From Caldimonas manganoxidans ATCC BAA-369 (GTDB lineage Bacteria; Pseudomonadota; Gammaproteobacteria; Burkholderiales; Burkholderiaceae_C), in contig NZ_KB905933.1 of assembly GCF_000381125.1 (NCBI RefSeq), positions 62,001 to 126,000 on the forward strand: a stretch of 64,000 nucleotides of DNA. Reading direction: 5' to 3'. The translations under genes were made by a program, and so were the position numbers. Positions 1 to 64,000 of the stretch are shown piece by piece. Each line of letters opens with the position of its first letter. The stretch's first letter is position 1. The notes beneath the pieces are model-generated. The model ran no database searches and had not been told where the DNA came from. It worked only from the letters and a program-made list of their open reading frames with translations.

Positions 1-564
1 GGCAAGACCCTGGCACTGGGGGCGGCCATGCGCAATACCGGGCGGCTGTATGCCTTCGACGTGTCAGGGCATCGGCTGGAAAAACTCAAGCCCCGCTTGG
101 CGCGCAGTGGCCTGTCCAACGTCTACCCGGTTCAGATCGCCCATGAGCGCGACGAACGCATCAAGCGCCTGGCAGGCAAGGTGGATCGGGTGCTGGTCGA
201 TGCGCCTTGCTCCGGTCTGGGCACGCTGCGTCGCAACCCCGACCTGAAGTGGCGTCAGTCGCCGCAGGCCGTGGCCGAATTGCAGGCCCGGCAGCGCGCC
301 ATCCTCGACAGTGCGGCGCGGCTGCTCAAGCCGGGCGGGCGCCTGGTGTATGCCACTTGCAGCGTTCTGCCCGCAGAAAATGAACAGATCGCGGCGTCTT
401 TCTCCGAAGCCCATCCCGACTTTTGCCGACTTGGCGCGGCCGAGGCGCTGACCCAGGCCAAGGTGCCGCAGCCTGAGCGCTTGGTGCAAGGCGATAGTCT
501 GCAGCTATGGCCGCACCGGCATGGCACCGATGGTTTTTTTGCGGCCGTGTGGGAACGGCGCTGA
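1..564 (+). CDS. RsmB/NOP-family RNA (cytosine-C5) methyltransferase, 3-prime part
   Basis: The frame is open from base 1, so the start lies outside the window and only the last 187 codons are seen. The fragment is the SAM-dependent catalytic half: VDAPCSGLGTLRRNPDLKWR carries the PCSG motif, and LVYATCSVLPAENE carries the TCS cysteine. In this family one of these cysteines attacks C6 of the target cytosine and the other releases the enzyme. The enzyme would make 5-methylcytosine in 16S rRNA or another RNA. Which paralogue it is (RsmB proper or the second NOP-type copy of Burkholderiales) cannot be told without the N-terminal NusB-like region, so no symbol is given. Confidence 0.93.
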   Translation, partial: GKTLALGAAMRNTGRLYAFDVSGHRLEKLKPRLARSGLSNVYPVQIAHERDERIKRLAGKVDRVLVDAPCSGLGTLRRNPDLKWRQSPQAVAELQARQRAILDSAARLLKPGGRLVYATCSVLPAENEQIAASFSEAHPDFCRLGAAEALTQAKVPQPERLVQGDSLQLWPHRHGTDGFFAAVWERR

Positions 565-620
565 GGGGCGGGACTCCAAGCAGAGCCTTCCTGCTGGACT
601 CTGACGGGCGGGAGGCGCCT

Positions 621-642
621 CGCAGGCCGCGCAGGGCCTGCG
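621..642. repeat. 8-bp perfect inverted repeat after the methyltransferase gene
   Basis: CGCAGGCC at 621-628 pairs with GGCCTGCG at 635-642 across a 6-nt loop. It lies 57 bp after the stop of the methyltransferase gene and could slow RNA polymerase or protect the mRNA end. No T-tract follows, so it is not a classical intrinsic terminator. Confidence 0.35.
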
Positions 643-713
643 GTGACTGTGCGATGTGGCCGCATCGGCTCGGAATTTCGGGGGCGGTGTGCCCCCGACG
701 GCGCGGCCCGTCC

Positions 714-719
714 TACAAT
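714..719 (+). promoter_or_regulatory. Candidate -10 element for the desaturase gene
   Basis: TACAAT lies 77 bp before the chosen start at 797 and matches the sigma-70 -10 consensus at five of six positions. No good -35 is visible at 16-18 bp upstream, where the sequence is C-rich. This is a single-hexamer call and is weak. Confidence 0.35.
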
Positions 720-796
720 CGCCTGGACTCAAGCGTGGGTGCCATGAGGGTGCTGACGGCTTGAGGGTTTCGTTTGTTGCTGAAAGGATCGGTTCA

Positions 797-2020
797 ATGT
801 CCGACATTCTCATCGTGTGGGAGAGCCTGGTGGACTGGCTCGCCAACGGGATGCTGCAGGCTGCCTGGTGGCAGATCCTGGTCTTTACGCTGGTGGTCAC
901 ACACATCACCATTGCCTCCGTCACGATCTTCCTGCACCGTTCGCAGGCGCACCGGTCCTTGGATCTGCATCCGATCGCGTCGCATTTCTTCCGCTTCTGG
1001 CTGTGGTTGACCACCGGCATGGTCACCAAGGAGTGGGTGGCCATCCATCGCAAGCACCATGCCAAGTGCGAGACCGCGGACGATCCACACAGCCCGCAGG
1101 TGTACGGCATTGGCAAGGTGTTGCGCGAAGGCTCCGAGCTCTACCGTGCCGAAGCCAAAAACCAGGAAACCCTGGCCAAGTATGGGCACAACACGCCCGA
1201 CGACTGGCTGGAGCGCCACGTCTACAGCCGCTACACCTGGCAAGGGGTGGGCTTGATGTTGATCATCGACCTGGCGCTGTTCGGGGCCATTGGCTTGACG
1301 GTGTGGGCGGTGCAGATGCTGTGGATCCCGGTCACGGCCGCCGGCATCATCAACGGCTTGGGCCATTGGTGGGGTTATCGTAACTTCGAGGCGGCCGATG
1401 CCTCGACCAACATTTCGCCTTGGGGCATCCTCATCGGCGGAGAGGAGTTGCACAACAACCACCACACCTACCCGACCTCGGCCAAGCTCTCGGTGAAGAA
1501 GTTCGAGTTCGACATCGGCTGGGTGTACATCCGGGGCCTGCAAATGCTGGGCTTGGCCAAGGTGCGCAAAACGCCACCGTTGCTCAAGCTGGGGGCGGTC
1601 AAACCGGTGGCCGACGCCAAGACCCTGGAGGCCATCATTGCGAACCGCTACGAGGTCATGGCCAAGTACGCCCGTGAACTGCGTCGCGTGTGCCAAAACG
1701 AACTGCGTGCCCTGAAGCAGGCTGGGGCGAAAAACACCGCGCGTTGGAAGGAACTGCGTCTGGCCAAGCGTTGGCTGCATCGGGATCAGGACCGCATTCC
1801 CAGCGATCTCAAGCCCCATATCGACAGGGTGTGTGCCCAATCGCCGACGCTGGCCAAACTGGTGGCGATGCGAGAGGAATTGCGCCAACTGTGGACGCGC
1901 ACCAATGTCTCGGCCGAACAGCTCGTTGCCGACTTGCAGGCTTGGTGTAAGAAGGCCGAGGAAAGCGGTGTGGCTGCCTTGCAAGAGTTTGCGTTGAAAC
2001 TCAGGGCGGTTCGCGCCTGA
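797..2020 (+). CDS. desA: Membrane fatty-acid (acyl) desaturase with C-terminal transposase-like extension
   Basis: The product is 407 aa. It is a di-iron membrane desaturase: the three histidine boxes are HRSQAH at residues 47-52, HRKHH at 84-88 and HNNHH at 219-223. Hydrophobic stretches at about 25-45, 62-76 and 150-185 fit the usual membrane layout, and the family places a double bond (typically delta-9) in acyl chains. The ATG at 797 is chosen over in-frame starts further upstream because GAAAGGA lies at 783-789. After the catalytic part (about 1-270) comes a soluble, basic, helical tail at about 280-407. Its second half, from TARWKELRLAKRWL to the end, resembles the C-terminal end of ISL3-family transposases; that match is from memory of the family and was not computed. 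Confidence 0.93.
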   Translation: MSDILIVWESLVDWLANGMLQAAWWQILVFTLVVTHITIASVTIFLHRSQAHRSLDLHPIASHFFRFWLWLTTGMVTKEWVAIHRKHHAKCETADDPHSPQVYGIGKVLREGSELYRAEAKNQETLAKYGHNTPDDWLERHVYSRYTWQGVGLMLIIDLALFGAIGLTVWAVQMLWIPVTAAGIINGLGHWWGYRNFEAADASTNISPWGILIGGEELHNNHHTYPTSAKLSVKKFEFDIGWVYIRGLQMLGLAKVRKTPPLLKLGAVKPVADAKTLEAIIANRYEVMAKYARELRRVCQNELRALKQAGAKNTARWKELRLAKRWLHRDQDRIPSDLKPHIDRVCAQSPTLAKLVAMREELRQLWTRTNVSAEQLVADLQAWCKKAEESGVAALQEFALKLRAVRA

Positions 2021-2045
2021 GCCGCAAGGCGCAGCCTGGCGGTCC

Positions 2046-2105
2046 AAGAGCGCCCCCAAGAGCGCCCCCAAGAGCGCCCCCAAGAGCGCCCCCAAGAGCG
2101 CCCAG
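2046..2105 (+). repeat. Five tandem 12-bp units that copy a terminator arm
   Basis: AAGAGCGCCCCC is repeated four times exactly (2046, 2058, 2070, 2082). The fifth unit begins at 2094 and ends in CCCAG instead. Each unit contains the 10-nt 5-prime arm of the terminator hairpin that closes the array, so several alternative stems with the single 3-prime arm are possible. Confidence 0.9.
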
Positions 2106-2120
2106 TAGGGCGCTCTTTTT
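2094..2120 (+). terminator. Rho-independent terminator of the desaturase gene
   Basis: AAGAGCGCCC at 2094-2103 and GGGCGCTCTT at 2108-2117 form a perfect 10-bp stem with a 4-nt loop (AGTA), and the 3-prime arm runs on into more T. It lies about 75 bp after the desaturase stop. Confidence 0.85.
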
Positions 2121-2209
2121 GTATTCGGTACGGGGTTCGGGCCCGGGCCTTACCGAGCGCGTCCGCGGGCCACGCGCGATGGTCGAGCGTGAATGGGGCC
2201 GCCCATGAA

Positions 2210-2241
2210 AAAACCCGCCGACGTTGCCGCAGGCGGGTTTT
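2210..2241 (-). terminator. Rho-independent terminator of rpmB-rpmG
   Basis: AAAACCCGCC at 2210-2219 pairs with GGCGGGTTTT at 2232-2241 (10 bp, 12-nt loop). Read on the minus strand it ends in six T residues and follows the rpmG stop by about 50 bp. The same stem has T residues on the plus side, so it could act in both directions. Confidence 0.85.
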
Positions 2242-2291
2242 GCTTTGCCGGTGAACCGGGGCGGCAGGCCACGGACGGCCCGCCCTCGGGT

Positions 2292-2462
2292 TTACTTCAG
2301 CTTGGCTTCCTTGTAGGCGACGTGCTTGCGCGCCTTGGGGTCGAACTTGATGAATTCCAGCTTTTCAGGCGTGGTCTTCTTGTTCTTGGTGGTGGTGTAG
2401 AAATGACCCGTGCCGGCCGTGGATTCCAGCTTGATCTTTTCGCGTCCGCCTTTGTTGGCCAT
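2292..2462 (-). CDS. rpmG: 50S ribosomal protein L33
   Basis: This 56-aa protein is too short for a standard ORF cutoff. It starts [20 protein letters not shown] and ends [11 protein letters not shown], the full-length pattern of L33 in the large ribosomal subunit. It is the cysteine-free type: there is no CxxC pair, so no zinc is needed for folding. The gene is the second of a two-gene operon behind rpmB (34-bp gap), the usual bacterial order, and a strong terminator follows. Confidence 0.97.
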
Positions 2463-2496
2463 GGTGCGTTCTCCTCAGTGAGGCAGGGGTAGGGGA

Positions 2497-2730
2497 TCAG
2501 AGCTCGCCCTTGGCGCGCAGGTCGGCCACCACTTGGTCGATGCCAACCTTGTCGATCAGGCGCAACGCGGCGTTGCTCACGCGCAGACGCACCCAGCGGT
2601 TCTCGGATTCGAGCCAAAAGCGGCGGTACTGCAGGTTGGGCAGGAATCGACGCTTCGTTTTGTTGTTGGCGTGGGACACGTTGTGACCCACCATCGGGCC
2701 CTTGCCCGTAACTTGACAGACGCGTGCCAT
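2497..2730 (-). CDS. rpmB: 50S ribosomal protein L28
   Basis: The product is 77 aa and starts [20 protein letters not shown], the typical start of L28, a protein of the large ribosomal subunit near the tRNA exit region. Longer frames upstream are ignored because the L28 N-terminus is conserved exactly from this methionine. It is the first gene of the rpmB-rpmG operon, and its leader of about 215 nt is unusually rich in short repeats and hairpins. Confidence 0.97.
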
Positions 2731-2805
2731 GACGCTTCTCCGTTTCAATCTCGGTTCACGACGCGGCAACCACGAGTGCGGGGCGACTTCTCCCCTAGTG
2801 GCTGC

Positions 2806-2827
2806 CCTTCGAAGACCCTTCGAAGAC
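2806..2827. repeat. 11-bp tandem duplication in the rpmB leader
   Basis: CCTTCGAAGAC occurs twice back to back (2806-2816 and 2817-2827). Each copy contains the self-complementary CTTCGAAG. It lies in the predicted untranslated leader of rpmB. Confidence 0.85.
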
Positions 2828-2851
2828 CTTGGACTGCCTGCCGACCCATGT

Positions 2852-2875
2852 TTGCATGCCGCTGCAGGCATGCAA
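2852..2875. repeat. 9-bp perfect hairpin in the rpmB leader
   Basis: TTGCATGCC at 2852-2860 and GGCATGCAA at 2867-2875 are perfectly complementary around a 6-nt loop (GCTGCA). There is no T-tract, so it is more likely a leader RNA structure than a terminator. Confidence 0.8.
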
Positions 2876-2912
2876 GCGGCCAAGCAACCATTCGGCGCAA
2901 CACTCGCCATCC

Positions 2913-2940
2913 AAGGCCATTTTCGCAAGGCCATTTTCGG
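2913..2940. repeat. 14-bp tandem duplication near the rpmB transcription start
   Basis: AAGGCCATTTTCGC at 2913-2926 is followed by AAGGCCATTTTCGG at 2927-2940, with one difference. A further GGCCATT occurs at 2948-2954, overlapping the -10 element. The copies fall just downstream of the predicted transcription start on the minus strand. Confidence 0.85.
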
Positions 2941-2951
2941 CAAAGACGGCC

Positions 2952-2980
2952 ATTATAGCCATAACGCAGCCGAGTGGCCA
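2952..2980 (-). promoter_or_regulatory. Sigma-70-type promoter of rpmB-rpmG
   Basis: Read on the minus strand, TGGCCA (2980-2975, four of six to TTGACA) is followed after exactly 17 bp by a perfect TATAAT (2957-2952). The start of transcription would be near 2945, about 215 nt before the rpmB ATG. Confidence 0.65.
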
Positions 2981-3012
2981 GCCGCCCCCGGGCAGGGCGG
3001 CGCCAGAGGGCT

Positions 3013-4053
<1,041 letters not shown>

Positions 4054-4239
4054 TCAGTTAGAGTTGCGGTTGTGCGATAACTCACACTGATCCCGGCAAT
4101 CCGCTGCTGTCACAGATGAGGCCCGCCGGTTTCACTGCAAGACGGCATTGTAGGAAAGCGCTCTTGCCGATGCGCCGTCGGGGTTTGATGCGTGGCAATC
4201 CTGATCGATGCTGACCGAAACGAACGAAGGGGGTTTTCC

Positions 4240-4908
4240 ATGGCAATGCTGTCCAACCTCGATCTGATTCGTCGCGTCCCGCTGTTTTCGATGCTCACGC
4301 ATGCCCAAGCGGAACAGGTGGCCGAAGGCATCGTCAAACGGCGCTTCCGTCGCGGTGAGATCATCGTCGAGCAGGGGCGCAAGTCCAATGCGCTGTTCAT
4401 CTTGCTCACCGGCCGCGCCCGCGTGCTGACGGCCGACTCGCGCGGACGGGAGGTCATTTTGGCCATGCTGCATCCGGGCGACTACGTGGGCGAGATGAGC
4501 CTGATCGACAACGAGCCGCATTCGGCCACGGTGCGCGCCGAGGTCCAGACCGATGTGCTGGTGCTGGGGCGGGCCGAGTTCGCCCGCTGTTTGCCCGAGA
4601 ACTCCAGCTTGTCCTATGCGATCATGCGCGGTTTGGTGGCCCGGCTGCGCGCGGCCGACCGCCAGATCGAGTCGTTGGCGCTGTTGGACGTGTATGGTCG
4701 GGTGGCGCGCACCTTGCTCGACATGGCCGAGGAGAGCGGCGGGACGCTGCTCATCCGTAACAAGGTCTCGCGTCAGGATCTGGCCAAGATCGTTGGCGCT
4801 TCGCGCGAGATGGTCAGTCGCGTGATGAAGGATCTGGAGGAGCGCCATTACGTCGAAACCCAGCCCGATGGCTCGGTCATCATCAGGGAGCCGTTGGTGA
4901 CGGCGTGA
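4240..4908 (+). CDS. Crp/Fnr-family transcription regulator
   Basis: The product is 222 aa. Residues about 10-130 form a cyclic-nucleotide-binding beta-roll (GEIIVEQGRKSNALFILLTG, then PGDYVGEMSLIDNEPHSATV). The C-terminal part is a winged helix whose recognition helix includes GASREMVSRVMKDL. The ATG at 4240 is preferred to an upstream in-frame start because GAAGGGGG lies at 4226-4233. The cysteine cluster of oxygen-sensing FNR is absent (only one Cys is seen), so a cAMP-type or other ligand, or none, is more likely. The GEMSL-to-SATV stretch resembles the cAMP phosphate-binding cassette but lacks its usual arginine (RS is replaced by HS), so ligand binding is uncertain. Confidence 0.92.
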   Translation: MAMLSNLDLIRRVPLFSMLTHAQAEQVAEGIVKRRFRRGEIIVEQGRKSNALFILLTGRARVLTADSRGREVILAMLHPGDYVGEMSLIDNEPHSATVRAEVQTDVLVLGRAEFARCLPENSSLSYAIMRGLVARLRAADRQIESLALLDVYGRVARTLLDMAEESGGTLLIRNKVSRQDLAKIVGASREMVSRVMKDLEERHYVETQPDGSVIIREPLVTA

Positions 4909-5001
4909 GCGCGCCGCAGGCCATGCCGCCGGGGAGCGGCCCGACGGTGAGCATTCGTTGCACCGCCCGGGTGGGATGCGCGCGAGGGCGTCGGCTTGAT
5001 T

Positions 5002-5007
5002 CACAAT
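5002..5007 (+). promoter_or_regulatory. Candidate -10 element placed for a leaderless ftsK transcript
   Basis: CACAAT ends 6 nt before the ATG at 5014, so transcription would begin at or next to the start codon. No -35 consensus is visible 16-18 bp upstream. The ppk gene has the same 6-nt spacing. Confidence 0.3.
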
Positions 5008-5013
5008 CCGCGC

Positions 5014-7410
5014 ATGGCTTTTCCTCTTGGTTCTCTAGGCAGTGACGCTTCCGACGCCGCCGACGCCTCCGCCCGGCCTGCGTCTTCGACCTACAAGCGT
5101 GTGTCGCGTCAGGCAGCGCCTGCGCCTGCGTCCCCGGCTCCCCGATGGCGTATGCAGCTGGGGGTGTTGCTGGGCGGCATGGGGCTGGCCTTGCTGCTGC
5201 TGGCTTTGTTGACGCATTCGGCCGGCGATGCGGCCTGGTCGACCTCGGGGGATGGTCGTCCTTTGCGCAACCAGGCAGGGGTGTTGGGCGCTTGGGTGTC
5301 GGATCTGCTGTACTACTTTTTCGGGTTTTCCGCCTGGTGGCTGGTGATCGTGGCCGTGCGCGCCTGGCTGGGTGCGCTGGCGCGTTGGCTGCGCAGCGGC
5401 CAAGAACTCCCGGCCGCGCCCTCGGCCGAGCCGGCCGGACCGGCTTGGCTGTTTTGGGGGGGCGTGGTCGTGCTGCTGGCATCCAGCGCGAGTCTGGAGT
5501 GGACGCGGCTGTACGCCCTGGAGCCGCACCTGCCCGGCCATGCCGGGGGCGTGTTGGGCTACGCGCTGGGCACGGCCAGCATGAAGCTGTTGGGCTTCGT
5601 GGGCTCCGGGGTGTTCTGGATCGCGCTGTTGGTGGCCGGTTTCTCGATGGCCTTCCGCTTTTCCTGGTTGCAAGTGGCCGAGCGGCTGGGCGGCTGGATC
5701 GATGGGTGGCGGATGCGGCGGGAGGAGGCGCGCGAGCGCAAAGAGGACCGACGCCTGGGTGAGCGCGCCATGCGCGAGCGCGAGGCCGATGTGCAGGTCG
5801 AGCGTCAGGTCTTGGTCGAGCATGCGCCGATCTTGATCGAGACCCCGGTGCCCGAGCTGCCCAAGTCGGCCCGTGTGGCCAAAGAGCGCCAAAAGCCGCT
5901 GTTCAACGAACTGACCGACACCCGCTTGCCGCAGGTGGATCTGCTCGATGCCGACACCGGTCGGCAGGAGACGGTCTCGCCCGAGACCTTGGAGATGACC
6001 TCGCGCCTGATCGAAAAGAAGTTGAAAGACTTCGGCGTCGAGGTGCGGGTGGTCGTGGCTTCGCCCGGCCCCGTGATCACGCGCTATGAAATCGAGCCGG
6101 CCACGGGCGTCAAGGGCTCACAAATCGTCAATCTGGCCAAGGATTTGGCGCGTTCGCTCAGTCTGGTGAGCATCAGGGTGGTCGAAACCATTCCCGGCAA
6201 GAACCTGATGGCCCTCGAACTGCCCAATGCCCGTCGCCAGAGCATCCGCTTGGCCGAGATCCTGGGCTCGCAGGCTTACAACGATGCGCAGTCTGTGCTC
6301 ACGCTTGGCTTGGGCAAGGACATCGTCGGCGGGCCGGTGGTGGCCGATCTGGCCAAGATGCCCCACCTGCTGGTGGCTGGCACCACCGGCTCGGGCAAGT
6401 CGGTCGGGATCAACGCGATGATCCTGTCGCTGCTGTACAAGGCCGAAGCCCGCGACGTGCGGCTCCTGCTCATCGACCCCAAGATGCTGGAGATGGCCAT
6501 GTACGAGGGCATTCCGCACTTGCTGGCGCCTGTGGTGACGGACATGAAGCAAGCGGCCAATGCGCTGAACTGGTGCGTGGGCGAGATGGAGCGCCGCTAC
6601 AAGCTGATGAGCAAGCTGGGGGTGCGCAATCTGGCCGGCTACAACAAGAAGATCGCCGAAAGTGCCGAGCGTGGCGAGAAGATCCCCAATCCCTTCAGCC
6701 TCACCCCGGACGCTCCCGAGCCGCTGGAGCGCATGCCCTACATCGTGGTCATCATCGACGAGTTGGCCGACCTGATGATGGTGGTGGGCAAGAAGATCGA
6801 GGAACTGATCGCACGCCTGGCGCAAAAAGCGCGGGCGGCGGGCATCCACCTCATCTTGGCCACGCAGCGGCCCAGCGTGGACGTCATCACCGGGCTGATC
6901 AAGGCCAATATTCCGACCCGCATCGCGTTCCAGGTCAGCAGCAAGATCGACAGCCGCACCATCCTCGATCAGATGGGGGCCGAGACCCTGCTGGGGCAAG
7001 GCGACATGCTGTATTTGGCGCCAGGCACTGGGTTGCCGGTGCGTGTGCATGGCGCTTTCGTCAGTGATGAGGAGGTGCATCGGGTGGTGGAGTACCTCAA
7101 AACCCAAGGACAGCCCAACTATGTCGAGGGCATTCTCGAAGGCGGGGTGCTCGACGGCGAGGGCGCTGGCGCTGGCGAGGCCGGGGTCGTTGGCGGTGCC
7201 GACGCGGAGGCCGACCCGATGTATGACCAGGCCGTGGCCGTGGTGCTGCAGCACCGTCGGGCTTCGATTTCCTTGGTTCAACGACATTTGCGCATCGGAT
7301 ACAACCGCGCGGCCCGTTTGCTGGAACAAATGGAGCGCGCGGGCCTCGTATCGAGCATGGCCACCAATGGCAGTCGAGACGTTCTCGTGCCGGCTGCCCG
7401 CGACGAATGA
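5014..7410 (+). CDS. ftsK: DNA translocase FtsK
   Basis: This 798-aa septal DNA pump clears chromosome dimers during division. Four hydrophobic segments occupy roughly the first 220 residues, followed by a charged linker. The RecA-like motor has Walker [11 protein letters not shown] and Walker [14 protein letters not shown]. The C-terminal winged-helix gamma domain, which reads KOPS sites, is about the last 65 residues (from [20 protein letters not shown]). Two starts are possible. TTG at 4996 has AGGG about 9 bp before it. ATG at 5014 has no Shine-Dalgarno but sits 6 nt after CACAAT, which would suit a leaderless transcript. lolA overlaps its stop by 4 bp. Confidence 0.95.
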
Positions 7411-8021
7411 TGAATCGATCCATCCTGATGCTGCTGCTGGGTGCCATGCTGGCGGGGCCCGCCTGGGCCGATGCGCTTGGCAGCCTGCGCCAGTTCGTGC
7501 AAGAGGTCAAAAGCGCCCGGGCGGTGTTCACGCAGACGGTGAGTTCCCCCGAGGGGACACGCAAGCGCAGCAGCGAAGGCCGCTTCGAGTTCGTGCGGCC
7601 CAACCGCTTCCGCTTCGACTATGCGCCGCCGATGGCGCAGACCATCGTGGCCGACGGCCAGAAGGTCTGGCTGTACGACCCCGATTTGAACCAAGTCACG
7701 GTGCGCGCGATGAGCGAGGCCGTGGGCGCCACGCCGGCGGCCTTGCTGGCCGGTGGCCCGCTGGACCGAGAGTTCACCCTCAAGGGCTTGCCCGATCGCG
7801 ACGGCCTGCAGTGGGTCGAAGCCGTGCCCAAGGCGCGCGACAGCGCCTTCCAGGCCGTGCGGGTGGGCTTCAGGGGCAAGGAGCTGGCAGCGCTGGAGAT
7901 CGTCGATGGCTTCGGCCAGGTCTCGGTGCTGTCGATGCGCCAATTCGAGGCCAACGTGCACCTTGCGCCCGAGCGTTTCCGTTTCACGCCGCCGCCTGGG
8001 GCGGATGTGCTGGAACAGTAG
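7407..8021 (+). CDS. lolA: Outer-membrane lipoprotein carrier protein LolA
   Basis: The product is 204 aa, a normal length for this periplasmic chaperone that takes lipoproteins from the LolCDE transporter to LolB at the outer membrane. A signal peptide is clear ([20 protein letters not shown], cleaved before DALGSL). The mature part has the LolA pattern, with [20 protein letters not shown] near the N-terminus, then [12 protein letters not shown] and [18 protein letters not shown]. It overlaps ftsK by 4 bp (ATGA) and is probably co-transcribed with it. It ends 18 bp from the convergent metG, and no terminator is visible in that gap. Confidence 0.95.
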
Positions 8022-8039
8022 CGCGGGCCCAGAGCCGGC

Positions 8040-10103
8040 TTAGCGCACGCGCATGCCGGGCTGTGCGCCCGGCCAAGGCTCCAGCACATAGATGCCGGGA
8101 TGGGCCTTTTCGTCGGCATGGGAGGCGGCCAGCACCATGCCTTCACTGATGCCGAACTTCATCTTGCGCGGGGCGAGGTTGGCCACCATCACGGTGAGCT
8201 TGCCCACCAGGTCTTCCGGTCGGTAGGCCGATTTGATGCCGCTGAAGACATTGCGTGTTCTGCCTTCGCCCACATCGAGCGTCAGGCGCAGCAACTTGTC
8301 GGAACCGTCCACCGGCTCGCAGGCCACGATTTTGGCGATGCGCAGGTCGATCTTGGCGAAGTCTTCGATGCCGATGGTGGGGGCAATGGCCTCTCCGCCG
8401 GGCTTGGGCGTGTCGGGGGCGGGCGGTTCGAACAGGGCGTCGAGCAGCTTCGGATCGACACGCTGCATCAGGTGCTCATAGGTACCGATCGTGTGGGCGC
8501 CGAGCCCGTGTTGGGCGTCGCTCCATTGCAGTGGCTGGATCTTGAGGAAGGCTTCGACCCGCGCGGCCAAGGCCGGCAACACGGGCTTGAGATAAATGGT
8601 GAGCAGACGGAACGCCTCGATGCACACGGTGCAGACTTCGTGCAGGCGCTGGTCCGTGCCGGCTTGCTTGGCCAGCTCCCAGGGCTTGTTCTGATCGACG
8701 TATTCGTTGACGCGATCGGCCAGCAGCATGATGTCGCGCAAGGCTTTGCCGAACTCGCGCTCCTCGTACAAGCGGGCAATGCCTGCGCGGCCGTCCCTCA
8801 AGCCCTGCAGCAGTGCTTGCCCATCGGCGCTGAGGTCGGCGGTGAGCCGTCCAGCGAAACGCTTGGCGATGAAGCCCGCGGCGCGACTGGCAATGTTGAT
8901 GTATTTACCCACCAGGTCGCTGTTGACCCGCGCCACGAAGTCCTCGGGATTGAAGTCCACGTCTTCCACGCGCGCATTGAGCTTGGCCGCGATGTAGTAG
9001 CGCAGCCATTCGGGGTTCATCCCCAGCGACAGGTACTTCAGCGGGTCGATGCCGGTGCCGCGGCTCTTGCTCATCTTTTCGCCGCTGACGGTGATGAAGC
9101 CGTGCACGAAGACGTTGGTGGGCGTTTTGCGGCCACTGAAATGCAGCATCGCCGGCCAGAACAGCGTGTGGAAGTAGGTGATGTCCTTGCCGATGAAGTG
9201 GTACTGCTCCACTTGGGGGTCGGCGATGAACGCCTCGAATGAGCGGGACTCACCGTACTTGGCCTTGGGCCCGCCTTGATCAAAGTAGCTCTTGAGCGAG
9301 GCCAAGTAGCCCACCGGCGCGTCGAGCCAGACATAAAAATACTTGCCCGGCGCATCGGGAATTTCGATGCCGAAGTAGGGGGCATCTCGCGAGATGTCCC
9401 AGTCCGACAGGCCGCCGTGGCCGTGTTCGTCGGTGGTGAACCATTCCTTGACTTTGTTGGCCACTTCGGGCTGCAGCTTGCCGTCTTGCGTCCATTGCTG
9501 CAGAAACTCGATGCAGCGCTGCGAGGACAGCTGGAAGAAGTGGTGCTCGCTGGTCTTCATGACCGGCGTGGCGCCGGTCAGCGTGGAGTAGGGATTCTTC
9601 AGCTCGGTGGGCGTATAGACCGCGCCGCACACTTCGCAGGAGTCGCCATACTGGTCCTTCGCGCCGCATTTGGGGCATTCGCCCTTGATGTAGCGGTCGG
9701 GCAGGAACATGTTTTTCACCGGGTCGTAGAACTGCTCGATCTCGCGGGTGTAGATCAGGCCGTTCTTGCGCAGCGCCCGGTAGATGTCTTGGGCCAGCTC
9801 GGTGTTCTCGGGGCTGTCGGTGCAATGCCAGTGGTCGAAGCTGAGATGAAAGCCGTCGAGGTATTGCTTGCGGCCGGCGGCGATTTCGGCCACGAAGGCT
9901 TGGGGCGTCTTGCCCGCTTTCTCAGCGGCGATCATGATCGGCGCGCCATGGGCGTCGTCGGCACCGACGAAGTACACCTGGTGGCCCTGCATGCGCTGGA
10001 AGCGCACCCAGATGTCGGCCTGGATGTATTCCATGATGTGGCCGATGTGAAACTTGCCGTTGGCGTAAGGCAGGGCAGTGGTGACGAAAATCTGGCGTGT
10101 CAT
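8040..10103 (-). CDS. metG: Methionine-tRNA ligase
   Basis: This 687-aa class I synthetase charges tRNA-Met. The HIGH-type motif is [19 protein letters not shown] near residue 15, and the second catalytic motif is [12 protein letters not shown]. The zinc-knuckle insertion is present ([17 protein letters not shown]). The C-terminal 110 residues form the EMAP/Trbp111-type tRNA-binding and dimerisation domain ([20 protein letters not shown]), as in other proteobacterial MetG. It is divergent from apbC, a very common arrangement in Burkholderiales. Confidence 0.97.
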
Positions 10104-10251
10104 CGTGGCTTGGCGCCGCGGCGTGCGAACGCAACTGGGGGAAAACCCCGGATTCTAGGCCGCCGTGGCGCTTGGCGTGTCCCTGTGGCCCTCAGGTCCG
10201 CAGCCCTGCGCTAGACTGGGTCGAAGTCCGTTTCTCGCGTTCCGATTTTTC

Positions 10252-11343
10252 ATGGCTCCTACCGAACAAGCGCTGCTCCAAGCCCTCAAGACCGTCGTCG
10301 ATCCCCATACGGGGCGTGACTTCGTCAGCACCAAAGCCTTGAAGAACCTGCGCATCGACGGGGGGGAGGTGAGTTTCGACCTGGAGTTGGGCTATCCGGC
10401 CCGCAGCTGGGTGCCCAGCTTGCGCAAGCAGCTCATCGCCGCGGCCCGCACGGTGCCCGGTGTCGAAAACGTCAGCGCCAACATCACGAGCCGGATCATC
10501 GCCCATGCGGTGCAGCGCGGCGTGCAATTGCTGCCCAAGGTGAAGAACGTCATCGCGGTGGCCTCGGGCAAGGGGGGGGTGGGCAAGAGCACGACCACCG
10601 TCAACCTGGCGCTGGCGCTGGCCAGCGAGGGCGCCAGCGTGGGCATTTTGGATGCCGACATTTACGGCCCCAGCCAGCCCATGATGATGGGCATCCAGGG
10701 GCGTCCCGAGAGCTTGGATGGCCAGACCATGGAGCCCCTGGAGAACTACGGCGTCCAGGTGATGTCCATCGGCTTCTTGATCGAGCCGGACAACCCGATG
10801 ATTTGGCGCGGCCCGATGGCCACCCAGGCCCTGGACCAGCTGCTGCGTCAGACGAACTGGCGCGATCTCGATTACCTGGTGGTGGACATGCCGCCGGGCA
10901 CCGGGGACATTCAGCTCACGCTCAGTCAGCGCGTGCCGCTGACCGGTGCGGTGATCGTCACCACGCCGCAGGACATCGCGCTGCTCGATGCCCGCAAGGG
11001 CTTGAAGATGTTCGAGAAGGTGGGCGTGCCCATCCTGGGCATCGTCGAGAACATGGCGGTGCATGTGTGCCCCCACTGCGGCCACACCGAGCACATTTTC
11101 GGGGCCGATGGCGGTCGCAAGATGGCCGAGCAATACGGCGTGGACTACCTGGGGGCTTTGCCGCTGAACCTGTCGATCCGGGAGCAGGCCGACGCGGGCC
11201 GTCCCACCGTGGTCAGCGAGCCCGATGGCGAGATTGCGCGTTTGTACCTGGAGATGGCGCGCAAGGTGGCCGTGAAAATCGCCGAGAAGGCCAAGGACTA
11301 CTCGTCCAAGTTCCCGACGATCGCCATTTCGAAGCACACCTGA
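10252..11343 (+). CDS. apbC: Iron-sulfur cluster carrier ATPase ApbC/Mrp
   Basis: The product is 363 aa. An N-terminal DUF59/MIP18-like domain (about 1-90) precedes a deviant Walker A, ASGKGGVGKSTTTVNLALAL, then YLVVDMPPGTGDIQLT and the cluster-binding pair in HVCPHCGHTEHIFG. The protein carries and delivers Fe-S clusters in the cytoplasm as a dimer. The ATG at 10252 is chosen because the DUF59 domain begins directly after it. Its place just before a formate-dehydrogenase maturation set full of Fe-S proteins fits, though metG-apbC linkage is general in this group. Confidence 0.95.
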   Translation: MAPTEQALLQALKTVVDPHTGRDFVSTKALKNLRIDGGEVSFDLELGYPARSWVPSLRKQLIAAARTVPGVENVSANITSRIIAHAVQRGVQLLPKVKNVIAVASGKGGVGKSTTTVNLALALASEGASVGILDADIYGPSQPMMMGIQGRPESLDGQTMEPLENYGVQVMSIGFLIEPDNPMIWRGPMATQALDQLLRQTNWRDLDYLVVDMPPGTGDIQLTLSQRVPLTGAVIVTTPQDIALLDARKGLKMFEKVGVPILGIVENMAVHVCPHCGHTEHIFGADGGRKMAEQYGVDYLGALPLNLSIREQADAGRPTVVSEPDGEIARLYLEMARKVAVKIAEKAKDYSSKFPTIAISKHT

Positions 11344-11355
11344 GCGGAGCTGCGC

Positions 11356-11868
11356 ATGACCTCATCCGCGCTGCAAACCCATCGCCTGGAGGTGGCCGTG
11401 GTGATGGAGCGCGAGCGTGCGCCCAATGTCTGGGAGGACTGGCGTTTCCGCGTGGTCGAGGTCGTGCCCCAGCAACCTGGTTTTGGGCAGGCTGCGCGTC
11501 TGTTGGTCGATGATGGGCGCTGGGCGCGTTGGCTCCATCCGGGCTTCGTGGTCGAGTTGTTCCGCGACGAGGCAGAGGGCTACCATCTGAACCTCAGTTC
11601 GGGCCAGCCGATGTGGTTCGTGATGTGGCGCTTGCACGCGGACGATGCTTCGCAAGCCTGCCCTGCGGCGGTGAGCCTGTCATACAACGAGGCGGGCCGC
11701 TGGCTCGACGCGCAAGAGCGCGTCGATGGCGTGCCCCTGCCGCCCGAGGTGGCGGCCTGGTTGCAAGCCTATACCGACGAGCATTACCGGCCCGAGCCCA
11801 AGAAGCGTCAGCGTCCGGTGTCTTTTCTGGGGCCGAGCCGGCGTGAACCGGGGGCGCACGATGGCTGA
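11356..11868 (+). CDS. DUF3305 protein, formate-dehydrogenase accessory cluster
   Basis: This 170-aa soluble protein matches the DUF3305 family from its start (LEVAVVMERERAPNVWEDWR, then VVEVVPQQPGF). The family is known mainly from gene clusters for molybdenum or tungsten formate dehydrogenases, and its biochemical role is not established. It lies 12 bp after apbC, and the DUF3306 gene begins inside its last codons (overlap 11861-11868). The four genes up to torD look like one operon. Confidence 0.85.
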   Translation: MTSSALQTHRLEVAVVMERERAPNVWEDWRFRVVEVVPQQPGFGQAARLLVDDGRWARWLHPGFVVELFRDEAEGYHLNLSSGQPMWFVMWRLHADDASQACPAAVSLSYNEAGRWLDAQERVDGVPLPPEVAAWLQAYTDEHYRPEPKKRQRPVSFLGPSRREPGAHDG

Positions 11869-12508
11869 AGAAGGTTTTTTCGCGCGCTGGTCGCGGCGCA
11901 AGGCCCAGGCCGGCCAGGCGCCATCGGACGAGCGGCCGCTGCCGGCGCGCACCGCCGTGCCGCTGCCGGCGCCGCCAGCGGCCGCCGTTCCCGAGCCCAA
12001 TGCACTCGAGCCCCGTGCGCCCGAGCCCCGTGCGCCTGAGGCGGTGCCGGAGTCTGCGCCGCCCACGCTGGAGGAGGCGCTGCGGCTGCAGCCGGGGGCG
12101 GACGTGTCTCGCTTCATGGCTGCCGATGTCGATCAGACGGTCCGGCATGCGGCGCTGAAAAAGCTTTTCGCCGACCCGCATTTCAACCGGATGGACGGGC
12201 TGGATGTCTACATCGAGGACTACACCCAGTTCACCCCGGTGCCGCAGGCCGTGCTGCGCCGTCTGGTGCAGGCGCAAGCCTTGGGGCTGTGGCGCGATGA
12301 GCGCACGTGGCCGCAGGGTTCCAAGGCAAAGCCCGATGGTGCCGACGGCGGCAACGTGTCACAGTGTGGGTCCGAGGCCATGTCAGAGCCTGCCGTCGAT
12401 GCGGGCCGTGAGCCCCCCCACGATGAAAACCTTGATTTGCAGTTGCAATCGCACGATGCCGCTGGACGAAGCGGCCCTGAAGAGGGCGCTGAGCCAGGCG
12501 GGCATTGA
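11861..12508 (+). CDS. DUF3306 protein, formate-dehydrogenase accessory cluster
   Basis: The product is 215 aa and begins MAEEGFFARWSRRKAQA, the family signature. Residues about 25-70 are low-complexity Pro/Ala/Glu-rich. The conserved core is TLEEALRLQPGADVSRFMAA and ALKKLFADPHFNRMDGLDVY. The function is unknown; the family travels with DUF3305, a polyferredoxin and TorD near formate dehydrogenases. Its 3-prime end overlaps the next gene by 86 bp, which is long for this compact genome. Its last 28 or so residues are therefore read twice in different frames, and that tail is poor in recognisable conservation. Confidence 0.8.
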   Translation: MAEEGFFARWSRRKAQAGQAPSDERPLPARTAVPLPAPPAAAVPEPNALEPRAPEPRAPEAVPESAPPTLEEALRLQPGADVSRFMAADVDQTVRHAALKKLFADPHFNRMDGLDVYIEDYTQFTPVPQAVLRRLVQAQALGLWRDERTWPQGSKAKPDGADGGNVSQCGSEAMSEPAVDAGREPPHDENLDLQLQSHDAAGRSGPEEGAEPGGH

Positions 12509-14552
12509 AGCCGACTTGTCGGCCCACACGGTGCTGTGCCGGCGCGAGGCGGCGGCCTTTCAGCGAGCCGCCCGCAGCGGCGAGGAATTGTTGGTGGCCT
12601 GCACGCAGGAAAGCCGGCTTTTCCTGGAACTGAACGAGGCCACCGAGGGCGCGTTGCCGGTGGCCGAGCGGCCGATTCGCTTCGTCAACATCCGCGAGAC
12701 CGCGGGATGGTCTGGCGATGCGGCGCAGGCCACACCGAAGCTGGCCGCCTTGATCGCAGCGGCGCAGTTGCCCGACCCGGCGCCCGTGCCCACGGTGAGC
12801 TACCGCAGTGCGGGTCGGTGCCTCGTGGTGGGGCCTGCGCAGGCCGCGCAGCGCGCCGCGGCGCTGCTGGCCGATGCGCTGGAGGTCACGGTCTTGGTGC
12901 AAGGGCGGGGCGAGGGCTGGCCGCAGCGTCGCCAGTACGTGGTGCATGCCGGTCGGCTCACCGGGCTGCGTGGCTGGCTGGGCGCCTTCGAGGCGAGTTG
13001 GACGACGGACAATCCGATCGATCTGGATTTATGCACGCGGTGCAATGCTTGCATCTCAGCCTGTCCAGAAGGGGCCATCGACTTCAGCTACCAGGTGGAC
13101 ATGGAGCGTTGCCGCGCGCATCGGGACTGTGTGCGTGTGTGCGAGGCCGCAGGGGCGATCGACTTTCAGCGCGAGGCGACCACGGTCACCGAGACCTTCG
13201 ATCTGGTGCTCGACTTGGGCGATCGCCCCTGGCTGGCGATGCACCAGCCGCCGCAAGGTTATGTGCATGCCGGGCCCGACCCGGCGCGGCTGTGGCAGGC
13301 CGTGCTGACCTTGAAAGACTGGGTGGGCGAGTTCGAAAAGCCCAAGTTTTTCCACTACAAGCGCAAGTTGTGCGCCCACAGCCGCAACGAGAAGCTCGGC
13401 TGCCAAGCTTGCGTGGAGGTGTGCTCGGCCCGGGCCATCCGCTCCGAGTTGCATGACGGCGGAGGCATTTTCGTCGAGCCGCACCTATGCGTGGGGTGCG
13501 GGGCTTGCACCACGGTGTGTCCCAGCGGCGCGCTGGCCTATGCCTATCCCGACACGGTGGATCAGGGCCGCCGCCTGCGCACGCTGATTTCGACGTATTT
13601 GAAGGCCGGTGGCCGCCATCCGGCGCTGTTGCTGCACAGTGAGGGGGCTGGCGCGCGGCTGGTGGAGGACCTGGGCCGCGCTGCGCGGGTCGATCCGGCG
13701 CTGCACGGCGTGCCGGCCCGGGTGCTGCCGGTGGCGCTGTGGCACACCGCCAGCGTGGGGCTGGATCTGTGGTTGGCGGCCGTGGCGTATGGAGCGGCCC
13801 AGGTGTGGGTGCTGCTGACCGACGAGGAAGCGCCTGAATACCGGGAAGCGCTGGCGGCGCAGGCGGCGCTGGCCAACGCCATTCTGAAGGGCTTGGGCTT
13901 CGACGGCACGCCGGTGGCGCTGATCGAAGCCCGCGACGCGCACGACCTGGCCGCGCTGGATCGAGCCCTGCGAGCGCCGGCCGGGCGCTCGGTGCGGCAG
14001 CCGGCGACTTTTGCCACCCAGGCGGACAAGCGGGTCACGCTGGACTTGGCGCTCGATCATCTGCTGGCCCAGGCTCCGCAACCGGTGGACGAGATCGCCC
14101 TGCCGCGAGCGGGCGCGCCGTTTGGCACCGTGGTGCTGGATACGGACAAGTGCACGTTGTGCCTGAGCTGCGTGGGCGCCTGCCCCGAGGGCGCCTTGGT
14201 CGACAACCCCGAACGGCCCCAGCTCAGCTTCATCGAGAAGCACTGCGTGCAGTGCGGCTTGTGCGAGACCACCTGTCCCGAGGGGGCGATCACGTTGCAG
14301 CCGCGCTTGTGGCTGGCCGACGGCGGCAAGGCTCGCAAACAGGCCCGGGTGCTGCACGAGGTGGAACCCTATCGCTGTGTGCGCTGTGGCAAGCCGTTTG
14401 GCACGCTCAAAGCGGTGGAATTGATGATCGGCAAGCTGGCCGGCCATGCGGCTTTCCAGGGCCCGGTCTTGGAGCGCTTGCGCATGTGTGGCGATTGCCG
14501 CGTCATCGATTTGTACAGCCAGCCTGATGAAGTGAGGATCACCGACCTATGA
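12423..14552 (+). CDS. Polyferredoxin-type 4Fe-4S protein of formate-dehydrogenase cluster
   Basis: The product is 709 aa. At least six cluster-binding segments are visible: CTRCNACISACPEG (about residue 203), CRAHRDCVRVCEAAG (about 235), CQACVEVC (about 326), CVGCGACTTVCPSG (about 357), CTLCLSCVGACPEG (about 577) and CVQCGLCETTCPEG (about 609). A further CxxC pair near 653 is followed by CGDCR near the end. The ATG at 12423 (MKTLICSCNRTMPLD) fits the family N-terminus, although a longer frame runs upstream. The protein probably carries electrons or assists assembly for a formate dehydrogenase. It overlaps torD by 4 bp. Confidence 0.88.
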   Translation: MKTLICSCNRTMPLDEAALKRALSQAGIEADLSAHTVLCRREAAAFQRAARSGEELLVACTQESRLFLELNEATEGALPVAERPIRFVNIRETAGWSGDAAQATPKLAALIAAAQLPDPAPVPTVSYRSAGRCLVVGPAQAAQRAAALLADALEVTVLVQGRGEGWPQRRQYVVHAGRLTGLRGWLGAFEASWTTDNPIDLDLCTRCNACISACPEGAIDFSYQVDMERCRAHRDCVRVCEAAGAIDFQREATTVTETFDLVLDLGDRPWLAMHQPPQGYVHAGPDPARLWQAVLTLKDWVGEFEKPKFFHYKRKLCAHSRNEKLGCQACVEVCSARAIRSELHDGGGIFVEPHLCVGCGACTTVCPSGALAYAYPDTVDQGRRLRTLISTYLKAGGRHPALLLHSEGAGARLVEDLGRAARVDPALHGVPARVLPVALWHTASVGLDLWLAAVAYGAAQVWVLLTDEEAPEYREALAAQAALANAILKGLGFDGTPVALIEARDAHDLAALDRALRAPAGRSVRQPATFATQADKRVTLDLALDHLLAQAPQPVDEIALPRAGAPFGTVVLDTDKCTLCLSCVGACPEGALVDNPERPQLSFIEKHCVQCGLCETTCPEGAITLQPRLWLADGGKARKQARVLHEVEPYRCVRCGKPFGTLKAVELMIGKLAGHAAFQGPVLERLRMCGDCRVIDLYSQPDEVRITDL

Positions 14553-15172
14553 ACACCACGGTGATGGCCTTTGCTGCTGCCGGCGATGCCGAAGAGTTGG
14601 CGCGTGCCGAGATGTACGGGCTGCTGGCGCGGCTGTTCATGGCGGCCCCGGATGAGGCGTTGTTGCGGCAGTTTGCCGTGGCGGTGACGGACGCGTCGGT
14701 GGAGGGGGCGTTCCTGCAGCCTCCCTGGGAGGCGCTGGTGGCCACGTTGCGCGAGTCCACGCCGGCGGAAGTGGCCGAGGAATACGATGCGCTGTTCCAA
14801 GGTGTGGGCAAGCCCGAGGTCTTCCTGTATGGCTCGTATTACTTGGCTGGCTTTCTCAACGAAAAGCCACTGGCGGCGCTGCGGCAGGACCTGGCGGCCT
14901 TGGGGCTGACCCGTGACGAGACCCGCGGCGAGACCGAGGACCACGTGGCTTACGTGTTCGAGGTGATGCGCTATCTGATCGTTGCAGACGATGCGGCGGT
15001 GTGCAACCTGGAGCAGCAACGGCGTTTCTTCCGCGCCCATGTGCAACCCTGGGTGGAGTCCCTGTGCGATGCGTTGGCCGCGCACCCGCGGGCCCGGGTC
15101 TACCGTGCCGTGGCCGACTTGACGCGCGCCTTCATGCAGGTGGAGACGCAGGGGTTCGACCTGATCGAGTGA
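14549..15172 (+). CDS. TorD/DmsD-family molybdoenzyme chaperone
   Basis: This 207-aa all-helical protein of the TorD family binds twin-arginine leader peptides of molybdenum or tungsten enzymes and helps cofactor insertion. Typical features are AEMYGLLARLFMAAPDE at the start, the central YDALFQGVGKPEVFLYGSYY and ETEDHVAYVFEVMRYLIVAD. The start overlaps the stop of the polyferredoxin gene (ATGA). The client is expected to be a formate dehydrogenase, but no dehydrogenase gene follows; the next gene starts 67 bp on and is unrelated. Confidence 0.9.
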   Translation: MNTTVMAFAAAGDAEELARAEMYGLLARLFMAAPDEALLRQFAVAVTDASVEGAFLQPPWEALVATLRESTPAEVAEEYDALFQGVGKPEVFLYGSYYLAGFLNEKPLAALRQDLAALGLTRDETRGETEDHVAYVFEVMRYLIVADDAAVCNLEQQRRFFRAHVQPWVESLCDALAAHPRARVYRAVADLTRAFMQVETQGFDLIE

Positions 15173-15239
15173 GGCGGGTCATCGGCGTGTCACGGACCTG
15201 ACGCCGTGACGTCACGCGGGGGCCTCACGATGTGGGCTC

Positions 15240-16157
15240 ATGCGATGGATCCCGCCCACCGAGTTTTTCCAGCCGCAGGCTGCGCCAGCGGCGGTCGAAG
15301 CGCCCGAAGTCCGTAGGGCGCACTCGCCGGCACCTGCTCCTGCGAAGCCGCAGGATGACGGCTCATTGAATGTGCGCACGGTCTTCATTTCGGACCTCCA
15401 TCTGGGCACCCCGGGGTGCCAGGCCACGGCCTTGCTGGACTTTTTGCGCGCCGTGGAGTGCGAGACGCTGTTTCTGGTGGGCGACATCATCGATGGCTGG
15501 CAGCTGCGTCGCCAGTGGTACTGGCCGCAAGCCCACAATGATGTGGTTCAAAAGCTGCTGCGCAAGGCCCGCAAAGGCACGCGAGTGATCTACATTCCCG
15601 GCAACCATGACGAGTTCGCTCGCCGCTACGCCGAGCACAACTTCGGCGGTGTGGAGGTCGTGCAGGATTGGGTGCACGTCACCGCGGACGGTCGGCGCCT
15701 GTGGATCACGCATGGCGACCTTTTCGATGGAGTCATTCAGTGCGCCAAGTGGCTCGCTCACGTGGGCGATTCGCTGTATGAGTTCACGCTGCGACTCAAC
15801 CGCCATCTCAACAGCATGCGCGCCCGGCTGGGGCTGCCGTACTGGTCGTTGTCGAAGTACCTCAAATTCAAGGTCAAGCGGGCCGTGAGCTATGTCAGTG
15901 ACTTCGAGGACGCGCTGGCCCGTGAGGCGCGCAAGCGTGGCGTGGACGGGGTGGTGTGTGGACACATCCATCATGCCGAGCTGCGCGACATCGACGGGGT
16001 GCTCTATGCCAACGATGGCGACTGGGTCGAGAGCCTCACGGCCGTGGTGGAGCATGCCGACGGCCGCTTGGAGATCGTCGATTGGGCCGCGCGCATGCGT
16101 GCTCGGCAGCGCCCAGACTCGGCCGTGGCAGCGGGTGTGTCGCCGACGCTGGTGTGA
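15240..16157 (+). CDS. LpxH-like metallophosphoesterase (UDP-2,3-diacylglucosamine hydrolase family)
   Basis: The product is 305 aa. Calcineurin-like metal-binding motifs run in order: SDLHLG (about residue 50), GDIIDGW (about 80), GNHDEFARRY (about 121), ITHGDLFDGV and GHIHHAELRDIDGVLYANDGDW. This subfamily has a GNHD motif and an insertion rich in basic residues (LKFKVKRAVSYVSDF). It differs from classical LpxH and is often annotated as UDP-2,3-diacylglucosamine diphosphatase, so the substrate is uncertain. The first 40 residues are Pro/Ala-rich and poorly conserved, and a later start is possible because no clear ribosome site precedes 15240. Confidence 0.85.
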   Translation: MRWIPPTEFFQPQAAPAAVEAPEVRRAHSPAPAPAKPQDDGSLNVRTVFISDLHLGTPGCQATALLDFLRAVECETLFLVGDIIDGWQLRRQWYWPQAHNDVVQKLLRKARKGTRVIYIPGNHDEFARRYAEHNFGGVEVVQDWVHVTADGRRLWITHGDLFDGVIQCAKWLAHVGDSLYEFTLRLNRHLNSMRARLGLPYWSLSKYLKFKVKRAVSYVSDFEDALAREARKRGVDGVVCGHIHHAELRDIDGVLYANDGDWVESLTAVVEHADGRLEIVDWAARMRARQRPDSAVAAGVSPTLV

Positions 16158-16188
16158 GCGGCTGTCGGGGGCAGGGCGTGTCGTTTCA

Positions 16189-16211
16189 GTGTCACGTGCC
16201 GGTCATATACT
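16189..16211 (+). promoter_or_regulatory. Candidate ppk promoter with PHO-box-like half sites
   Basis: GTGTCAC (16189-16195) and CGGTCAT (16200-16206) are 11 bp apart, start to start. They match the 7-mer PHO-box unit CTGTCAT at five and six of seven positions. TATACT at 16206-16211 is a five-of-six -10 hexamer ending 6 nt before the ppk ATG, so the transcript would be leaderless. In genuine PHO promoters the box lies about 10 bp above the -10, so the two readings conflict; this call is tentative. Confidence 0.35.
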
Positions 16212-16217
16212 GAATCG

Positions 16218-18341
16218 ATGAGTTCCGATTTCGCCCCTGTGTTGTCGATGGAGCGTGTGGCCTCGGGCGCGGCGGCGCCCGGCACGCCTGCATCTGGCCT
16301 GAAGCTGCTCAACCGCGAACGGGCCATCCTGGAGTTCAACCGTCGCGTGCTGGCCCAGGCGCGCCGCCCTGACGTGCCCTTGCTGGAACGCTTGCGCTAC
16401 ATCTGCATCGTCTCATCCAACCTGGATGAATTTTTCGAGGTGCGCTTCGGCGACTATCTGGAAGCCGCGCGCCGGCCCGGCGGTGGGGTGTCCGAGCACG
16501 ACTTGGCCGAGGTGGCTGCGGCCGCGCACGAGCTCATCGATAGCCAGTACGCGGTGTTCAATCAGGAGGTGATGCCTGCACTCAAGCGTGAGGGCATCAT
16601 CATCCTGAACCATGCCGAGCGTAACGAAGCCCAGCGTCGCTGGGTGGATCGCTTCTTCCAGCGGCAGGTGCGTCCGCTGTTGGTGCCGATGGGCCTGGAT
16701 CCGGCGCATCCCTTTCCGCAGGTGGCCAACAAGTCGCTGAATTTCATCGTCAAGCTCGGCGGCAAGGATGCCTTCGGACGCGACAATTCGATTGCCATCG
16801 TCAAAGTGCCGCGTGTGCTGCCGCGCGTGATCCGCCTGCCGCAGGAGCTCACCGATGGGAAGCAGGCTTTCGTGCTGCTGTCCAGTGTGATCCGTGCGCA
16901 CTTGGAGGACTTGTTTCCGGGGCGCACGGTCGAGGCCTTTTCGCAGTTTCGCCTCACGCGGGATTCCGACTTGGCGGTCGACGAGGAAGACGTGACCAAT
17001 TTGCGTCAGGCATTGCGGTCTTCGCTCAGCGCTCGCCACTTCGGCCAGGCCATTCGCTTGGAGGTCGTCAGCACTTGCCCGCCCGAGCTGTCGAGCTTCC
17101 TGCTGCGGCAGTTTGGCCTGCCCGAGGCGGCGCTGTACCGGGTGGACGGGCCGGTCAACCTGGTGCGGCTCAATCAGCTCATCGATCAGGCCGATGCGCC
17201 CCATTTGCGCTTCCCGGTCTTCGAGCCGGCCTGGCCGCGGGAGCTGCCGCGGCAGCTGTCGATGTTCGAGCGTCTCAAGCGCGGCGACGTGTTGCTGCAC
17301 CATCCCTTCGAGTCTTTCGAGCCGGTGGTGCAATTCCTGCGCGAGGCCGTTCACGACCCGGATGTGCTGGCGATCAAGCAGACGATCTACCGCACCGGCA
17401 GCGAATCGGTGCTGATGGATTTGCTGATCGAAGCGGCCCGGCGGGGCAAAGAAGTGATGGCGGTGGTCGAACTCAAGGCGCGTTTCGACGAAGAAGCCAA
17501 TATCAACTGGGCCGAACGCCTGGAGGCCGTGGGGGCCCAGGTGGTCTATGGCATCGTGGGCTTGAAAACCCACGCGAAGCTGCTGTTGGTCACGCGCCGC
17601 GAGGAAGGCCCCCGCGGGCCGGTCTTGCGCCGCTATGCGCACTTGTCCACTGGCAATTACAACCCCAAGACGGCGCGCCTGTACACCGACATCGGCTTCC
17701 TGACGGCCGATGCCGAATTGACGGCCGATGCCGACTTGGTGTTTCAGCAGTTGGCCAGCCTCACGCGGGTACGCAGCCCGCGTCATCTGCTGATGGCGCC
17801 GTTTAGCCTGCACAAGCAGATGCTGCGTCACATCGAACAAGTGGCCGAGGCCGCGCGCAGCGGTGCGCCGGCACGCATCGTGGCCAAAATCAATGCGCTG
17901 ACGGACGTGCCCTTGATCGAGGCCTTGGTGCAGGCGGCGCAGGCCGGCGCCAGCATCGACCTCATCGTGCGCGGGGCCTGCATCTTGCCGCCTGGGGTGC
18001 CGGGCTATTCCGAACGCATCCGCGTGCGTTCCGTGGTGGGACGCTTCCTCGAGCACAGCCGGCTGCTGTATTTCCGCTGGGGCGCGTCGGATGACCAGGA
18101 AGTCTTGTATCTGTCCAGCGCCGACTGGATGAGCCGCAACATGTTCCGCCGCATCGAAGTGGCCTGGCCGGTGCGCGACGCCGCGCTGCGCCAGCGCTTG
18201 ATCGACGAGTGCCTGATGCCCTACCTGCTGGACGCCCGCGACGCCTGGGTCCAACACCCCGACGGACACTACGAGCGGGTCGGCACCGACGGCCCCAGTG
18301 CTCAGCAAGCGCTGATGCTGCGCTACACGCCCGCCGGCTGA
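16218..18341 (+). CDS. ppk1: Polyphosphate kinase 1
   Basis: The product is 707 aa, full length for PPK1, which polymerises the gamma-phosphate of ATP into polyphosphate and runs in reverse. The N-terminal domain starts LLNRERAILEFNRRVL, followed by SSNLDEFFEVRFG. The phospholipase-D-like halves contain the autophosphorylated histidine in GIVGLKTHAKLLLV (about residue 452), the phosphate-binding HLSTGNYNPKTARLYTDIG, and the second histidine motif in FLEHSRLLYFRWG. The start at 16218 lies just after a TATACT hexamer. sixA follows after 10 bp, and the exopolyphosphatase gene ppx is about 8 kb away beyond the haem operon. Confidence 0.96.
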   Translation: MSSDFAPVLSMERVASGAAAPGTPASGLKLLNRERAILEFNRRVLAQARRPDVPLLERLRYICIVSSNLDEFFEVRFGDYLEAARRPGGGVSEHDLAEVAAAAHELIDSQYAVFNQEVMPALKREGIIILNHAERNEAQRRWVDRFFQRQVRPLLVPMGLDPAHPFPQVANKSLNFIVKLGGKDAFGRDNSIAIVKVPRVLPRVIRLPQELTDGKQAFVLLSSVIRAHLEDLFPGRTVEAFSQFRLTRDSDLAVDEEDVTNLRQALRSSLSARHFGQAIRLEVVSTCPPELSSFLLRQFGLPEAALYRVDGPVNLVRLNQLIDQADAPHLRFPVFEPAWPRELPRQLSMFERLKRGDVLLHHPFESFEPVVQFLREAVHDPDVLAIKQTIYRTGSESVLMDLLIEAARRGKEVMAVVELKARFDEEANINWAERLEAVGAQVVYGIVGLKTHAKLLLVTRREEGPRGPVLRRYAHLSTGNYNPKTARLYTDIGFLTADAELTADADLVFQQLASLTRVRSPRHLLMAPFSLHKQMLRHIEQVAEAARSGAPARIVAKINALTDVPLIEALVQAAQAGASIDLIVRGACILPPGVPGYSERIRVRSVVGRFLEHSRLLYFRWGASDDQEVLYLSSADWMSRNMFRRIEVAWPVRDAALRQRLIDECLMPYLLDARDAWVQHPDGHYERVGTDGPSAQQALMLRYTPAG

Positions 18342-18351
18342 AGGGAGCAAG

Positions 18352-18813
18352 ATGGATTTGATCTTGTGGCGCCATGCCGAGGCCGCGCTGGCCCGGGCCG
18401 ATCAGGACGACTTGGCGCGCCCCCTCACGCCCAAGGGGGAGCGCCAGGCCGCGCGGATGGCCGAGTGGCTCAATCAACGGTTGGCGCAATCCACCCGCAT
18501 CCTCGTGAGCCCGGCGCTGCGCACCCAACAGACGGCCGAGGCCTTGGGGCGGCCCTTCCGCACCGTGGCCGCGCTGGCCCCCGAGGCGGACGTCGAGTCC
18601 GTGCTGCGCGCGGCCCGCTGGCCCGATGCCGCAGAGCCGGTGCTCATCGTGGGCCATCAACCGGTCTTGGGCCAGGTGGCTGCGCAATTGCTGGCCGGCG
18701 TGGAGCAGTCCTGGTCGGTCAAAAAGGGTGCGGTGTGGTGGCTGCGCCGGCGCGAGCGCGACGGGCGACCGACCGTGGTGCTGCAGGCGGTGCAGTCGGT
18801 GGACTGTCTCTGA
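18352..18813 (+). CDS. sixA: Phosphohistidine phosphatase SixA
   Basis: This 153-aa member of the histidine phosphatase superfamily has the catalytic RHA motif right at the N-terminus (MDLILWRHAEAALARADQDD, nucleophile His8). The substrate-pocket arginines are in RPLTPKGERQAARMAEWL and SPALRTQQTAEAL, and the second histidine is in VGHQPVLGQVAAQLL. In Escherichia coli SixA removes phosphate from histidine phosphocarrier proteins. The gene lies 10 bp after ppk with GGGAGCAAG as ribosome site and is probably in the same transcript. A repeat-expanded terminator follows. Confidence 0.93.
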   Translation: MDLILWRHAEAALARADQDDLARPLTPKGERQAARMAEWLNQRLAQSTRILVSPALRTQQTAEALGRPFRTVAALAPEADVESVLRAARWPDAAEPVLIVGHQPVLGQVAAQLLAGVEQSWSVKKGAVWWLRRRERDGRPTVVLQAVQSVDCL

Positions 18814-18868
18814 CGAGCCTCGAACGACCGTTTGGCGGGCCCCTTTGGGGGCGACCCTTTTCGGTGCC

Positions 18869-18910
18869 ATTTTTCGGGCGCCACTTTTCGGGCGCCACTT
18901 TTCGGGCGCC
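18869..18910 (+). repeat. Three tandem 14-bp units that copy a terminator arm
   Basis: ATTTTTCGGGCGCC (18869-18882) is followed by two identical ACTTTTCGGGCGCC units (18883-18896 and 18897-18910). A degenerate copy precedes them from 18855 (CCCTTTTCGGTGCC). Every full unit ends in GGGCGCC, the 5-prime arm of the closing hairpin. Confidence 0.88.
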
Positions 18911-18929
18911 ACGTTTTGGCGCCCTTTTT
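18904..18929 (+). terminator. Rho-independent terminator of ppk-sixA
   Basis: GGGCGCC at 18904-18910 and GGCGCCC at 18918-18924 form a 7-bp perfect stem with a 7-nt loop, followed by TTTTT at 18925-18929. It is about 90 bp after the sixA stop. Confidence 0.8.
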
Positions 18930-19065
18930 GGGCGCGCATGGCCGCGCCTCGATGGCTGACCGGGCCTGGGTCGGGCGGCATGCTTGCCTGGGCCCCGGGC
19001 GCAACCCGGATGCGAAAGATCGACACCTGTGTGCCCAGGGGACACAAAAATATTGATTGAGGTTA

Positions 19066-19086
19066 CGAATGAGAACGATTACTATT
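19066..19086 (+). promoter_or_regulatory. Fur-box-like operator of the haem operon
   Basis: CGAATGAGAACGATTACTATT resembles the 19-bp Fur consensus GATAATGATAATCATTATC (an ATGAGAA half facing a GATTACTATT half) and stands out as AT-rich in a GC-rich region. It ends 7 bp before the receptor start codon. Repression by Fur when iron is plentiful is the expected role. No clear -35/-10 pair was recognised around it. Confidence 0.7.
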
Positions 19087-19093
19087 ACGGATT

Positions 19094-21157
19094 GTGCTCA
19101 AGAAGTTTTCGTTTCCTTCCGTGTCCTGTCGTCCCGGGTCCTGTTTGAACGCTTTGCGCCGCGGCACGACGGGTTCGATGTGCTTGCTGGCGGTGTGTCT
19201 GGGAGTGGTCTCGTGGCCGGCTGCGGGAAAGGCGCAGCCACTGACGGCGGCGTTGGAGGCCATCGTCGTGACGGGAACGCGCACCGAAAGGTCGGTCGAT
19301 GAGACCCCGGTGCGCACCGAGGTGGTGGGCTCCGAGGAGTTGCGCCGCACGCATGCACGCACGCTGAAGGACGCCTTGGAAAACCTGCCGGGCGTGCAAT
19401 TGCGAGAGATCCACGGCAAATCGGGCTACGAATTGTCGATGCAGGGCTTGGGCAGCGACCAGGTGCTGGTGCTGGTCGATGGGCTGCCCTTGACGGCCAG
19501 CACCGGCTCCACGGTCGATCTCAGTCAGTACTTGCTCACCGATGTCGAGCGCATCGAGGTGGTCAAGGGGGCGGCCTCGGCGCAGTACGGCAGCTCGGCG
19601 ATGGGCGGGGTGGTGAACGTGATCACCCGCGGCATCGCGCCCGGGCGCAGTGGGTTCGCGGTGGTCGATGGCGGCACTCGCGGGCGGCAGAACCCCTCGG
19701 GCCGCAGCGCGGACCTGGCGCAGCGCCACCTCCAGGTGGGCGTGCAAGGCGGCAGCCCGCAGTGGCGGCTGCGTGTGGTCGGTGATGTGTTGGATGACCA
19801 AGGCTTCGCGGTGGATCCGATGGCCTGGGCGCGTCAAGGCGACGCCGTGCAACGGGCCCAGGCGGGGGTGCGTCTGGCCTGGCATCCCTCGGATCGAGCG
19901 CAAGCGTGGTTGGACGCCAGCCATTACCGCGAAGACGCCGAGAAACGCTATGACTACTATGTGCCTCCGCGTCTCGTGCCGCAGCGCAAGGCCGAGGAGG
20001 CCTCCCGGGATCGGCTGGCCGCGGGGGCGCGATGGGCGCTCGAGGGCGGCTGGGGCTTGGACCTGCGCGGGGTGCACGAGCGCTACCGTGCCTACACGGG
20101 GTCTTATTCCGACGCCACGCTGACGGGCCAACGCCAGGCGGAGCTGGATTTGAGCCACCTGGGCGGCCAGATCGACATGCCGGCTTGGGGGCGCCAACGT
20201 TGGCAAGTCGGCTTCGACCTGCACCGTGAAGGTTTGTCGCAAACCCACAATGGACGCTCGGAGGTGGTGCTGGACGGGCGCGTGGAGCGTCGCAGTCACG
20301 AGGTCTTCGTGCAGAACGACATCCTGCTGGACGACCGCTGGGAGTTGCTGCTGGGGCTGCGGTGGCAGGACGATTCCGACTTCGGCGGCCATGCCGCGCC
20401 CAAGCTGAGCGTGCGCCGTCGGCTCGGGGGGCAGGGCGACTGGCGTGGCAGCCTGCGCGCCAGTGTGGGTCAGGGCTACCGGGTGCCCAATCTGAAAGAG
20501 CGCTTCTACTTGTTCGACCACAGCGCCTTGGGGTACCGGGTGATCGGCAACCCCGACTTGCGCCCCGAGTCGTCCACCAGCGTGCAGCTGGGGGCCAACG
20601 CGCAGATCGGCCCTCGGCTGTCGTTGGATCTGAACCTGTTTCACAACCGGGTGCGCGACCTCATCCAGACCGACCTGGCGCGTGCGGTCGTGATCGATGG
20701 GGTGGCGCAATACACCTATCGCAACGTGGCGCGCGCTCGCACGCAAGGGGTGGAGGCCGGCATGCAGTGGCAAGCCTTGCCCGCGTTGCGCGTGCAGGCG
20801 GCCTACACCTACACGAACACCCGGGATGTGGACAGCGGCACCGAGCTCACGCGCCGGCCGCGCCACATCGCGCGCCTGGGGGCGGACTGGGCCCTGAGCG
20901 ATCGGCATGAATGGTCGCTGCGCATGCGCCATCAAAGCGACGAATTGGCCGACACCGCCAGCGGGGCGCGTTCGCCGGCCTGGAGCGTCTTGGATCTGCG
21001 CCTCAATCACACAGTGCGCCCCGGCTGGACGCTGTTCGCCGGGGTGGACAACGTCTTCGATGTCCAGCGCGACTTCACCCAGGCCCAGGACTTCAGCCCG
21101 GCGTCCGGCCGCTTCGTCTACCTGGGTGTGCGGATGAGCCTGGCCCCCCAACCCTGA
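19094..21157 (+). CDS. hmuR: TonB-dependent haem/hemin receptor
   Basis: This 687-aa outer-membrane beta-barrel uses a GTG start at 19094 (a TTG lies 2 bp earlier in another frame). A long signal peptide with the hydrophobic core MCLLAVCLGVVSWPAAG is cleaved near GKAQP. A TonB-box-like EAIVVTGTRTERSVDETPV opens the plug domain, which has LENLPGVQLREIHGKSG, DGLPLT and IEVVKGAASAQYGSSAMGGV. The barrel contains NPDLRPESSTS (family motif) and ends in an aromatic-rich strand. The genes behind it (HmuY-like lipoprotein, HmuS, HmuTUV) show the ligand is haem. The symbol is by function; sequence similarity to a specific receptor was not computed. Confidence 0.9.
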   Translation: MLKKFSFPSVSCRPGSCLNALRRGTTGSMCLLAVCLGVVSWPAAGKAQPLTAALEAIVVTGTRTERSVDETPVRTEVVGSEELRRTHARTLKDALENLPGVQLREIHGKSGYELSMQGLGSDQVLVLVDGLPLTASTGSTVDLSQYLLTDVERIEVVKGAASAQYGSSAMGGVVNVITRGIAPGRSGFAVVDGGTRGRQNPSGRSADLAQRHLQVGVQGGSPQWRLRVVGDVLDDQGFAVDPMAWARQGDAVQRAQAGVRLAWHPSDRAQAWLDASHYREDAEKRYDYYVPPRLVPQRKAEEASRDRLAAGARWALEGGWGLDLRGVHERYRAYTGSYSDATLTGQRQAELDLSHLGGQIDMPAWGRQRWQVGFDLHREGLSQTHNGRSEVVLDGRVERRSHEVFVQNDILLDDRWELLLGLRWQDDSDFGGHAAPKLSVRRRLGGQGDWRGSLRASVGQGYRVPNLKERFYLFDHSALGYRVIGNPDLRPESSTSVQLGANAQIGPRLSLDLNLFHNRVRDLIQTDLARAVVIDGVAQYTYRNVARARTQGVEAGMQWQALPALRVQAAYTYTNTRDVDSGTELTRRPRHIARLGADWALSDRHEWSLRMRHQSDELADTASGARSPAWSVLDLRLNHTVRPGWTLFAGVDNVFDVQRDFTQAQDFSPASGRFVYLGVRMSLAPQP

Positions 21158-21177
21158 GCTGCCTAGGAGTTTTGCCC

Positions 21178-22425
21178 ATGCCTCATGCCTTCGACCGCTC
21201 GCTGCCGCTGGTCTGCGCCTGCGCGATTCTCGCCGCCTGTGGCGGGGGCGGCGGTGCACAGGAGGACAGCTCGCCGACGCCGACCACGTCCTTCACCCAG
21301 CAGGCCACCTGGGCCGTCACGCTGCCGGCCAGCGGCAGCTCGGTGTGCTACGACTTCAACGCGCGTGCCGAGGTCGCCGGCTGCGCCGGCAATGCCTGGG
21401 ATTTGAAGCTGACCGTAGGCTCGCGCGGCAGTGCCAGCTTGTGGACCAACAGTGGCACCAGCGGCACGGGCGCCGGCGGGGCGTTCGGCGGGCCCTTCGA
21501 TCACACCTGGACGGAACTGCAGTCTTACACCGATGCCACCACGCTGCCGGCCACGGTGTTTCGTGCCGACGGTGCCAGCGGGGTGTTTTCCGGCAGCAAT
21601 GGCATCCAGTCCGCCGCCTTCGAATATGGTGTGGGCGGCAGCAACGACCATTTGCTGTATCCCAACTTCCGGGTGTTTCTGATCACCACCAATGCGGCCT
21701 CGGCCGATGCCGTAGGCACCGAGACATCGCCGGTGTTTGCGCTACAGATCACGGGCTATTACGGTGGGGCGGGCGGCACCACTTCGGGCTATCCCTCGTT
21801 CCGCTGGGTCGATCGGCGAGACCCGTCCATGGTGCATGAGGCCACCGTGGACGCGCGGACGGGCTGGGTGTATTTCGACCTCGTCCAGCGCCAGCTCAGC
21901 AGTGAAACCGGTCCTTGGCACATCGCCTTCAACCGCTACAACGTCAAGCTCAACGGCGGCAGCTCCGGCAGCGGCAATGTCGCGGGCTTCATCGGGCGCA
22001 CGCCGGCGGGCTTCTATGACGCCAACGGCGCCCCCATCGCGGCCAAGTTTCAATCGCAGACCGTGGCGGCCGACACCTTGCCGGACTTGCAGGCCAGCGA
22101 CCTGAGCACGCCATCGAGCGCCAGCGCCTGGGTGCGGGACACCTTGGCCTCGGCCCTCAATCCCGCGGTCCGCGGCAGCTACCCCAACTCGTTGGACTAT
22201 GGCTGGTATGTCTATCACCCAACGGCTGCGTCGGCCCAAGCGGCCGGTCTGCCTGCGGTGGCCCACTTGCTGCAGGCTCAGCCCGAGCGCGGCACCTTGT
22301 TGCGTGGCGGCGAGGGCAACACCTTTGCTCGCATGCGTTTGCGCTCGATCGTGTATGCCGACCCGAACAATGCCAGCAGTGCCCAGACCTGGACCTTCGA
22401 GTTCGACGTCCAACCCGCGCGTTGA
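21178..22425 (+). CDS. HmuY-like haem-binding lipoprotein
   Basis: The product is 415 aa. The signal peptide ends in a lipobox (ILAACGGGGG), so the mature protein is lipid-anchored at the outer membrane. It looks like a tandem of HmuY-like units. WDLKLTVGSRGSASLWTNSG is followed later by FALQITGYYGG, then DLVQRQLSSETGPWHIAFNR and KLNGGSSGSGNVAG, the W-x-IAFxRYxxKLNGG pattern of HmuY. HmuY proteins take haem from host or environmental carriers and hand it to the TonB receptor, here the gene just upstream (20-bp gap). TAGGAG at 21163-21168 fixes the start, although the open frame runs further upstream. The family assignment is by pattern. Confidence 0.75.
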   Translation: MPHAFDRSLPLVCACAILAACGGGGGAQEDSSPTPTTSFTQQATWAVTLPASGSSVCYDFNARAEVAGCAGNAWDLKLTVGSRGSASLWTNSGTSGTGAGGAFGGPFDHTWTELQSYTDATTLPATVFRADGASGVFSGSNGIQSAAFEYGVGGSNDHLLYPNFRVFLITTNAASADAVGTETSPVFALQITGYYGGAGGTTSGYPSFRWVDRRDPSMVHEATVDARTGWVYFDLVQRQLSSETGPWHIAFNRYNVKLNGGSSGSGNVAGFIGRTPAGFYDANGAPIAAKFQSQTVAADTLPDLQASDLSTPSSASAWVRDTLASALNPAVRGSYPNSLDYGWYVYHPTAASAQAAGLPAVAHLLQAQPERGTLLRGGEGNTFARMRLRSIVYADPNNASSAQTWTFEFDVQPAR

Positions 22426-22446
22426 GTCTCGCTTTTGGAGTTGCCC

Positions 22447-23484
22447 ATGGATGCCATGATCCGCATGATCGACCTGCGCGCCCGGCACGACCGACTGGTG
22501 GCCGAGCAGCCCCGCTTGCGCATGCGCGAGCGGGCCGCGGCCTTGCAGGTGAGCGAGGCCGAGTTGGTCGCGGCCGATTGCGGCCTGAGCTCTTACGAGC
22601 TGGACGCGACGCCGCAGACCCTCTTGCGTGCACTGCCAGCGCTGGGCCCGGTGATGGCGCTCAGCCGCAACGATGCGTGTGTGCATGAGCGCCATGGTCG
22701 CTACGAGGACGTTCGCATCGATGGGGCCGTGGGCCTGGTGTTGGGGCCGGACATCGACCTGCGCATCTTTTTCGAGCATTGGGTGTACGCCTATGCGGTG
22801 ATCGAGAACGAGCGGCACAGCTTGCAGTTCTTCGATGCCGCAGGGGTGGCCGTGCACAAGACTTACCGCACCGCCGCGACCGATGCACGCGCCTGGGACG
22901 CGCTGGTGGCCCGTCATGCCCTGGAGCACAAGCGGCCGGTGCAGCCGGCTGCGCTGGCGCCGCTGGACGAGGCCGACACACCGCAGGACCCGGCGGCCTT
23001 GCGGGCTCACTGGTTGGGCTTGCAAGACACCCATGAGTTTTATCCGATGCTGCGCCGCTTCAAGGTTTCGCGCTTGGGCGCCTTGCGCGCGGCCGGCGCC
23101 GATCTGGCGCAGCCGGTGGACCACGGGGCCGTCGAGCGCACCTTGCACATCGCCGCGGCCTCAGCCTTGCCCCTCATGTGCTTCGTGAGCAACCGCGGCA
23201 TCGTGCAAATCCATACCGGCCCGGTGCAGCGTTTGCTGCGCACCGGCCCTTGGTTCAATGTGCTCGATGAGCGCTTCAACCTGCATCTGGACACCACGGC
23301 CATCGCCTCGTGTTGGGTGGTGAACAAGCCCACCCGCGATGGCTGGGTCACCTCGCTGGAAGCCTATGCGGCCGATGGCCGCTTGATCGTGCAGTTCTTT
23401 GGTGCGCGCAAGCCAGGCCAACCCGAGCTGCCGGCTTGGCGCCGGCTGCTGGCCGATCTGTGCCCCCAACCGCTGGCAGCCTGA
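22447..23484 (+). CDS. hmuS: Hemin-degrading factor HmuS/HemS
   Basis: This 345-aa cytoplasmic protein has the duplicated ChuX/HemS fold. The first half includes LLRALPALGPVMALSRNDAC and RIFFEHWVYAYAVIENERHS; the second half repeats the pattern with VERTLHIAAASALPLMCFVS and FNLHLDTTAIASCWVVNKP. It binds incoming haem and either degrades it or passes it on. The ATG at 22447 is chosen over a TTG 12 bp earlier because TGGAG lies at 22437-22441. It starts 21 bp after the lipoprotein stop and ends 1 bp before hmuT. Confidence 0.92.
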   Translation: MDAMIRMIDLRARHDRLVAEQPRLRMRERAAALQVSEAELVAADCGLSSYELDATPQTLLRALPALGPVMALSRNDACVHERHGRYEDVRIDGAVGLVLGPDIDLRIFFEHWVYAYAVIENERHSLQFFDAAGVAVHKTYRTAATDARAWDALVARHALEHKRPVQPAALAPLDEADTPQDPAALRAHWLGLQDTHEFYPMLRRFKVSRLGALRAAGADLAQPVDHGAVERTLHIAAASALPLMCFVSNRGIVQIHTGPVQRLLRTGPWFNVLDERFNLHLDTTAIASCWVVNKPTRDGWVTSLEAYAADGRLIVQFFGARKPGQPELPAWRRLLADLCPQPLAA

Positions 23485-23485
23485 G

Positions 23486-24325
23486 ATGCGTGGCCTCGAT
23501 TGCTGGCGCCGCCGGCTGGTGGCGTTCGTCACGATGTGGGCCGCCACCGGCATGGCGCTGGCCGCACCGGCGCGGGTGGTCAGCCTGGGCGGCGTGATCA
23601 CCGAGATCGTGCATGCGCTGGGGGCGCAGGCGCTGCTGGTGGGCGTGGACCAGTCCAGCCAGTATCCGCCGTCGATGCGGGACTTGCCCCAGGTCGGCTA
23701 CTACCGCAACTTCTCGGTCGAGGGCGTGCTCAGCCTGAAACCCGATGTGGTGTTGGCCTCCGAGCATGCGGGGCCGGCGGGGGCGCTGGAGCAGTTGCGC
23801 CGCTTGGGCTTGAAGGTGGTGGTGCTGCCGGCCGGGCCGACTTTGCCGGCCTTGCGCGCAAGAATCATCGGCGTGGCCGATGCCTTGGACCGGCCCGTGC
23901 AAGGCCGCCGCCTGGCGCAAGACATCGAGCGCCAGGTGCAGTCTTTGCCACCGCTGCCGGGGCGCTTGCGTGTGCTGATGTTGAGCGGCCATACCGGTCG
24001 GCTGCAGGCGGCCGGGCGTGAGACGGCCGCCGATGCGCTCTTGACCTTGGCCGGTGGGATCAACGTGTTTCAGGACCACACCAGCTTCAAGCCGGTCTCG
24101 GCCGAGACGGTGGCCGCGTTGCAGCCTGAGCTCATCGTCACCACCGAGTCCGCGGTGGCTGCGGCCGGCGGTGTGGAGCGCTTTGCCGCTCAGCCTGGCA
24201 TTGCCAGCACGCCGGCGGCACGACAGCGCCGCATCGTGGTGATGGACGACTTGCTGTTGCTGGGCTTTGGGCCGCGCTTGCCTCAAGCCTTGGAGCGCTT
24301 GCGTGCGGGATGGGAGGGGCGATGA
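23486..24325 (+). CDS. hmuT: Periplasmic haem-binding protein of ABC transporter
   Basis: The product is 279 aa. The N-terminal signal peptide (LVAFVTMWAATGMALAAPAR) has no lipobox cysteine, so the protein is free in the periplasm. It is a cluster III solute-binding protein of the HmuT/BtuF type: RVVSLGGVITEIVHALGAQA opens the first lobe, then LPQVGYYRNFSVEGVLSLKP, with a long connecting helix around PALRARIIGVADALDRPVQ. It receives haem from the receptor and delivers it to HmuUV. The start codon follows the hmuS stop after 1 bp, and the last codons overlap the hmuU start (ATGA). Confidence 0.93.
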   Translation: MRGLDCWRRRLVAFVTMWAATGMALAAPARVVSLGGVITEIVHALGAQALLVGVDQSSQYPPSMRDLPQVGYYRNFSVEGVLSLKPDVVLASEHAGPAGALEQLRRLGLKVVVLPAGPTLPALRARIIGVADALDRPVQGRRLAQDIERQVQSLPPLPGRLRVLMLSGHTGRLQAAGRETAADALLTLAGGINVFQDHTSFKPVSAETVAALQPELIVTTESAVAAAGGVERFAAQPGIASTPAARQRRIVVMDDLLLLGFGPRLPQALERLRAGWEGR

Positions 24326-25347
24326 GTTCGTTGGCGCAGCCACTCCAACGCCGGCGGCAACGCGCAGGACCCGTGCGCTGGTTGGCCGGGGGCTTGCTGC
24401 TGGTGAGCGTTTTGGTGGTGGTGTCGGCCGCTCTTGGGGCCGTCACCGTGCCGCTTTGGCGGCTGGGGCCGGCACTGTGGGCGGCTTCGGCCGACCCGCA
24501 GGACGCGCTGTGGCGCCAGGTGGTGATCGAGCTGCGCTTGCCGCGCATCGTGCTGGGCCTGTTGGCCGGGGCGGCGCTGGCCGTCTGTGGGGCGGCGATG
24601 CAGGCGTTGTTTCGCAATCCGCTGGCCGAGCCCGGGCTGGTGGGCGTGTCCCTGGGGGGAGCCACTGGAGCGGTCGTGGCCATCGTGCTTGGGGCGCAGA
24701 CGCTGCCGGCAGTGGCGGTGCCGGCCTTCGTCGGCAGCTTGGTGGCCACGTTGGCGGCCTACCGCTTGGGGGGCCGGCACGATGGCGTGGCGCATTTGCT
24801 GCTGGCCGGGGTGGCCATCAATGCGATCTGCGCCAGCGTGATCGGCTTGTTCACGTTCCAGGCCAACGATGTGCAGTTGTGCAACCTCACCTTCTGGAAT
24901 TTGGGCAGTTTGGCCGGCGCTCAATGGACGCTGTTGGCCTGGCTGGCGCCTTGGGTGCTGGGCTGGTCGATCTGGCTGATGCGCGACTGGCGCGCGATGA
25001 ACGCCTTGTTGCTGGGCGAGCGCGAGGCCCGCCACCTGGGCTATGCGCCGCAGCGGCTGCAACGGCGCATCGTGTTCGGCGCGGCACTGTTGGTGGGGCC
25101 TTTGGTGGCGGTGACCGGCGCCATCGCGTTCGTGGGACTGGTGGTGCCGCACCTGGTGCGCTTGGGCGTCGGTGCGGACCACCGCTGGCTGCTGCCGCTC
25201 AGCGGCGTGTTCGGCGCCTTGGCGTTGCTGTTGGCCGATACGCTGGCCCGAGTGGTGGTGATGCCTGCCGAGCTGCCCATTGGCATCGTCACGAGCCTGG
25301 TGGGCGGTCCGTTCTTGCTGTGGCTGCTGATGCGGGAGCGGCGATGA
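24322..25347 (+). CDS. hmuU: Haem ABC transporter permease
   Basis: This 341-aa FecCD/BtuC-type inner-membrane permease has about ten hydrophobic segments. Family motifs are RLPRIVLGLLAGAALAVCGA, QALFRNPLAEPGLVGVSLGG, GAIAFVGLVVPHLVRLGVG and ELPIGIVTSLVGGPFLLWLL. Two starts are close together, ATG 24310 and ATG 24322. The second has GGAGG at 24313-24317 and overlaps the hmuT stop by 4 bp, so it is preferred. It pairs with HmuV, whose start overlaps its stop. Confidence 0.93.
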   Translation: MSSLAQPLQRRRQRAGPVRWLAGGLLLVSVLVVVSAALGAVTVPLWRLGPALWAASADPQDALWRQVVIELRLPRIVLGLLAGAALAVCGAAMQALFRNPLAEPGLVGVSLGGATGAVVAIVLGAQTLPAVAVPAFVGSLVATLAAYRLGGRHDGVAHLLLAGVAINAICASVIGLFTFQANDVQLCNLTFWNLGSLAGAQWTLLAWLAPWVLGWSIWLMRDWRAMNALLLGEREARHLGYAPQRLQRRIVFGAALLVGPLVAVTGAIAFVGLVVPHLVRLGVGADHRWLLPLSGVFGALALLLADTLARVVVMPAELPIGIVTSLVGGPFLLWLLMRERR

Positions 25348-26135
25348 CCCTGTGTGCACGTCAGATGCACCTTCAGCGACTTGGGCGCAGCGTGCTGCGC
25401 GAGGTGGATGTCGAGCTGCAGGCCGCAGAAGTGTTGGGCGTGCTGGGGGCCAATGGGGCGGGCAAATCCTCGCTGCTGGCCGCGCTGGCGGGCGAGCTGA
25501 TCGTGCAGTCGGGCTGCGTGAGCCTGGACGGGCGCCCGCTGGACCGTTGGGAGCCCCGTGCCTTGGCGCGGCGCCGGGCGGTGCTGCCCCAGTCGCCCTC
25601 GCTGAGCTTCGATCTGGAAGTCTCGACCGTCGTGGGCATGGGCGGCTATCCCCATCCCATGCTCAGCCCGGGCGCCTTGCGAGCGTGTTGCGAGCGGGCC
25701 ATGCAGGAGGCCGATGTGGCCGCGCTGGCCGGGCGGCGCTACCTGAGCTTGTCCGGTGGGGAGCAGCAGCGCGTGCAGTTCGCGCGATGCCTCGTGCAGG
25801 TGCTGGCCGGCCGACCGGACGGTGAGTACCGGGCGCTGTTGCTGGACGAGCCCACCGCGAGCCTCGATCCTCGTCATCAGATCGCGCTCATGCACACGGT
25901 TCGGCGTTTGGCCCGGCAGGAGGGCTTGGCCGTGCTGCTGGTGCTGCATGATGTCAACCTCGCGGCGCAGGCTTGCGATCGGCTGTTGCTGTTGTCCGAG
26001 GGGCGTGTCGTGGCGCACGGGCCGGTGGCCGACGTCCTGCGGCCTGCGGTCTTGGCCTCGGTGTACGGCTTGTCGGCCCAGGTGATCGATCACCCCCAAC
26101 GGGCCGGATGCCCCCTGGTGGTGTTCGATGCGTGA
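25344..26135 (+). CDS. hmuV: Haem ABC transporter ATP-binding protein
   Basis: This 263-aa ABC ATPase carries Walker A GANGAGKSSL, Q-loop VLPQSPSLSFDLEV, signature LSGGEQQRVQFARCL, Walker B LLLDEPTASLD and the H-loop VLLVLHDVNLAAQACDR, all intact. It powers haem import through HmuU. The start overlaps the hmuU stop (ATGA), making the last of six genes in one transcript. It converges on ppx with only 13 bp between the stops and no terminator in the gap. Confidence 0.95.
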   Translation: MTLCARQMHLQRLGRSVLREVDVELQAAEVLGVLGANGAGKSSLLAALAGELIVQSGCVSLDGRPLDRWEPRALARRRAVLPQSPSLSFDLEVSTVVGMGGYPHPMLSPGALRACCERAMQEADVAALAGRRYLSLSGGEQQRVQFARCLVQVLAGRPDGEYRALLLDEPTASLDPRHQIALMHTVRRLARQEGLAVLLVLHDVNLAAQACDRLLLLSEGRVVAHGPVADVLRPAVLASVYGLSAQVIDHPQRAGCPLVVFDA

Positions 26136-26148
26136 GCGCGCAGCGGGC

Positions 26149-27720
26149 TCAGCCGTGCGTGCTCAGGCTCAGCCGGAAGCACTGGCTGCGCTCCCAGGCG
26201 GCCTGCTCCTCGTGCAGCAAGTACATCGTGCGAGGATGGGCTTGCGCCCAGCCGGCTTCCACGCTGAGCACGATGCTGCGACCGTGACGGCTGGCCGTCA
26301 GGGCCGACAGCGCCGGCAGGGTGCGCGCATGGCACAGGATCACGGCCAAACGCAGACACAGCACTTGCACGGCGAAGCTTTCTTCGCGCAAAGCGTCTTC
26401 CAGCTTGCGCAATCCTCCGCGCTGCCCCAGCACCAGGTTGGCCAGGCGGCGCTGCTGCGACTGCGAAAAGCCCGGCGCATCCACATGGCCCAGCAAATAG
26501 GCGCTGTGGCGGTGGTGGTCGTGGTGCGACACCATCATGCCCATCTCGTGCAGCGCGCAGGCCCAGTCCAGTTCGCGTTGGGACTCCAGCGCCGCCTGGG
26601 GCGCCAGGCTGTGATACAAGGTGCGGGCGACGGTCTGCACCCGTTCGGCTTGCAGCAGGTCCACACCGAAACGCCGTTGCAGCTGCACGACCGAATCGTC
26701 GCGCATGTCGTGGGGGTGCTCGCCGTCTTGGCTGCCGTACAGGCGATCTTGCAAATCGAAGATCACCCCTTGGCGCAGGGCGCCGCGGGCCGGCTGTAGC
26801 TTCGCGATCCCGAAATGCGTGGCCAGCGTGTACAGGATCGACAGTCCGCCGCCCAGCACGGCTTTGCGGTCCTCTTTGAGGCCGGGCAGCGACAGGCGCT
26901 CGATGCGGCCGGCGCGCAAGCAGCGTTCGATGCACCAACGCAAGCCTTCGGGGGTGATCGTGCCATCGGTCACCCCGCTGGCTTGCAGCAGTTGGGAGAC
27001 GGCCCCGACCGTTCCCGAGGCCCCCAGGGCTTGCTGCCAGCGCGTGGGAGCGAAGGTGTCCAGGGCCTCTTCCAGTTCGGCCCCAGCGGCCACTTGCGCT
27101 TGCCGGAAGGCCGTTTCCGTGAAACGTCCATCGCCGAAATAGCGCATCGACAGACTCACGCTGCCGATCTGGAACGACTCGGCCTGCAGCGGCGAGCGGC
27201 CCTCCCCCAGGATCATCTCGGTCGAGCGTCCACCGATGTCGATGACCAGGCGGCGCCCTTCGGCCGCAGGCATGAGCCGTGTCACGCCCACATAGATCAG
27301 TCGGGCCTCCTCGCGTCCGGAAATCACCTCGATCGGGTGTCCGAGCACGGACTGGGCGCGGCGCAGAAATGCATCCCGGTTGCGCGCTTCGCGCAAGGTT
27401 TGCGTGGCCACCGCGCGCACTTGACTGGGGCGAAAGTCGCGCAAGCGCTCGGCAAAGCGGGCCAAGCAGGCCAGTCCGCGCAGCGCGGCTTCCTCGGTGA
27501 GCATGCCCTGGGCATCCAACCCGCCGCCCAGGCGCACGGTCTCCTTGATGTAGTCCAGGCGCCGGTAGTGCCCACGCTCGATCTGGCCGATCTCCAGCCG
27601 GAAGCTGTTGGAGCCCATGTCGATGGCCGCCAGCGGCGATTCCGCCGGACCGGGCACGATGTCGGGCCCATGCCGGGCCGGGGCAGCCGCGTAGGCCGAA
27701 GCGGACGTGGAAGAGGTCAT
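26149..27720 (-). CDS. ppx: Exopolyphosphatase (Ppx/GppA family)
   Basis: The product is 523 aa. The N-terminal sugar-kinase-like fold has PLAAIDMGSNSFRLEIGQIE and the catalytic region with SGREEARLIYVGV, then VIDIGGRSTEMILGEG. The C-terminal half contains an HD-type helical domain (WACALHEMGMMVSHHDHHRH). The enzyme removes terminal phosphate from polyphosphate; GppA-like pppGpp hydrolysis is the alternative. It is the degradative partner of Ppk, encoded on the opposite strand about 8 kb away with the haem operon in between. The first 25 residues are low-complexity and a slightly later start cannot be excluded. Confidence 0.93.
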   Translation of the reverse strand: MTSSTSASAYAAAPARHGPDIVPGPAESPLAAIDMGSNSFRLEIGQIERGHYRRLDYIKETVRLGGGLDAQGMLTEEAALRGLACLARFAERLRDFRPSQVRAVATQTLREARNRDAFLRRAQSVLGHPIEVISGREEARLIYVGVTRLMPAAEGRRLVIDIGGRSTEMILGEGRSPLQAESFQIGSVSLSMRYFGDGRFTETAFRQAQVAAGAELEEALDTFAPTRWQQALGASGTVGAVSQLLQASGVTDGTITPEGLRWCIERCLRAGRIERLSLPGLKEDRKAVLGGGLSILYTLATHFGIAKLQPARGALRQGVIFDLQDRLYGSQDGEHPHDMRDDSVVQLQRRFGVDLLQAERVQTVARTLYHSLAPQAALESQRELDWACALHEMGMMVSHHDHHRHSAYLLGHVDAPGFSQSQQRRLANLVLGQRGGLRKLEDALREESFAVQVLCLRLAVILCHARTLPALSALTASRHGRSIVLSVEAGWAQAHPRTMYLLHEEQAAWERSQCFRLSLSTHG

Positions 27721-27843
27721 GGCCGTGATTGTCCCTGCAAGCGGCTTGCCCCGTCACCCCTGGCCTCGGGGCCGGCCCGCCTCCTGCCCAGGCCAGCCCG
27801 TGTTGACAGGGTTGTTAAGATAGTGCGTGCTTCGATGCACAGT

Positions 27844-27866
27844 GAAGGGCCTGCGGGCCCTTCTTT
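27844..27866 (+). terminator. Hairpin with T-run just before the ZIP transporter gene
   Basis: GAAGGGCC at 27844-27851 and GGCCCTTC at 27856-27863 form a perfect 8-bp stem with a 4-nt loop, followed by TTT. It ends about 25 bp before the ATG at 27891. In this position it could attenuate transcription into the transporter gene. The short T-run makes it weak as a full terminator. Confidence 0.5.
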
Positions 27867-27890
27867 GCTGTGGACCACATTCCTGTTTCC

Positions 27891-28667
27891 ATGACGCTCG
27901 TCTACATCGTGTTGGCCACCCTGATCGGTGGTGTGCTGTCTGTCGTGATTGCCGCCAGCCTGACGGTGAGCGTGCTCAGCCGGGTGGTGCGTCACCTGGT
28001 GAGTCTGTCGGCAGGCGTGCTGTTGGGCACGGCCCTCATCCATGTGCTGCCCGAGGCCTTCGAGAGCTCGGCCGGCGCTCACGAACTCTTTCTCACGCTG
28101 CTGGGGGGGTTGCTGTTCTTTTTCCTGCTGGAGAAGGCCGAGCTCTATCGGCACGGCCACCATCACGAAGGCGATGGCGATCACCACCACCACGGCTTCG
28201 ACCATGAGCAGGCTGGCCGGGGTGGCTGGGCGGTGCTGGTGGGCGATAGCATCCACAATTTTTGCGATGGGGTGATCATCGCCGGGGCCTTTCTGGTGGA
28301 CGTGCGCCTCGGGGTGGTGACCTCGGTGGCCATCATTGCCCACGAGATTCCGCAAGAGGTGGGCGACTACATCGTGTTGCTCAATGCCGGGTTTACGCGC
28401 GCCAGAGCGCTGCTGTACAACGCGGTGTCCGGCCTGGCCGCGGTGCTGGGTGGCGTGATCGGCTACTTCGTCGTGAGGCCTTGGGAGGATGTGTTCCCCT
28501 ATCTGTTGGTGGTGGCCTCCTCCAGCTTCATCTATGTGGCCGTGGCCGACTTGATTCCCCAGCTGCAGCGCAGGCTGTCACTGCGCGAGACCGTGGCCCA
28601 GCTGCTGTGGCTGGCCACAGGGCTGGGCTTGATCCTCGCGCTGGTGGAGCAGTTCCACGGCCATTGA
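27891..28667 (+). CDS. ZIP-family metal transporter
   Basis: The product is 258 aa with about eight membrane segments. The metal-binding loop between helices III and IV is histidine-rich (GHHHEGDGDHHHHGFDHE). The transport-site helices carry LVGDSIHNFCDGVIIAGAF (HNxxDG) and VAIIAHEIPQEVGDYIVLL (HEIPQE), the ZIP hallmarks. It probably imports zinc or another divalent metal into the cytoplasm. Start choice: ATG 27891 begins directly at the first helix; a GTG at 27870 is in frame but lies right behind the hairpin. No ribosome site is clear for either. Confidence 0.92.
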   Translation: MTLVYIVLATLIGGVLSVVIAASLTVSVLSRVVRHLVSLSAGVLLGTALIHVLPEAFESSAGAHELFLTLLGGLLFFFLLEKAELYRHGHHHEGDGDHHHHGFDHEQAGRGGWAVLVGDSIHNFCDGVIIAGAFLVDVRLGVVTSVAIIAHEIPQEVGDYIVLLNAGFTRARALLYNAVSGLAAVLGGVIGYFVVRPWEDVFPYLLVVASSSFIYVAVADLIPQLQRRLSLRETVAQLLWLATGLGLILALVEQFHGH

Positions 28668-28749
28668 AAGTCCCCGGGTCGGGCCGCAACCCGCCCAACG
28701 GCCCGAGGCTGCGGCCGTGTGGCCGTCTTGCGGAGGCGAGCCGCGGACT

Positions 28750-29184
28750 TCAGCGCACCACCAATACCGGCACGGTGGTGTGCGTGAGCACGCGGTTGGT
28801 TTCGCTGCCCAGCAGCAAGGCTTGCACGCCACGGCGGCCATGAGAGGCCATCACGATCAGATCGATTTGGTGTTGTTTGGCGTAGTCGACGATCGCCTCC
28901 CAGACGCTGACCGACTCCACCGTGTGGCCGGTGCAAGGCACGCCATGGGCGGCGCAGGCCTCTTTGACGGCGGCCACGTTCTTGGCCGCCACCCGCTCCT
29001 GCGCGTCGAGAAACTCTTGTGGCAGCGTGGGCTGCATCTCCGACATCGCACTGTAGGGGTAGGGGTCTTTGACCGCGAGCGTGTACACCTCGGCACCGAA
29101 CTGTTTGGCCAGGCCCACGGCAGTGGCAACGGCGCGTTGGGTGATGTCGGAGCCGTCCGTAGGAACGAGGATGCGCTGATACAT
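28750..29184 (-). CDS. Universal stress protein (UspA family)
   Basis: This 144-aa single-domain protein starts MYQRILVPTDGSDITQRAV and ends with VMASHGRRGVQALLLGSETN and a TTVPVLVVR strand. The loop SHG-x9-GS is the ATP-binding form of the fold, with Ala in place of the first Gly of the G-x2-G motif. The start is fixed by GGAGG just upstream on the minus strand (29190-29194). The gene stands alone between the convergent ZIP gene and the sulfurtransferase gene, 67 bp apart. Confidence 0.92.
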   Translation of the reverse strand: MYQRILVPTDGSDITQRAVATAVGLAKQFGAEVYTLAVKDPYPYSAMSEMQPTLPQEFLDAQERVAAKNVAAVKEACAAHGVPCTGHTVESVSVWEAIVDYAKQHQIDLIVMASHGRRGVQALLLGSETNRVLTHTTVPVLVVR

Positions 29185-29251
29185 GCTGACCTCCTGTCGG
29201 TGATGGATGTCCAGATCTTGCGCCGAGGGCGCCCAAGCATGTTGAGGCAAA

Positions 29252-30130
29252 TCAAGCGACGCGACAAGGCGCGCTCGAGCCCCGTTCGATGGGCCGGGTC
29301 GGATCGGCACACCACTCGCTCCAGGAGCCGGGATACAGCGCCGATCCGTGCAGCCCAGCGGCTTCCATGGCCAACAGGTTGTGGCAGGCCGTCACGCCCG
29401 AGCCGCACTGATGCACCACGGCTTGCACGGGCGCATCGCCCAGCAACGTGAGGAACTCTGCCCTGAGCTCCTCAGCGGGGCGGAAGCAGCCATCGGCGCC
29501 GAGGTTGTCTTTGTAGAAGCGGTTGATGGCGCCGGGAATGTGCCCGGCCACCGGGTCCAGCGGCTCGACATCGCCGCGATAGCGTTCGGGAGCGCGGGCA
29601 TCGATCAGGCGTTGCTGCGGCGTGCCCAACGCGTGCAGGACCGCTTGCGCATCGCGCATGGGCATGCCTGCCGGTCGCAAAGGGTAATCGCGGGGCGCCA
29701 GCGGGGTGACGGGGCCGGCCTGCAGCGGTGCGCCGAGGGCTTCCCAGGCTGGCAGGCCACCATCCAAGACGGCCACCTCCGAGTGGCCCAGCCAGCGTAG
29801 CATCCACCAAGCCCGGGCGGCGAACATGGCGCTTTGGCGATCGTAGACGACCACGGGGGTGTCTGGGCCGATGCCCAGCGCGCCGATGCGTTGCGCAAAC
29901 ACCTCGCGGGCAGGCAGCGGATGGCGGCCATTGCCGCCTTTCTTGGGGCCGCACAGATCCCGGTCCAGGTGCAGGTAGTGGGCTTGCGGCAGGTGGGACT
30001 GCAGATAAGCGGCCTGGCCGGCGGTCGGGTCGGCCAGGTCGAAGCTCACGTCGATCAGCACGGGCGGCTGCGACGACGCCAGGGCCGTGCGCAGCGCCTG
30101 GGCAGAGATCAGAGGAGAGGGCAGGCTCAT
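29252..30130 (-). CDS. sseA: 3-mercaptopyruvate/thiosulfate sulfurtransferase
   Basis: The product is 292 aa with two rhodanese domains. The N-terminal domain (about 10-135) is structural: VLIDVSFDLADPTAGQAAYL, then VVVYDRQSAMFAARAWWMLR. The C-terminal domain carries the active-site loop VHQCGSGVTACHNLLAM. The CGSGVT loop is the mercaptopyruvate sulfurtransferase type rather than the CRKGVT of classical rhodanese. The start overlaps the stop of the EamA gene by 4 bp on the same strand, so the two are probably co-transcribed. A rhodanese near a selD gene is worth noting, but the two are 7 kb apart. Confidence 0.93.
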   Translation of the reverse strand: MSLPSPLISAQALRTALASSQPPVLIDVSFDLADPTAGQAAYLQSHLPQAHYLHLDRDLCGPKKGGNGRHPLPAREVFAQRIGALGIGPDTPVVVYDRQSAMFAARAWWMLRWLGHSEVAVLDGGLPAWEALGAPLQAGPVTPLAPRDYPLRPAGMPMRDAQAVLHALGTPQQRLIDARAPERYRGDVEPLDPVAGHIPGAINRFYKDNLGADGCFRPAEELRAEFLTLLGDAPVQAVVHQCGSGVTACHNLLAMEAAGLHGSALYPGSWSEWCADPTRPIERGSSAPCRVA

Positions 30131-31020
30131 GACTCGGTGCTGGTGGATTGCGGGGGCACGTTCGGTGCGGTCTTGCTGCGCAGGAAGGTGGCGGCAATGC
30201 CTGCCACCACGATCAGGATCATGCCGACGATGGCCATCCATGTCACGGGGTCGTGGAACAGCAGCACGCCGTAGCCAAAAGAAAAGACGATGCCCAGGTA
30301 TTGCAGGCTGGCATTGACCAAAGGCTTGCCGGTGGCATAGGCGCGCGTCATCAGCAGTTGCGCGACGGTGGCCAACACCCCGACGGCCAGCAGCAAGGCC
30401 ACGCCCTGGGGCGTGTGTGTGCTGGCGCCACCGACCAGCATGGTCAAGCCCCCGGCCACCACGCCGCCGAGGGAGAAATAGAAGACCACACGGTATTCGG
30501 GCTCGCCGACGCGGCCCAGGGCCGTGACCTGGAGATACGCCGTGGCCGACAGCATGCCGGAAATGAGGCCGACCAGGCCGTACCAGAGCTGACGGTCTTC
30601 GATCGTGGGTCTCAGGATCAGGGCCACGCCGGCAAAGCCAGTGATCACTGCGGCGATGAGCCGGCCGTCCACGCGCGCGCCGCCCATCAGGATCGCCCCG
30701 CCCAGCAGAAACAGCGCCATCCATACCGAGGACATGTAGTTGAGCGTCATGGCCGTAGCCAGCGGCAGTCCGCCGATGGCATAGAACCACAGACTCAACG
30801 CGAGCACGCCGCTGAGGCTGCGCCAGAAGTGCATGCCAGGCACCGAAGTGCGCAGGCTGCCGCCTCGTCGCCACACCAGCAGCGCGATCGATGTGGCGCC
30901 CACCAAGCCGCGGTAGAACACGATTTCACCGCTGCTGTAGTATGCGGAGGCATATTTGACGCACACCCCCATGGTGGCGAACAGCAGCGAGGACAAGACC
31001 ATCAAGACGGGTGCACTCAC
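30127..31020 (-). CDS. EamA/DMT-superfamily permease
   Basis: This 297-aa inner-membrane protein has ten predicted helices in two EamA repeats of about five helices. Repeat one starts VLMVLSSLLFATMGVCVKYA and repeat two starts LWYGLVGLISGMLSATAYLQ; a basic tail ends the protein. The family exports amino acids, purines or other small metabolites, and the substrate cannot be told from sequence. It overlaps the cyclase gene upstream by 4 bp and sseA downstream by 4 bp, so cyclase-permease-sseA may be one transcript. Confidence 0.9.
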   Translation of the reverse strand: MSAPVLMVLSSLLFATMGVCVKYASAYYSSGEIVFYRGLVGATSIALLVWRRGGSLRTSVPGMHFWRSLSGVLALSLWFYAIGGLPLATAMTLNYMSSVWMALFLLGGAILMGGARVDGRLIAAVITGFAGVALILRPTIEDRQLWYGLVGLISGMLSATAYLQVTALGRVGEPEYRVVFYFSLGGVVAGGLTMLVGGASTHTPQGVALLLAVGVLATVAQLLMTRAYATGKPLVNASLQYLGIVFSFGYGVLLFHDPVTWMAIVGMILIVVAGIAATFLRSKTAPNVPPQSTSTES

Positions 31021-32813
31021 AAGATTTCTTCCTCGGGACGTCGTAAGTGGGCCGGGGGCTCGGGCAGTTCGGCCCCTTCGGGCAGCCCCCAGACTGGCAC
31101 CCGCGTGCCGCGGCCCTTCAGGGCCAGTTCGCCCAGGGGTTGCAAGGCTTCGCGCAGATGCGGTGGCAGCAGGTCGCGGGTGGCTTGGTTCATGAAGACC
31201 TGCATGCCGCTTTCGTGCTTGGCCAAGCCTTCCAGACGGGCGGCGATGTTCACCGTGTCCCCGATCACCGTGTAAATACAGCGTTCGGGCGAGCCGATCT
31301 GTCCGGCCAGGGCGGTGCCGCTGGCCAAGCCGATGCCGATTTCCAGCGGAGCGGCCCCATAGCTGGCACGCTCCTGGTTGAAGGCCGCCAGCTCGCGACG
31401 CATGGCCACGGCCGCGTGCAGCGCCCGCTCCACGCGGTGCGGATCGGGCGTGGGCGCCCCGAACACCACCACCATGGCGTCGCCCATGTAGTTGTTGACG
31501 TAGCCGCCGAAGCGCTGTACCGCATGGGTCATGCGTGTGAAGTACTCATTGAGCGTGAGCACCACGTCGCGCGGCTTGAGTCCTTCGCACAACCGAGTGA
31601 AGCCGCGGATGTCGGAAAACAACACCGTGACTTCCACCTCTTGCCCTCCGAGCATCAGCTCGCCTTGCACGAGCTGGTCGCGCACCTCGGGCGAGACCAG
31701 GCGGCCAAAGACATCGCGCTCGCGCTCCCGTTGCTCGAGCTGCCGGCTCATGTGATTGAACGACTGGGCCAACAGCCCCAGCTCGTCATCGCGCTGAAGG
31801 GCCACATGGGCATTGAGGTAATGGCCGCGCAGGATGGCCCGCGCGGCACGCGCCACTTCCCGGATCGCTCGCGTCAGCGAGCGAGCGAAATGCCAGGCCA
31901 GCCCAGCGCTCAGGGCCGAGATCACCAACACCGTCAGGCCGAAACGCAGCAGCTCGGCCAAGACCAAGGAGCGGTAGGCATCCAGCGAAGCCTGGACTTC
32001 GACGCTCCAGGCGCTGTCGTCCAAAGCCGAGCGGGCCACCACCGGGCGGGAGCGGGCGTCGGGGGCGGCCAGGGCCTCGATCACCGGCAGGGGCTGGACC
32101 TCCGGTGGCTGACCCGCGATCCGCCGCACCAGCATGAGCACCCGCCCTTGGGCATCGCGCAGCAGGGCCCACAGTTCGCCGCCGTCTTGGGCCGGAGGCT
32201 CCAACGCCCGGGCCAGGGACTGCGCCGACACCCCCACGACCACCCAGCCGTCGGCTCCATCGTGCGTCACGCGCAGCCCAATCTCGATGCTGCCGAGATC
32301 TTCCCGGGGGTACCAAGGGGGCTGCGAGGCGGTGAGGTGGCGCACCGGCGGGCTTTCCTGCATCCGAGGCGGGTGGGTGTAGACCTTGCGGCCCTGTGCA
32401 TCCAGCAGCTCGACGCGGTCCACTTCCGGAAAGCTGCGGATCAGTGCCAGCCAGGGGTCGCCGAGGACCTCCGGACGCGAGGGCGGCTCGTCCATCGCAC
32501 GATCGGCAGAGGCGGGCGGCTGCAAGGCCGCCAGCACCGCGGGCGAGACGGCCATCGCTTGCCCCAAGCGTTGGGCGCTGGCGAGCAACTGGGTGACCCG
32601 CCCGGCCAGCAGGCTGGCCGTCTGGCGCGCCCGCAGCTCTTGTTCCTCGCGCAGCCGTTGTGCGCCTTCGGTGAGCGTCAGCAAGCCGGCGATCACCAGC
32701 GGCACCACGGTGAACAGCAACACGGAGATCGGCAGCGTGCGGCTGAGCGAGCGCGTGTGGGTGTCGGGCGGCGGCGGCGTCACGGGCGATTCGGGGCAGG
32801 CAACGTCCGGCAT
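31017..32813 (-). CDS. Membrane-bound class III adenylate/guanylate cyclase
   Basis: The product is 598 aa. A first membrane helix (ISVLLFTVVPLVIAGLLTL) is followed by a periplasmic sensor of about 290 residues resembling a dCache domain (WYPREDLGSIEIGLRVTHDG), then a second helix (LLRFGLTVLVISALSAGLAW). A HAMP segment with QRDDELGLLAQSFNHMSRQL leads to the catalytic domain. Metal-binding aspartates are in VTVLFSDIRGFTRLCEGL and NNYMGDAMVVVFGAP, and YTVIGDTVNIAARLEGLA is the purine and transition-state region. It would make cAMP in response to an extracellular signal. The ATG at 32813 is preferred because the upstream frame crosses the terminator of the Rieske gene. Confidence 0.9.
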   Translation of the reverse strand: MPDVACPESPVTPPPPDTHTRSLSRTLPISVLLFTVVPLVIAGLLTLTEGAQRLREEQELRARQTASLLAGRVTQLLASAQRLGQAMAVSPAVLAALQPPASADRAMDEPPSRPEVLGDPWLALIRSFPEVDRVELLDAQGRKVYTHPPRMQESPPVRHLTASQPPWYPREDLGSIEIGLRVTHDGADGWVVVGVSAQSLARALEPPAQDGGELWALLRDAQGRVLMLVRRIAGQPPEVQPLPVIEALAAPDARSRPVVARSALDDSAWSVEVQASLDAYRSLVLAELLRFGLTVLVISALSAGLAWHFARSLTRAIREVARAARAILRGHYLNAHVALQRDDELGLLAQSFNHMSRQLEQRERERDVFGRLVSPEVRDQLVQGELMLGGQEVEVTVLFSDIRGFTRLCEGLKPRDVVLTLNEYFTRMTHAVQRFGGYVNNYMGDAMVVVFGAPTPDPHRVERALHAAVAMRRELAAFNQERASYGAAPLEIGIGLASGTALAGQIGSPERCIYTVIGDTVNIAARLEGLAKHESGMQVFMNQATRDLLPPHLREALQPLGELALKGRGTRVPVWGLPEGAELPEPPAHLRRPEEEIL

Positions 32814-32834
32814 TGTGCGACAGCCGGAAAAGAA

Positions 32835-32856
32835 ACACCCGGCCGCAGCCGGGTGT
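32835..32856 (-). terminator. Rho-independent terminator of the Rieske oxygenase gene
   Basis: ACACCCGGC (32835-32843) and GCCGGGTGT (32848-32856) form a perfect 9-bp stem with a 4-nt loop. On the minus strand the stem is followed by TTCTTTTCC. It begins about 29 bp after the stop of the Rieske gene and ends 21 bp before the cyclase start. Confidence 0.8.
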
Positions 32857-32884
32857 CGTGCCTTCGAGACGTCAAGGCATCGGA

Positions 32885-33985
32885 TCAGAGTGGGCCGATT
32901 TTCTTGCGATACCACTCGTGGAAATGCTGCATGCCATCTTCCATCGGGCTTTGGTATGGGCCGACCTCGTTGTCGCCGCGCTCCAGCAGGGCCTTGCGAC
33001 CCCAGTCCATGCGCAGGGCGATCTCGTCGTCTTCGGCGCAGGTTTCCATGTAGGCGGCACGCTGCGCTTCGACGAACTCTCGTTCGAAGGCGGCAATCTC
33101 CTCCGGATAGAAAAATTCCACCACGTTGAGCGTTTTTTGCGGGCCCTTGGGGTGCAGCGTGGAGACGACCAGCACGTGCGGATACCACTCCACCATGATG
33201 TGGGGGTAATACGTCAGCCAAATGGCTCCTTGGGTGGGCGGCTCGCCATTGCGGTACGCCAGCAGCACCTCATGCCATTTGCGGTAGACGTCCGAGCCCG
33301 GCTTGCCCAGCGCATTGGACACCCCCACGGTCTGCACCGAGTACTCGCGACCGAACTCCCAGCGCAGGTCGTCGCAGGTCACGAAGTTCCCCAATCCGGG
33401 ATGGAAGGGGCCGACGTGGTAGTCCTCCAGGTAGACCTCGATGAAGGTCTTCCAGTTGTAGTCGCACTCGTGCAACTCGACATGATCGAGCACATAGCCC
33501 GAGAAGTCGAAGGCTTGCCGCGGGCCCAGCCCGGCCAGGTCGGCGGCGATGTCGCGCCCGTTGTCTTCGAACAGCATCCCGTTCCACTCGCGCAGTCGGT
33601 AGGTGTTGAGGTTCAGACAGGGGTCTTGCGCGAAGTGCGGGGCACCCAACAACTGGCCGTCCAGCGAATACGTCCAGCGGTGCAGCGGGCAGACGATGTT
33701 GCTTTTCGTGTTGCCGCGACCGCGCAGCATCACGGCCTGACGGTGGCGACACACGTTGGAGATCAGTTCGATGCCACGTGGCGACCGCACCAGCGCACGG
33801 CCCTCGCCTTCCTGGGGCAGGGCGTAGTGGTCGCCCACCTCGGGTACCGCGAGCGCATGCCCGAGGTACCGCGGACCGCCATGGAAGATGAGCTCCATTT
33901 CGCGACGGAACAACTCCTCGCTGAAATAGGCCGATACCGGCAGTTGCGTGTGGCTTTGCTCAAGGGCAATGCTTAGGTCTGACAT
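32885..33985 (-). CDS. Rieske non-haem iron oxygenase, alpha subunit
   Basis: The product is 366 aa. The Rieske [2Fe-2S] cluster is held by Cys79-x-His81 (NVCRHRQAVML) and Cys99-x2-His102 (VCPLHRWTYSLDG). The catalytic domain has the mononuclear iron site in FIEVYLEDYHVGPFHP, with the bridging Asp and two His, as in ring-hydroxylating and choline-monooxygenase-like enzymes. The substrate is unknown, and no reductase or beta subunit lies nearby. The start at 33985 follows GGGGATC on the minus strand. The gene is divergent from xseB-ispA-dxs, a neighbourhood that appears conserved in related Burkholderiales. Confidence 0.9.
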   Translation of the reverse strand: MSDLSIALEQSHTQLPVSAYFSEELFRREMELIFHGGPRYLGHALAVPEVGDHYALPQEGEGRALVRSPRGIELISNVCRHRQAVMLRGRGNTKSNIVCPLHRWTYSLDGQLLGAPHFAQDPCLNLNTYRLREWNGMLFEDNGRDIAADLAGLGPRQAFDFSGYVLDHVELHECDYNWKTFIEVYLEDYHVGPFHPGLGNFVTCDDLRWEFGREYSVQTVGVSNALGKPGSDVYRKWHEVLLAYRNGEPPTQGAIWLTYYPHIMVEWYPHVLVVSTLHPKGPQKTLNVVEFFYPEEIAAFEREFVEAQRAAYMETCAEDDEIALRMDWGRKALLERGDNEVGPYQSPMEDGMQHFHEWYRKKIGPL

Positions 33986-34288
33986 GATCCCCAGGATCTC
34001 CAAAAACCAATGTCCAACCACCACCCACGGTGGGCCCATCTTCCCCGATCAGGTCACAGTGGCGCCGTCCATGGCAAATGCCTCCGTTGAAGTGTGTGTT
34101 GAGGACCTCTGGGCGGTCCGGGACGGGCGATGACGGGGAATCCACGATTTTACCGGCGGGGGGGCTGTTCGGCCGGGTGGCCCTACGTGGCGCTGCGGCT
34201 TGCGCCATCCCAGGGCGTAGGGACGGTCTGCGGTGCGTTTTTCGCACAATGACGGTTGACTACAATCAGAAGCTTTTCCCCGCATCCC
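33986..34288. other. Divergent intergenic region, Rieske gene / xseB
   Basis: These 303 bp hold no convincing gene. They contain the upstream regions of two divergent units. TACAAT at 34261-34266 is a plausible -10 for xseB, with only a weak TTTTTC at the -35 position 17 bp before it. No operator palindrome or RNA structure was recognised. Confidence 0.5.
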
Positions 34289-34537
34289 ATGCCCAAGACC
34301 CCGACATCTGCGTCGGCCGCCAGCGCGGCCCGCCCTGCCAGCTATGAGGAGGCGCTGGCCGAACTCGAGCGCCTGGTGGCCGAGCTCGAGTCCGGGCAGT
34401 TGCCGCTGGATCGTCTGTTGCAGACCTACCAGCGCGGGGCGGAGTTATTGGCTTTTTGCCGCAGTCGCCTCGAGGCGGTGGAGGCCCAGGTCAAGGTGAT
34501 CGAGGACGGGCAGCTCAAGCCCTGGAACCCGACATGA
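34289..34537 (+). CDS. xseB: Exodeoxyribonuclease VII small subunit
   Basis: This 82-aa helical protein has the signature [20 protein letters not shown], followed by [20 protein letters not shown]. It associates in several copies with XseA to form the nuclease that degrades single-stranded DNA. The ATG at 34289 suits the family; an upstream in-frame codon at 34256 lies inside the probable promoter. It overlaps ispA by 4 bp (ATGA), the classical xseB-ispA-dxs order. Confidence 0.95.
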
Positions 34538-35427
34538 GCCCGGCGCAGTTTCAGGACTGGACCGCAGCGGCGCTGCAGCGCGTGGAAGCCGCCTTGGATC
34601 GCTTCGTGCCGGCCGATGCGCCGGCCGGGCTGGGGGAAGCCATGCGCTACGGCGTGCTCGATGGCGGCAAACGCTTGCGCGCGTTGCTGGTGCTGGCCGC
34701 TGCCGAGGCCGTGGGCGGCCATGCGCAAGCGGCGCTGCGTGCGGCGTGTGCGGTGGAGTTGATCCACGCCTATTCGCTGATTCACGACGACATGCCTTGC
34801 ATGGACAACGACGTGCTGCGCCGGGGCAAACCCACGGTCCATGTGAAGTTCGGCCAGGCGCTGGCCATGCTGGCCGGCGATGCGATGCAAGGCTTGGCCT
34901 TCGAGGTGCTCACGCCGCAGGACGAGGCCGACATCCCGCTGCCGATGCAGGCCCGACTGTGCGGTCTGCTGGCGCGCGCGGCCGGGCATGCCGGCATGGC
35001 CGGCGGGCAGGCCATCGACTTGGCGGCGGTGGGCCGCACGCTCAGCGAGGCCGAGTTGCGCCACATGCACCGATGCAAGACCGGGGCCTTGTTGCATGGC
35101 AGCGTGATGATGGGGGCGAGCTGCGGTGCGGCCGACGCGGCGGCCATGCAGGCGTTGTCGGACTATGGGTGGGCCGTGGGCTTGGCTTTTCAAGTGGTGG
35201 ATGACATCTTGGATGTGACCCAGGCGTCGGAGACCCTGGGCAAGACCGCGGGCAAGGACGCTCAGGACGGCAAGCCCACTTATGTCTCACTGTTGGGCTT
35301 GGAGGCCGCACGGCGTCATGCCGGCGAGTTGCGGGACGCCGCCTGCGAGGCCTTGGCACGCAGCGGCTTGGCCAACACGGCCTGTCTGGCCCGGCTGGCC
35401 GAGCGCATCGTCGATCGAGAACACTGA
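34534..35427 (+). CDS. ispA: Farnesyl diphosphate synthase
   Basis: This 297-aa trans-prenyltransferase condenses isopentenyl diphosphate with dimethylallyl and geranyl diphosphate. The first aspartate-rich motif is [13 protein letters not shown] and the second is [20 protein letters not shown]; the KRLRALL motif ([14 protein letters not shown]) is also present. The residues before the first DDxxD fit the short-chain (C15) proteobacterial type. Translation is coupled to xseB (4-bp overlap) and to dxs (TGATG, 1-bp overlap). Confidence 0.96.
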
Positions 35428-37316
35428 TGAAGCACTCCTTGCTGGAAACGATCCGCAGTCCAGCCGATTTGCGGCGGCTGCCCCGCGGCGAACTCAAACG
35501 TTTGGCTGTCGAGTTGCGAGACTTCGTGCTGCAAAGCGTGTCTCAAACGGGCGGTCATTTGTCGTCCAACTTGGGCACGGTCGAACTCACGATCGCGCTG
35601 CACTACGTGTTCAATACGCCCGAGGATCGGCTGGTATGGGATGTGGGGCATCAGACCTATCCGCACAAGATCCTCACGGGCCGGCGCGAGCGCATGCACA
35701 CCTTGCGTCAGCTCGGCGGCATCAGCGGGTTTCCGCGCCGTGACGAAAGCCCGTATGACACTTTCGGCACGGCGCATTCGTCCACGTCGATCTCGGCCGC
35801 GCTGGGCATGGCCTTGGCGGCCAAGCTCAAAGGCGAGGACCGGCGCTGCGTGGCCATCATCGGCGATGGGGCGATGACCGCTGGCATGGCCTTCGAGGCG
35901 CTGAACAATGCGGGCGTGCCGCATGCGGTGGGCTTGGCCGACATGCTGGTGGTGCTCAATGACAACGACATGTCGATCAGCCCGCCGGTGGGGGCGCTGA
36001 ACAAATATTTGGCCCGGCTGATGAGCGGCAAGTTCTATGCCGCCGCGCGCGAGGGCGCCAAGGCGGTGCTGAAGAACGCGCCGCCACTGTTCGAATTGGC
36101 GCGTCGCTTCGAGGAGCATGCCAAAGGCATGGTGGTGCCGGGCACGATCTTCGAGGAATTCGGGTTCACCTATGTCGGGCCGATCGACGGTCATGATCTC
36201 GACGCCCTGATTCCCACGCTGGAGAACCTGCGCCAGCGCAAGGGCCCGCAGTTCTTGCACGTGGTCACGAAAAAGGGTTATGGCTACAAGCTGGCCGAGG
36301 CCGACCCGATCGCCTACCACGGCCCGGGCAAGTTCGATCCGGTGCGCGGATTGCAGAAGCCGGCCACGCCGCCCAAGCTGACCTTCACCCAGGTGTTCGG
36401 CCAGTGGCTGTGCGACATGGCCGAGGCCGACCCGAAGCTGGTGGCCATCACGCCGGCCATGCGGGAGGGCTCGGGCATGGTGGAGTTTCATCAGCGTTTC
36501 CCGACCCGGTTCTACGACGTGGGCATCGCCGAGCAGCATGCCGTCACTTTTGCCGCCGGGCTGGCTTGCGAGGGCCTCAAGCCGGTGGTGGCCATCTATT
36601 CCACCTTCTTGCAGCGCGCCTACGATCAGCTCATCCACGATGTGGCGATTCAGAAACTGCCCATGGTGCTGGCCGTCGATCGCGCCGGCATCGTCGGGGC
36701 GGATGGCGCCACCCACATGGGCGCGTTCGACATTGCCTACTTGCGCTGCATTCCGAACGTCAGCGTGCTGACGCCCGCCGACGAGAACGAGTGTCGGCAG
36801 ATGCTCTACACCGCCTATATGCAAGACCATCCGGTGGCCGTGCGCTATCCGCGTGGCGCCGGCGTTGGCGTGGAGGTGAACAAGGCGATGACGCTCCTGC
36901 CCTTTGGCAAGGGCGAGGTGCGTCGCCGTGGCCAGCGCATCGCCATCTTGGCCTTCGGGCCCATGCTTTACCCCGCCTTGGCCGCCGCCGAGCGGCTGGA
37001 TGCCACGGTGGCCAACATGCGCTTCGTCAAGCCGCTGGACGTGGCCCTGGTGGAGGAGCTGGCCCGCAGCCACGATGCCTTGGTGACGGTGGAGGAAGGC
37101 TGCCTCATGGGGGGAGCCGGCAGCGCGGTGGCCGAGGCGCTGCATGCAGAGGGCGTGACGGTGCCGGTGCTGATGCTCGGCCTGAAGGACGAGTTCGTCG
37201 AGCATGGCGATCCGGCGCGCTTGCTGGCCCTGCAAGGGCTGGATGCCCAGGGCATCGAGCGGTCGATCTTGCAACGCTTTGGCGCCAAGCTCGAACGGAT
37301 CAAGCCGGCGGCCTGA
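35427..37316 (+). CDS. dxs: 1-deoxy-D-xylulose-5-phosphate synthase
   Basis: The product is 629 aa, full length for the thiamine-diphosphate enzyme that starts the MEP isoprenoid pathway from pyruvate and glyceraldehyde 3-phosphate. Visible motifs are [37 protein letters not shown] (ThDP-binding GDG), [19 protein letters not shown], and in the second half [20 protein letters not shown] with the catalytic glutamate. It is the last gene of the xseB-ispA-dxs operon and converges on selD with a 15-bp gap. Confidence 0.97.
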
Positions 37317-37331
37317 GCCGCCACGGATCGG

Positions 37332-38381
37332 TCAACGCACCACCAACCGCGCTTCGCCGGCCTCGATCCGACCCACGACGGTGGCGGCCTCGAATCCGTG
37401 CCGGCCGAAGATGCCCAGCACCTCGTCGACGACCTCAGGGGCGCAGGCCGCCAGCAGCCCGCCGCTGGTCTGTGGGTCGGTGAGCAAGGCCCGCTCGATG
37501 TCGTCGAAGCCCTGGGGGAGATCGACTGAGGCGCCATAGCTGGCCCAGTTGCGGCCCGAGGCGCCGGTGATGAAACCACGCGCGGCCAGCTCGCGTGCGC
37601 CTTCCAGCAAGGGCACCGAGGCCCAATCGATCACCACCCGCACGCCGGCTCCCCGCGCCATCTCCAAGCCGTGACCGGCCAGGCCGAAGCCGGTGACGTC
37701 GGTCAAGGCATGCACGCCGGGCAACTCGGCCAGGTCCATGCCGGGCGTGTTCAGGCGCGTGGTGGTGTCGATCATGCGCCGATAGCCGGCCTCATCCAGC
37801 GCTTGCTTCTTCAGTGCGGCCGACAGCACGCCCACGCCCAGCGGTTTGCCCAAGACGAGCAGGTCGCCGGGCTGCGATCCTGCATTGCGCTTGACCCGTT
37901 CGGGATGGACGAGCCCGAGCACGACCAGGCCGTAAATGGGCTCGACCGAGTCGATGGTATGCCCGCCGGCGATCGGGATGCCGGCTTGGCGACAGACGCT
38001 CTGGCCGCCTTGCAAGATGCGGCCGATGATCTCCAGCGGCAGCACATTGACCGGCATGCCCACCAGGCCCAAGGCGAGGATGGGGCGGCCGCCCATGGCA
38101 TACACGTCGGAAATCGCATTGGTGGCTGCGATGCGCCCGAAGTCGTAGGGATCGTCGACGATGGGCATGAAGAAGTCGGTGGTGGCGATGAGGGCCTGCT
38201 GGTCGTTGAGGCGGTAGACGGCCGCATCGTCGGCCGTCTCGATGCCCACCATCAGCGCCTCGGGCACGGGCAGTCCGGGCGTGGAGCGCAGGATCTCGGA
38301 CAGCACCGCGGGCGCGATTTTGCAGCCGCAGCCTCCGCCGTGGGACAGCGAGGTCAAGCGAGGAGGGGTCGAAGCAGTCAT
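37332..38381 (-). CDS. selD: Selenide, water dikinase (selenophosphate synthetase)
   Basis: This 349-aa enzyme makes selenophosphate from selenide and ATP. The N-terminal catalytic segment is LTSLSHGGGCGCKIAP: the Cys form (Cys18/Cys20), with no selenocysteine codon. Metal and ATP sites are in GIETADDAAVYRLNDQ, TTDFFMPIVDDPYDFGRIAA and GGHTIDSVEPIYGL. Selenophosphate feeds selenocysteine, 2-selenouridine or selenoneine pathways. The gene faces away from an EgtB/SenA-type synthase across 55 bp, which points to selenoneine-like metabolism (see findings). The formate-dehydrogenase accessory genes elsewhere in the window are a second possible consumer. Confidence 0.95.
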   Translation of the reverse strand: MTASTPPRLTSLSHGGGCGCKIAPAVLSEILRSTPGLPVPEALMVGIETADDAAVYRLNDQQALIATTDFFMPIVDDPYDFGRIAATNAISDVYAMGGRPILALGLVGMPVNVLPLEIIGRILQGGQSVCRQAGIPIAGGHTIDSVEPIYGLVVLGLVHPERVKRNAGSQPGDLLVLGKPLGVGVLSAALKKQALDEAGYRRMIDTTTRLNTPGMDLAELPGVHALTDVTGFGLAGHGLEMARGAGVRVVIDWASVPLLEGARELAARGFITGASGRNWASYGASVDLPQGFDDIERALLTDPQTSGGLLAACAPEVVDEVLGIFGRHGFEAATVVGRIEAGEARLVVR

Positions 38382-38436
38382 GGGGTGAGGTCTTGGGCGG
38401 TGGATCGGGGGGCGGCGGGCCACCGGAGGTGGGACA

Positions 38437-39672
38437 ATGCCCGCATCGCCAATTGTGCGGGAATCGACGATGGTGGACATCGACACCCCCTTGTTGCGCC
38501 AGCTGGGGCGCGACGCCCTGTCCTTGGCCTTGATCGATGCCCGCAACTGCAGTTTGCGTCGTTTTGCGTCGTTCGAGCAGGCCGGCATGTTGCAGGTGCC
38601 TTGTTGGCCCGAACTCGAGCCGCCGCTGTGGTTGCTTGGCCACGTGGCCTGGTTCCAGGAATACTGGATCGGTCGCAACGTGGAACGTTACCGCGGGGCT
38701 CAGGCCGACCCGACCCGGCCGAAGCTGGCCTCCATCTTGCCGCAGGCCGATGCTTGGTATGACCCCGCGTGCGTGCCGCACGACCAGCGCTGGTTGCGGC
38801 ATTGGCCCGATGCCACCGAGACGCGCAACTACCTGGTCGATACCTTGGAGGCCACGCTGGACTTGCTGGCCAACGCTCCAGAGACCGACGAGGGCTTGTA
38901 TTTCTTCCGGCTGGCCCTCTTTCACGAGGATCAGTGCGCCGAGACCTTGGCCTGCATGGCCCAGACGGTGGGCATTCCCATGCCCGATGTGGTCGTGCCA
39001 GAGCCCTGCACGCCACGTGCGGCAGTGCGGGTGCCTCATTGCCGCTGGAGCCTGGGACGGCCGCGCGGGGAAGGCTTCGTCTTCGACAACGAAAAATGGG
39101 CTCACGAGGTGCGCTTGCCGGAGTTCGAGATCGACGCGCAGCCGGTGAGCTGGGCGCAGTTTCTGGAATTCATCGATGATGGGGGCTACGAGGATCCCCG
39201 CTGGTGGAGCGAGGCCGGTTGGGCCTGGGTGCAGCGGCAGGCGCGCACCGCGCCGCGTCATGTCGAGCAGTTGCGCCATGGCGTGCTGGTGCGACGCTTT
39301 GGCGTGCTCACCCAAGTGCCGCTGGCCGCGCCGGTGACCCATGTGAGTTGCCACGAAGCCGAGGCGTGGTGCCGCTGGGCGGGACGGCGATTGCCCTTCG
39401 AGGAGGAGTGGGAGGCCGCGCACGCCCTGGGCCGTCGCCAGGGGTTTCGCAGCGGGGAGGTCTGGGAGTGGACGGCCAGTCGCTTCGAACCGTATGCTGG
39501 CTTCGAGCCCGATCCCTACCGCCATTACTCCTTGCCTTGCTTCGGGACGCACTGGGTGCTCAAGGGCGGGTCGATGGTCACGCGCGGACGGCTGAAGGAC
39601 CCCAAGTACCGCCACTTCCTGCGGCCCGAACGTGACGATGTCTTCAGCGGCTTTCGCTCTTGTGCGCTGTGA
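38437..39672 (+). CDS. senA: EgtB-type synthase, probable selenoneine synthase SenA
   Basis: The product is 411 aa with an N-terminal DinB-like helical domain and a C-terminal FGE/sulfatase-modifying domain (VRLPEFEIDAQPVSWAQFLE, HVSCHEAEAWCRWAGRRLP, GEVWEWTASRF, then FSGFRSCAL). This is the architecture of ergothioneine and selenoneine synthases, which join a thiol or selenol to trimethylhistidine with oxygen. The head-to-head position with selD favours SenA. Predicted iron ligands are His69 (LLGHVAWFQEYW) and His163. The usual HxxxH partner is Cys167 (FHEDQCAETL), which is odd. ATG 38437 has GGAGGT 6 bp before it; ATG 38470 is an alternative, with GACAAT then acting as -10. Confidence 0.72.
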   Translation: MPASPIVRESTMVDIDTPLLRQLGRDALSLALIDARNCSLRRFASFEQAGMLQVPCWPELEPPLWLLGHVAWFQEYWIGRNVERYRGAQADPTRPKLASILPQADAWYDPACVPHDQRWLRHWPDATETRNYLVDTLEATLDLLANAPETDEGLYFFRLALFHEDQCAETLACMAQTVGIPMPDVVVPEPCTPRAAVRVPHCRWSLGRPRGEGFVFDNEKWAHEVRLPEFEIDAQPVSWAQFLEFIDDGGYEDPRWWSEAGWAWVQRQARTAPRHVEQLRHGVLVRRFGVLTQVPLAAPVTHVSCHEAEAWCRWAGRRLPFEEEWEAAHALGRRQGFRSGEVWEWTASRFEPYAGFEPDPYRHYSLPCFGTHWVLKGGSMVTRGRLKDPKYRHFLRPERDDVFSGFRSCAL

Positions 39673-39685
39673 GAAGACGCAGGCT

Positions 39686-40771
39686 TCATCGGCGCGGCTG
39701 TCGGTAGCTCCACCAGGGCAGCACCGCGCGCAGGCTCAGTACTTCACCGCAGCGCTCGGGCGTGTAGCCGGGCAAGGTGGCCAGCTCGGCCTGCCAGGCC
39801 GGGTCGCGTAGCGCTTGCATCAGCCGTTGCACGGCAGGCTGCTCCAGCGATGGGGCCAGCACGGCGAGCACGTAGCGTTCCTGAACCAGCGGCAGGAAGT
39901 CCAGGCCACGCGAGCGCGCTACCGTCTCGATGCCGAAGCCGGCATCGGCGGCGCCACTGGCGACGGCCTCGGCCACGGCAGCATGTGAAGGCTCGGTGAG
40001 GGCTGCCGCAGGCCCTGCGAGCCCGGCCTGCGCGCACAGTTCCTCGAAAAGCACCCGTGAGCCCGTGCCCCGCGGCCGGTACACGACGCGCAGTCCTGGG
40101 CGGCTCAGATCGGCCAGGCCCTGCACATGCAGCGGATTGCCTGGCGCGACGATCAGGCCTTGGCAGCGCTGCGCAAAGCCGATGAGCTTGTGGCGCCCCG
40201 GCTTGAGGCGGGGGCGGTAGGTGCGCGCCGTGGCCGAGCGGCGATCGGCATCCAAGCGCAGATGGAAGCCAGCCACCAGGCAGCGCCCTTCGTTCAAGGC
40301 ATCCAGCGCATCGACGCTGCCGCTGAACTGCAGGTCCAGATGCAGGCCCGAGCGAGCCACTCGCTCGCGCAAGCGCGGCAGGGCCTCATCGTGGCTGGCC
40401 TGCACGCTCAGCACCAAGGCTTGCTCGTCGAAGACCACCGCGAAGGCCCGCTCCAACTCGCTGCGCAAAGCCTCGATCTGCGGGGCCAGCCGCGCGCGGG
40501 CGCGGCGCTCGGCCCACAGCAGCTTGTCGCCAAAGGGCGAGAGTTGAGCCCGCTGACCTTTGACCCACCGCACCAGTGGCTGGCCCAACTCGGCTTCCCA
40601 GCGCTTGAGTTCGCCCCACACATGGCGGTAAGACAGCTCCAGTTCGCGCGCCGCGGCAGAGATCGACCCCGACCGGTCGATGGCCTGGAGCAGCCGAATC
40701 AAGGGGTGGTACAGGTCTTCGACCGGCTCGTTCGGTGCGCACAGCGCATAGCGCAGCGAGATCCTATGCAT
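39686..40771 (-). CDS. ModE/LysR-type HTH regulator with periplasmic-binding-protein domain
   Basis: This 361-aa protein has an N-terminal winged helix (LLQAIDRSGSISAAARELEL, then SYRHVWGELKRWEAELGQPL) of the LysR/ModE class. Residues about 110-340 form a molybdate-binding-protein-like domain (APGNPLHVQGLADLSRPGLR, VYRPRGTGSRVLFEELCAQ, SGAADAGFGIETVARSRG). The same architecture occurs in regulators beside molybdate and tungstate uptake genes. It is divergent from tupBCA across 64 bp, so tungstate-dependent control of that operon is the obvious inference. The oxyanion itself or a molybdopterin precursor could be the ligand. Confidence 0.85.
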   Translation of the reverse strand: MHRISLRYALCAPNEPVEDLYHPLIRLLQAIDRSGSISAAARELELSYRHVWGELKRWEAELGQPLVRWVKGQRAQLSPFGDKLLWAERRARARLAPQIEALRSELERAFAVVFDEQALVLSVQASHDEALPRLRERVARSGLHLDLQFSGSVDALDALNEGRCLVAGFHLRLDADRRSATARTYRPRLKPGRHKLIGFAQRCQGLIVAPGNPLHVQGLADLSRPGLRVVYRPRGTGSRVLFEELCAQAGLAGPAAALTEPSHAAVAEAVASGAADAGFGIETVARSRGLDFLPLVQERYVLAVLAPSLEQPAVQRLMQALRDPAWQAELATLPGYTPERCGEVLSLRAVLPWWSYRQPRR

Positions 40772-40835
40772 GGGTCTTCATATCGCCGTGGAGGGAACTG
40801 AGCCCTAGCATAACGAGCATGACCGGAGTCTTTGC

Positions 40836-41549
40836 ATGAACGCCTTGGCCGACAGCGTCGTCCAGGCGCTCGCGCTGCTGTCGTCCTTCGATCCACGGCT
40901 GTGGAGCATCGTGATGCTGTCCCTGCAGGTCAGCGGCACGGCCAGCCTCATCGCGATGGGGCTGGGGCTTGCGCTGGGTGCGTGGATTGCGGTCAGCCGT
41001 TTCCCAGGCCGCGCTGCCGTGTTGGTGTTGCTCAACACGTTCTTGGCCCTGCCGGCGGTGGTGGTGGGCTTGGTGGTCTACCTGCTGCTATCGCGCGCAG
41101 GTCCCTTGGGCCCCTTGGGCCTGCTGTTCACGCCTGCGGCGATGGTGGTGGCGCAGACGCTGCTGGTGCTGCCCATCGTCACCGCACTGGTGCGCCAGCA
41201 TCTGGAAGCGGCGATGAACGACCACGGCGAGCAGTTGCGCTCGCTCGGGGCGGGGCGCCTGTGCAGCGCCTTGATCTTGGCCTGGGACGAGCGTGCCGCA
41301 CTGGCCACGGTGGGACTGGCGGCCTTCGGCCGTGCGATCGCCGAGGTCGGGGCGGTGATGATCGTGGGCGGCAACATCGATGGCGTCACGCGCGTGATGA
41401 CCACCGCCATCGCCTTGGAAACCAGCAAGGGCGACCTGCCGCTGGCCCTGGGTCTGGGGCTGGTGCTGTTGGCCGTGGTGCTGGCGTTGAACGTGCTGAT
41501 CGCCGCCATGCGCCAGTGGCACGAACGGCAGGATGAGTCCTACGCATGA
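40836..41549 (+). CDS. tupB: Tungstate ABC transporter permease
   Basis: This 237-aa inner-membrane permease has about five to six helices. LQVSGTASLIAMGLGLALGA opens the transmembrane region, and the cytoplasmic coupling loop carries the EAA-like GAGRLCSALILAWDERAALA and FGRAIAEVGAVMIVGGNIDG. The latter is typical of TupB-type tungstate permeases. It is the first gene of tupBCA, with the ATP-binding and binding-protein genes behind it. Confidence 0.9.
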   Translation: MNALADSVVQALALLSSFDPRLWSIVMLSLQVSGTASLIAMGLGLALGAWIAVSRFPGRAAVLVLLNTFLALPAVVVGLVVYLLLSRAGPLGPLGLLFTPAAMVVAQTLLVLPIVTALVRQHLEAAMNDHGEQLRSLGAGRLCSALILAWDERAALATVGLAAFGRAIAEVGAVMIVGGNIDGVTRVMTTAIALETSKGDLPLALGLGLVLLAVVLALNVLIAAMRQWHERQDESYA

Positions 41550-41628
41550 TTGCTGCTGCACAGCCGTTCCCAGAGGAGGGCGCCTCCCATTTCGGAATCA
41601 GGTCACGCCGTGACCGGAGGGCCGCGCC

Positions 41629-42396
41629 GTGAGCTGGCCGCCGGTGACGTCTTTGCGTGTGGTGCACCGCGCGCCTGCTGCGCAGCCGACCCTGCAGATC
41701 GGGCTGGAGGGGGCATACGTGCGCTTTGGCCGCAAGACGGCATTGCACGGTGTGGACCTGCAGGTGCATGCCGCGGAGCGCATCGCTTTCGTCGGGGCCA
41801 ATGGGTCAGGCAAGAGCACGTTGCTGCGGGCCTTGCACGGGTTGGTGCCACTGACCGAAGGCCGCCGGTACTGCGGCCGGCGCGAGGACGGGCAGCCGTG
41901 GCGCCAGGCGATGGTGTTCCAGCGCCCGCACATGCTGCGTCTGAGTGTGCGCCACAACGTCGCCTTGGGGCCGTGGCTGGCCGGTGTCCCTTGGCGCGAA
42001 TGTGTTGCGCGTGCCGAGGAGGCGTTGCAGCGTGTGGGGCTGCACACGCAGGCCCGGCGGGCGGCCCGGGTGCTGTCCGGCGGCCAACAGCAGCGCGTCG
42101 CGCTGGCGCGCGCTTGGGCTTTGCAGCCCGACATGCTGCTGCTGGACGAGCCCACCGCCAGCCTGGACCCCTCTGCCCAGCGTGAGGTGGAGGCCTTGAT
42201 CGAGCAGTTCGCCGGCCAGGGGCTCACCGTGCTGATGAGCTCTCACAACCTGGGGCAGGTCCGGCGCTTGGCCACCCGTGTCGTCTACCTCGAGCAGGGG
42301 CGGGTGCTGGCCGATGTCGATGTCGATCGCTTCTTCCACGGCGAGTTGCCGCGGCAAGCGCAGCTATTCCTCAAAGGAGAACTTCCATGGCACTGA
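41629..42396 (+). CDS. tupC: Tungstate ABC transporter ATP-binding protein
   Basis: This 255-aa ABC ATPase has Walker A GANGSGKSTLLRAL, Q-loop MVFQRPHMLRLSV, signature LSGGQQQRVALARAWAL, Walker B LLLDEPTASLD and H-loop TVLMSSHNLGQVRRL. The GTG start at 41629 is supported by CCGGAGG ending 8 bp before it. A 79-bp gap separates it from tupB, and its last codons overlap the tupA start (42387-42396). Confidence 0.92.
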   Translation: MSWPPVTSLRVVHRAPAAQPTLQIGLEGAYVRFGRKTALHGVDLQVHAAERIAFVGANGSGKSTLLRALHGLVPLTEGRRYCGRREDGQPWRQAMVFQRPHMLRLSVRHNVALGPWLAGVPWRECVARAEEALQRVGLHTQARRAARVLSGGQQQRVALARAWALQPDMLLLDEPTASLDPSAQREVEALIEQFAGQGLTVLMSSHNLGQVRRLATRVVYLEQGRVLADVDVDRFFHGELPRQAQLFLKGELPWH

Positions 42397-43223
42397 CGAT
42401 TGGGCGGCTGATCCTGCGCGTGGCGGGCTTGGGCCTGGGGGCCTGTTTGACGGTGGGGGTGTGGGCGCAGGAGCGCTTCATCGTGGTGGCGTCAACGACG
42501 TCGACCGAGCAGTCGGGCCTGTTCGCCCACTTGCTGCCGGCCTTCAAGCAAGCAACCGGCATCGAGGTGCGGGTGGTGGCACTGGGCACGGGGCAGGCGC
42601 TGGACATGGGGCGGCGTGGCGACGCGGATGTCGTCTTCGTGCACGACCAGGCCGCCGAAGAGAAGTTCGTGGCCGAAGGCTTCGGCCTGAAGCGCCTCCC
42701 AGTGATGTACAACGATTTCATCCTCGTCGGTCCGAAGGCTGATCCGGCCGGCGTCAAGGGGCGCGACATCGTGGCCGGCTTGCAGAAGTTGGCCGCCGGC
42801 CATGCCACCTTCATTTCCCGCGGCGACAAAAGCGGCACCCATGCGGCCGAGCTGCGTTATTGGAAGGCGGCGGGCATCGAGGCCCCCGAGACCCGGGTCA
42901 GCGGCTACAAGGCCTGCGGCTGCGGCATGGGCCCGGCATTGAACATGGCCGCTGGCAGCCAGGCCTACGTGCTCACCGATCGCGGGACTTGGCTGTCGTT
43001 CAAGAATCGCGGCGATCTGGCCGTGCTGGTCGAAGGCGACCAGCGCCTGTTCAACCAGTATGGTGTGATCGTGGTCAACCCGGCGCGGCATCCGCATGTC
43101 AAGCGGGACCTGGCCCAGACCTTTGTCGATTGGCTGGTGTCCGAGGCCGGCCAGGCCACAATCGCCGCCTATCGTATCGGTGGCGAACCGCTGTTCTTCC
43201 CCAACGCGAAGACCGATCCCTGA
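42387..43223 (+). CDS. tupA: Periplasmic tungstate-binding protein
   Basis: The product is 278 aa. The signal peptide is ILRVAGLGLGACLTVGVWAQ. The mature protein begins ERFIVVASTTSTEQSGLFAH; the TTSTxxSGL motif marks TupA tungstate-binding proteins and contributes to the oxyanion pocket, as does SRGDKSGTHAAELRYW. TupA proteins bind tungstate far more tightly than molybdate. It is translated from AAAGGAG at 42376-42382, inside the end of tupC. It ends 6 bp from the convergent regulator gene. Confidence 0.93.
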   Translation: MALTIGRLILRVAGLGLGACLTVGVWAQERFIVVASTTSTEQSGLFAHLLPAFKQATGIEVRVVALGTGQALDMGRRGDADVVFVHDQAAEEKFVAEGFGLKRLPVMYNDFILVGPKADPAGVKGRDIVAGLQKLAAGHATFISRGDKSGTHAAELRYWKAAGIEAPETRVSGYKACGCGMGPALNMAAGSQAYVLTDRGTWLSFKNRGDLAVLVEGDQRLFNQYGVIVVNPARHPHVKRDLAQTFVDWLVSEAGQATIAAYRIGGEPLFFPNAKTDP

Positions 43224-43229
43224 GCCGGC

Positions 43230-44390
43230 TCAAGACGCGCCCGGCGATGCCTTGCGCAACTTGCGGTACAGCGTGTTGCGTCCAATGCCCAGCTGGCGGG
43301 CCGCCTTGGAGATGTTCCCGCCGGCGGCCGTGACCGCCCGCCGGATGGCCTCGAGCTCCAAGGCTTGCAGGGTCGCCGGGGGCGTCGTGACGGCCACCGG
43401 TGCAGCGAGCAAGGCCGGCGGGGGCGGTGCCACGGCGTTGCGCCCCCGGCTCCACAAGGTCGGCCAATTGAAAAATGCGCGCAGATACAGGCTGCTTTCG
43501 CCCAGGCCCCCGCGGTGCAGCACGATCCGCAAGGGCTCGTCGCCGCAGCGACGGCAATGGTCGATGACCTGGCCGACGGTGATGCCGAGTGCGGCTTGCA
43601 AGCCTTGCATGCGCAGGGCAGCAGCGCTGCGCCCCAGCATGTCCAAGGCGGTGCGGGTGGCGCCGAGCACCGCGCCATCGGGGGAGACCGCCAGCAAGCC
43701 CTCGCGGACCGTGCCAAGCATCTCTGGCCGCGGGTGAATGTGCAGCCGCAGCCCCTGGCGGAAGCGGTCGTTGAAGCAATGGTTTTCGATCATCTGGGCC
43801 GACAGGCGGACCAGCGCCAGCGTGTGGGGGTGGTAGGAACGCTGGTCGCCGGTCACGTCCAGCACGCCCATCACCTGGCCGGCATGGTCGAAGATCGGCG
43901 CGGCCGAGCAGGTCAGGAAATGATTGACTCGCACGAAATGTTCGGCGCCATGCACCAGGGTGGGGGCTTCGTCGAACAAGGCGGTGCCGATCGCGTTGGT
44001 GCCTTTGGTGGCCTCGGACCAGTTCACCCCGGGCGCCAGCGCGATTTGTTGGGCTTTCTCCATGAAGCCATCGTCGCCCAGACTGTGCAGGATGGTGCCT
44101 TGGCTGTCCGTGAGCACCACCAGGCTGCGGGTGAAGACGATTTGCTCGAACAACATCTCCATCACCGGCACGGCGTGTCGCCAGAGTTGCCGGTTGCGCT
44201 CGCGCATCTCTTGCAGCCGTCCAAGGGGCACGGGACTGAGGTCCGGCACGGCACGCTCATCCACGCCCAAGGCGGCACAACGGGCGTGACTGCGCGCGAT
44301 CGCGCTGGCGTGGTCGGCAGACATCGGGGGCGGGCCCTCAAGGGCCATGCGATCCAGCTTGCCGATGGCAGGGCGATCCAATCGGGACAT
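43230..44390 (-). CDS. AcoR-like regulator: GAF and PAS domains with Fis HTH, no AAA+ domain
   Basis: The product is 386 aa. A GAF sensor (about 60-190) contains VVLTDSQGTILHSLGDD, NWSEATKGTNAIGTAL and AAPIFDHAGQVMGVLDVTGD, the AcoR-type effector domain. A PAS-like part follows (TVREGLLAVSPDGAVLGATR). The C-terminus is a Fis-type HTH (LELEAIRRAVTAAGGNISKA, then ARQLGIGRNTLYRKLRK). The central AAA+ module of sigma-54 activators is absent: there is no Walker A and no GAFTGA between the PAS and Fis parts. It is divergent from the aor operon and is its likely regulator, perhaps sensing an aldehyde or alcohol. The ATG at 44390 is a best guess; 44348 and 44324 are alternatives. Confidence 0.88.
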   Translation of the reverse strand: MSRLDRPAIGKLDRMALEGPPPMSADHASAIARSHARCAALGVDERAVPDLSPVPLGRLQEMRERNRQLWRHAVPVMEMLFEQIVFTRSLVVLTDSQGTILHSLGDDGFMEKAQQIALAPGVNWSEATKGTNAIGTALFDEAPTLVHGAEHFVRVNHFLTCSAAPIFDHAGQVMGVLDVTGDQRSYHPHTLALVRLSAQMIENHCFNDRFRQGLRLHIHPRPEMLGTVREGLLAVSPDGAVLGATRTALDMLGRSAAALRMQGLQAALGITVGQVIDHCRRCGDEPLRIVLHRGGLGESSLYLRAFFNWPTLWSRGRNAVAPPPPALLAAPVAVTTPPATLQALELEAIRRAVTAAGGNISKAARQLGIGRNTLYRKLRKASPGAS

Positions 44391-44507
44391 GCTCGTTGCG
44401 CGACGAAGGCGGCAGTGCCTGTGGCCGGCCGCCCCAGGCACCGCGGGAATTGACCATGACGCGCAGTGTGGCATTGGCCGAGCGGCTTGCCAAGGTGGAC
44501 CGGGGGG

Positions 44508-44526
44508 CTGTCCCAGCGTGGAACAG
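44508..44526. promoter_or_regulatory. Inverted repeat, candidate operator of the aor operon
   Basis: CTGTCCCA (44508-44515) and TGGAACAG (44519-44526) form an 8-3-8 dyad with one mismatched pair. It lies about 120 bp from the regulator start and 150 bp from the ferredoxin start, in the 284-bp divergent region. A Fis-type HTH protein encoded next to it is the natural candidate to bind. Confidence 0.5.
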
Positions 44527-44562
44527 CGGCGCGGCCCAGACCCCCGGAAAACCCGGGTAAGG

Positions 44563-44589
44563 CCTAGGTTTGCAGGCCGACGACCTAGG
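44563..44589. repeat. Paired CCTAGG hexamers in the aor promoter region
   Basis: CCTAGG occurs at 44563-44568 and at 44584-44589, exactly 21 bp apart (two helical turns), about 85 bp before the ferredoxin ATG. Each is self-complementary. A regulator or RNA polymerase site is possible. No sigma-54 -24/-12 element with the required 10-bp GG-GC spacing was found; the nearest candidates have 9. Confidence 0.45.
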
Positions 44590-44674
44590 AAGAAGATTGC
44601 ATAGCACCGGGTCAGGACGCGCACATGCCCTGTCCTGCCGCACGAACCCTCCACAGCCAACCGAAAGGCGAGCC

Positions 44675-45151
44675 ATGCAAAAGGTTCTGCACATCAATCC
44701 CGAGAAGTGCACCGGCTGTCTGCAATGCGAGATGGCCTGCAGCTTCGAAAACTACGGGGTGTATGCGACCTCCAAGTCGCGCATCAAGGTCTTCGACTTC
44801 CACCACACCGGCCGCAAGGTACCCTATACCTGCACACAATGTGACGAGGCCTGGTGCTTGCATGCCTGTCCGGTGGAGGCCATCACCATCGACAAGCTCA
44901 CCGGCGCCAAGGTGGTCAGCGAGACCACCTGCGTGGGGTGCAAGGTGTGCACGATTGCCTGCCCCTTTGGCACCATCAATTACGTGCAGGAAACCGGCAA
45001 GGTGCAAAAGTGCGACTTGTGCGGTGGGCAGCCGGCCTGTGCCGAGGCTTGCCCCACACAGGCCATCACCTTCGTCGATGCCAACTGGACCGGCCTGGAC
45101 CGCATGAAGGCCTGGGCCGACAAGCTCGGCAATCAAGCAGCAGCGGCCTGA
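44675..45151 (+). CDS. aorA: Four-cluster ferredoxin subunit of aldehyde oxidoreductase
   Basis: This 158-aa HycB-type polyferredoxin has sixteen cysteines in four groups: CTGCLQCEMAC near the start, CTQCDEAWCLHAC, CVGCKVCTIAC and CDLCGGQPACAEAC. This is the set expected for four [4Fe-4S] clusters. In the Aromatoleum-type enzyme this subunit carries electrons between the tungsten subunit and the FAD subunit. AAAGGCGAG at 44664-44672 is the ribosome site. It is the first gene of the operon, 12 bp before the catalytic subunit gene. Confidence 0.9.
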   Translation: MQKVLHINPEKCTGCLQCEMACSFENYGVYATSKSRIKVFDFHHTGRKVPYTCTQCDEAWCLHACPVEAITIDKLTGAKVVSETTCVGCKVCTIACPFGTINYVQETGKVQKCDLCGGQPACAEACPTQAITFVDANWTGLDRMKAWADKLGNQAAAA

Positions 45152-45163
45152 AAGGAGCGCATC

Positions 45164-47011
45164 ATGTCCTGGGCTGGCAAGATTTTGCGTGTGAACCTCA
45201 CCACGGGGCAGTGCAAGAGCGAACCGTTGAACATGACCTGGGCCAAACAGTACCTCGGGTCACGCGGCCTCGCCTCCAAGTATCTGAGCAGCGAAATCGA
45301 CCCGAAAGTCGATCCGCTGTCGCCGGACAACAAGATCATTTGGGCCACCGGCCCGCTGACGGGCACGATGGCCTCCACCGGCGGACGCTACACGGTGGTG
45401 ACCAAAGGGCCACTGACCGGCGCCATCGCCTGCTCGAATTCAGGCGGCTACTGGGGGGCCGAGCTGAAGATGGCCGGCTGGGACATGGTCATCTTCGAAG
45501 GCAAGAGCCCCAAACCGGTTTATCTGGCGATCGTCGACGATCAAGCCGAGTTGCGCGATGCGGCCCACTTGTGGGGCAAATCGGTGTGGGAGACCGAAGA
45601 AATCATCAAGAAGCAGCATCAGGATCCGCTGACCCGCATCTCCAGCATCGGGCAAGCGGGCGAGAACCTGGTGCTGTTTGCCGCGGTGGTCAATGACTTG
45701 CACCGGGCCGCCGGACGCTCTGGCGTGGGGGCGGTGATGGGCAGCAAGAACCTCAAAGCCATTGCCGTGCGCGGCACCCGGGGCGTGGGCAACCTGGCCA
45801 ACCCCAAGGAATTCATGCGAGTCACCTTCGAGAAAAAGAAAATCCTCGCCGACAATGCCGTCACCGGCCAGGGGCTGCCCACCTATGGCACGCAGGTGCT
45901 GATGAACGTCATCAACGAGGTGGGCGCGCTGCCCACGCGCAACCACCGCGACAGCCAGTTCGAGGGGGCCAAGGACATCTCGGCCGAGGCCATGGCCACG
46001 CCGCGCAAGAGCGATGGCAAGCCTCAGCTCGTGACCAACCAAGCTTGCTTCGGCTGCACCATCGCCTGCGGGCGCATCAGCAAGATCGACCAGACCCACT
46101 TCTCGGTGGAAAACAAGCCGCAGTACTGGGGCGCCTCCGGTGGCCTGGAGTACGAGGCTGCCTGGGCGTTGGGCGCGGCCAACGGGGTCAACGACCTGGA
46201 GGCGCTGCAGTACGCCAATTTGATCTGCAATGAGCAGGGCATGGACCCGATCTCCTTCGGTGCCACCGTCGGCGCGGTGATGGAGCTGTACGAAATGGGC
46301 GTGCTGACCAAGGAGCAGATCGGCATCGAGGCGCCGTTCGGCTCGGCCAAGGCCTTGTGCGAATTGGCCGAGATGACGGCCAAGGGGGTGGGCTTTGGCA
46401 AGGAGATCGGGCAGGGCAGCAAGCGGCTGTGTGCGAAGTACGGCCACCCCGAGCTGTCGATGAGCGTCAAAGGGCAGGAGTTCCCTGCCTACGATGCCCG
46501 CGGCATCCAGGGCATGGGGCTGACCTATGCCACCAGCAATCGCGGGGCCTGCCACCTGCGCAGCTACACCGTGGCGTCGGAGATCCTGGGCATTCCGATG
46601 AAGACCGACCCGCTGGTGGCCGATGGCAAGCCCGAGCTGGTCAAGGCCTTCCAGGATGCCACGGCGGTGTTCGATTCGGCCGGCATTTGCATCTTCACCA
46701 GCTTCGCCTGGAGCCTGGCCGATGTGCAACCCCAGGTGGCCGCGGCCTGTGGCGAGGAGTTCACGCTGGAATACCTCAACGAGGTGGGCGAGCGCATCTG
46801 GAACATGGAGCGCGATTTCAACAACCGGGCCGGCTTCACCGCCAAGGACGACACCTTGCCGCCGCGCTTGCTCAAGGAAGGGGCCAAAACCGGGCCGGCG
46901 CAGGGGCTGACCAGCAAGCTGCCCGAAATGCTGCCCAAGTACTACGAGCTGCGCGGCTGGACCCCCGATGGCCAGCTCAAGCCGGAGACGCGCGCCCGTT
47001 TGGGACTGTGA
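45164..47011 (+). CDS. aorB: Tungsten-containing aldehyde:ferredoxin oxidoreductase, catalytic subunit
   Basis: This 615-aa AOR-family protein oxidises aldehydes to acids with a tungsten bis-pterin cofactor. The N-terminal domain starts WAGKILRVNLTTGQCKSE, with TGPLTGTMASTGGRYTVVTK. The [4Fe-4S] ligands are in NQACFGCTIACGRIS (about 295-305), with the fourth Cys in TSNRGACHLRSYTV. Pterin-binding motifs include VFDSAGICIFTSFAW (DxxGxC). No signal peptide is seen, so it is cytoplasmic. An adjacent dedicated tungstate importer strongly supports tungsten rather than molybdenum. AAAGGAG precedes the ATG. Confidence 0.94.
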   Translation: MSWAGKILRVNLTTGQCKSEPLNMTWAKQYLGSRGLASKYLSSEIDPKVDPLSPDNKIIWATGPLTGTMASTGGRYTVVTKGPLTGAIACSNSGGYWGAELKMAGWDMVIFEGKSPKPVYLAIVDDQAELRDAAHLWGKSVWETEEIIKKQHQDPLTRISSIGQAGENLVLFAAVVNDLHRAAGRSGVGAVMGSKNLKAIAVRGTRGVGNLANPKEFMRVTFEKKKILADNAVTGQGLPTYGTQVLMNVINEVGALPTRNHRDSQFEGAKDISAEAMATPRKSDGKPQLVTNQACFGCTIACGRISKIDQTHFSVENKPQYWGASGGLEYEAAWALGAANGVNDLEALQYANLICNEQGMDPISFGATVGAVMELYEMGVLTKEQIGIEAPFGSAKALCELAEMTAKGVGFGKEIGQGSKRLCAKYGHPELSMSVKGQEFPAYDARGIQGMGLTYATSNRGACHLRSYTVASEILGIPMKTDPLVADGKPELVKAFQDATAVFDSAGICIFTSFAWSLADVQPQVAAACGEEFTLEYLNEVGERIWNMERDFNNRAGFTAKDDTLPPRLLKEGAKTGPAQGLTSKLPEMLPKYYELRGWTPDGQLKPETRARLGL

Positions 47012-47092
47012 CGACGGGACTGTGACTCCGGTGGCGTGACCCCGTGGGGCGGCCCAGCGCGCTGGCGCCGCCCCTGGTTTTTGGAGCCTTCC

Positions 47093-48367
47093 ATGAAACA
47101 CGTCATCCTCGGCGCCGGCCCGGCCGGCGTGATCGCCGCGGAAACCTTGCGCAAACACGCCCCGCGCGACGAGATCCTCCTCATCGGAGCGGAACGCGAG
47201 CCGCCATACTCGCGCATGGCCATTCCTTATCTCTTGAGCGGCCAGATCGGCGAGTCGGGCACCTACTTGCGCAAGCGAGCCGATCACTTTCAGCGCTTGA
47301 ACATCCAGGTGCGACAGCAGCGGGCCAAACGGCTCGATGCAGCGGCTCGTCGCCTCACGCTGGATGACGACAGCCTCCTGGACTTCGACACCTTGTTGAT
47401 CGCCACCGGCTCCAGCCCCGTGCGCCCGCCCATTCCTGGCTTGGATCTGCCGGGCGTGCATGCGTGCTGGACGCTGGAGGATGCCCGTGCCATCGAACGC
47501 TTGGCCACCAAGGGCGCACGCGTGCTGCAGATGGGCGCTGGCTTCATCGGCTGCATCATCATGGAAGCGCTGGCCCTGCGCGGCGTGCAGCTGACCGTGG
47601 TGGAAATGGGCGACCGCATGGTGCCGCGCATGATGGGGCCGACCGCCGGCGGCATGATCAAGCGCTGGGTGGAGTCCAAGGGCGTGACGGTTTACACCGG
47701 CACCCGGGTGGAGGCCATCGACAGCGGCACGCCGTTGAAAGTGCGGCTGTCCAATGGCCAGCACCTCAGCGTGGACCTGGTCATCAGCGCCACCGGTGTG
47801 AAGCCCAACATCGCCTTCCTCGAGAACTCGGGCGTGACTTGCCTGCAGGGGGTGCTGACCGACGAACACATGCGCACCAATGTGCCGGGCATCTATGCCG
47901 CTGGCGATTGTGCCGAAGCGCTGGACCTGGTGACCGGCCGCCCTATCGTCAGCGCGATCCAGCCCAACGCGGCCGATCAGGCCTACGTGGCAGCGATGAA
48001 CATGGCTGGCAAGCCCGCCGTGCTCAAAGGCGTGACGCAGATCAACGTGCTCGACACCCTGGGGCTCATCAGCACGAGCTTTGGTCTGTGGCAAGGCGTG
48101 CCTGGCGGCGAGGGTGTCGAGCTGACCGATGAGGCCCAATGGAAGCACCTGAGCCTGCAGTTCGAGGCAGACCGTCTGGTGGGCTGCAACACCATTGGCT
48201 GGACCGAGCATGTGGGCGTCTTGCGCGGCCTGGTGGAGGGCCGGGTGCGCCTGGGGGCGTGGAAAGACCGGCTGCTGCGCGAGCCCACGCGGCTGATGGA
48301 GGCTTACCTTGCCTGCGCGCAGGCGCAGCACCAGTGGCAAGCCGCGCGGCTGAAGGCGGCGGCATGA
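47093..48367 (+). CDS. aorC: FAD-dependent NAD(P)H oxidoreductase subunit of aldehyde oxidoreductase
   Basis: The product is 424 aa, a pyridine nucleotide-disulfide oxidoreductase family member. The FAD site is HVILGAGPAGVIAAETLRKH, the NAD(P)-binding fold is VLQMGAGFIGCIIMEALALR, and the C-terminal FAD motif is GIYAAGDCAEALDLVTGR. In the Aromatoleum-type complex the third subunit links the ferredoxin subunit to NAD. The open frame extends 57 bp upstream, but the ATG at 47093 has TTGGAG before it and begins the FAD motif directly. It follows aorB after 81 bp, and the MoaD-like gene starts 7 bp after its stop. Confidence 0.9.
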   Translation: MKHVILGAGPAGVIAAETLRKHAPRDEILLIGAEREPPYSRMAIPYLLSGQIGESGTYLRKRADHFQRLNIQVRQQRAKRLDAAARRLTLDDDSLLDFDTLLIATGSSPVRPPIPGLDLPGVHACWTLEDARAIERLATKGARVLQMGAGFIGCIIMEALALRGVQLTVVEMGDRMVPRMMGPTAGGMIKRWVESKGVTVYTGTRVEAIDSGTPLKVRLSNGQHLSVDLVISATGVKPNIAFLENSGVTCLQGVLTDEHMRTNVPGIYAAGDCAEALDLVTGRPIVSAIQPNAADQAYVAAMNMAGKPAVLKGVTQINVLDTLGLISTSFGLWQGVPGGEGVELTDEAQWKHLSLQFEADRLVGCNTIGWTEHVGVLRGLVEGRVRLGAWKDRLLREPTRLMEAYLACAQAQHQWQAARLKAAA

Positions 48368-48374
48368 TCGGGCC

Positions 48375-48629
48375 ATGAAAATCACCTTCAAGCTTTACGC
48401 CACACTGACCGACTATCTGCCGCCGCAGGCGCGCAGCGACAACCGCATCGAGCTCGACGTGGACCCACAAGCCACGATCGAGCAGATCGTGGCCCCGTTC
48501 AACCTGCCAATGAAGCTCGTGCACTTGGTGCTGGTCAATGGTGTGTTCGTGCCGCCTCAGGAGCGCGCCACCCGCCGCTTGCAAGAAGGCGATGTGTTGG
48601 CGATCTGGCCGCCGATTGCCGGGGGCTGA
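48375..48629 (+). CDS. aorD: MoaD/ThiS-family sulfur carrier of the aor operon
   Basis: This 84-aa ubiquitin-like beta-grasp protein starts MKITFKLYATLTDYLPPQA and ends WPPIAGG. The C-terminal Gly-Gly is the hallmark of sulfur carriers that are activated by an E1-like enzyme. It probably supplies the dithiolene sulfur of the pterin, or acts in cofactor delivery specific for the tungsten enzyme. A MoaD-like gene in this position is known from other aor operons. The symbol follows that usage and is tentative. Confidence 0.85.
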   Translation: MKITFKLYATLTDYLPPQARSDNRIELDVDPQATIEQIVAPFNLPMKLVHLVLVNGVFVPPQERATRRLQEGDVLAIWPPIAGG

Positions 48630-48634
48630 AGACC

Positions 48635-48934
48635 ATGCCCTTCGAGCCTGCCGAGTGCTTCGAGCGGGACATGGGATGTACCGAAGCCGAATGGCTGGCC
48701 TGGCTGCCCGGGGCGGTCGGCCAGGCGCCACTGCGGCTGGATCGCGGCCAAGCGCAGGTGGAGCTGGGCTCCGGTCGTCTGACGTTGCGCTGGCAGGCGC
48801 TGCCGCCACGGCGCATCGCGCTGGTGCAGTTGCCGCGTTTGAGCGTGTCTTTCCGCTTCGAGGGGGTGGAGGCCAGGCTGCGGCAGGCCTTCATGCGGCA
48901 CTTCGATCTGTACATGCAGCGCGGAGGCGGATGA
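48635..48934 (+). CDS. Uncharacterised small protein at the end of the aor operon
   Basis: The product is 99 aa with no signal peptide, membrane helix or metal motif. It begins MPFEPAECFERDMGCTEAEW and ends FMRHFDLYMQRGGG. The middle (GSGRLTLRWQALPPRRIALV, then LPRLSVSFRFEGVEA) looks like a short beta-rich domain. It starts 5 bp after the MoaD-like gene, so it is co-translated with the tungsten system. A role in cofactor insertion or enzyme assembly is inferred from position only. Equivalent small genes close some other aor operons. Confidence 0.75.
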   Translation: MPFEPAECFERDMGCTEAEWLAWLPGAVGQAPLRLDRGQAQVELGSGRLTLRWQALPPRRIALVQLPRLSVSFRFEGVEARLRQAFMRHFDLYMQRGGG

Positions 48935-49015
48935 GGTCGGCACACCGGCGCTCGGCCTTGCGGTGCCCGCAGATGCGCTATCGTTGGAAGGCTTCTTGTT
49001 CACAGACGAGAACCC

Positions 49016-49642
49016 ATGACCATGCAGCCATTTTTCGTTTCCAACGATCCCGTGTGGGGCGGTGAGGCCGGCGACAAGTCCGACAAGCTCGACAAGGCGG
49101 GAAACCTCACCGAACGCCTGGTGTTCCAGTCGCGCTTCGTCTTGGTGTTTGGTGAGATCAATCCGGCCGTCGCGCGCGCGACGTGTGAGAAGCTCATCGC
49201 CATGGATCGGGAGTCGGACGCCCCCATCCATGTGCTGGTGTCCTCGCCTGGCGGCCATGTGGAATCGGGCGATGCCATTCACGACATGATCCGCTTCGTG
49301 CGCTCGCCAGTCACCACGATTGGCACCGGCTGGGTGGCCAGTGCCGGCACGCATGTGTTCTTGGCGGCCCCGAAAGAACGCCGCGTGTGCTTGCCCAACA
49401 CCCGGTTCATGATCCACCAGCCTGGCGGCGGCGCCGGTGGTCAAGCCACGGACATTGCCATCCAGGCCCGCGAGATTTTGCGCATCCGTGAACGCATCGC
49501 GCGCCACACCGCAGCAGCCACCGGGCAGCCGCTGGAAAAAGTGCAGGCCGACATGGAGCGCGACTACTGGATGAATGCGCAGGAGGCGATCGACTACGGC
49601 ATCGTCTCCCGCATCATCGAGCGGTATACGGATCTGGGCTGA
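49016..49642 (+). CDS. ClpP-family serine protease
   Basis: This 208-aa ClpP fold protein has an intact triad: Ser109 in GTGWVASAGTHVFLAA, His134 in NTRFMIHQPGGG, and probable Asp183 in MERDYWMNAQEAIDYG. The oxyanion-region glycines SSPGGHVESGDAIHD are present. It differs from housekeeping ClpP in the GWVASAG active-site context (usually GQAASMG) and stands alone with no clpX or tig next to it. It is probably a ClpP paralogue with unknown partner ATPase and substrates. Two ATGs lie 6 bp apart (49016 and 49022); either could be used. Confidence 0.88.
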   Translation: MTMQPFFVSNDPVWGGEAGDKSDKLDKAGNLTERLVFQSRFVLVFGEINPAVARATCEKLIAMDRESDAPIHVLVSSPGGHVESGDAIHDMIRFVRSPVTTIGTGWVASAGTHVFLAAPKERRVCLPNTRFMIHQPGGGAGGQATDIAIQAREILRIRERIARHTAAATGQPLEKVQADMERDYWMNAQEAIDYGIVSRIIERYTDLG

Positions 49643-49663
49643 GGCCGGCCTGCGCCGGGGCCC

Positions 49664-52183
49664 TCAGGTGCTGCTGGTGGCGCGCACCTCGGCCAGCGTG
49701 GTCACCCCGGCCAGCACTTTGAGGATGCCGTCCTGGCGCAGCGTGCGCATGCCCTCCTGGAGCGCGCGCTGTTGCAGTTGGTCGGCGCGCGCATTCGTTT
49801 GGATGAGGTGGCGCAGCTCGCGGCTGATGATCATCAATTCATGCAGCCCTGCGCGCCCGCGATAGCCGGTGCGGTTGCATTTGTCGCAGCCTGGGCTTTC
49901 GTGGTGCATCAAGCGGCCGTCACGGCCGTAGCGTTCGATCCATTCCTTCAGTAAGGACTCGCGCCTCGAGTGGGCCTCGTGGCCTGGGTCTACATGCAGA
50001 TAGTCGGCCAGCAATTCATCGACTTCCTCGGCCGTGGCGGGTCGGCTGGTGCGGCATTCGGTGCACAGCCGGCGCACCAAGCGCTGGGCCAGCACGGCCA
50101 GCAAGGAGTCCGCGAAATTGAACGGATCCATGCCCATGTCCAGCAGGCGGGTGACGGTCTCTGGCGCGCTGTTGGTGTGCAGCGTGGACAGCACGAGGTG
50201 CCCGGTGAGCGAGGCTTCGATGGCCATCTGAGCCGTTTCCTGATCCCGGATTTCACCGACCATGATCACGTCAGGGTCGGCGCGCAAAAAGGCTCGCAGG
50301 GCTTTGGCGAAGGTCCAGTCGATTTTGGGGTTGATCTGGACTTGGCGCAGCCCCGGCTGGGTGATTTCCACCGGGTCTTCGGCCGTCCAGATCTTGCGTT
50401 CGGGCACGTTGATGTAGCTCAGTGCCGAATGCAGCGTGGTGGTCTTGCCTGAACCCGTGGGGCCGACGCACAGCACCAGCCCGTGCGGGCGCTCCATGGC
50501 TTGCTGCAAGCGCTGCAGGTTGTCGGCGGCCAACCCGAGCTGATCCAGCGGGATGGGCTTGGCCGAGGCCAAAATGCGCATCACCACGTCCTCGAGATTG
50601 TTGTTCGTCGGGATCGTGGCCACCCGCAGCTCGATGCGATGCCCCGGCATGAAGCGAGCGAAATTGATTTTCCCGTCCTGCGGCTTGCGCCGCTCGGAGA
50701 TGTCCAGGTCGCACATGATCTTGATGCGTGCGACCATGGCATTGCGGTAGGTGTGCGGCAATTCCAGGTACGGTTGCAACAAGCCGTCTTTGCGGAAGCG
50801 CACCTTGACCTTCTCGCGCCCTGGGTAGCATTCGATGTGGATGTCGGACGCACCTTGCTGATAGGCCTCCACGATCATGGTGTTGATGAGCCGAACCAGC
50901 GAGTTGTCCGACTGCTCGATCGGCTTTTCTTCGAGATCGGCGGCCGGTTGTGCGTTGAGGTCTCGCTCCAACGACTCGACCAACAGGTTGGCCGAATCGG
51001 GCTGGAACTCGATCGTGGGTAAGTGGGCTTGCGATGACCAGACGTCGGCGCCTACTTTCTCGTAGGCACTTTTGATGGCCAAAGACAGATTGACCGACGC
51101 GCCCAGCGTGGGAACCACTTTGAGTTGACTGACGAACTCCAACTCCTCGATCACCGAATGGCGAGACGGATCTTCCATCGCCACGATCAAGCGGGAGTCC
51201 CAAAGCATCAAGGGCAGCACTTCGAGTCGTTCGGCCACCGCATAGGGCACTTTCGACAAGGCGTCCGTGCTGACCGGGTAGTGGTCCACGTCCACCAGCG
51301 GATAGCCCATTTTGCGGGCCAGAGCCGCCTGCAAGTCCTTTCGGGACACCAGCTGCATGCGCACCAGCAGCTCGCCCAAGGGGACGCTGCGATCCTTGGC
51401 CTGCTCGGCCAAGGCTTCATCGATCTGCTCTTGAGTCACCAAGCCCATCGAGACCAGCGCCTCGCCGATGCGCATCACCGGCATGCGGCTTTGCTGCTCG
51501 ATGGCGGCTTTGAGCTGGTCTGGGCTGACGATGCGCTTGGACATCAAGATGTCGCCGATCTTGCGCTCTCGCAAGGTGGCCTGCTCACGCACGGCGAGTT
51601 CGATGTCTTGTGTCGTGGCCGCGCGCTGCTGCACGAGCACTTCGCCGATGCGCGGCCCCAATTCGACGCGCGAGTAGGCGTGGCGGGGAATGAATAGACG
51701 CTGAACGGTTCCCTGGTCGTCGATGGGCGGAAACAAGAACAGCCCAAAGTCGGTTTCCACGTGGCCGATGGTCACGCCTTGCAAGTCTGGCCCGTCTTTC
51801 ATGCGCACCACGTACGGGGTTTGCGGACGGGTGTCGAGCAAACCCTCCATCTGCGTGAGTGCCGCCGAGGGGTGGGCCTCGACCGGTTGCTTCAGATGCA
51901 GGGCGCGGAACTGATGGAACCGCAAGGCCATGGTCGTGCGTGCTGGAGGCACTTGCACGTGCAGCACTTGCTCCTCGGGCACGAAGAAGATCAGCCGCCC
52001 GTGGATCTGCTTCAGATTCAGCCCTTCGATGATGCAGTCGATCGGCTGAAGTTGCTCTTGAGCCGAGGGGTAAGCGGCATAAGCTGGTGTGGGCCACCGG
52101 TACGCCGGCCGACGAAACTTCTCCCGCTCCGGGAGAGCCGGTGCATCGGTCTGCAAGAGCGGCAAGGGGCGGGTGTCGGACAT
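49664..52183 (-). CDS. PilB/GspE-type secretion ATPase with four MshEN-like repeats
   Basis: The product is 839 aa. An N-terminal beta-rich domain (about 45-175) is followed by four helical repeats starting at residues 178, 208, 238 and 268, each opening with [R/K/P][I/L]G[E/D]. Next come a second N-terminal-type domain and the RecA-like ATPase: Walker A GPTGSGKTTT (about 574-583), Asp box SDIHIECYPG, Walker B DPDVIMVGEIRDQETAQMA and a His box with TGHLVLSTLHTN. The zinc tetracysteine is split, with CTEC and CDKCNRTGYRGRAGLHEL. It drives assembly of a type IV pilus or a type II secretion system, but no partner genes are nearby. The ATG at 52183 is chosen; the upstream frame enters the divergent promoter region. 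Confidence 0.9.
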   Translation of the reverse strand: MSDTRPLPLLQTDAPALPEREKFRRPAYRWPTPAYAAYPSAQEQLQPIDCIIEGLNLKQIHGRLIFFVPEEQVLHVQVPPARTTMALRFHQFRALHLKQPVEAHPSAALTQMEGLLDTRPQTPYVVRMKDGPDLQGVTIGHVETDFGLFLFPPIDDQGTVQRLFIPRHAYSRVELGPRIGEVLVQQRAATTQDIELAVREQATLRERKIGDILMSKRIVSPDQLKAAIEQQSRMPVMRIGEALVSMGLVTQEQIDEALAEQAKDRSVPLGELLVRMQLVSRKDLQAALARKMGYPLVDVDHYPVSTDALSKVPYAVAERLEVLPLMLWDSRLIVAMEDPSRHSVIEELEFVSQLKVVPTLGASVNLSLAIKSAYEKVGADVWSSQAHLPTIEFQPDSANLLVESLERDLNAQPAADLEEKPIEQSDNSLVRLINTMIVEAYQQGASDIHIECYPGREKVKVRFRKDGLLQPYLELPHTYRNAMVARIKIMCDLDISERRKPQDGKINFARFMPGHRIELRVATIPTNNNLEDVVMRILASAKPIPLDQLGLAADNLQRLQQAMERPHGLVLCVGPTGSGKTTTLHSALSYINVPERKIWTAEDPVEITQPGLRQVQINPKIDWTFAKALRAFLRADPDVIMVGEIRDQETAQMAIEASLTGHLVLSTLHTNSAPETVTRLLDMGMDPFNFADSLLAVLAQRLVRRLCTECRTSRPATAEEVDELLADYLHVDPGHEAHSRRESLLKEWIERYGRDGRLMHHESPGCDKCNRTGYRGRAGLHELMIISRELRHLIQTNARADQLQQRALQEGMRTLRQDGILKVLAGVTTLAEVRATSST

Positions 52184-52383
52184 GTGGATCGGCGGCGCAA
52201 TTCCGCGTTCGACTATGCCAGCTGGGCGAGCGAACCAAGCGGCCGAATTGACCGGCAATCCCGGGCTTCTTCGACGCAAGGGCTGCCCGTGGGGCGATCT
52301 TGCTTGCTTTGGCGCTTGCTTGGCATACTGCGGCGCATGTCGCCCCCTTGTGGGACTTTTCCGCGCCACAGTCCCGCCGCCCG

Positions 52384-53571
52384 ATGGATTATTCACTCGT
52401 ATTTTTGGCCTGTGCCGTGGTGGGTGCGTTGTTCTCGATCATTTTGACCCTGACCATTCCCCACGTGCCGGAGGCCGAAGGGGCAGGTTTGTGGGCGGCG
52501 GCTTTCGTGCCTCTGGCCGCCGGAAGCGCGATGTTGGGAGGATCGTCGCATCTGCCAGGCGCCTCGCTCGTGTGGCGTGAACCCTTGTTGCTGACGGGTT
52601 ACGCCTTGCTTTTGTCGGGTCTGAATCGCTATTTGCAACGCCCTCAACCCTGGCGTCTGTCGGTGGTGGTGGTGGCCAGCTCGGTGTTGTTGTCCGCCGC
52701 CATCATGGTGGCTGGTGGTTCGGACGATGGGTTGGTCACGGTGCGGACCGCAGGCATCATGGTGCTGATGGGGGCGGTCCTCCTCACCTTGCGACGGTCG
52801 CGACGACCGGGCATGCATCGCACGATGGTGTTCTTGGAGTTGGCGTGCGCGCTGATCTTTTTTTTCGCGGCTTGGCGCCTCATCGCGCTGTGGGGGCCGT
52901 GGCCTGCGCTCAGGTCCCCGGCGTTGTTGGCCGGCGCAAGCATGGTGACCACCCTGTTGATCTTGGCGGTCATTTGCGGGTTCACCTTGCTGATGACCGC
53001 GCGCATGAACGGACAGCTGCACACGCTGGTCGTGCGCGATCCGCTGACCGGATTGCTCAATCGGCGAGGGCTGGAAGAGGCGGTGCACAGCATTTTTGCC
53101 TTCACCCGACGCGTCGGGCATTCATCGGTGGCGGTCATCGCGTTGGACATCGATCATTTCAAGCGCATCAACGACGAAGAAGGCCATCTGCGCGGCGATG
53201 CCGTGTTGCAGGCGCTGGCCAAAGTCATGACCGAGCACTTCAGTGAGGCGGCGGTGGTGGCTCGATTGGGAGGCGAGGAATTCGTGATCGTCTTGGGAGG
53301 CGCGACCGCCGAGGAGGCCATGGCGCAAGCCGAGCGTCTTCGTTCGGTGATCGAATCGCAGTGCGCCCGCCTGGCCGGTCTGCGTCGGCCGGTGACGGTC
53401 AGTCTGGGCGTGGCGGTCGATCAGCCAGCCCACGTCTCGTGGGAGTCCTTGCTGGCCCGTGCCGATACCGCGTTGTATGCGGCCAAGCAGCAAGGGCGCA
53501 ACCGATGTGCCATGTATCGACCCGGCACGCACGATGCGTCTGCGGGCACTGTCTGTGGCGCGACCGCATGA
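52384..53571 (+). CDS. Membrane diguanylate cyclase (GGDEF), first copy
   Basis: The product is 395 aa. Six or seven hydrophobic helices fill residues 1-215 (YSLVFLACAVVGALFSIILT to LLILAVICGFTLLMT). A GGDEF domain follows with RDPLTGLLNRRGLEEAV, ALDIDHFKRINDEEGHLRGD and the catalytic loop RLGGEEFVIVLGG. The GGEEF variant is fully active in the family. No RxxD inhibitory site is visible before the loop (EAAVVARLGGEEF). It would make c-di-GMP in response to a membrane signal. The next cyclase gene overlaps its stop by 4 bp, and the secretion ATPase is divergent 200 bp away. Confidence 0.93.
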   Translation: MDYSLVFLACAVVGALFSIILTLTIPHVPEAEGAGLWAAAFVPLAAGSAMLGGSSHLPGASLVWREPLLLTGYALLLSGLNRYLQRPQPWRLSVVVVASSVLLSAAIMVAGGSDDGLVTVRTAGIMVLMGAVLLTLRRSRRPGMHRTMVFLELACALIFFFAAWRLIALWGPWPALRSPALLAGASMVTTLLILAVICGFTLLMTARMNGQLHTLVVRDPLTGLLNRRGLEEAVHSIFAFTRRVGHSSVAVIALDIDHFKRINDEEGHLRGDAVLQALAKVMTEHFSEAAVVARLGGEEFVIVLGGATAEEAMAQAERLRSVIESQCARLAGLRRPVTVSLGVAVDQPAHVSWESLLARADTALYAAKQQGRNRCAMYRPGTHDASAGTVCGATA

Positions 53572-54875
53572 ACGTCTTCTACAACTTGACGATCGCTCAA
53601 TATTGGGGGCTGTTGCTGGCGCTGTGCGTCTTGTCGCTGATCATTCTGGCGCTGTTGGCCGTTCTGCGCCATGAATCCCGCCATATCCGGGGTCCTGGTC
53701 ACTGGCTGGCTGCGGTGGCCCTGATGATGGTGGGCACGGGCTTGGCCGGAGTGGCCGTGGCCCAGGCGCAAGGGGTGTGGGTGTGGATGTATGCCCCGGC
53801 CTCGGCGATTCAATTGCTGGGCATCGGACTGTTCGGGGAGGGACTGAGGCGACATCAAGGGTTGCCTTCACGCGCCGCGACCGTGGTGATGCTGTCGGTG
53901 TTGGCCATGCTGGTGTTGCTGGGCCTGATGGCTTCAGGCCGACAGTATGGGGCCGTCTCGAGCATGTCGTTGTTCGCGGGGCTTGCGTGGGCGCGATTCG
54001 TTTGGTTGTCGGTGCGCTTTCGGCGGCCAGGCTACGGAGCGATCCGCTTCGGGCTGGTGGCCAGTGGCCTGTTCCTGTTGCTGGGATGGACGGTGCGCGG
54101 CGTCGTGTTGCTGCACGCCGGGCCGACGGCCTGGCGAGAACTCATCAGTCTGGCCAACATCGGGTTGATTTTTTTCTCCTTCATCGGCGCGGGCATGTTG
54201 GGGTTGCTGCTGGTGTTGCTCATCAACTTCCGGCTGGCCGAGCGCTTGCGGTCCATGGCCTTGCGTGACGCACTGACCGGAGCGCTCAACCGTCGCGGCT
54301 TCGAAGAGCGTGCGGCCCGCCTGGTGGCCTTGTCGGCGCAGATGGGCCAGTCAGTGACCGTGCTGATGCTGGACATCGATCATTTCAAACGGGTCAATGA
54401 CGAGCACGGGCATGCCGTGGGCGACCTCGTGCTCAAGGCCTTGGCGCAGCTGGTGCACCGGGCCAAGCGCGAGACCGATCTGTTCGCTCGCTTGGGGGGC
54501 GAGGAATTCTGTCTCGTCCTGCCCGGCACCGATGTGCCCGGCGCCCGAGTCTTCGCCGAGCGACTGCGCCATAGTTTCGAAGTGTTGGAAATCGACACCG
54601 GCAGCCGCTTCCTGCGCTGCACGATGAGCATCGGCGTGGCCTATGCGTCGGCTGCCATGCTGCAATCCAAGCGAGTCGATCTGGTGGACCTGCTGCACCA
54701 GGCCGACGAAGCGCTGTACGAAGCCAAGCGAGCCGGCCGTAACCGTCTGCGCTTCTACGCTTCGCCCGAAGTCGTCTCCAGCCGGCTGGACTCACGCCTG
54801 TTCGCCACGACCGGCCTGTCCTCGGGCTTTGGCCCGTCGAGCCTGGTGTGGGGGGATTCCTCGGGCGTGCAGTGA
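53568..54875 (+). CDS. Membrane diguanylate cyclase (GGDEF), second copy
   Basis: The product is 435 aa with the same layout as its neighbour: six or seven helices to about residue 225, then a GGDEF domain with RDALTGALNRRGFEERAARL, MLDIDHFKRVNDEHGHAVGD and RLGGEEFCLVLPG. The last 50 residues after NRLRFYASPE are an extra Ser/Gly-rich tail. RxxD inhibition is again not evident. The shared topology and the 4-bp overlap suggest an old tandem duplication that has diverged, giving two cyclases made together. Confidence 0.93.
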   Translation: MNVFYNLTIAQYWGLLLALCVLSLIILALLAVLRHESRHIRGPGHWLAAVALMMVGTGLAGVAVAQAQGVWVWMYAPASAIQLLGIGLFGEGLRRHQGLPSRAATVVMLSVLAMLVLLGLMASGRQYGAVSSMSLFAGLAWARFVWLSVRFRRPGYGAIRFGLVASGLFLLLGWTVRGVVLLHAGPTAWRELISLANIGLIFFSFIGAGMLGLLLVLLINFRLAERLRSMALRDALTGALNRRGFEERAARLVALSAQMGQSVTVLMLDIDHFKRVNDEHGHAVGDLVLKALAQLVHRAKRETDLFARLGGEEFCLVLPGTDVPGARVFAERLRHSFEVLEIDTGSRFLRCTMSIGVAYASAAMLQSKRVDLVDLLHQADEALYEAKRAGRNRLRFYASPEVVSSRLDSRLFATTGLSSGFGPSSLVWGDSSGVQ

Positions 54876-55009
54876 ATTCGTGCTGCGGCCGTCGGCCTTG
54901 CCAACGGCTGGACCATCTCGCCAGGCAGGGCCGGCCAGCCTTCGGTGGGCGGATCCCGGCGCAGCGGTGCATCCACTGAACTTTGTCGCGGCGGTTGACT
55001 CTGCTTGGC

Positions 55010-55747
55010 ATGTTCCGTGGCCTCTTGCTCCTGCGAATCGCCCTGGCGGCCCTGCTGCTCCACAGCCTCAGCGGCGTGGCGTCCGAACTGAGCCCCTGGG
55101 CCGGCGCATCTGGGGCCGCGCCGGCTCCTCCTTGGCATTTCGTGGGTCTGCCAGGACAGACCTTGCCTCGCACCCGTTACAGCCTCGTCGAGATGGATGG
55201 GGTGTCCAGCCTGCGCATCGAGGCCCCGGCGTCTTATGGCAATTTGGTGCATCCAGTCAAGAGCCGGCCGGGCCATTTGAGCTGGTCCTGGCGTGTGGCA
55301 CGCTTTGCCGAACATACCGACTTGCGCACCAAGGCAGGTGACGATACCTCGGTGAAGGTCTGTGCCTTGTTCGATCATGCGCTGGAACGCGTCCCCTTCT
55401 TCGAGCGGCAGTTGTTGCGCATGGCCCGCGCGCGCAGCGGCAGCGACTTGCCCGCTGCCACGCTGTGCTATGTTTGGGATACCGATCTGGCCGCTGGCAC
55501 GGTGATCGACAATGCCTACAGTCGCCGCGTGCGCTACCTCGTGCTGCGCAGCGGTGAAGCTGCTCCTACGCCTTGGCGTCGCGAGTCGCGCGACCTGGCG
55601 GCCGACTTCCTGCGCGCCTTCCACGACGAGGCCACCGACGTGCCGCGCCTGCTTGCCATCGCCGTAGGGGCCGATACCGACAATACGGGCAGCCAGGCGC
55701 TCGCCTTCGTGCGAGACCTGCAGCACCGCCCGGGAGGATCCGAATGA
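55010..55747 (+). CDS. DUF3047 exported protein
   Basis: The product is 245 aa. The signal peptide is FRGLLLLRIALAALLLHSLS, cleaved near VASELS. The mature part matches DUF3047 by pattern: WHFVGLPGQTLPRTRYSLVE, a middle LSWSWRV, TLCYVWDTDLAAGTVIDNAY and, near the end, VPRLLAIAVGADTDNTGSQA. The family is periplasmic and of unknown function. The ATG at 55010 is preferred to a TTG at 54983 because it directly starts the signal peptide. The flavoprotein gene overlaps its stop by 4 bp. Confidence 0.85.
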   Translation: MFRGLLLLRIALAALLLHSLSGVASELSPWAGASGAAPAPPWHFVGLPGQTLPRTRYSLVEMDGVSSLRIEAPASYGNLVHPVKSRPGHLSWSWRVARFAEHTDLRTKAGDDTSVKVCALFDHALERVPFFERQLLRMARARSGSDLPAATLCYVWDTDLAAGTVIDNAYSRRVRYLVLRSGEAAPTPWRRESRDLAADFLRAFHDEATDVPRLLAIAVGADTDNTGSQALAFVRDLQHRPGGSE

Positions 55748-56868
55748 AACAACTCGTGCTGGCCGGTGGAGGCCATGCCCATGTCCAGGTTTTGGCTGCT
55801 TTTGCACAACAGGTCTTGCCCGGGGTCGAGGTGACGCTGGTCACCCCACAGCCCGTGCAGTGGTATTCCGGCATGGTGCCTGGCGTCATTGCGGGCCGCT
55901 ATAGCGCGCATGAGGCACAAATCGACCTGGCCGCGCTGGCCCGCCGTGCCGGCGCACGTGTGGTGCTCGATGCCGTGGTCGGGGTGCGGCCCGATGCCCG
56001 CCAGCTGCGCTTGGCCAGCGGTGGCGAGCTGGCTTATGACGCGCTCAGCCTCGATACGGGCGGAGAACTCTCTCGCGACGTGATCGACGGGGCTCGCGAA
56101 CATGCCCTGTTCGTACGCCCGCTGCATGCCTTCATGCACCTTTGGCCGCGTTTGCAATCCCTCGCGGCGCGCCAGCCCGGGCTGCAAGTGGTGGTCATCG
56201 GTGGCGGGGCGGCAGGCTTCGAACTGGCCGTGGCCATGCGTCACGCGCTGGTCGCCCAGGCGCGCGTCACCCTCGTGGCCGGCAACGCCGGATTGCTGCC
56301 GCGATTTCCGCGTGGGCTGCGCCATCGCGCCCTGGCAGTGCTCAAGTCGCGTGGCATCACCGTCATCGCCGACGACGCGGTCGAGATCGAGCCCGGACAG
56401 CTGCGCCTGTCCGGTGGCAGTCGCCTGCCTTGTGATGCGCCGGTCGTGGCCTTGGGCGTGCAGCCTCCGGCTTGGCTCGCTCACAGCGGCCTGCGCTTGG
56501 CCGCCGATGGCTTCATCGCCACGACCGCCAGCTTGCAATCCGTCTCCCACCCTGAGGTGTTCGCGGTGGGCGACGTGTCCTGCCGTATCGACGCTCCCCA
56601 TCCCCGCAGCGGTGTCTATGCCGTGCGCGCAGGCCCGGTCCTCGCTGCCAACCTGCGCGCCTGGGCGGCCGGGCGACCTTACGCGATGTATCGTCCGCAA
56701 CGGCGGGCCTTGGCGCTGCTGTCTTGCGCCGATGGCACTGCGCTGGCCAGCTGGGGCCCCCTGTCGGCTCGTGGGGCCTGGGTGTGGCGCTGGAAGGATC
56801 GCATCGACCGCGCCTTCGTCCAGGCCTATCGCGACAGCGAGCCACTCGTCTCCCTGTCCCTGCGCTGA
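55744..56868 (+). CDS. NADH-dehydrogenase-like flavoprotein of the SelD-associated type
   Basis: This 374-aa flavoprotein starts LVLAGGGHAHVQVLAAFAQQ, with the pocket segment QPVQWYSGMVPGVIAG and the NAD-binding VVVIGGGAAGFELAVAMRHA. The last FAD motif is EVFAVGDVSCRIDAPHPRSG. The GGGHAHVxVL and YSGMxPG signatures are those of the NDH-2-like domain that in many organisms is fused to the N-terminus of SelD. Here it is a separate gene, 17 kb from selD. It is translationally coupled to the DUF3047 gene. The substrate is unknown; a role in selenide or quinone redox chemistry is inferred only from the family. Confidence 0.85.
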   Translation: MKQLVLAGGGHAHVQVLAAFAQQVLPGVEVTLVTPQPVQWYSGMVPGVIAGRYSAHEAQIDLAALARRAGARVVLDAVVGVRPDARQLRLASGGELAYDALSLDTGGELSRDVIDGAREHALFVRPLHAFMHLWPRLQSLAARQPGLQVVVIGGGAAGFELAVAMRHALVAQARVTLVAGNAGLLPRFPRGLRHRALAVLKSRGITVIADDAVEIEPGQLRLSGGSRLPCDAPVVALGVQPPAWLAHSGLRLAADGFIATTASLQSVSHPEVFAVGDVSCRIDAPHPRSGVYAVRAGPVLAANLRAWAAGRPYAMYRPQRRALALLSCADGTALASWGPLSARGAWVWRWKDRIDRAFVQAYRDSEPLVSLSLR

Positions 56869-57314
56869 CAGTGCGCCCTTCCCAGCACGCCTGCAGCCAT
56901 GAGAGCCGCTGCCGTTTGCAAGCAGCGCCGCGACGCCTGTTTGCCACCAACCCCTGCCAGATGTAAGCGCTGGTCGTTCCTCTCGATCGGGGGGACCGAA
57001 GGGGGACGAGGAGCCATACTTCGCGCCCATACAGGCAAGAGCCGGCAAAAGACCCCCCTTCAGGGAGGAGGCGCGAGATGACCGACGGCTCCGATCTGGG
57101 CCCACTCGTGCGTGCGGCGGCTGACCCTGAGCCACACGAACGGCTGCTGCGGCGGCACTGGCCGCCGAGCCTGCAGCGCTTGCGGACCGAGCTTACGGGC
57201 TTCTCGGTGCGGCCGGGGCTGCGCACCGCCCGTCTCGACGAGGCTGGACGGCGCCAGATGGCTGCCGAGCCCTCCTCCCAAGCACCAACAAGCAACCAGC
57301 CTTGCACCCATGAG
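56869..57314. other. Low-coding region between the flavoprotein gene and the IS remnant
   Basis: These 446 bp hold only the first part of one possible short gene (57078 onward). GGGGGACC at 56992-56999 and GGGGGACG at 57002-57009 are short purine runs. CCCCCC at 57051-57056 faces the GGGGGG run at 56990-56995 and could pair with it. I see no terminator with a T-tract after the flavoprotein gene. Confidence 0.5.
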
Positions 57315-57398
57315 TGTCGGGTTCCGGATGATTCCCAACCTGTTTTGAGAACAGATGCGGATGGGAGCGGCGCCATGGCTTCATGGCCTGAAGGGTGA
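57078..57398 (+). pseudogene. Possible gene truncated by the IS481-like element
   Basis: A 106-codon frame starts MTDGSDLGPLVRAAADPEPH behind a strong GGAGG at 57065-57069. The first 79 or so residues, rich in Arg and Leu, are outside the mobile element. From 57315 the frame reads into its terminal repeat and ends at 57398 in element sequence. The upstream part was therefore probably the start of a longer gene that lost its 3-prime end. I do not recognise the family. Confidence 0.45.
57315..57333 (+). repeat. Left terminal inverted repeat of the IS481-like element
   Basis: TGTCGGGTTCCGGATGATT. Its reverse complement matches 57904-57922 with one mismatch. Confidence 0.85.
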
Positions 57399-57903
57399 GG
57401 TGTGGCAGAGCCTTCTGGGGCAGGTGCTCGTTGCGCAGCCACACGTAGCGGTGCAGCGGGGTGGCCAGGTTCTGGGCGCTGTTGAAGGGGTGCGCGCGCA
57501 GCACCTGCTCAAGCCGCTCGTTGAATCGCTCGACCATGCCGTGGGTCTGCGGGCGCCTAGGCCGGGTCCAGCGATGCTCGATGCCCACGGCTTCACACAG
57601 GGCGTCCAACGCATGCTGCCCCCTTGGCTTTGGAGCCGAAGGGGCGGTCGGTGAGCTCACGGCCGTTGTCGGTGAGCAGGGTGTGGATCTCGAACCGCGC
57701 GGCCTCGTGCAGCGTGTGGAGGAAGGCTTTGGCCGCCGCCGTCTTGTGGCTCTTGATGGCGATGAACACCCAGCGGGTGGCCCGGTCGATGGCCACGAAC
57801 ACGTCGCGCCAGGCCGGCTCGTCGGCCTTGAAGGGCTGGGGCGAGCGCGCAGGGACCTGCGGGGCCGGCAGGCGCGAATAGCCTCGTCGATCGTGCAGCA
57901 ACC
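57334..57903 (-). pseudogene. IS481-family transposase remnant, frameshifted and missing its N-terminus
   Basis: The minus strand encodes the rve-type catalytic core. FVAIDRATRWVFIAIKSHKT and LLTDNGRELTDRPFG are in one frame; QHALDALCEAVGIEHRWTRP, then RPQTHGMVERFNERLEQVLR (catalytic Glu) and RYVWLRNEHLPQKAL, are in another. The frame changes at a run of five C at 57619-57623, where removing one base restores the usual KAKGQHALDALC order. The N-terminal HTH part (about 150 codons) is absent. The region around the first catalytic Asp, near 57885, also looks disrupted. It cannot make an active transposase. Confidence 0.85.
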
Positions 57904-57922
57904 AATCATCCGGGACCCGACA
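57904..57922 (-). repeat. Right terminal inverted repeat of the IS481-like element
   Basis: On the minus strand this reads TGTCGGGTCCCGGATGATT, one difference (T to C) from the left repeat. Confidence 0.85.
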
Positions 57923-57948
57923 GGCGGTTTGAGAGGAAGGTTTGGGTA

Positions 57949-58791
57949 TCAGCCAGCGAAGGGGGGCGGCGAGCAGGGGGGTGGGGCGCCGACGATCGAA
58001 GTGGCTTGAAGCAGCTCGGCGGCCACGGCCACGGCGATCACTTCGGGAGACTTGCCTTCGATGCCGGGCACGCCAATGGGGCAGCGCATGCGGGCAAGGG
58101 CTTGCGGCGCGATGCCTCGTTGAATGAGACGGTGTTCGAAGCGGCTGCGCTTGGTTTTCGAGCCAATCAAACCGAAGTAGCGGAAGTCGCCGCGACGCAG
58201 AATGGCTTCGGTGATGCGCAGGTCCAGGTCGTGCTGGTGGGTCATCACCAGGAAGCAGGCGTTGGCAGGTGCGCGCGCGACTTCGGCTTCGACGCTGTCG
58301 ACGCACAGGCGCTCGATGCGTGCGGCCGTCGAGAGGGGGATGTCCGGAGGAAAGGCGTCTTCGCGCTCGTCGATCCATTGCACCTGACAGGGCAAGGTTT
58401 CCAACACGCGCACCAAGGCCCGGCCGACATGGCCCGCGCCGTAGAGCTGCAACACGAAACGCGGTGGAGTCTCGGGCCATTGTCTCCAGGCCGCCTCGTC
58501 CAGCGGGGCGATGCGCAGCTCGACCACTCCGCCGCAGCATTGGCCCAATCGTGGCCCAAGCGGAAAGCGTTGTGTGAACGCGGTCCATCCGGGGTGGGCC
58601 AGGGCCTCGCGCGCCAGACGGATGGCTTCGAATTCGAGATGCCCGCCGCCGATGGTGCCGGCCACCTCGCAGGCGCTGACCAACATGCGCGTGCCGGCTT
58701 CACGCGGGGCCGAGCCCTGGGTGTGCTCGACGCTGACCACCGCGGCGGCTTGTCCGCGGTCGAGCCAGGTGCGGGCCAATTCGCGCAACAT
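57949..58791 (-). CDS. xdhC: Xanthine dehydrogenase accessory protein XdhC
   Basis: The product is 280 aa. The N-terminal XdhC/CoxI motif is VVSVEHTQGSAPREAGTRML, with IGGGHLEFEAIRLAREAL and LGQCCGGVVELRI (the conserved CCGG). The C-terminal Rossmann-like domain has LQLYGAGHVGRALVRVLETL and FGLIGSKTKRSRFEHRL. It inserts the sulfurated molybdenum cofactor into XdhB. The stop of xdhB overlaps its start (TGATG). The C-terminal tail after AAELLQATS is short and Pro-rich, and the IS element lies 26 bp beyond the stop, so the natural 3-prime end may have been altered. Confidence 0.92.
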   Translation of the reverse strand: MLRELARTWLDRGQAAAVVSVEHTQGSAPREAGTRMLVSACEVAGTIGGGHLEFEAIRLAREALAHPGWTAFTQRFPLGPRLGQCCGGVVELRIAPLDEAAWRQWPETPPRFVLQLYGAGHVGRALVRVLETLPCQVQWIDEREDAFPPDIPLSTAARIERLCVDSVEAEVARAPANACFLVMTHQHDLDLRITEAILRRGDFRYFGLIGSKTKRSRFEHRLIQRGIAPQALARMRCPIGVPGIEGKSPEVIAVAVAAELLQATSIVGAPPPCSPPPFAG

Positions 58792-61220
58792 CAGCCGGCC
58801 TGCTGCACGGCCTGAATGGCCGCCAGGATGGCCTCGGGCGTGGCCGGCGCGCGCAGCGGGGGATCGATGCGGTGGCCGCCCACGGCCGAGATGGCGTCGC
58901 GGATCGCGAAAAACACCGAAAAGGCCAAAAGCAAGGGAGGCTCTCCCACCGCTTTGGAACGGTGGATGCTGTCTTCTCGGTTGTGCGCGTCGTACAGATG
59001 CACGTTGAACACCGGCGGCACGTCGTTGGCAGTGGGGATTTTGTAGGTGCTGGGCGCATGGGTCATCAGGCGGCCACTGCGAGGATCCCACCACAACTCT
59101 TCGCTGGTGAGCCAGCCCATGCCCTGGATGAACGCGCCTTCGACCTGCCCCAGATCGATGGCCGGGTTCAAGGAACGGCCCACGTCGTGCAGGATATCGG
59201 CGCGCAAGGTGCGAGCTTCGCCAGTGAGTGTGTCCACGATCACTTCCGACACCGCCGCGCCGTAGGCGAAATAGTAGAAGGGCCGGCCTTGCAGGGTCTG
59301 CGGATCCCAATGGATCTTGGGTGTGGCGTAGAAGCCATCGCTCCACAACTGGACGCGGGCCAGGTAGGCTTGCCAGACGAGTTCGGGGAAGGTCAGGCGG
59401 TGGCCTGCGACATGCACCATGTCGTTGGCGAAGTGCACCTCCTGAGGGGCGCCGCCGAATCGGCTGGCGGCAAACGCGGCGAGACGATCACGGATCTGAC
59501 GCGCGGCGTGTTGCGCGGCCTTGCCGTTGAGGTCGCTGCCGGTCGAGGCCGCAGTGGCCGAGGTGTTGGCGACTTTGTCGGTATCGGTGGCGCTGCAGCG
59601 CACGCGCTCGAAGTTGACCCCCAGCTCGTGCGCCACCACCTGGGCCACTTTGGTGTGCAGGCCCTGGCCCATTTCGGTGCCGCCGTGGTTGACCAGGATC
59701 GATCCGTCGTTGTAGACGTGCACCAAGGCGCCGGCTTGGTTGAAGTGCGGCACGTTGAACGAGATGCCGAACTTCACCGGTGTCAGCGCCAGCCCTTTTT
59801 TCAGCACCGGGCTGGCGGCGTTGAAAGCCTGCACCGCTTCGCGCCGGGCGCGGTAGTCGGCGCTGCGTTCCAGCGCGTCCACCAGCTCGTGAAGAATGTT
59901 GTCCTCCACCGGCTGGCCATAGGGAGTCGTCTGTCCCTGGCGAGCATAGAAATTGAGCTTCCGCACGTCCAGCGGGTCACGGCCGAGCTTGCGGGCGATG
60001 GAGTCGAGGATCCATTCGATGGCAATGGCGCCTTGCGGTCCGCCGAAGCCGCGGAACGCGGTGTTGCTCTGCGTGTTGGTTTTGGCGCAATAGCCATGGA
60101 TGGCCACCTCGGGCAGCCAGTACGCGTTGTCGAAATGGCACAAGGCACGGGTCATCACTGGACCGGAGAGGTCGGCCGAAAAACCTGCGCGTGAGACCAT
60201 GTCGATTTCGACGCCCAACAAGCGCCCTTCGTCGTCGTAGGCCGCTTCGTATTCGTAGTGGAAGCAGTGGCGTCGGCCCGTGATCAGGAAATCGTCGTCA
60301 CGGTCCACGCGCAGCTTGACCGGTCGGCGCAGGGCGCGCGCGGCGATGGCGGCCACACAGGCGAACAGGGCGGACTGTGATTCTTTGCCGCCGAAGCCTC
60401 CGCCCATGCGCCGGCATTCCACTCGCACATGATGGGCTTGCAAGCCCAGGGCATGCGCCACCACATGCTGCATCTCGGTCGGGTGCTGAGTGGAACACTG
60501 CACCAGCATCCCCTCGTCTTCGAGCGGGCGGGCATAGGCGATTTGGCCTTCCAAGTAGAACTGTTCCTGGCCGCCCACCTCGAACGTGCCTTGCAGCTTG
60601 TGCGGCGCCGTCGACAGCACACGCTGCACAGCCCCTGGCGCACTTTCTCGTCGCATGTGCATGGGTGGCAGCACGTACTGGCCGGCCGCGTGCGCGGCTT
60701 CGGGGGTGAGCAGGGCGGGCAGCTCTTCATAGGCCACCACTTCGGGTTGCTGCGCCAGGGCAGCAGCGCGTCGAGCGACTTGGACCGAGGTGGCCACCAC
60801 CGCAAATACCGGTTGGCCCACATAGTGCACCAGGCCATCGGCCAGAATGGGGTCGTCTCCCTTCACGATGGGCGCCACATCGTTGGTGCCTGGAATGTCC
60901 CGTGCGGTGAAGACCGCCACCACGCCTGGCATGGACCGTACAGGCTCGAGGTTCAGCGCCGTGATGCGTGCGTGTGGCACACGGGACAGGCCCAGCGCTG
61001 CATACAGCGTGCCAGAGACCTCGGGAATGTCGTCGGTGTACGTGGCTTCTCCAGTGACGTGCAGGTGGGCCGATTCATGGGGCCGGCTCACGCCCACGCG
61101 CTGGCCGGCGCGCAGGCGTTGCGCCTCGCCATCGGCATCGATGCGGATCGCCCGCGGCGCCGGGTCGATCAGAGCAGGCTCGCAGGGGGTCAGGTCGGTT
61201 GGGTCGGCGCGCTGGTTCAT
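58791..61220 (-). CDS. xdhB: Xanthine dehydrogenase, molybdopterin-binding subunit
   Basis: The product is 809 aa, the large subunit that hydroxylates hypoxanthine and xanthine. Motifs are HLHVTGEATYTDDIPEVSGT at the start, GQEQFYLEGQIAYA, RRMGGGFGGKESQS (cofactor-binding), NTAFRGFGGPQGAIAIEWIL (substrate Arg), GTEMGQGLHTKVAQVVAHEL and the catalytic glutamate in SKAVGEPPLLLAFSVF. The ATG at 61220 follows GAGGA on the minus strand, and a start 18 bp earlier lacks such a site. It lies 10 bp after xdhA and overlaps xdhC by 1 bp. Confidence 0.96.
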   Translation of the reverse strand: MNQRADPTDLTPCEPALIDPAPRAIRIDADGEAQRLRAGQRVGVSRPHESAHLHVTGEATYTDDIPEVSGTLYAALGLSRVPHARITALNLEPVRSMPGVVAVFTARDIPGTNDVAPIVKGDDPILADGLVHYVGQPVFAVVATSVQVARRAAALAQQPEVVAYEELPALLTPEAAHAAGQYVLPPMHMRRESAPGAVQRVLSTAPHKLQGTFEVGGQEQFYLEGQIAYARPLEDEGMLVQCSTQHPTEMQHVVAHALGLQAHHVRVECRRMGGGFGGKESQSALFACVAAIAARALRRPVKLRVDRDDDFLITGRRHCFHYEYEAAYDDEGRLLGVEIDMVSRAGFSADLSGPVMTRALCHFDNAYWLPEVAIHGYCAKTNTQSNTAFRGFGGPQGAIAIEWILDSIARKLGRDPLDVRKLNFYARQGQTTPYGQPVEDNILHELVDALERSADYRARREAVQAFNAASPVLKKGLALTPVKFGISFNVPHFNQAGALVHVYNDGSILVNHGGTEMGQGLHTKVAQVVAHELGVNFERVRCSATDTDKVANTSATAASTGSDLNGKAAQHAARQIRDRLAAFAASRFGGAPQEVHFANDMVHVAGHRLTFPELVWQAYLARVQLWSDGFYATPKIHWDPQTLQGRPFYYFAYGAAVSEVIVDTLTGEARTLRADILHDVGRSLNPAIDLGQVEGAFIQGMGWLTSEELWWDPRSGRLMTHAPSTYKIPTANDVPPVFNVHLYDAHNREDSIHRSKAVGEPPLLLAFSVFFAIRDAISAVGGHRIDPPLRAPATPEAILAAIQAVQQAG

Positions 61221-61230
61221 GGCGAGTTCC

Positions 61231-62775
<1,545 letters not shown>

Positions 62776-62823
62776 GGGGTACGGGCCAAGCCGCTGCTGC
62801 GGCGCCGGCCAACGAAGGGCGAA

Positions 62824-62836
62824 TACCGCAACGGTA
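62824..62836. promoter_or_regulatory. T-N11-A dyad, candidate LysR operator between xdhA and its regulator
   Basis: TACCGCAACGGTA is a perfect 5-3-5 dyad (TACCG/CGGTA) that begins with T and ends with A 12 bp later, the LysR-box form. It lies in the 92-bp divergent region, 32 bp before the regulator ATG and about 50 bp before xdhA. Confidence 0.55.
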
Positions 62837-62867
62837 ACGCCAAGGGGGGCTTGGTGTATACGAGAAT

Positions 62868-63848
62868 ATGAATAAAGGTTATCGAAAAATGGATATGACA
62901 CTGCGGGCCGAATTCGACAAGATCGAGCTTCATCTCGTGCGGGTCTTGCTCACCGTGATCACCGAACGCAGCGTCTCACGTGCCGCTTTGAAGCTGGGTT
63001 CGAGCCAGCCGGCCGTCAGTGCCTATTTGCGCCGGTTGCGTGCGCTGACGGGCGATGCCTTGTTGGTGCGTGCTGGCAATGAGATGATGCCGACCCCGAC
63101 GGCCTTGGAGCTGCTGGAGCCAGCGCAGACTCTCTTGCGGGAGGCCGAGCGTTTGTTCGGTGCCCCGCAGCGCCACCGCAGTTTTGACCCCTCGACGGCC
63201 GCCGGGGTGTTCCGGGTGGCAGCCAGCGACTACCTCGACCCGCTGTTCTTGCCTCAGCTGGTGGCGCACTTCAAGCACGAAGCTCCATTGGCGCAGCTCG
63301 ATCTCGTGCCGCTGACGGCGCAGTTCGATCTGCGCCGCGCCCTGGCCTCGGGCGAGGTGGATCTCGTGATCGGCAACTGGTTGGAGCCGCCTGAAGAGCT
63401 GCATTTGGGGCGGCTGCTGACCGACGAGGTGGTGTGCCTGGTCAACCAGGACCACCCGGCCGTGCGCAGCACGCGCGGCTGGACCGTGGAGCGCTATCTG
63501 GAGTGTGAGCATGTCGCGCCCATGCCGCTGCACACCGGACGCGAAGCCCTGGGCGTGATCGACGCCTATCTGGATGCTCGGGGCTTGCATCGGCGTGTGA
63601 CCGTGCGCAGTGCCCACTTTGGTCAGATCCCGCACATGGTGGCTGCCAGCCTGCTGGTGTTGACCACCGGGCGGCAGTTTTGTCAGCGCTATGTGGATCA
63701 CTTGCCGGTGCGCATCGTGCGCTGCCCAGTGGGATTCCCGCCGATGAACTACTACCAGCTTTGGCACGAGCGCACGCATTCGTCTGCCGCCCATCGGTGG
63801 TTCCGCGAGCAGGTGCGCGAGGTGGCGCGCGCCTTGGTCGGCTCATGA
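62868..63848 (+). CDS. LysR-family regulator of the xdh operon
   Basis: The product is 326 aa. The N-terminal winged helix is KIELHLVRVLLTVITERSVS, then RAALKLGSSQPAVSAYLRRL and ALTGDALLVRAGNEMMPTP. The effector domain begins near FRVAASDYLDPLFLPQLVAH and includes VDLVIGNWLEPPEEL. The protein resembles NodD/DntR-like LysR members in these stretches. It is divergent from xdhABC and parallel to the guanine deaminase gene, so a purine or purine product is the likely effector. Two starts are possible, 62868 and 62889, the latter with AAAGG about 10 bp before it. Confidence 0.92.
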   Translation: MNKGYRKMDMTLRAEFDKIELHLVRVLLTVITERSVSRAALKLGSSQPAVSAYLRRLRALTGDALLVRAGNEMMPTPTALELLEPAQTLLREAERLFGAPQRHRSFDPSTAAGVFRVAASDYLDPLFLPQLVAHFKHEAPLAQLDLVPLTAQFDLRRALASGEVDLVIGNWLEPPEELHLGRLLTDEVVCLVNQDHPAVRSTRGWTVERYLECEHVAPMPLHTGREALGVIDAYLDARGLHRRVTVRSAHFGQIPHMVAASLLVLTTGRQFCQRYVDHLPVRIVRCPVGFPPMNYYQLWHERTHSSAAHRWFREQVREVARALVGS

Positions 63849-63869
63849 ATTCGATGGCCCACCGATGAC

Positions 63870-64000
63870 ATGTCGATGAACCAGTCCTTGCCTTCGAAGT
63901 TTGCCCTGCGCGGTGACTTGCTCGACTTTGCCGCCGACCCGGGCTGGAGTGTGGAGCCGGGTGCGGCCGTGCGTTTCCGGCCCGACCATTGGCTGTTGGT
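63870..64000 (+). CDS. guaD: Guanine deaminase, 5-prime fragment
   Basis: Only the first 43 codons are inside the window. They read MSMNQSLPSKFALRGDLLDF and continue ADPGWSVEPGAAVRFRPDHW, then LLV at the edge. This matches the start of bacterial guanine deaminases (a short RGxLLxFxxDP motif before the amidohydrolase domain). The enzyme turns guanine into xanthine, the substrate of the xanthine dehydrogenase encoded next door, which supports the call. A second ATG lies 6 bp later (63876). The catalytic part is not visible. Confidence 0.75.
   Translation, partial: MSMNQSLPSKFALRGDLLDFAADPGWSVEPGAAVRFRPDHWLL

Follow-up and report, generated by a model that had tools for sequence, protein, structure and literature searches.

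Gene content and surroundings of the locus

The stretch of Caldimonas manganoxidans ATCC BAA-369 DNA analysed here (64,000 nucleotides; the window) contains a selD gene and a gene for a SenA-family protein in divergent orientation, between dxs on one side and a ModE-like regulator and TupB/C/A-like transporter genes on the other (Table 1). Two SelD models recognise the selD product above their cut-offs (535 bits, cut-off 299, and 431 bits, cut-off 125), and its translation carries an N-terminal GGGCGCK, confirming the intact Cys-type selD of the initial annotation; selD is single-copy in each of the nine genus genomes. The facing gene had been described as a DinB plus FGE-domain synthase, and FGE-sulfatase and DinB_2 domains are indeed found in its 411 residues. 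The earlier description of a 55-bp head-to-head gap holds for the orientation and for the genes as annotated, but since the aligned SenA proteins of congeners open with M-D-I-D-T-P, translation probably begins with the ATG of Met12 (38470), 33 bp downstream of the annotated start, which would make the gap 88 bp. In the AlphaFold model the first ten residues of the annotated ORF have a mean pLDDT of 41.

Table 1. Coordinates of the genes, intergenic gap and active-site codons at the locus (window positions)
Feature	Position	Strand	Basis or remark
dxs, syntenic flank	35427..37316	+	at the locus in congeners G129, G150-G154, G156
selD, selenide water dikinase, Cys type	37332..38381	-	349 aa; curated-model scores; the genome's only selD
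Intergenic gap, 55 bp	38382..38436	.	senB occupies the same place in sister G152
Gene of SenA-family protein, 411 aa ORF	38437..39672	+	probable true start 38470
Codon of His69, first metal ligand, kept	38641..38643	+	alignment to EgtB 4x8b
Codon of His163, second metal ligand, kept	38923..38925	+	alignment to EgtB 4x8b
Codon of Cys167 (TGC); third metal ligand His lost	38935..38937	+	alignment; CAC in sister G152
Codon of His393 (CAC); hercynine-binding Asn lost (EgtB N414)	39613..39615	+	alignment; AAC in sister G152
ModE-like regulator, syntenic flank	39686..40771	-	locus comparison with congeners
TupB/C/A-like ABC transporter genes, syntenic flank	40836..43223	+	locus comparison with congeners

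Beside the locus, the region 40836-48367 is likely a tungsten enzyme locus. Besides the TupB/C/A-like ABC transporter, which adjoins the ModE-like regulator, it encodes proteins resembling aldehyde ferredoxin oxidoreductase (45164-47011) and pyridine nucleotide-disulfide reductase (47036-48367). TupA, TupB and the oxidoreductase-like protein all score under their curated cut-offs; the order of the tup, modE-like, oxidoreductase-like and disulfide reductase-like genes is identical in two congeners (G150 and G152).

In the published pathway to the antioxidant selenoneine, SelD/SenC provides selenophosphate, SenB makes a selenosugar and SenA couples the selenosugar to hercynine (PMC9814287; PMC10891094, in part). 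A tblastn search of the 64-kb window with one SenB and one EgtD query found neither, in line with the initial annotation, which had noted the missing neighbour, allowed for a senB elsewhere and suggested searching the genome for a SenB glycosyltransferase and egtD. Both proved absent from the genome (a 3.53-Mb draft of 89 contigs, 100% complete, 0.07% contamination): the best SenB match reaches 44.5 bits, where the cut-off is 300, and EgtD has no match at E 0.001 or at E 0.01. SenB exceeds its cut-off in 52 of the 150 family genomes that we sampled from a larger group (scores 365-455) and in three of the nine genus members, and EgtD is present in all genus members except the window species (8/9). 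Nor does the genome contain an EgtB, because the SenA model also catches EgtB (295-388 bits in congeners) yet gives a single match here. The tRNA selenation enzyme MnmH is present, and SelD therefore has a role without selenoneine; selenocysteine is ruled out as the purpose of selD, since SelA is absent from this genome (one of the nine genus members has it).

Where SenB-bearing relatives have the genes clustered, the order is selD-senB facing senA, and in G150, G152 and G153 this cluster sits between dxs and modE-tup, the arrangement of the window. The sister of the window species, G152 (81% identity in SenA, 85% in SelD), has senB between selD and senA at the same syntenic spot and keeps all key residues. 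Because the sister combines senB with both of the residues changed here, we infer that senB was lost from the canonical locus in the window lineage. In three other congeners (G129, G154, G151) selD faces senA without senB between them, and in G156 senA is alone at the spot and selD adjoins mnmH. A missing neighbour does not in itself prove absence, since six genomes sampled from the clade (G002, G014, G145, G027, G115, G130) have senA apart from senB, which adjoins egtD; for the window species the whole genome was searched.

The sister genome (L188, L107) has SenA, SenB, SelD and EgtD but a single SenA-model match, hence no EgtB; this gene content suggests selenoneine production without the EgtB route to ergothioneine. 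Four further loci, L282 (G036), L283 (G137), L284 (G021) and L285 (G057), have senB and selD with no senA in the fetched stretch. G036 has SenB above the cut-off and no SenA-model match, G137 is likewise not among the genomes with such a match, and G021 and G057 have weak matches only (8e-21 and 2.4e-16); these loci may reflect another use of the selenosugar, or loss of SenA.

Family membership and changes in the active site

The window protein passes the SenA model NF041186 (475 bits, cut-off 420) and fails the EgtB model TIGR03440 (237 bits, cut-off 360), and in the tree the EgtBs are placed outside the SenA clade; scores and tree rule out that it is an EgtB or an unrelated DinB/FGE protein. 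The fold agrees: the nearest solved structure is Variovorax paradoxus SenA, and the AlphaFold model (pLDDT 94.1) compares to SenA 8ryz with a Z of 56.4 and an rmsd of 1.5 over 394 residues at 48% identity. The initial annotation had named placement among EgtB or unrelated proteins, together with absence of EgtD and SenB, as evidence against its reading; the protein falls within the SenA family, and only the absence of the two genes was found.

In an alignment to EgtB 4x8b, whose iron ligands we take to be H51, H134 and H138, the ligand positions are occupied by His69, His163 and Cys167, so that the three-histidine iron site is incomplete; Tyr361 falls on Y377 and is kept, and His393 falls on N414 and is changed. 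H115 and R118, which align with donor-binding Arg of EgtB, are retained. The iron of EgtB is held by three histidines, Tyr377 being important (PMC10903977, in part), and hercynine is bound by Gln137, Asn414 and Trp415 (PMC9103826, in part). The title of PDB entry 8ux5 presents OvsA M401Y/Q430N/A431F as a hercynine-binding variant, which, as far as a title goes, implies a part for the Asn position in the choice of imidazole substrate. Having neither a three-histidine iron site nor the hercynine-binding Asn, the window protein presumably does not make selenoneine. A sequence error is unlikely at these sites in the one genome of the species compared, because two substitutions separate TGC from the CAC of the sister, and Asn393His comes on top of them. 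Both these changes and the senB between selD and senA in the sister had been missed in the initial annotation.

We aligned 158 SenA relatives, including rows from the best 80 of 505 named loci, 12 of the 80 being left out as duplicates or for an internal stop. Three histidines and the Asn are present in 83 rows, a His is lost in 69 and the Asn only in six; rows with all four are called intact here, so that the triad is present in 83/83 intact rows by definition. At 41 positions conserved in at least 98% of the intact rows, the window protein differs at 167, 393 and 339, and its sister at 339 only. Position 167 holds eight different letters in the 69 triad-less rows (R 34, Q 15, L 8, C 5, V 3, W 2, T 1, I 1), which rules out a shared replacement ligand. 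His69 and His163 are retained in 61/69 (0.88) and 59/69 (0.86) of these rows, against a median of 0.96 for the conserved positions, and Tyr361 in 2/68, N393 in 4/69 and H115 in about a quarter. As for a new motif in the altered copies, one position alone passed the filter for gained conservation, and the window protein is without that residue.

SenB partnership and selection on altered copies

For the survey across the family genomes we took all SenA-model matches above 420 bits and a selection at about 330-420 bits; a 374-bit match of the SenB-bearing G019 was left out. Sequences under 350 aa were dropped before the tree (L072 of G148, L063 of G041 and a fragment of L134 of G098), L163 (G131) is an EgtB and was not counted, and L213, with an internal stop, was left out of later counts. 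A copy was considered partnered if SenB adjoins it, or lies elsewhere in a genome where that SenA is the sole one; SenB was searched genome-wide in the G-numbered genomes, and named loci were judged at the locus. The five residues defined by EgtB are the three histidines, the Tyr and the Asn, of which the Tyr was added from the EgtB literature after the counts of three His plus Asn had been seen.

Among 89 sampled SenA relatives, the five residues are complete in 49/49 SenB-partnered copies and in 0/40 unpartnered ones. The clade of the window protein (53 rows, support 100/100), which leaves V. paradoxus SenA outside, holds all the losses: its 13 partnered copies have three His and Asn, and all 13 the Tyr too. 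In genomes without SenB, 21 of 26 copies have lost a His and three the Asn only, leaving two with all four. Where a genome has SenB and a further SenA, the 14 extra copies divide in the same way into 11, two and one. The three unpartnered copies that keep three His and Asn have W, D and F at 361. Outside the clade, three His, Asn and SenB are found together in 36/36, which is still 36/36 with the Tyr included. By parsimony on the tree the metal site changes 11 times and SenB partnership seven times. In independent pairs on well-supported branches (n=6), three His plus Asn go with SenB in five, against it in none and tie in one (median p 0.0625); for the three His alone the averages are 3.4 with, 0 against and 2.6 ties (median p 0.25). 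The association of the residues with SenB is thus one-way and rests on few independent events.

The best 80 of the 505 named loci supplied 68 new rows, 37 of which have lost a His and one the Asn only, with 30 keeping all four; the altered copies come from V. paradoxus ISL-3, other Variovorax, Ramlibacter, Xenophilus, Pseudorhodoferax and Polaromonas. Three of these 80 loci (L196, L208, L218), seen at the locus only, encode a protein with three His and Asn next to selD but without senB. The Tyr is missing from L196 and retained in L208 and L218, so that the five-residue motif of these two is intact without senB at the locus. A single one of the 80, L213, has an internal stop, with an intact motif.

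SenB lies within 8 kb in 20/46 intact rows and 0/75 altered rows, and 15/75 altered rows face selD. The nearest upstream marker is dctQ in 30/75 altered and 15/46 intact rows; being common to both, a neighbouring TRAP transporter is ruled out as an explanation of the residue changes. In many relatives, among them L236, L247, L262, L263 and L272 (about 5300-7750 in each), the SenA-family gene faces such a transporter (DctQ and DctM, with DctP nearby; Pfam on L236) and not selD, and these loci too lie between dxs and modE-tup.

Selection was estimated with a purpose-written four-taxon codon model. The window branch has an omega of 0.056, the remaining branches 0.057; a value of 1 on the window branch is rejected (p 5e-6). 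For G156 and G154, with the third His altered, omega is 0.084 against a background of 0.076, and for four copies with Arg at the third His 0.101; NG86 ratios are 0.12-0.38 in nine pairs of altered copies and 0.19-0.31 in eight intact pairs. The tested copies without the metal site are constrained about as tightly as working SenA. They are kept by selection, and therefore probably have another job. The end branch of the window protein is longer than that of its sister (0.26 vs 0.12), and its changes fall at positions released in other altered copies in 6/12 cases, against 77/400 overall (Fisher p 0.015).

Interpretation and comparison with known systems

The initial annotation read the locus as a probable selenoneine pathway. 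Its gene identifications, a SenA-family protein beside a true SelD with no adjacent senB, stand; the pathway itself does not, given the absence of SenB, EgtD and EgtB from the genome and the loss of a metal ligand and of the hercynine-binding Asn. We think it probable that this is a remodelled selenoneine locus, whose SenA-derived protein has ceased to make selenoneine and been kept for another role. That this role is non-catalytic (binding, sensing or structural) appears to us the most likely option, though on this step taken by itself our judgement is evenly balanced. The ancestral order would have been dxs - selD - senB facing senA - modE - tup. senB would have been lost at the window locus, egtD and egtB being missing from the genome, and selD would have been retained because MnmH requires SelD for tRNA selenation. 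Loss of SenB, or the presence of a second SenA, would free a SenA copy from selenoneine duty, after which the third His, the Tyr and the Asn could go while the fold stays; the window copy, which still has Tyr361, His115 and Arg118, would be an early case. The same three residues also count against remodelling, as does Cys, which could in principle serve as a metal ligand. Moreover, part of the purifying selection on the branch may be older than the loss, the independent-pairs test is above 0.05, and L208 and L218 are intact with selD alone at the locus.

A working selenoneine pathway would need another glycosyltransferase in place of SenB, uptake of hercynine and Cys167 as the third iron ligand. 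The protein does pass the SenA cut-off, keeps Tyr361, H115 and R118, is head to head with selD and is under strong purifying selection, but with SenB, EgtD and EgtB missing, Asn393 lost as well and Cys in just 5/69 triad-less rows that have no common replacement ligand, we regard this as highly improbable. A changed enzyme, using histidine or another amine together with a different sulfur or selenium donor at a metal site of two His (here perhaps plus Cys), would fit the retention of His69 and His163 in most triad-less rows, the adjacent SelD and the substrate choice that the title of 8ux5 ties to the Asn position. Yet the two histidines are retained no better than conserved positions in general, Tyr361, N393 and H115 are mostly gone, and the single position of gained conservation is missing in the window protein; as a guess this enzyme ranks second behind the non-catalytic role, and it is unlikely. 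Somewhat less likely still is simple decay, in which the gene would be an early pseudogene, open only because its loss is recent. The intact sister, the longer end branch and the enrichment of changes at released positions are what decay would leave, but omega does not rise on the window branch, older altered copies are still open and constrained, and the one internal stop in the best 80 of 505 named loci occurs with an intact motif. Returning to a remodelled locus, we can tentatively extend it: the altered copies could form a functional family that has arisen repeatedly from SenA, after loss of SenB or takeover by a second SenA, with a new role hidden under the label of selenoneine synthase. 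Such a family might span the genus of the window species, Polaromonas, Ramlibacter, Variovorax, Xenophilus and others, and perhaps bind a selenium or imidazole metabolite, for example, or hold a metal by two His with one position open.

A SenA call next to selD, taken in the literature as the sign of selenoneine production, can be false. In the family sample, 62 places in 55 genomes by hand count (56 genomes by the tally of the scan) exceed the SenA cut-off; nine of them are without a metal His, so that the label over-calls, and five more are without the hercynine Asn. In rescans with the SenA model L109 (433 bits) and L124 (432 bits), both altered, pass, and the Variovorax copies L247 (370 bits) and L263 (368 bits) fail. 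Requiring SenB in the genome together with the five SenA residues would remedy the annotation. The puzzle is why selection retains SenA without its active site in many lineages. In the titles and abstracts listed by paper searches, we found no description of an inactive or paralogous SenA.

Among the closest known systems is V. paradoxus SenA (NF041186; PDB 8ryz, 8k5i, 8k5j), which the window protein resembles in family score, fold and neighbouring selD; it differs in having Cys at the third iron His and His at the hercynine Asn, in a genome without SenB or EgtD. EgtB, the ergothioneine sulfoxide synthase, has the same DinB plus FGE architecture and fold, but the EgtB genes of the genus adjoin EgtD and the SenA-family gene of the window does not. 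OvsA, the selenoxide synthase of ovoselenol biosynthesis (PDB 8u41, 8u42, 8ux5), shares the DinB plus FGE fold (Z 41-43, a fold match that alone does not make the window protein an OvsA); in the alignment the wild-type enzyme is also without the Asn, whereas it retains the H-x3-H motif where the window protein has Cys167. Residue losses of the same kind occur in SenA relatives from other Burkholderiales that have no SenB or sit beside a second SenA (the 53-row clade); these copies have lost a metal His, the Asn, the Tyr or several of them, often at the same syntenic locus. Unlike nearly all the triad-less rows, the window protein retains Tyr361, and many of the other altered copies adjoin a TRAP transporter, where the window has selD.
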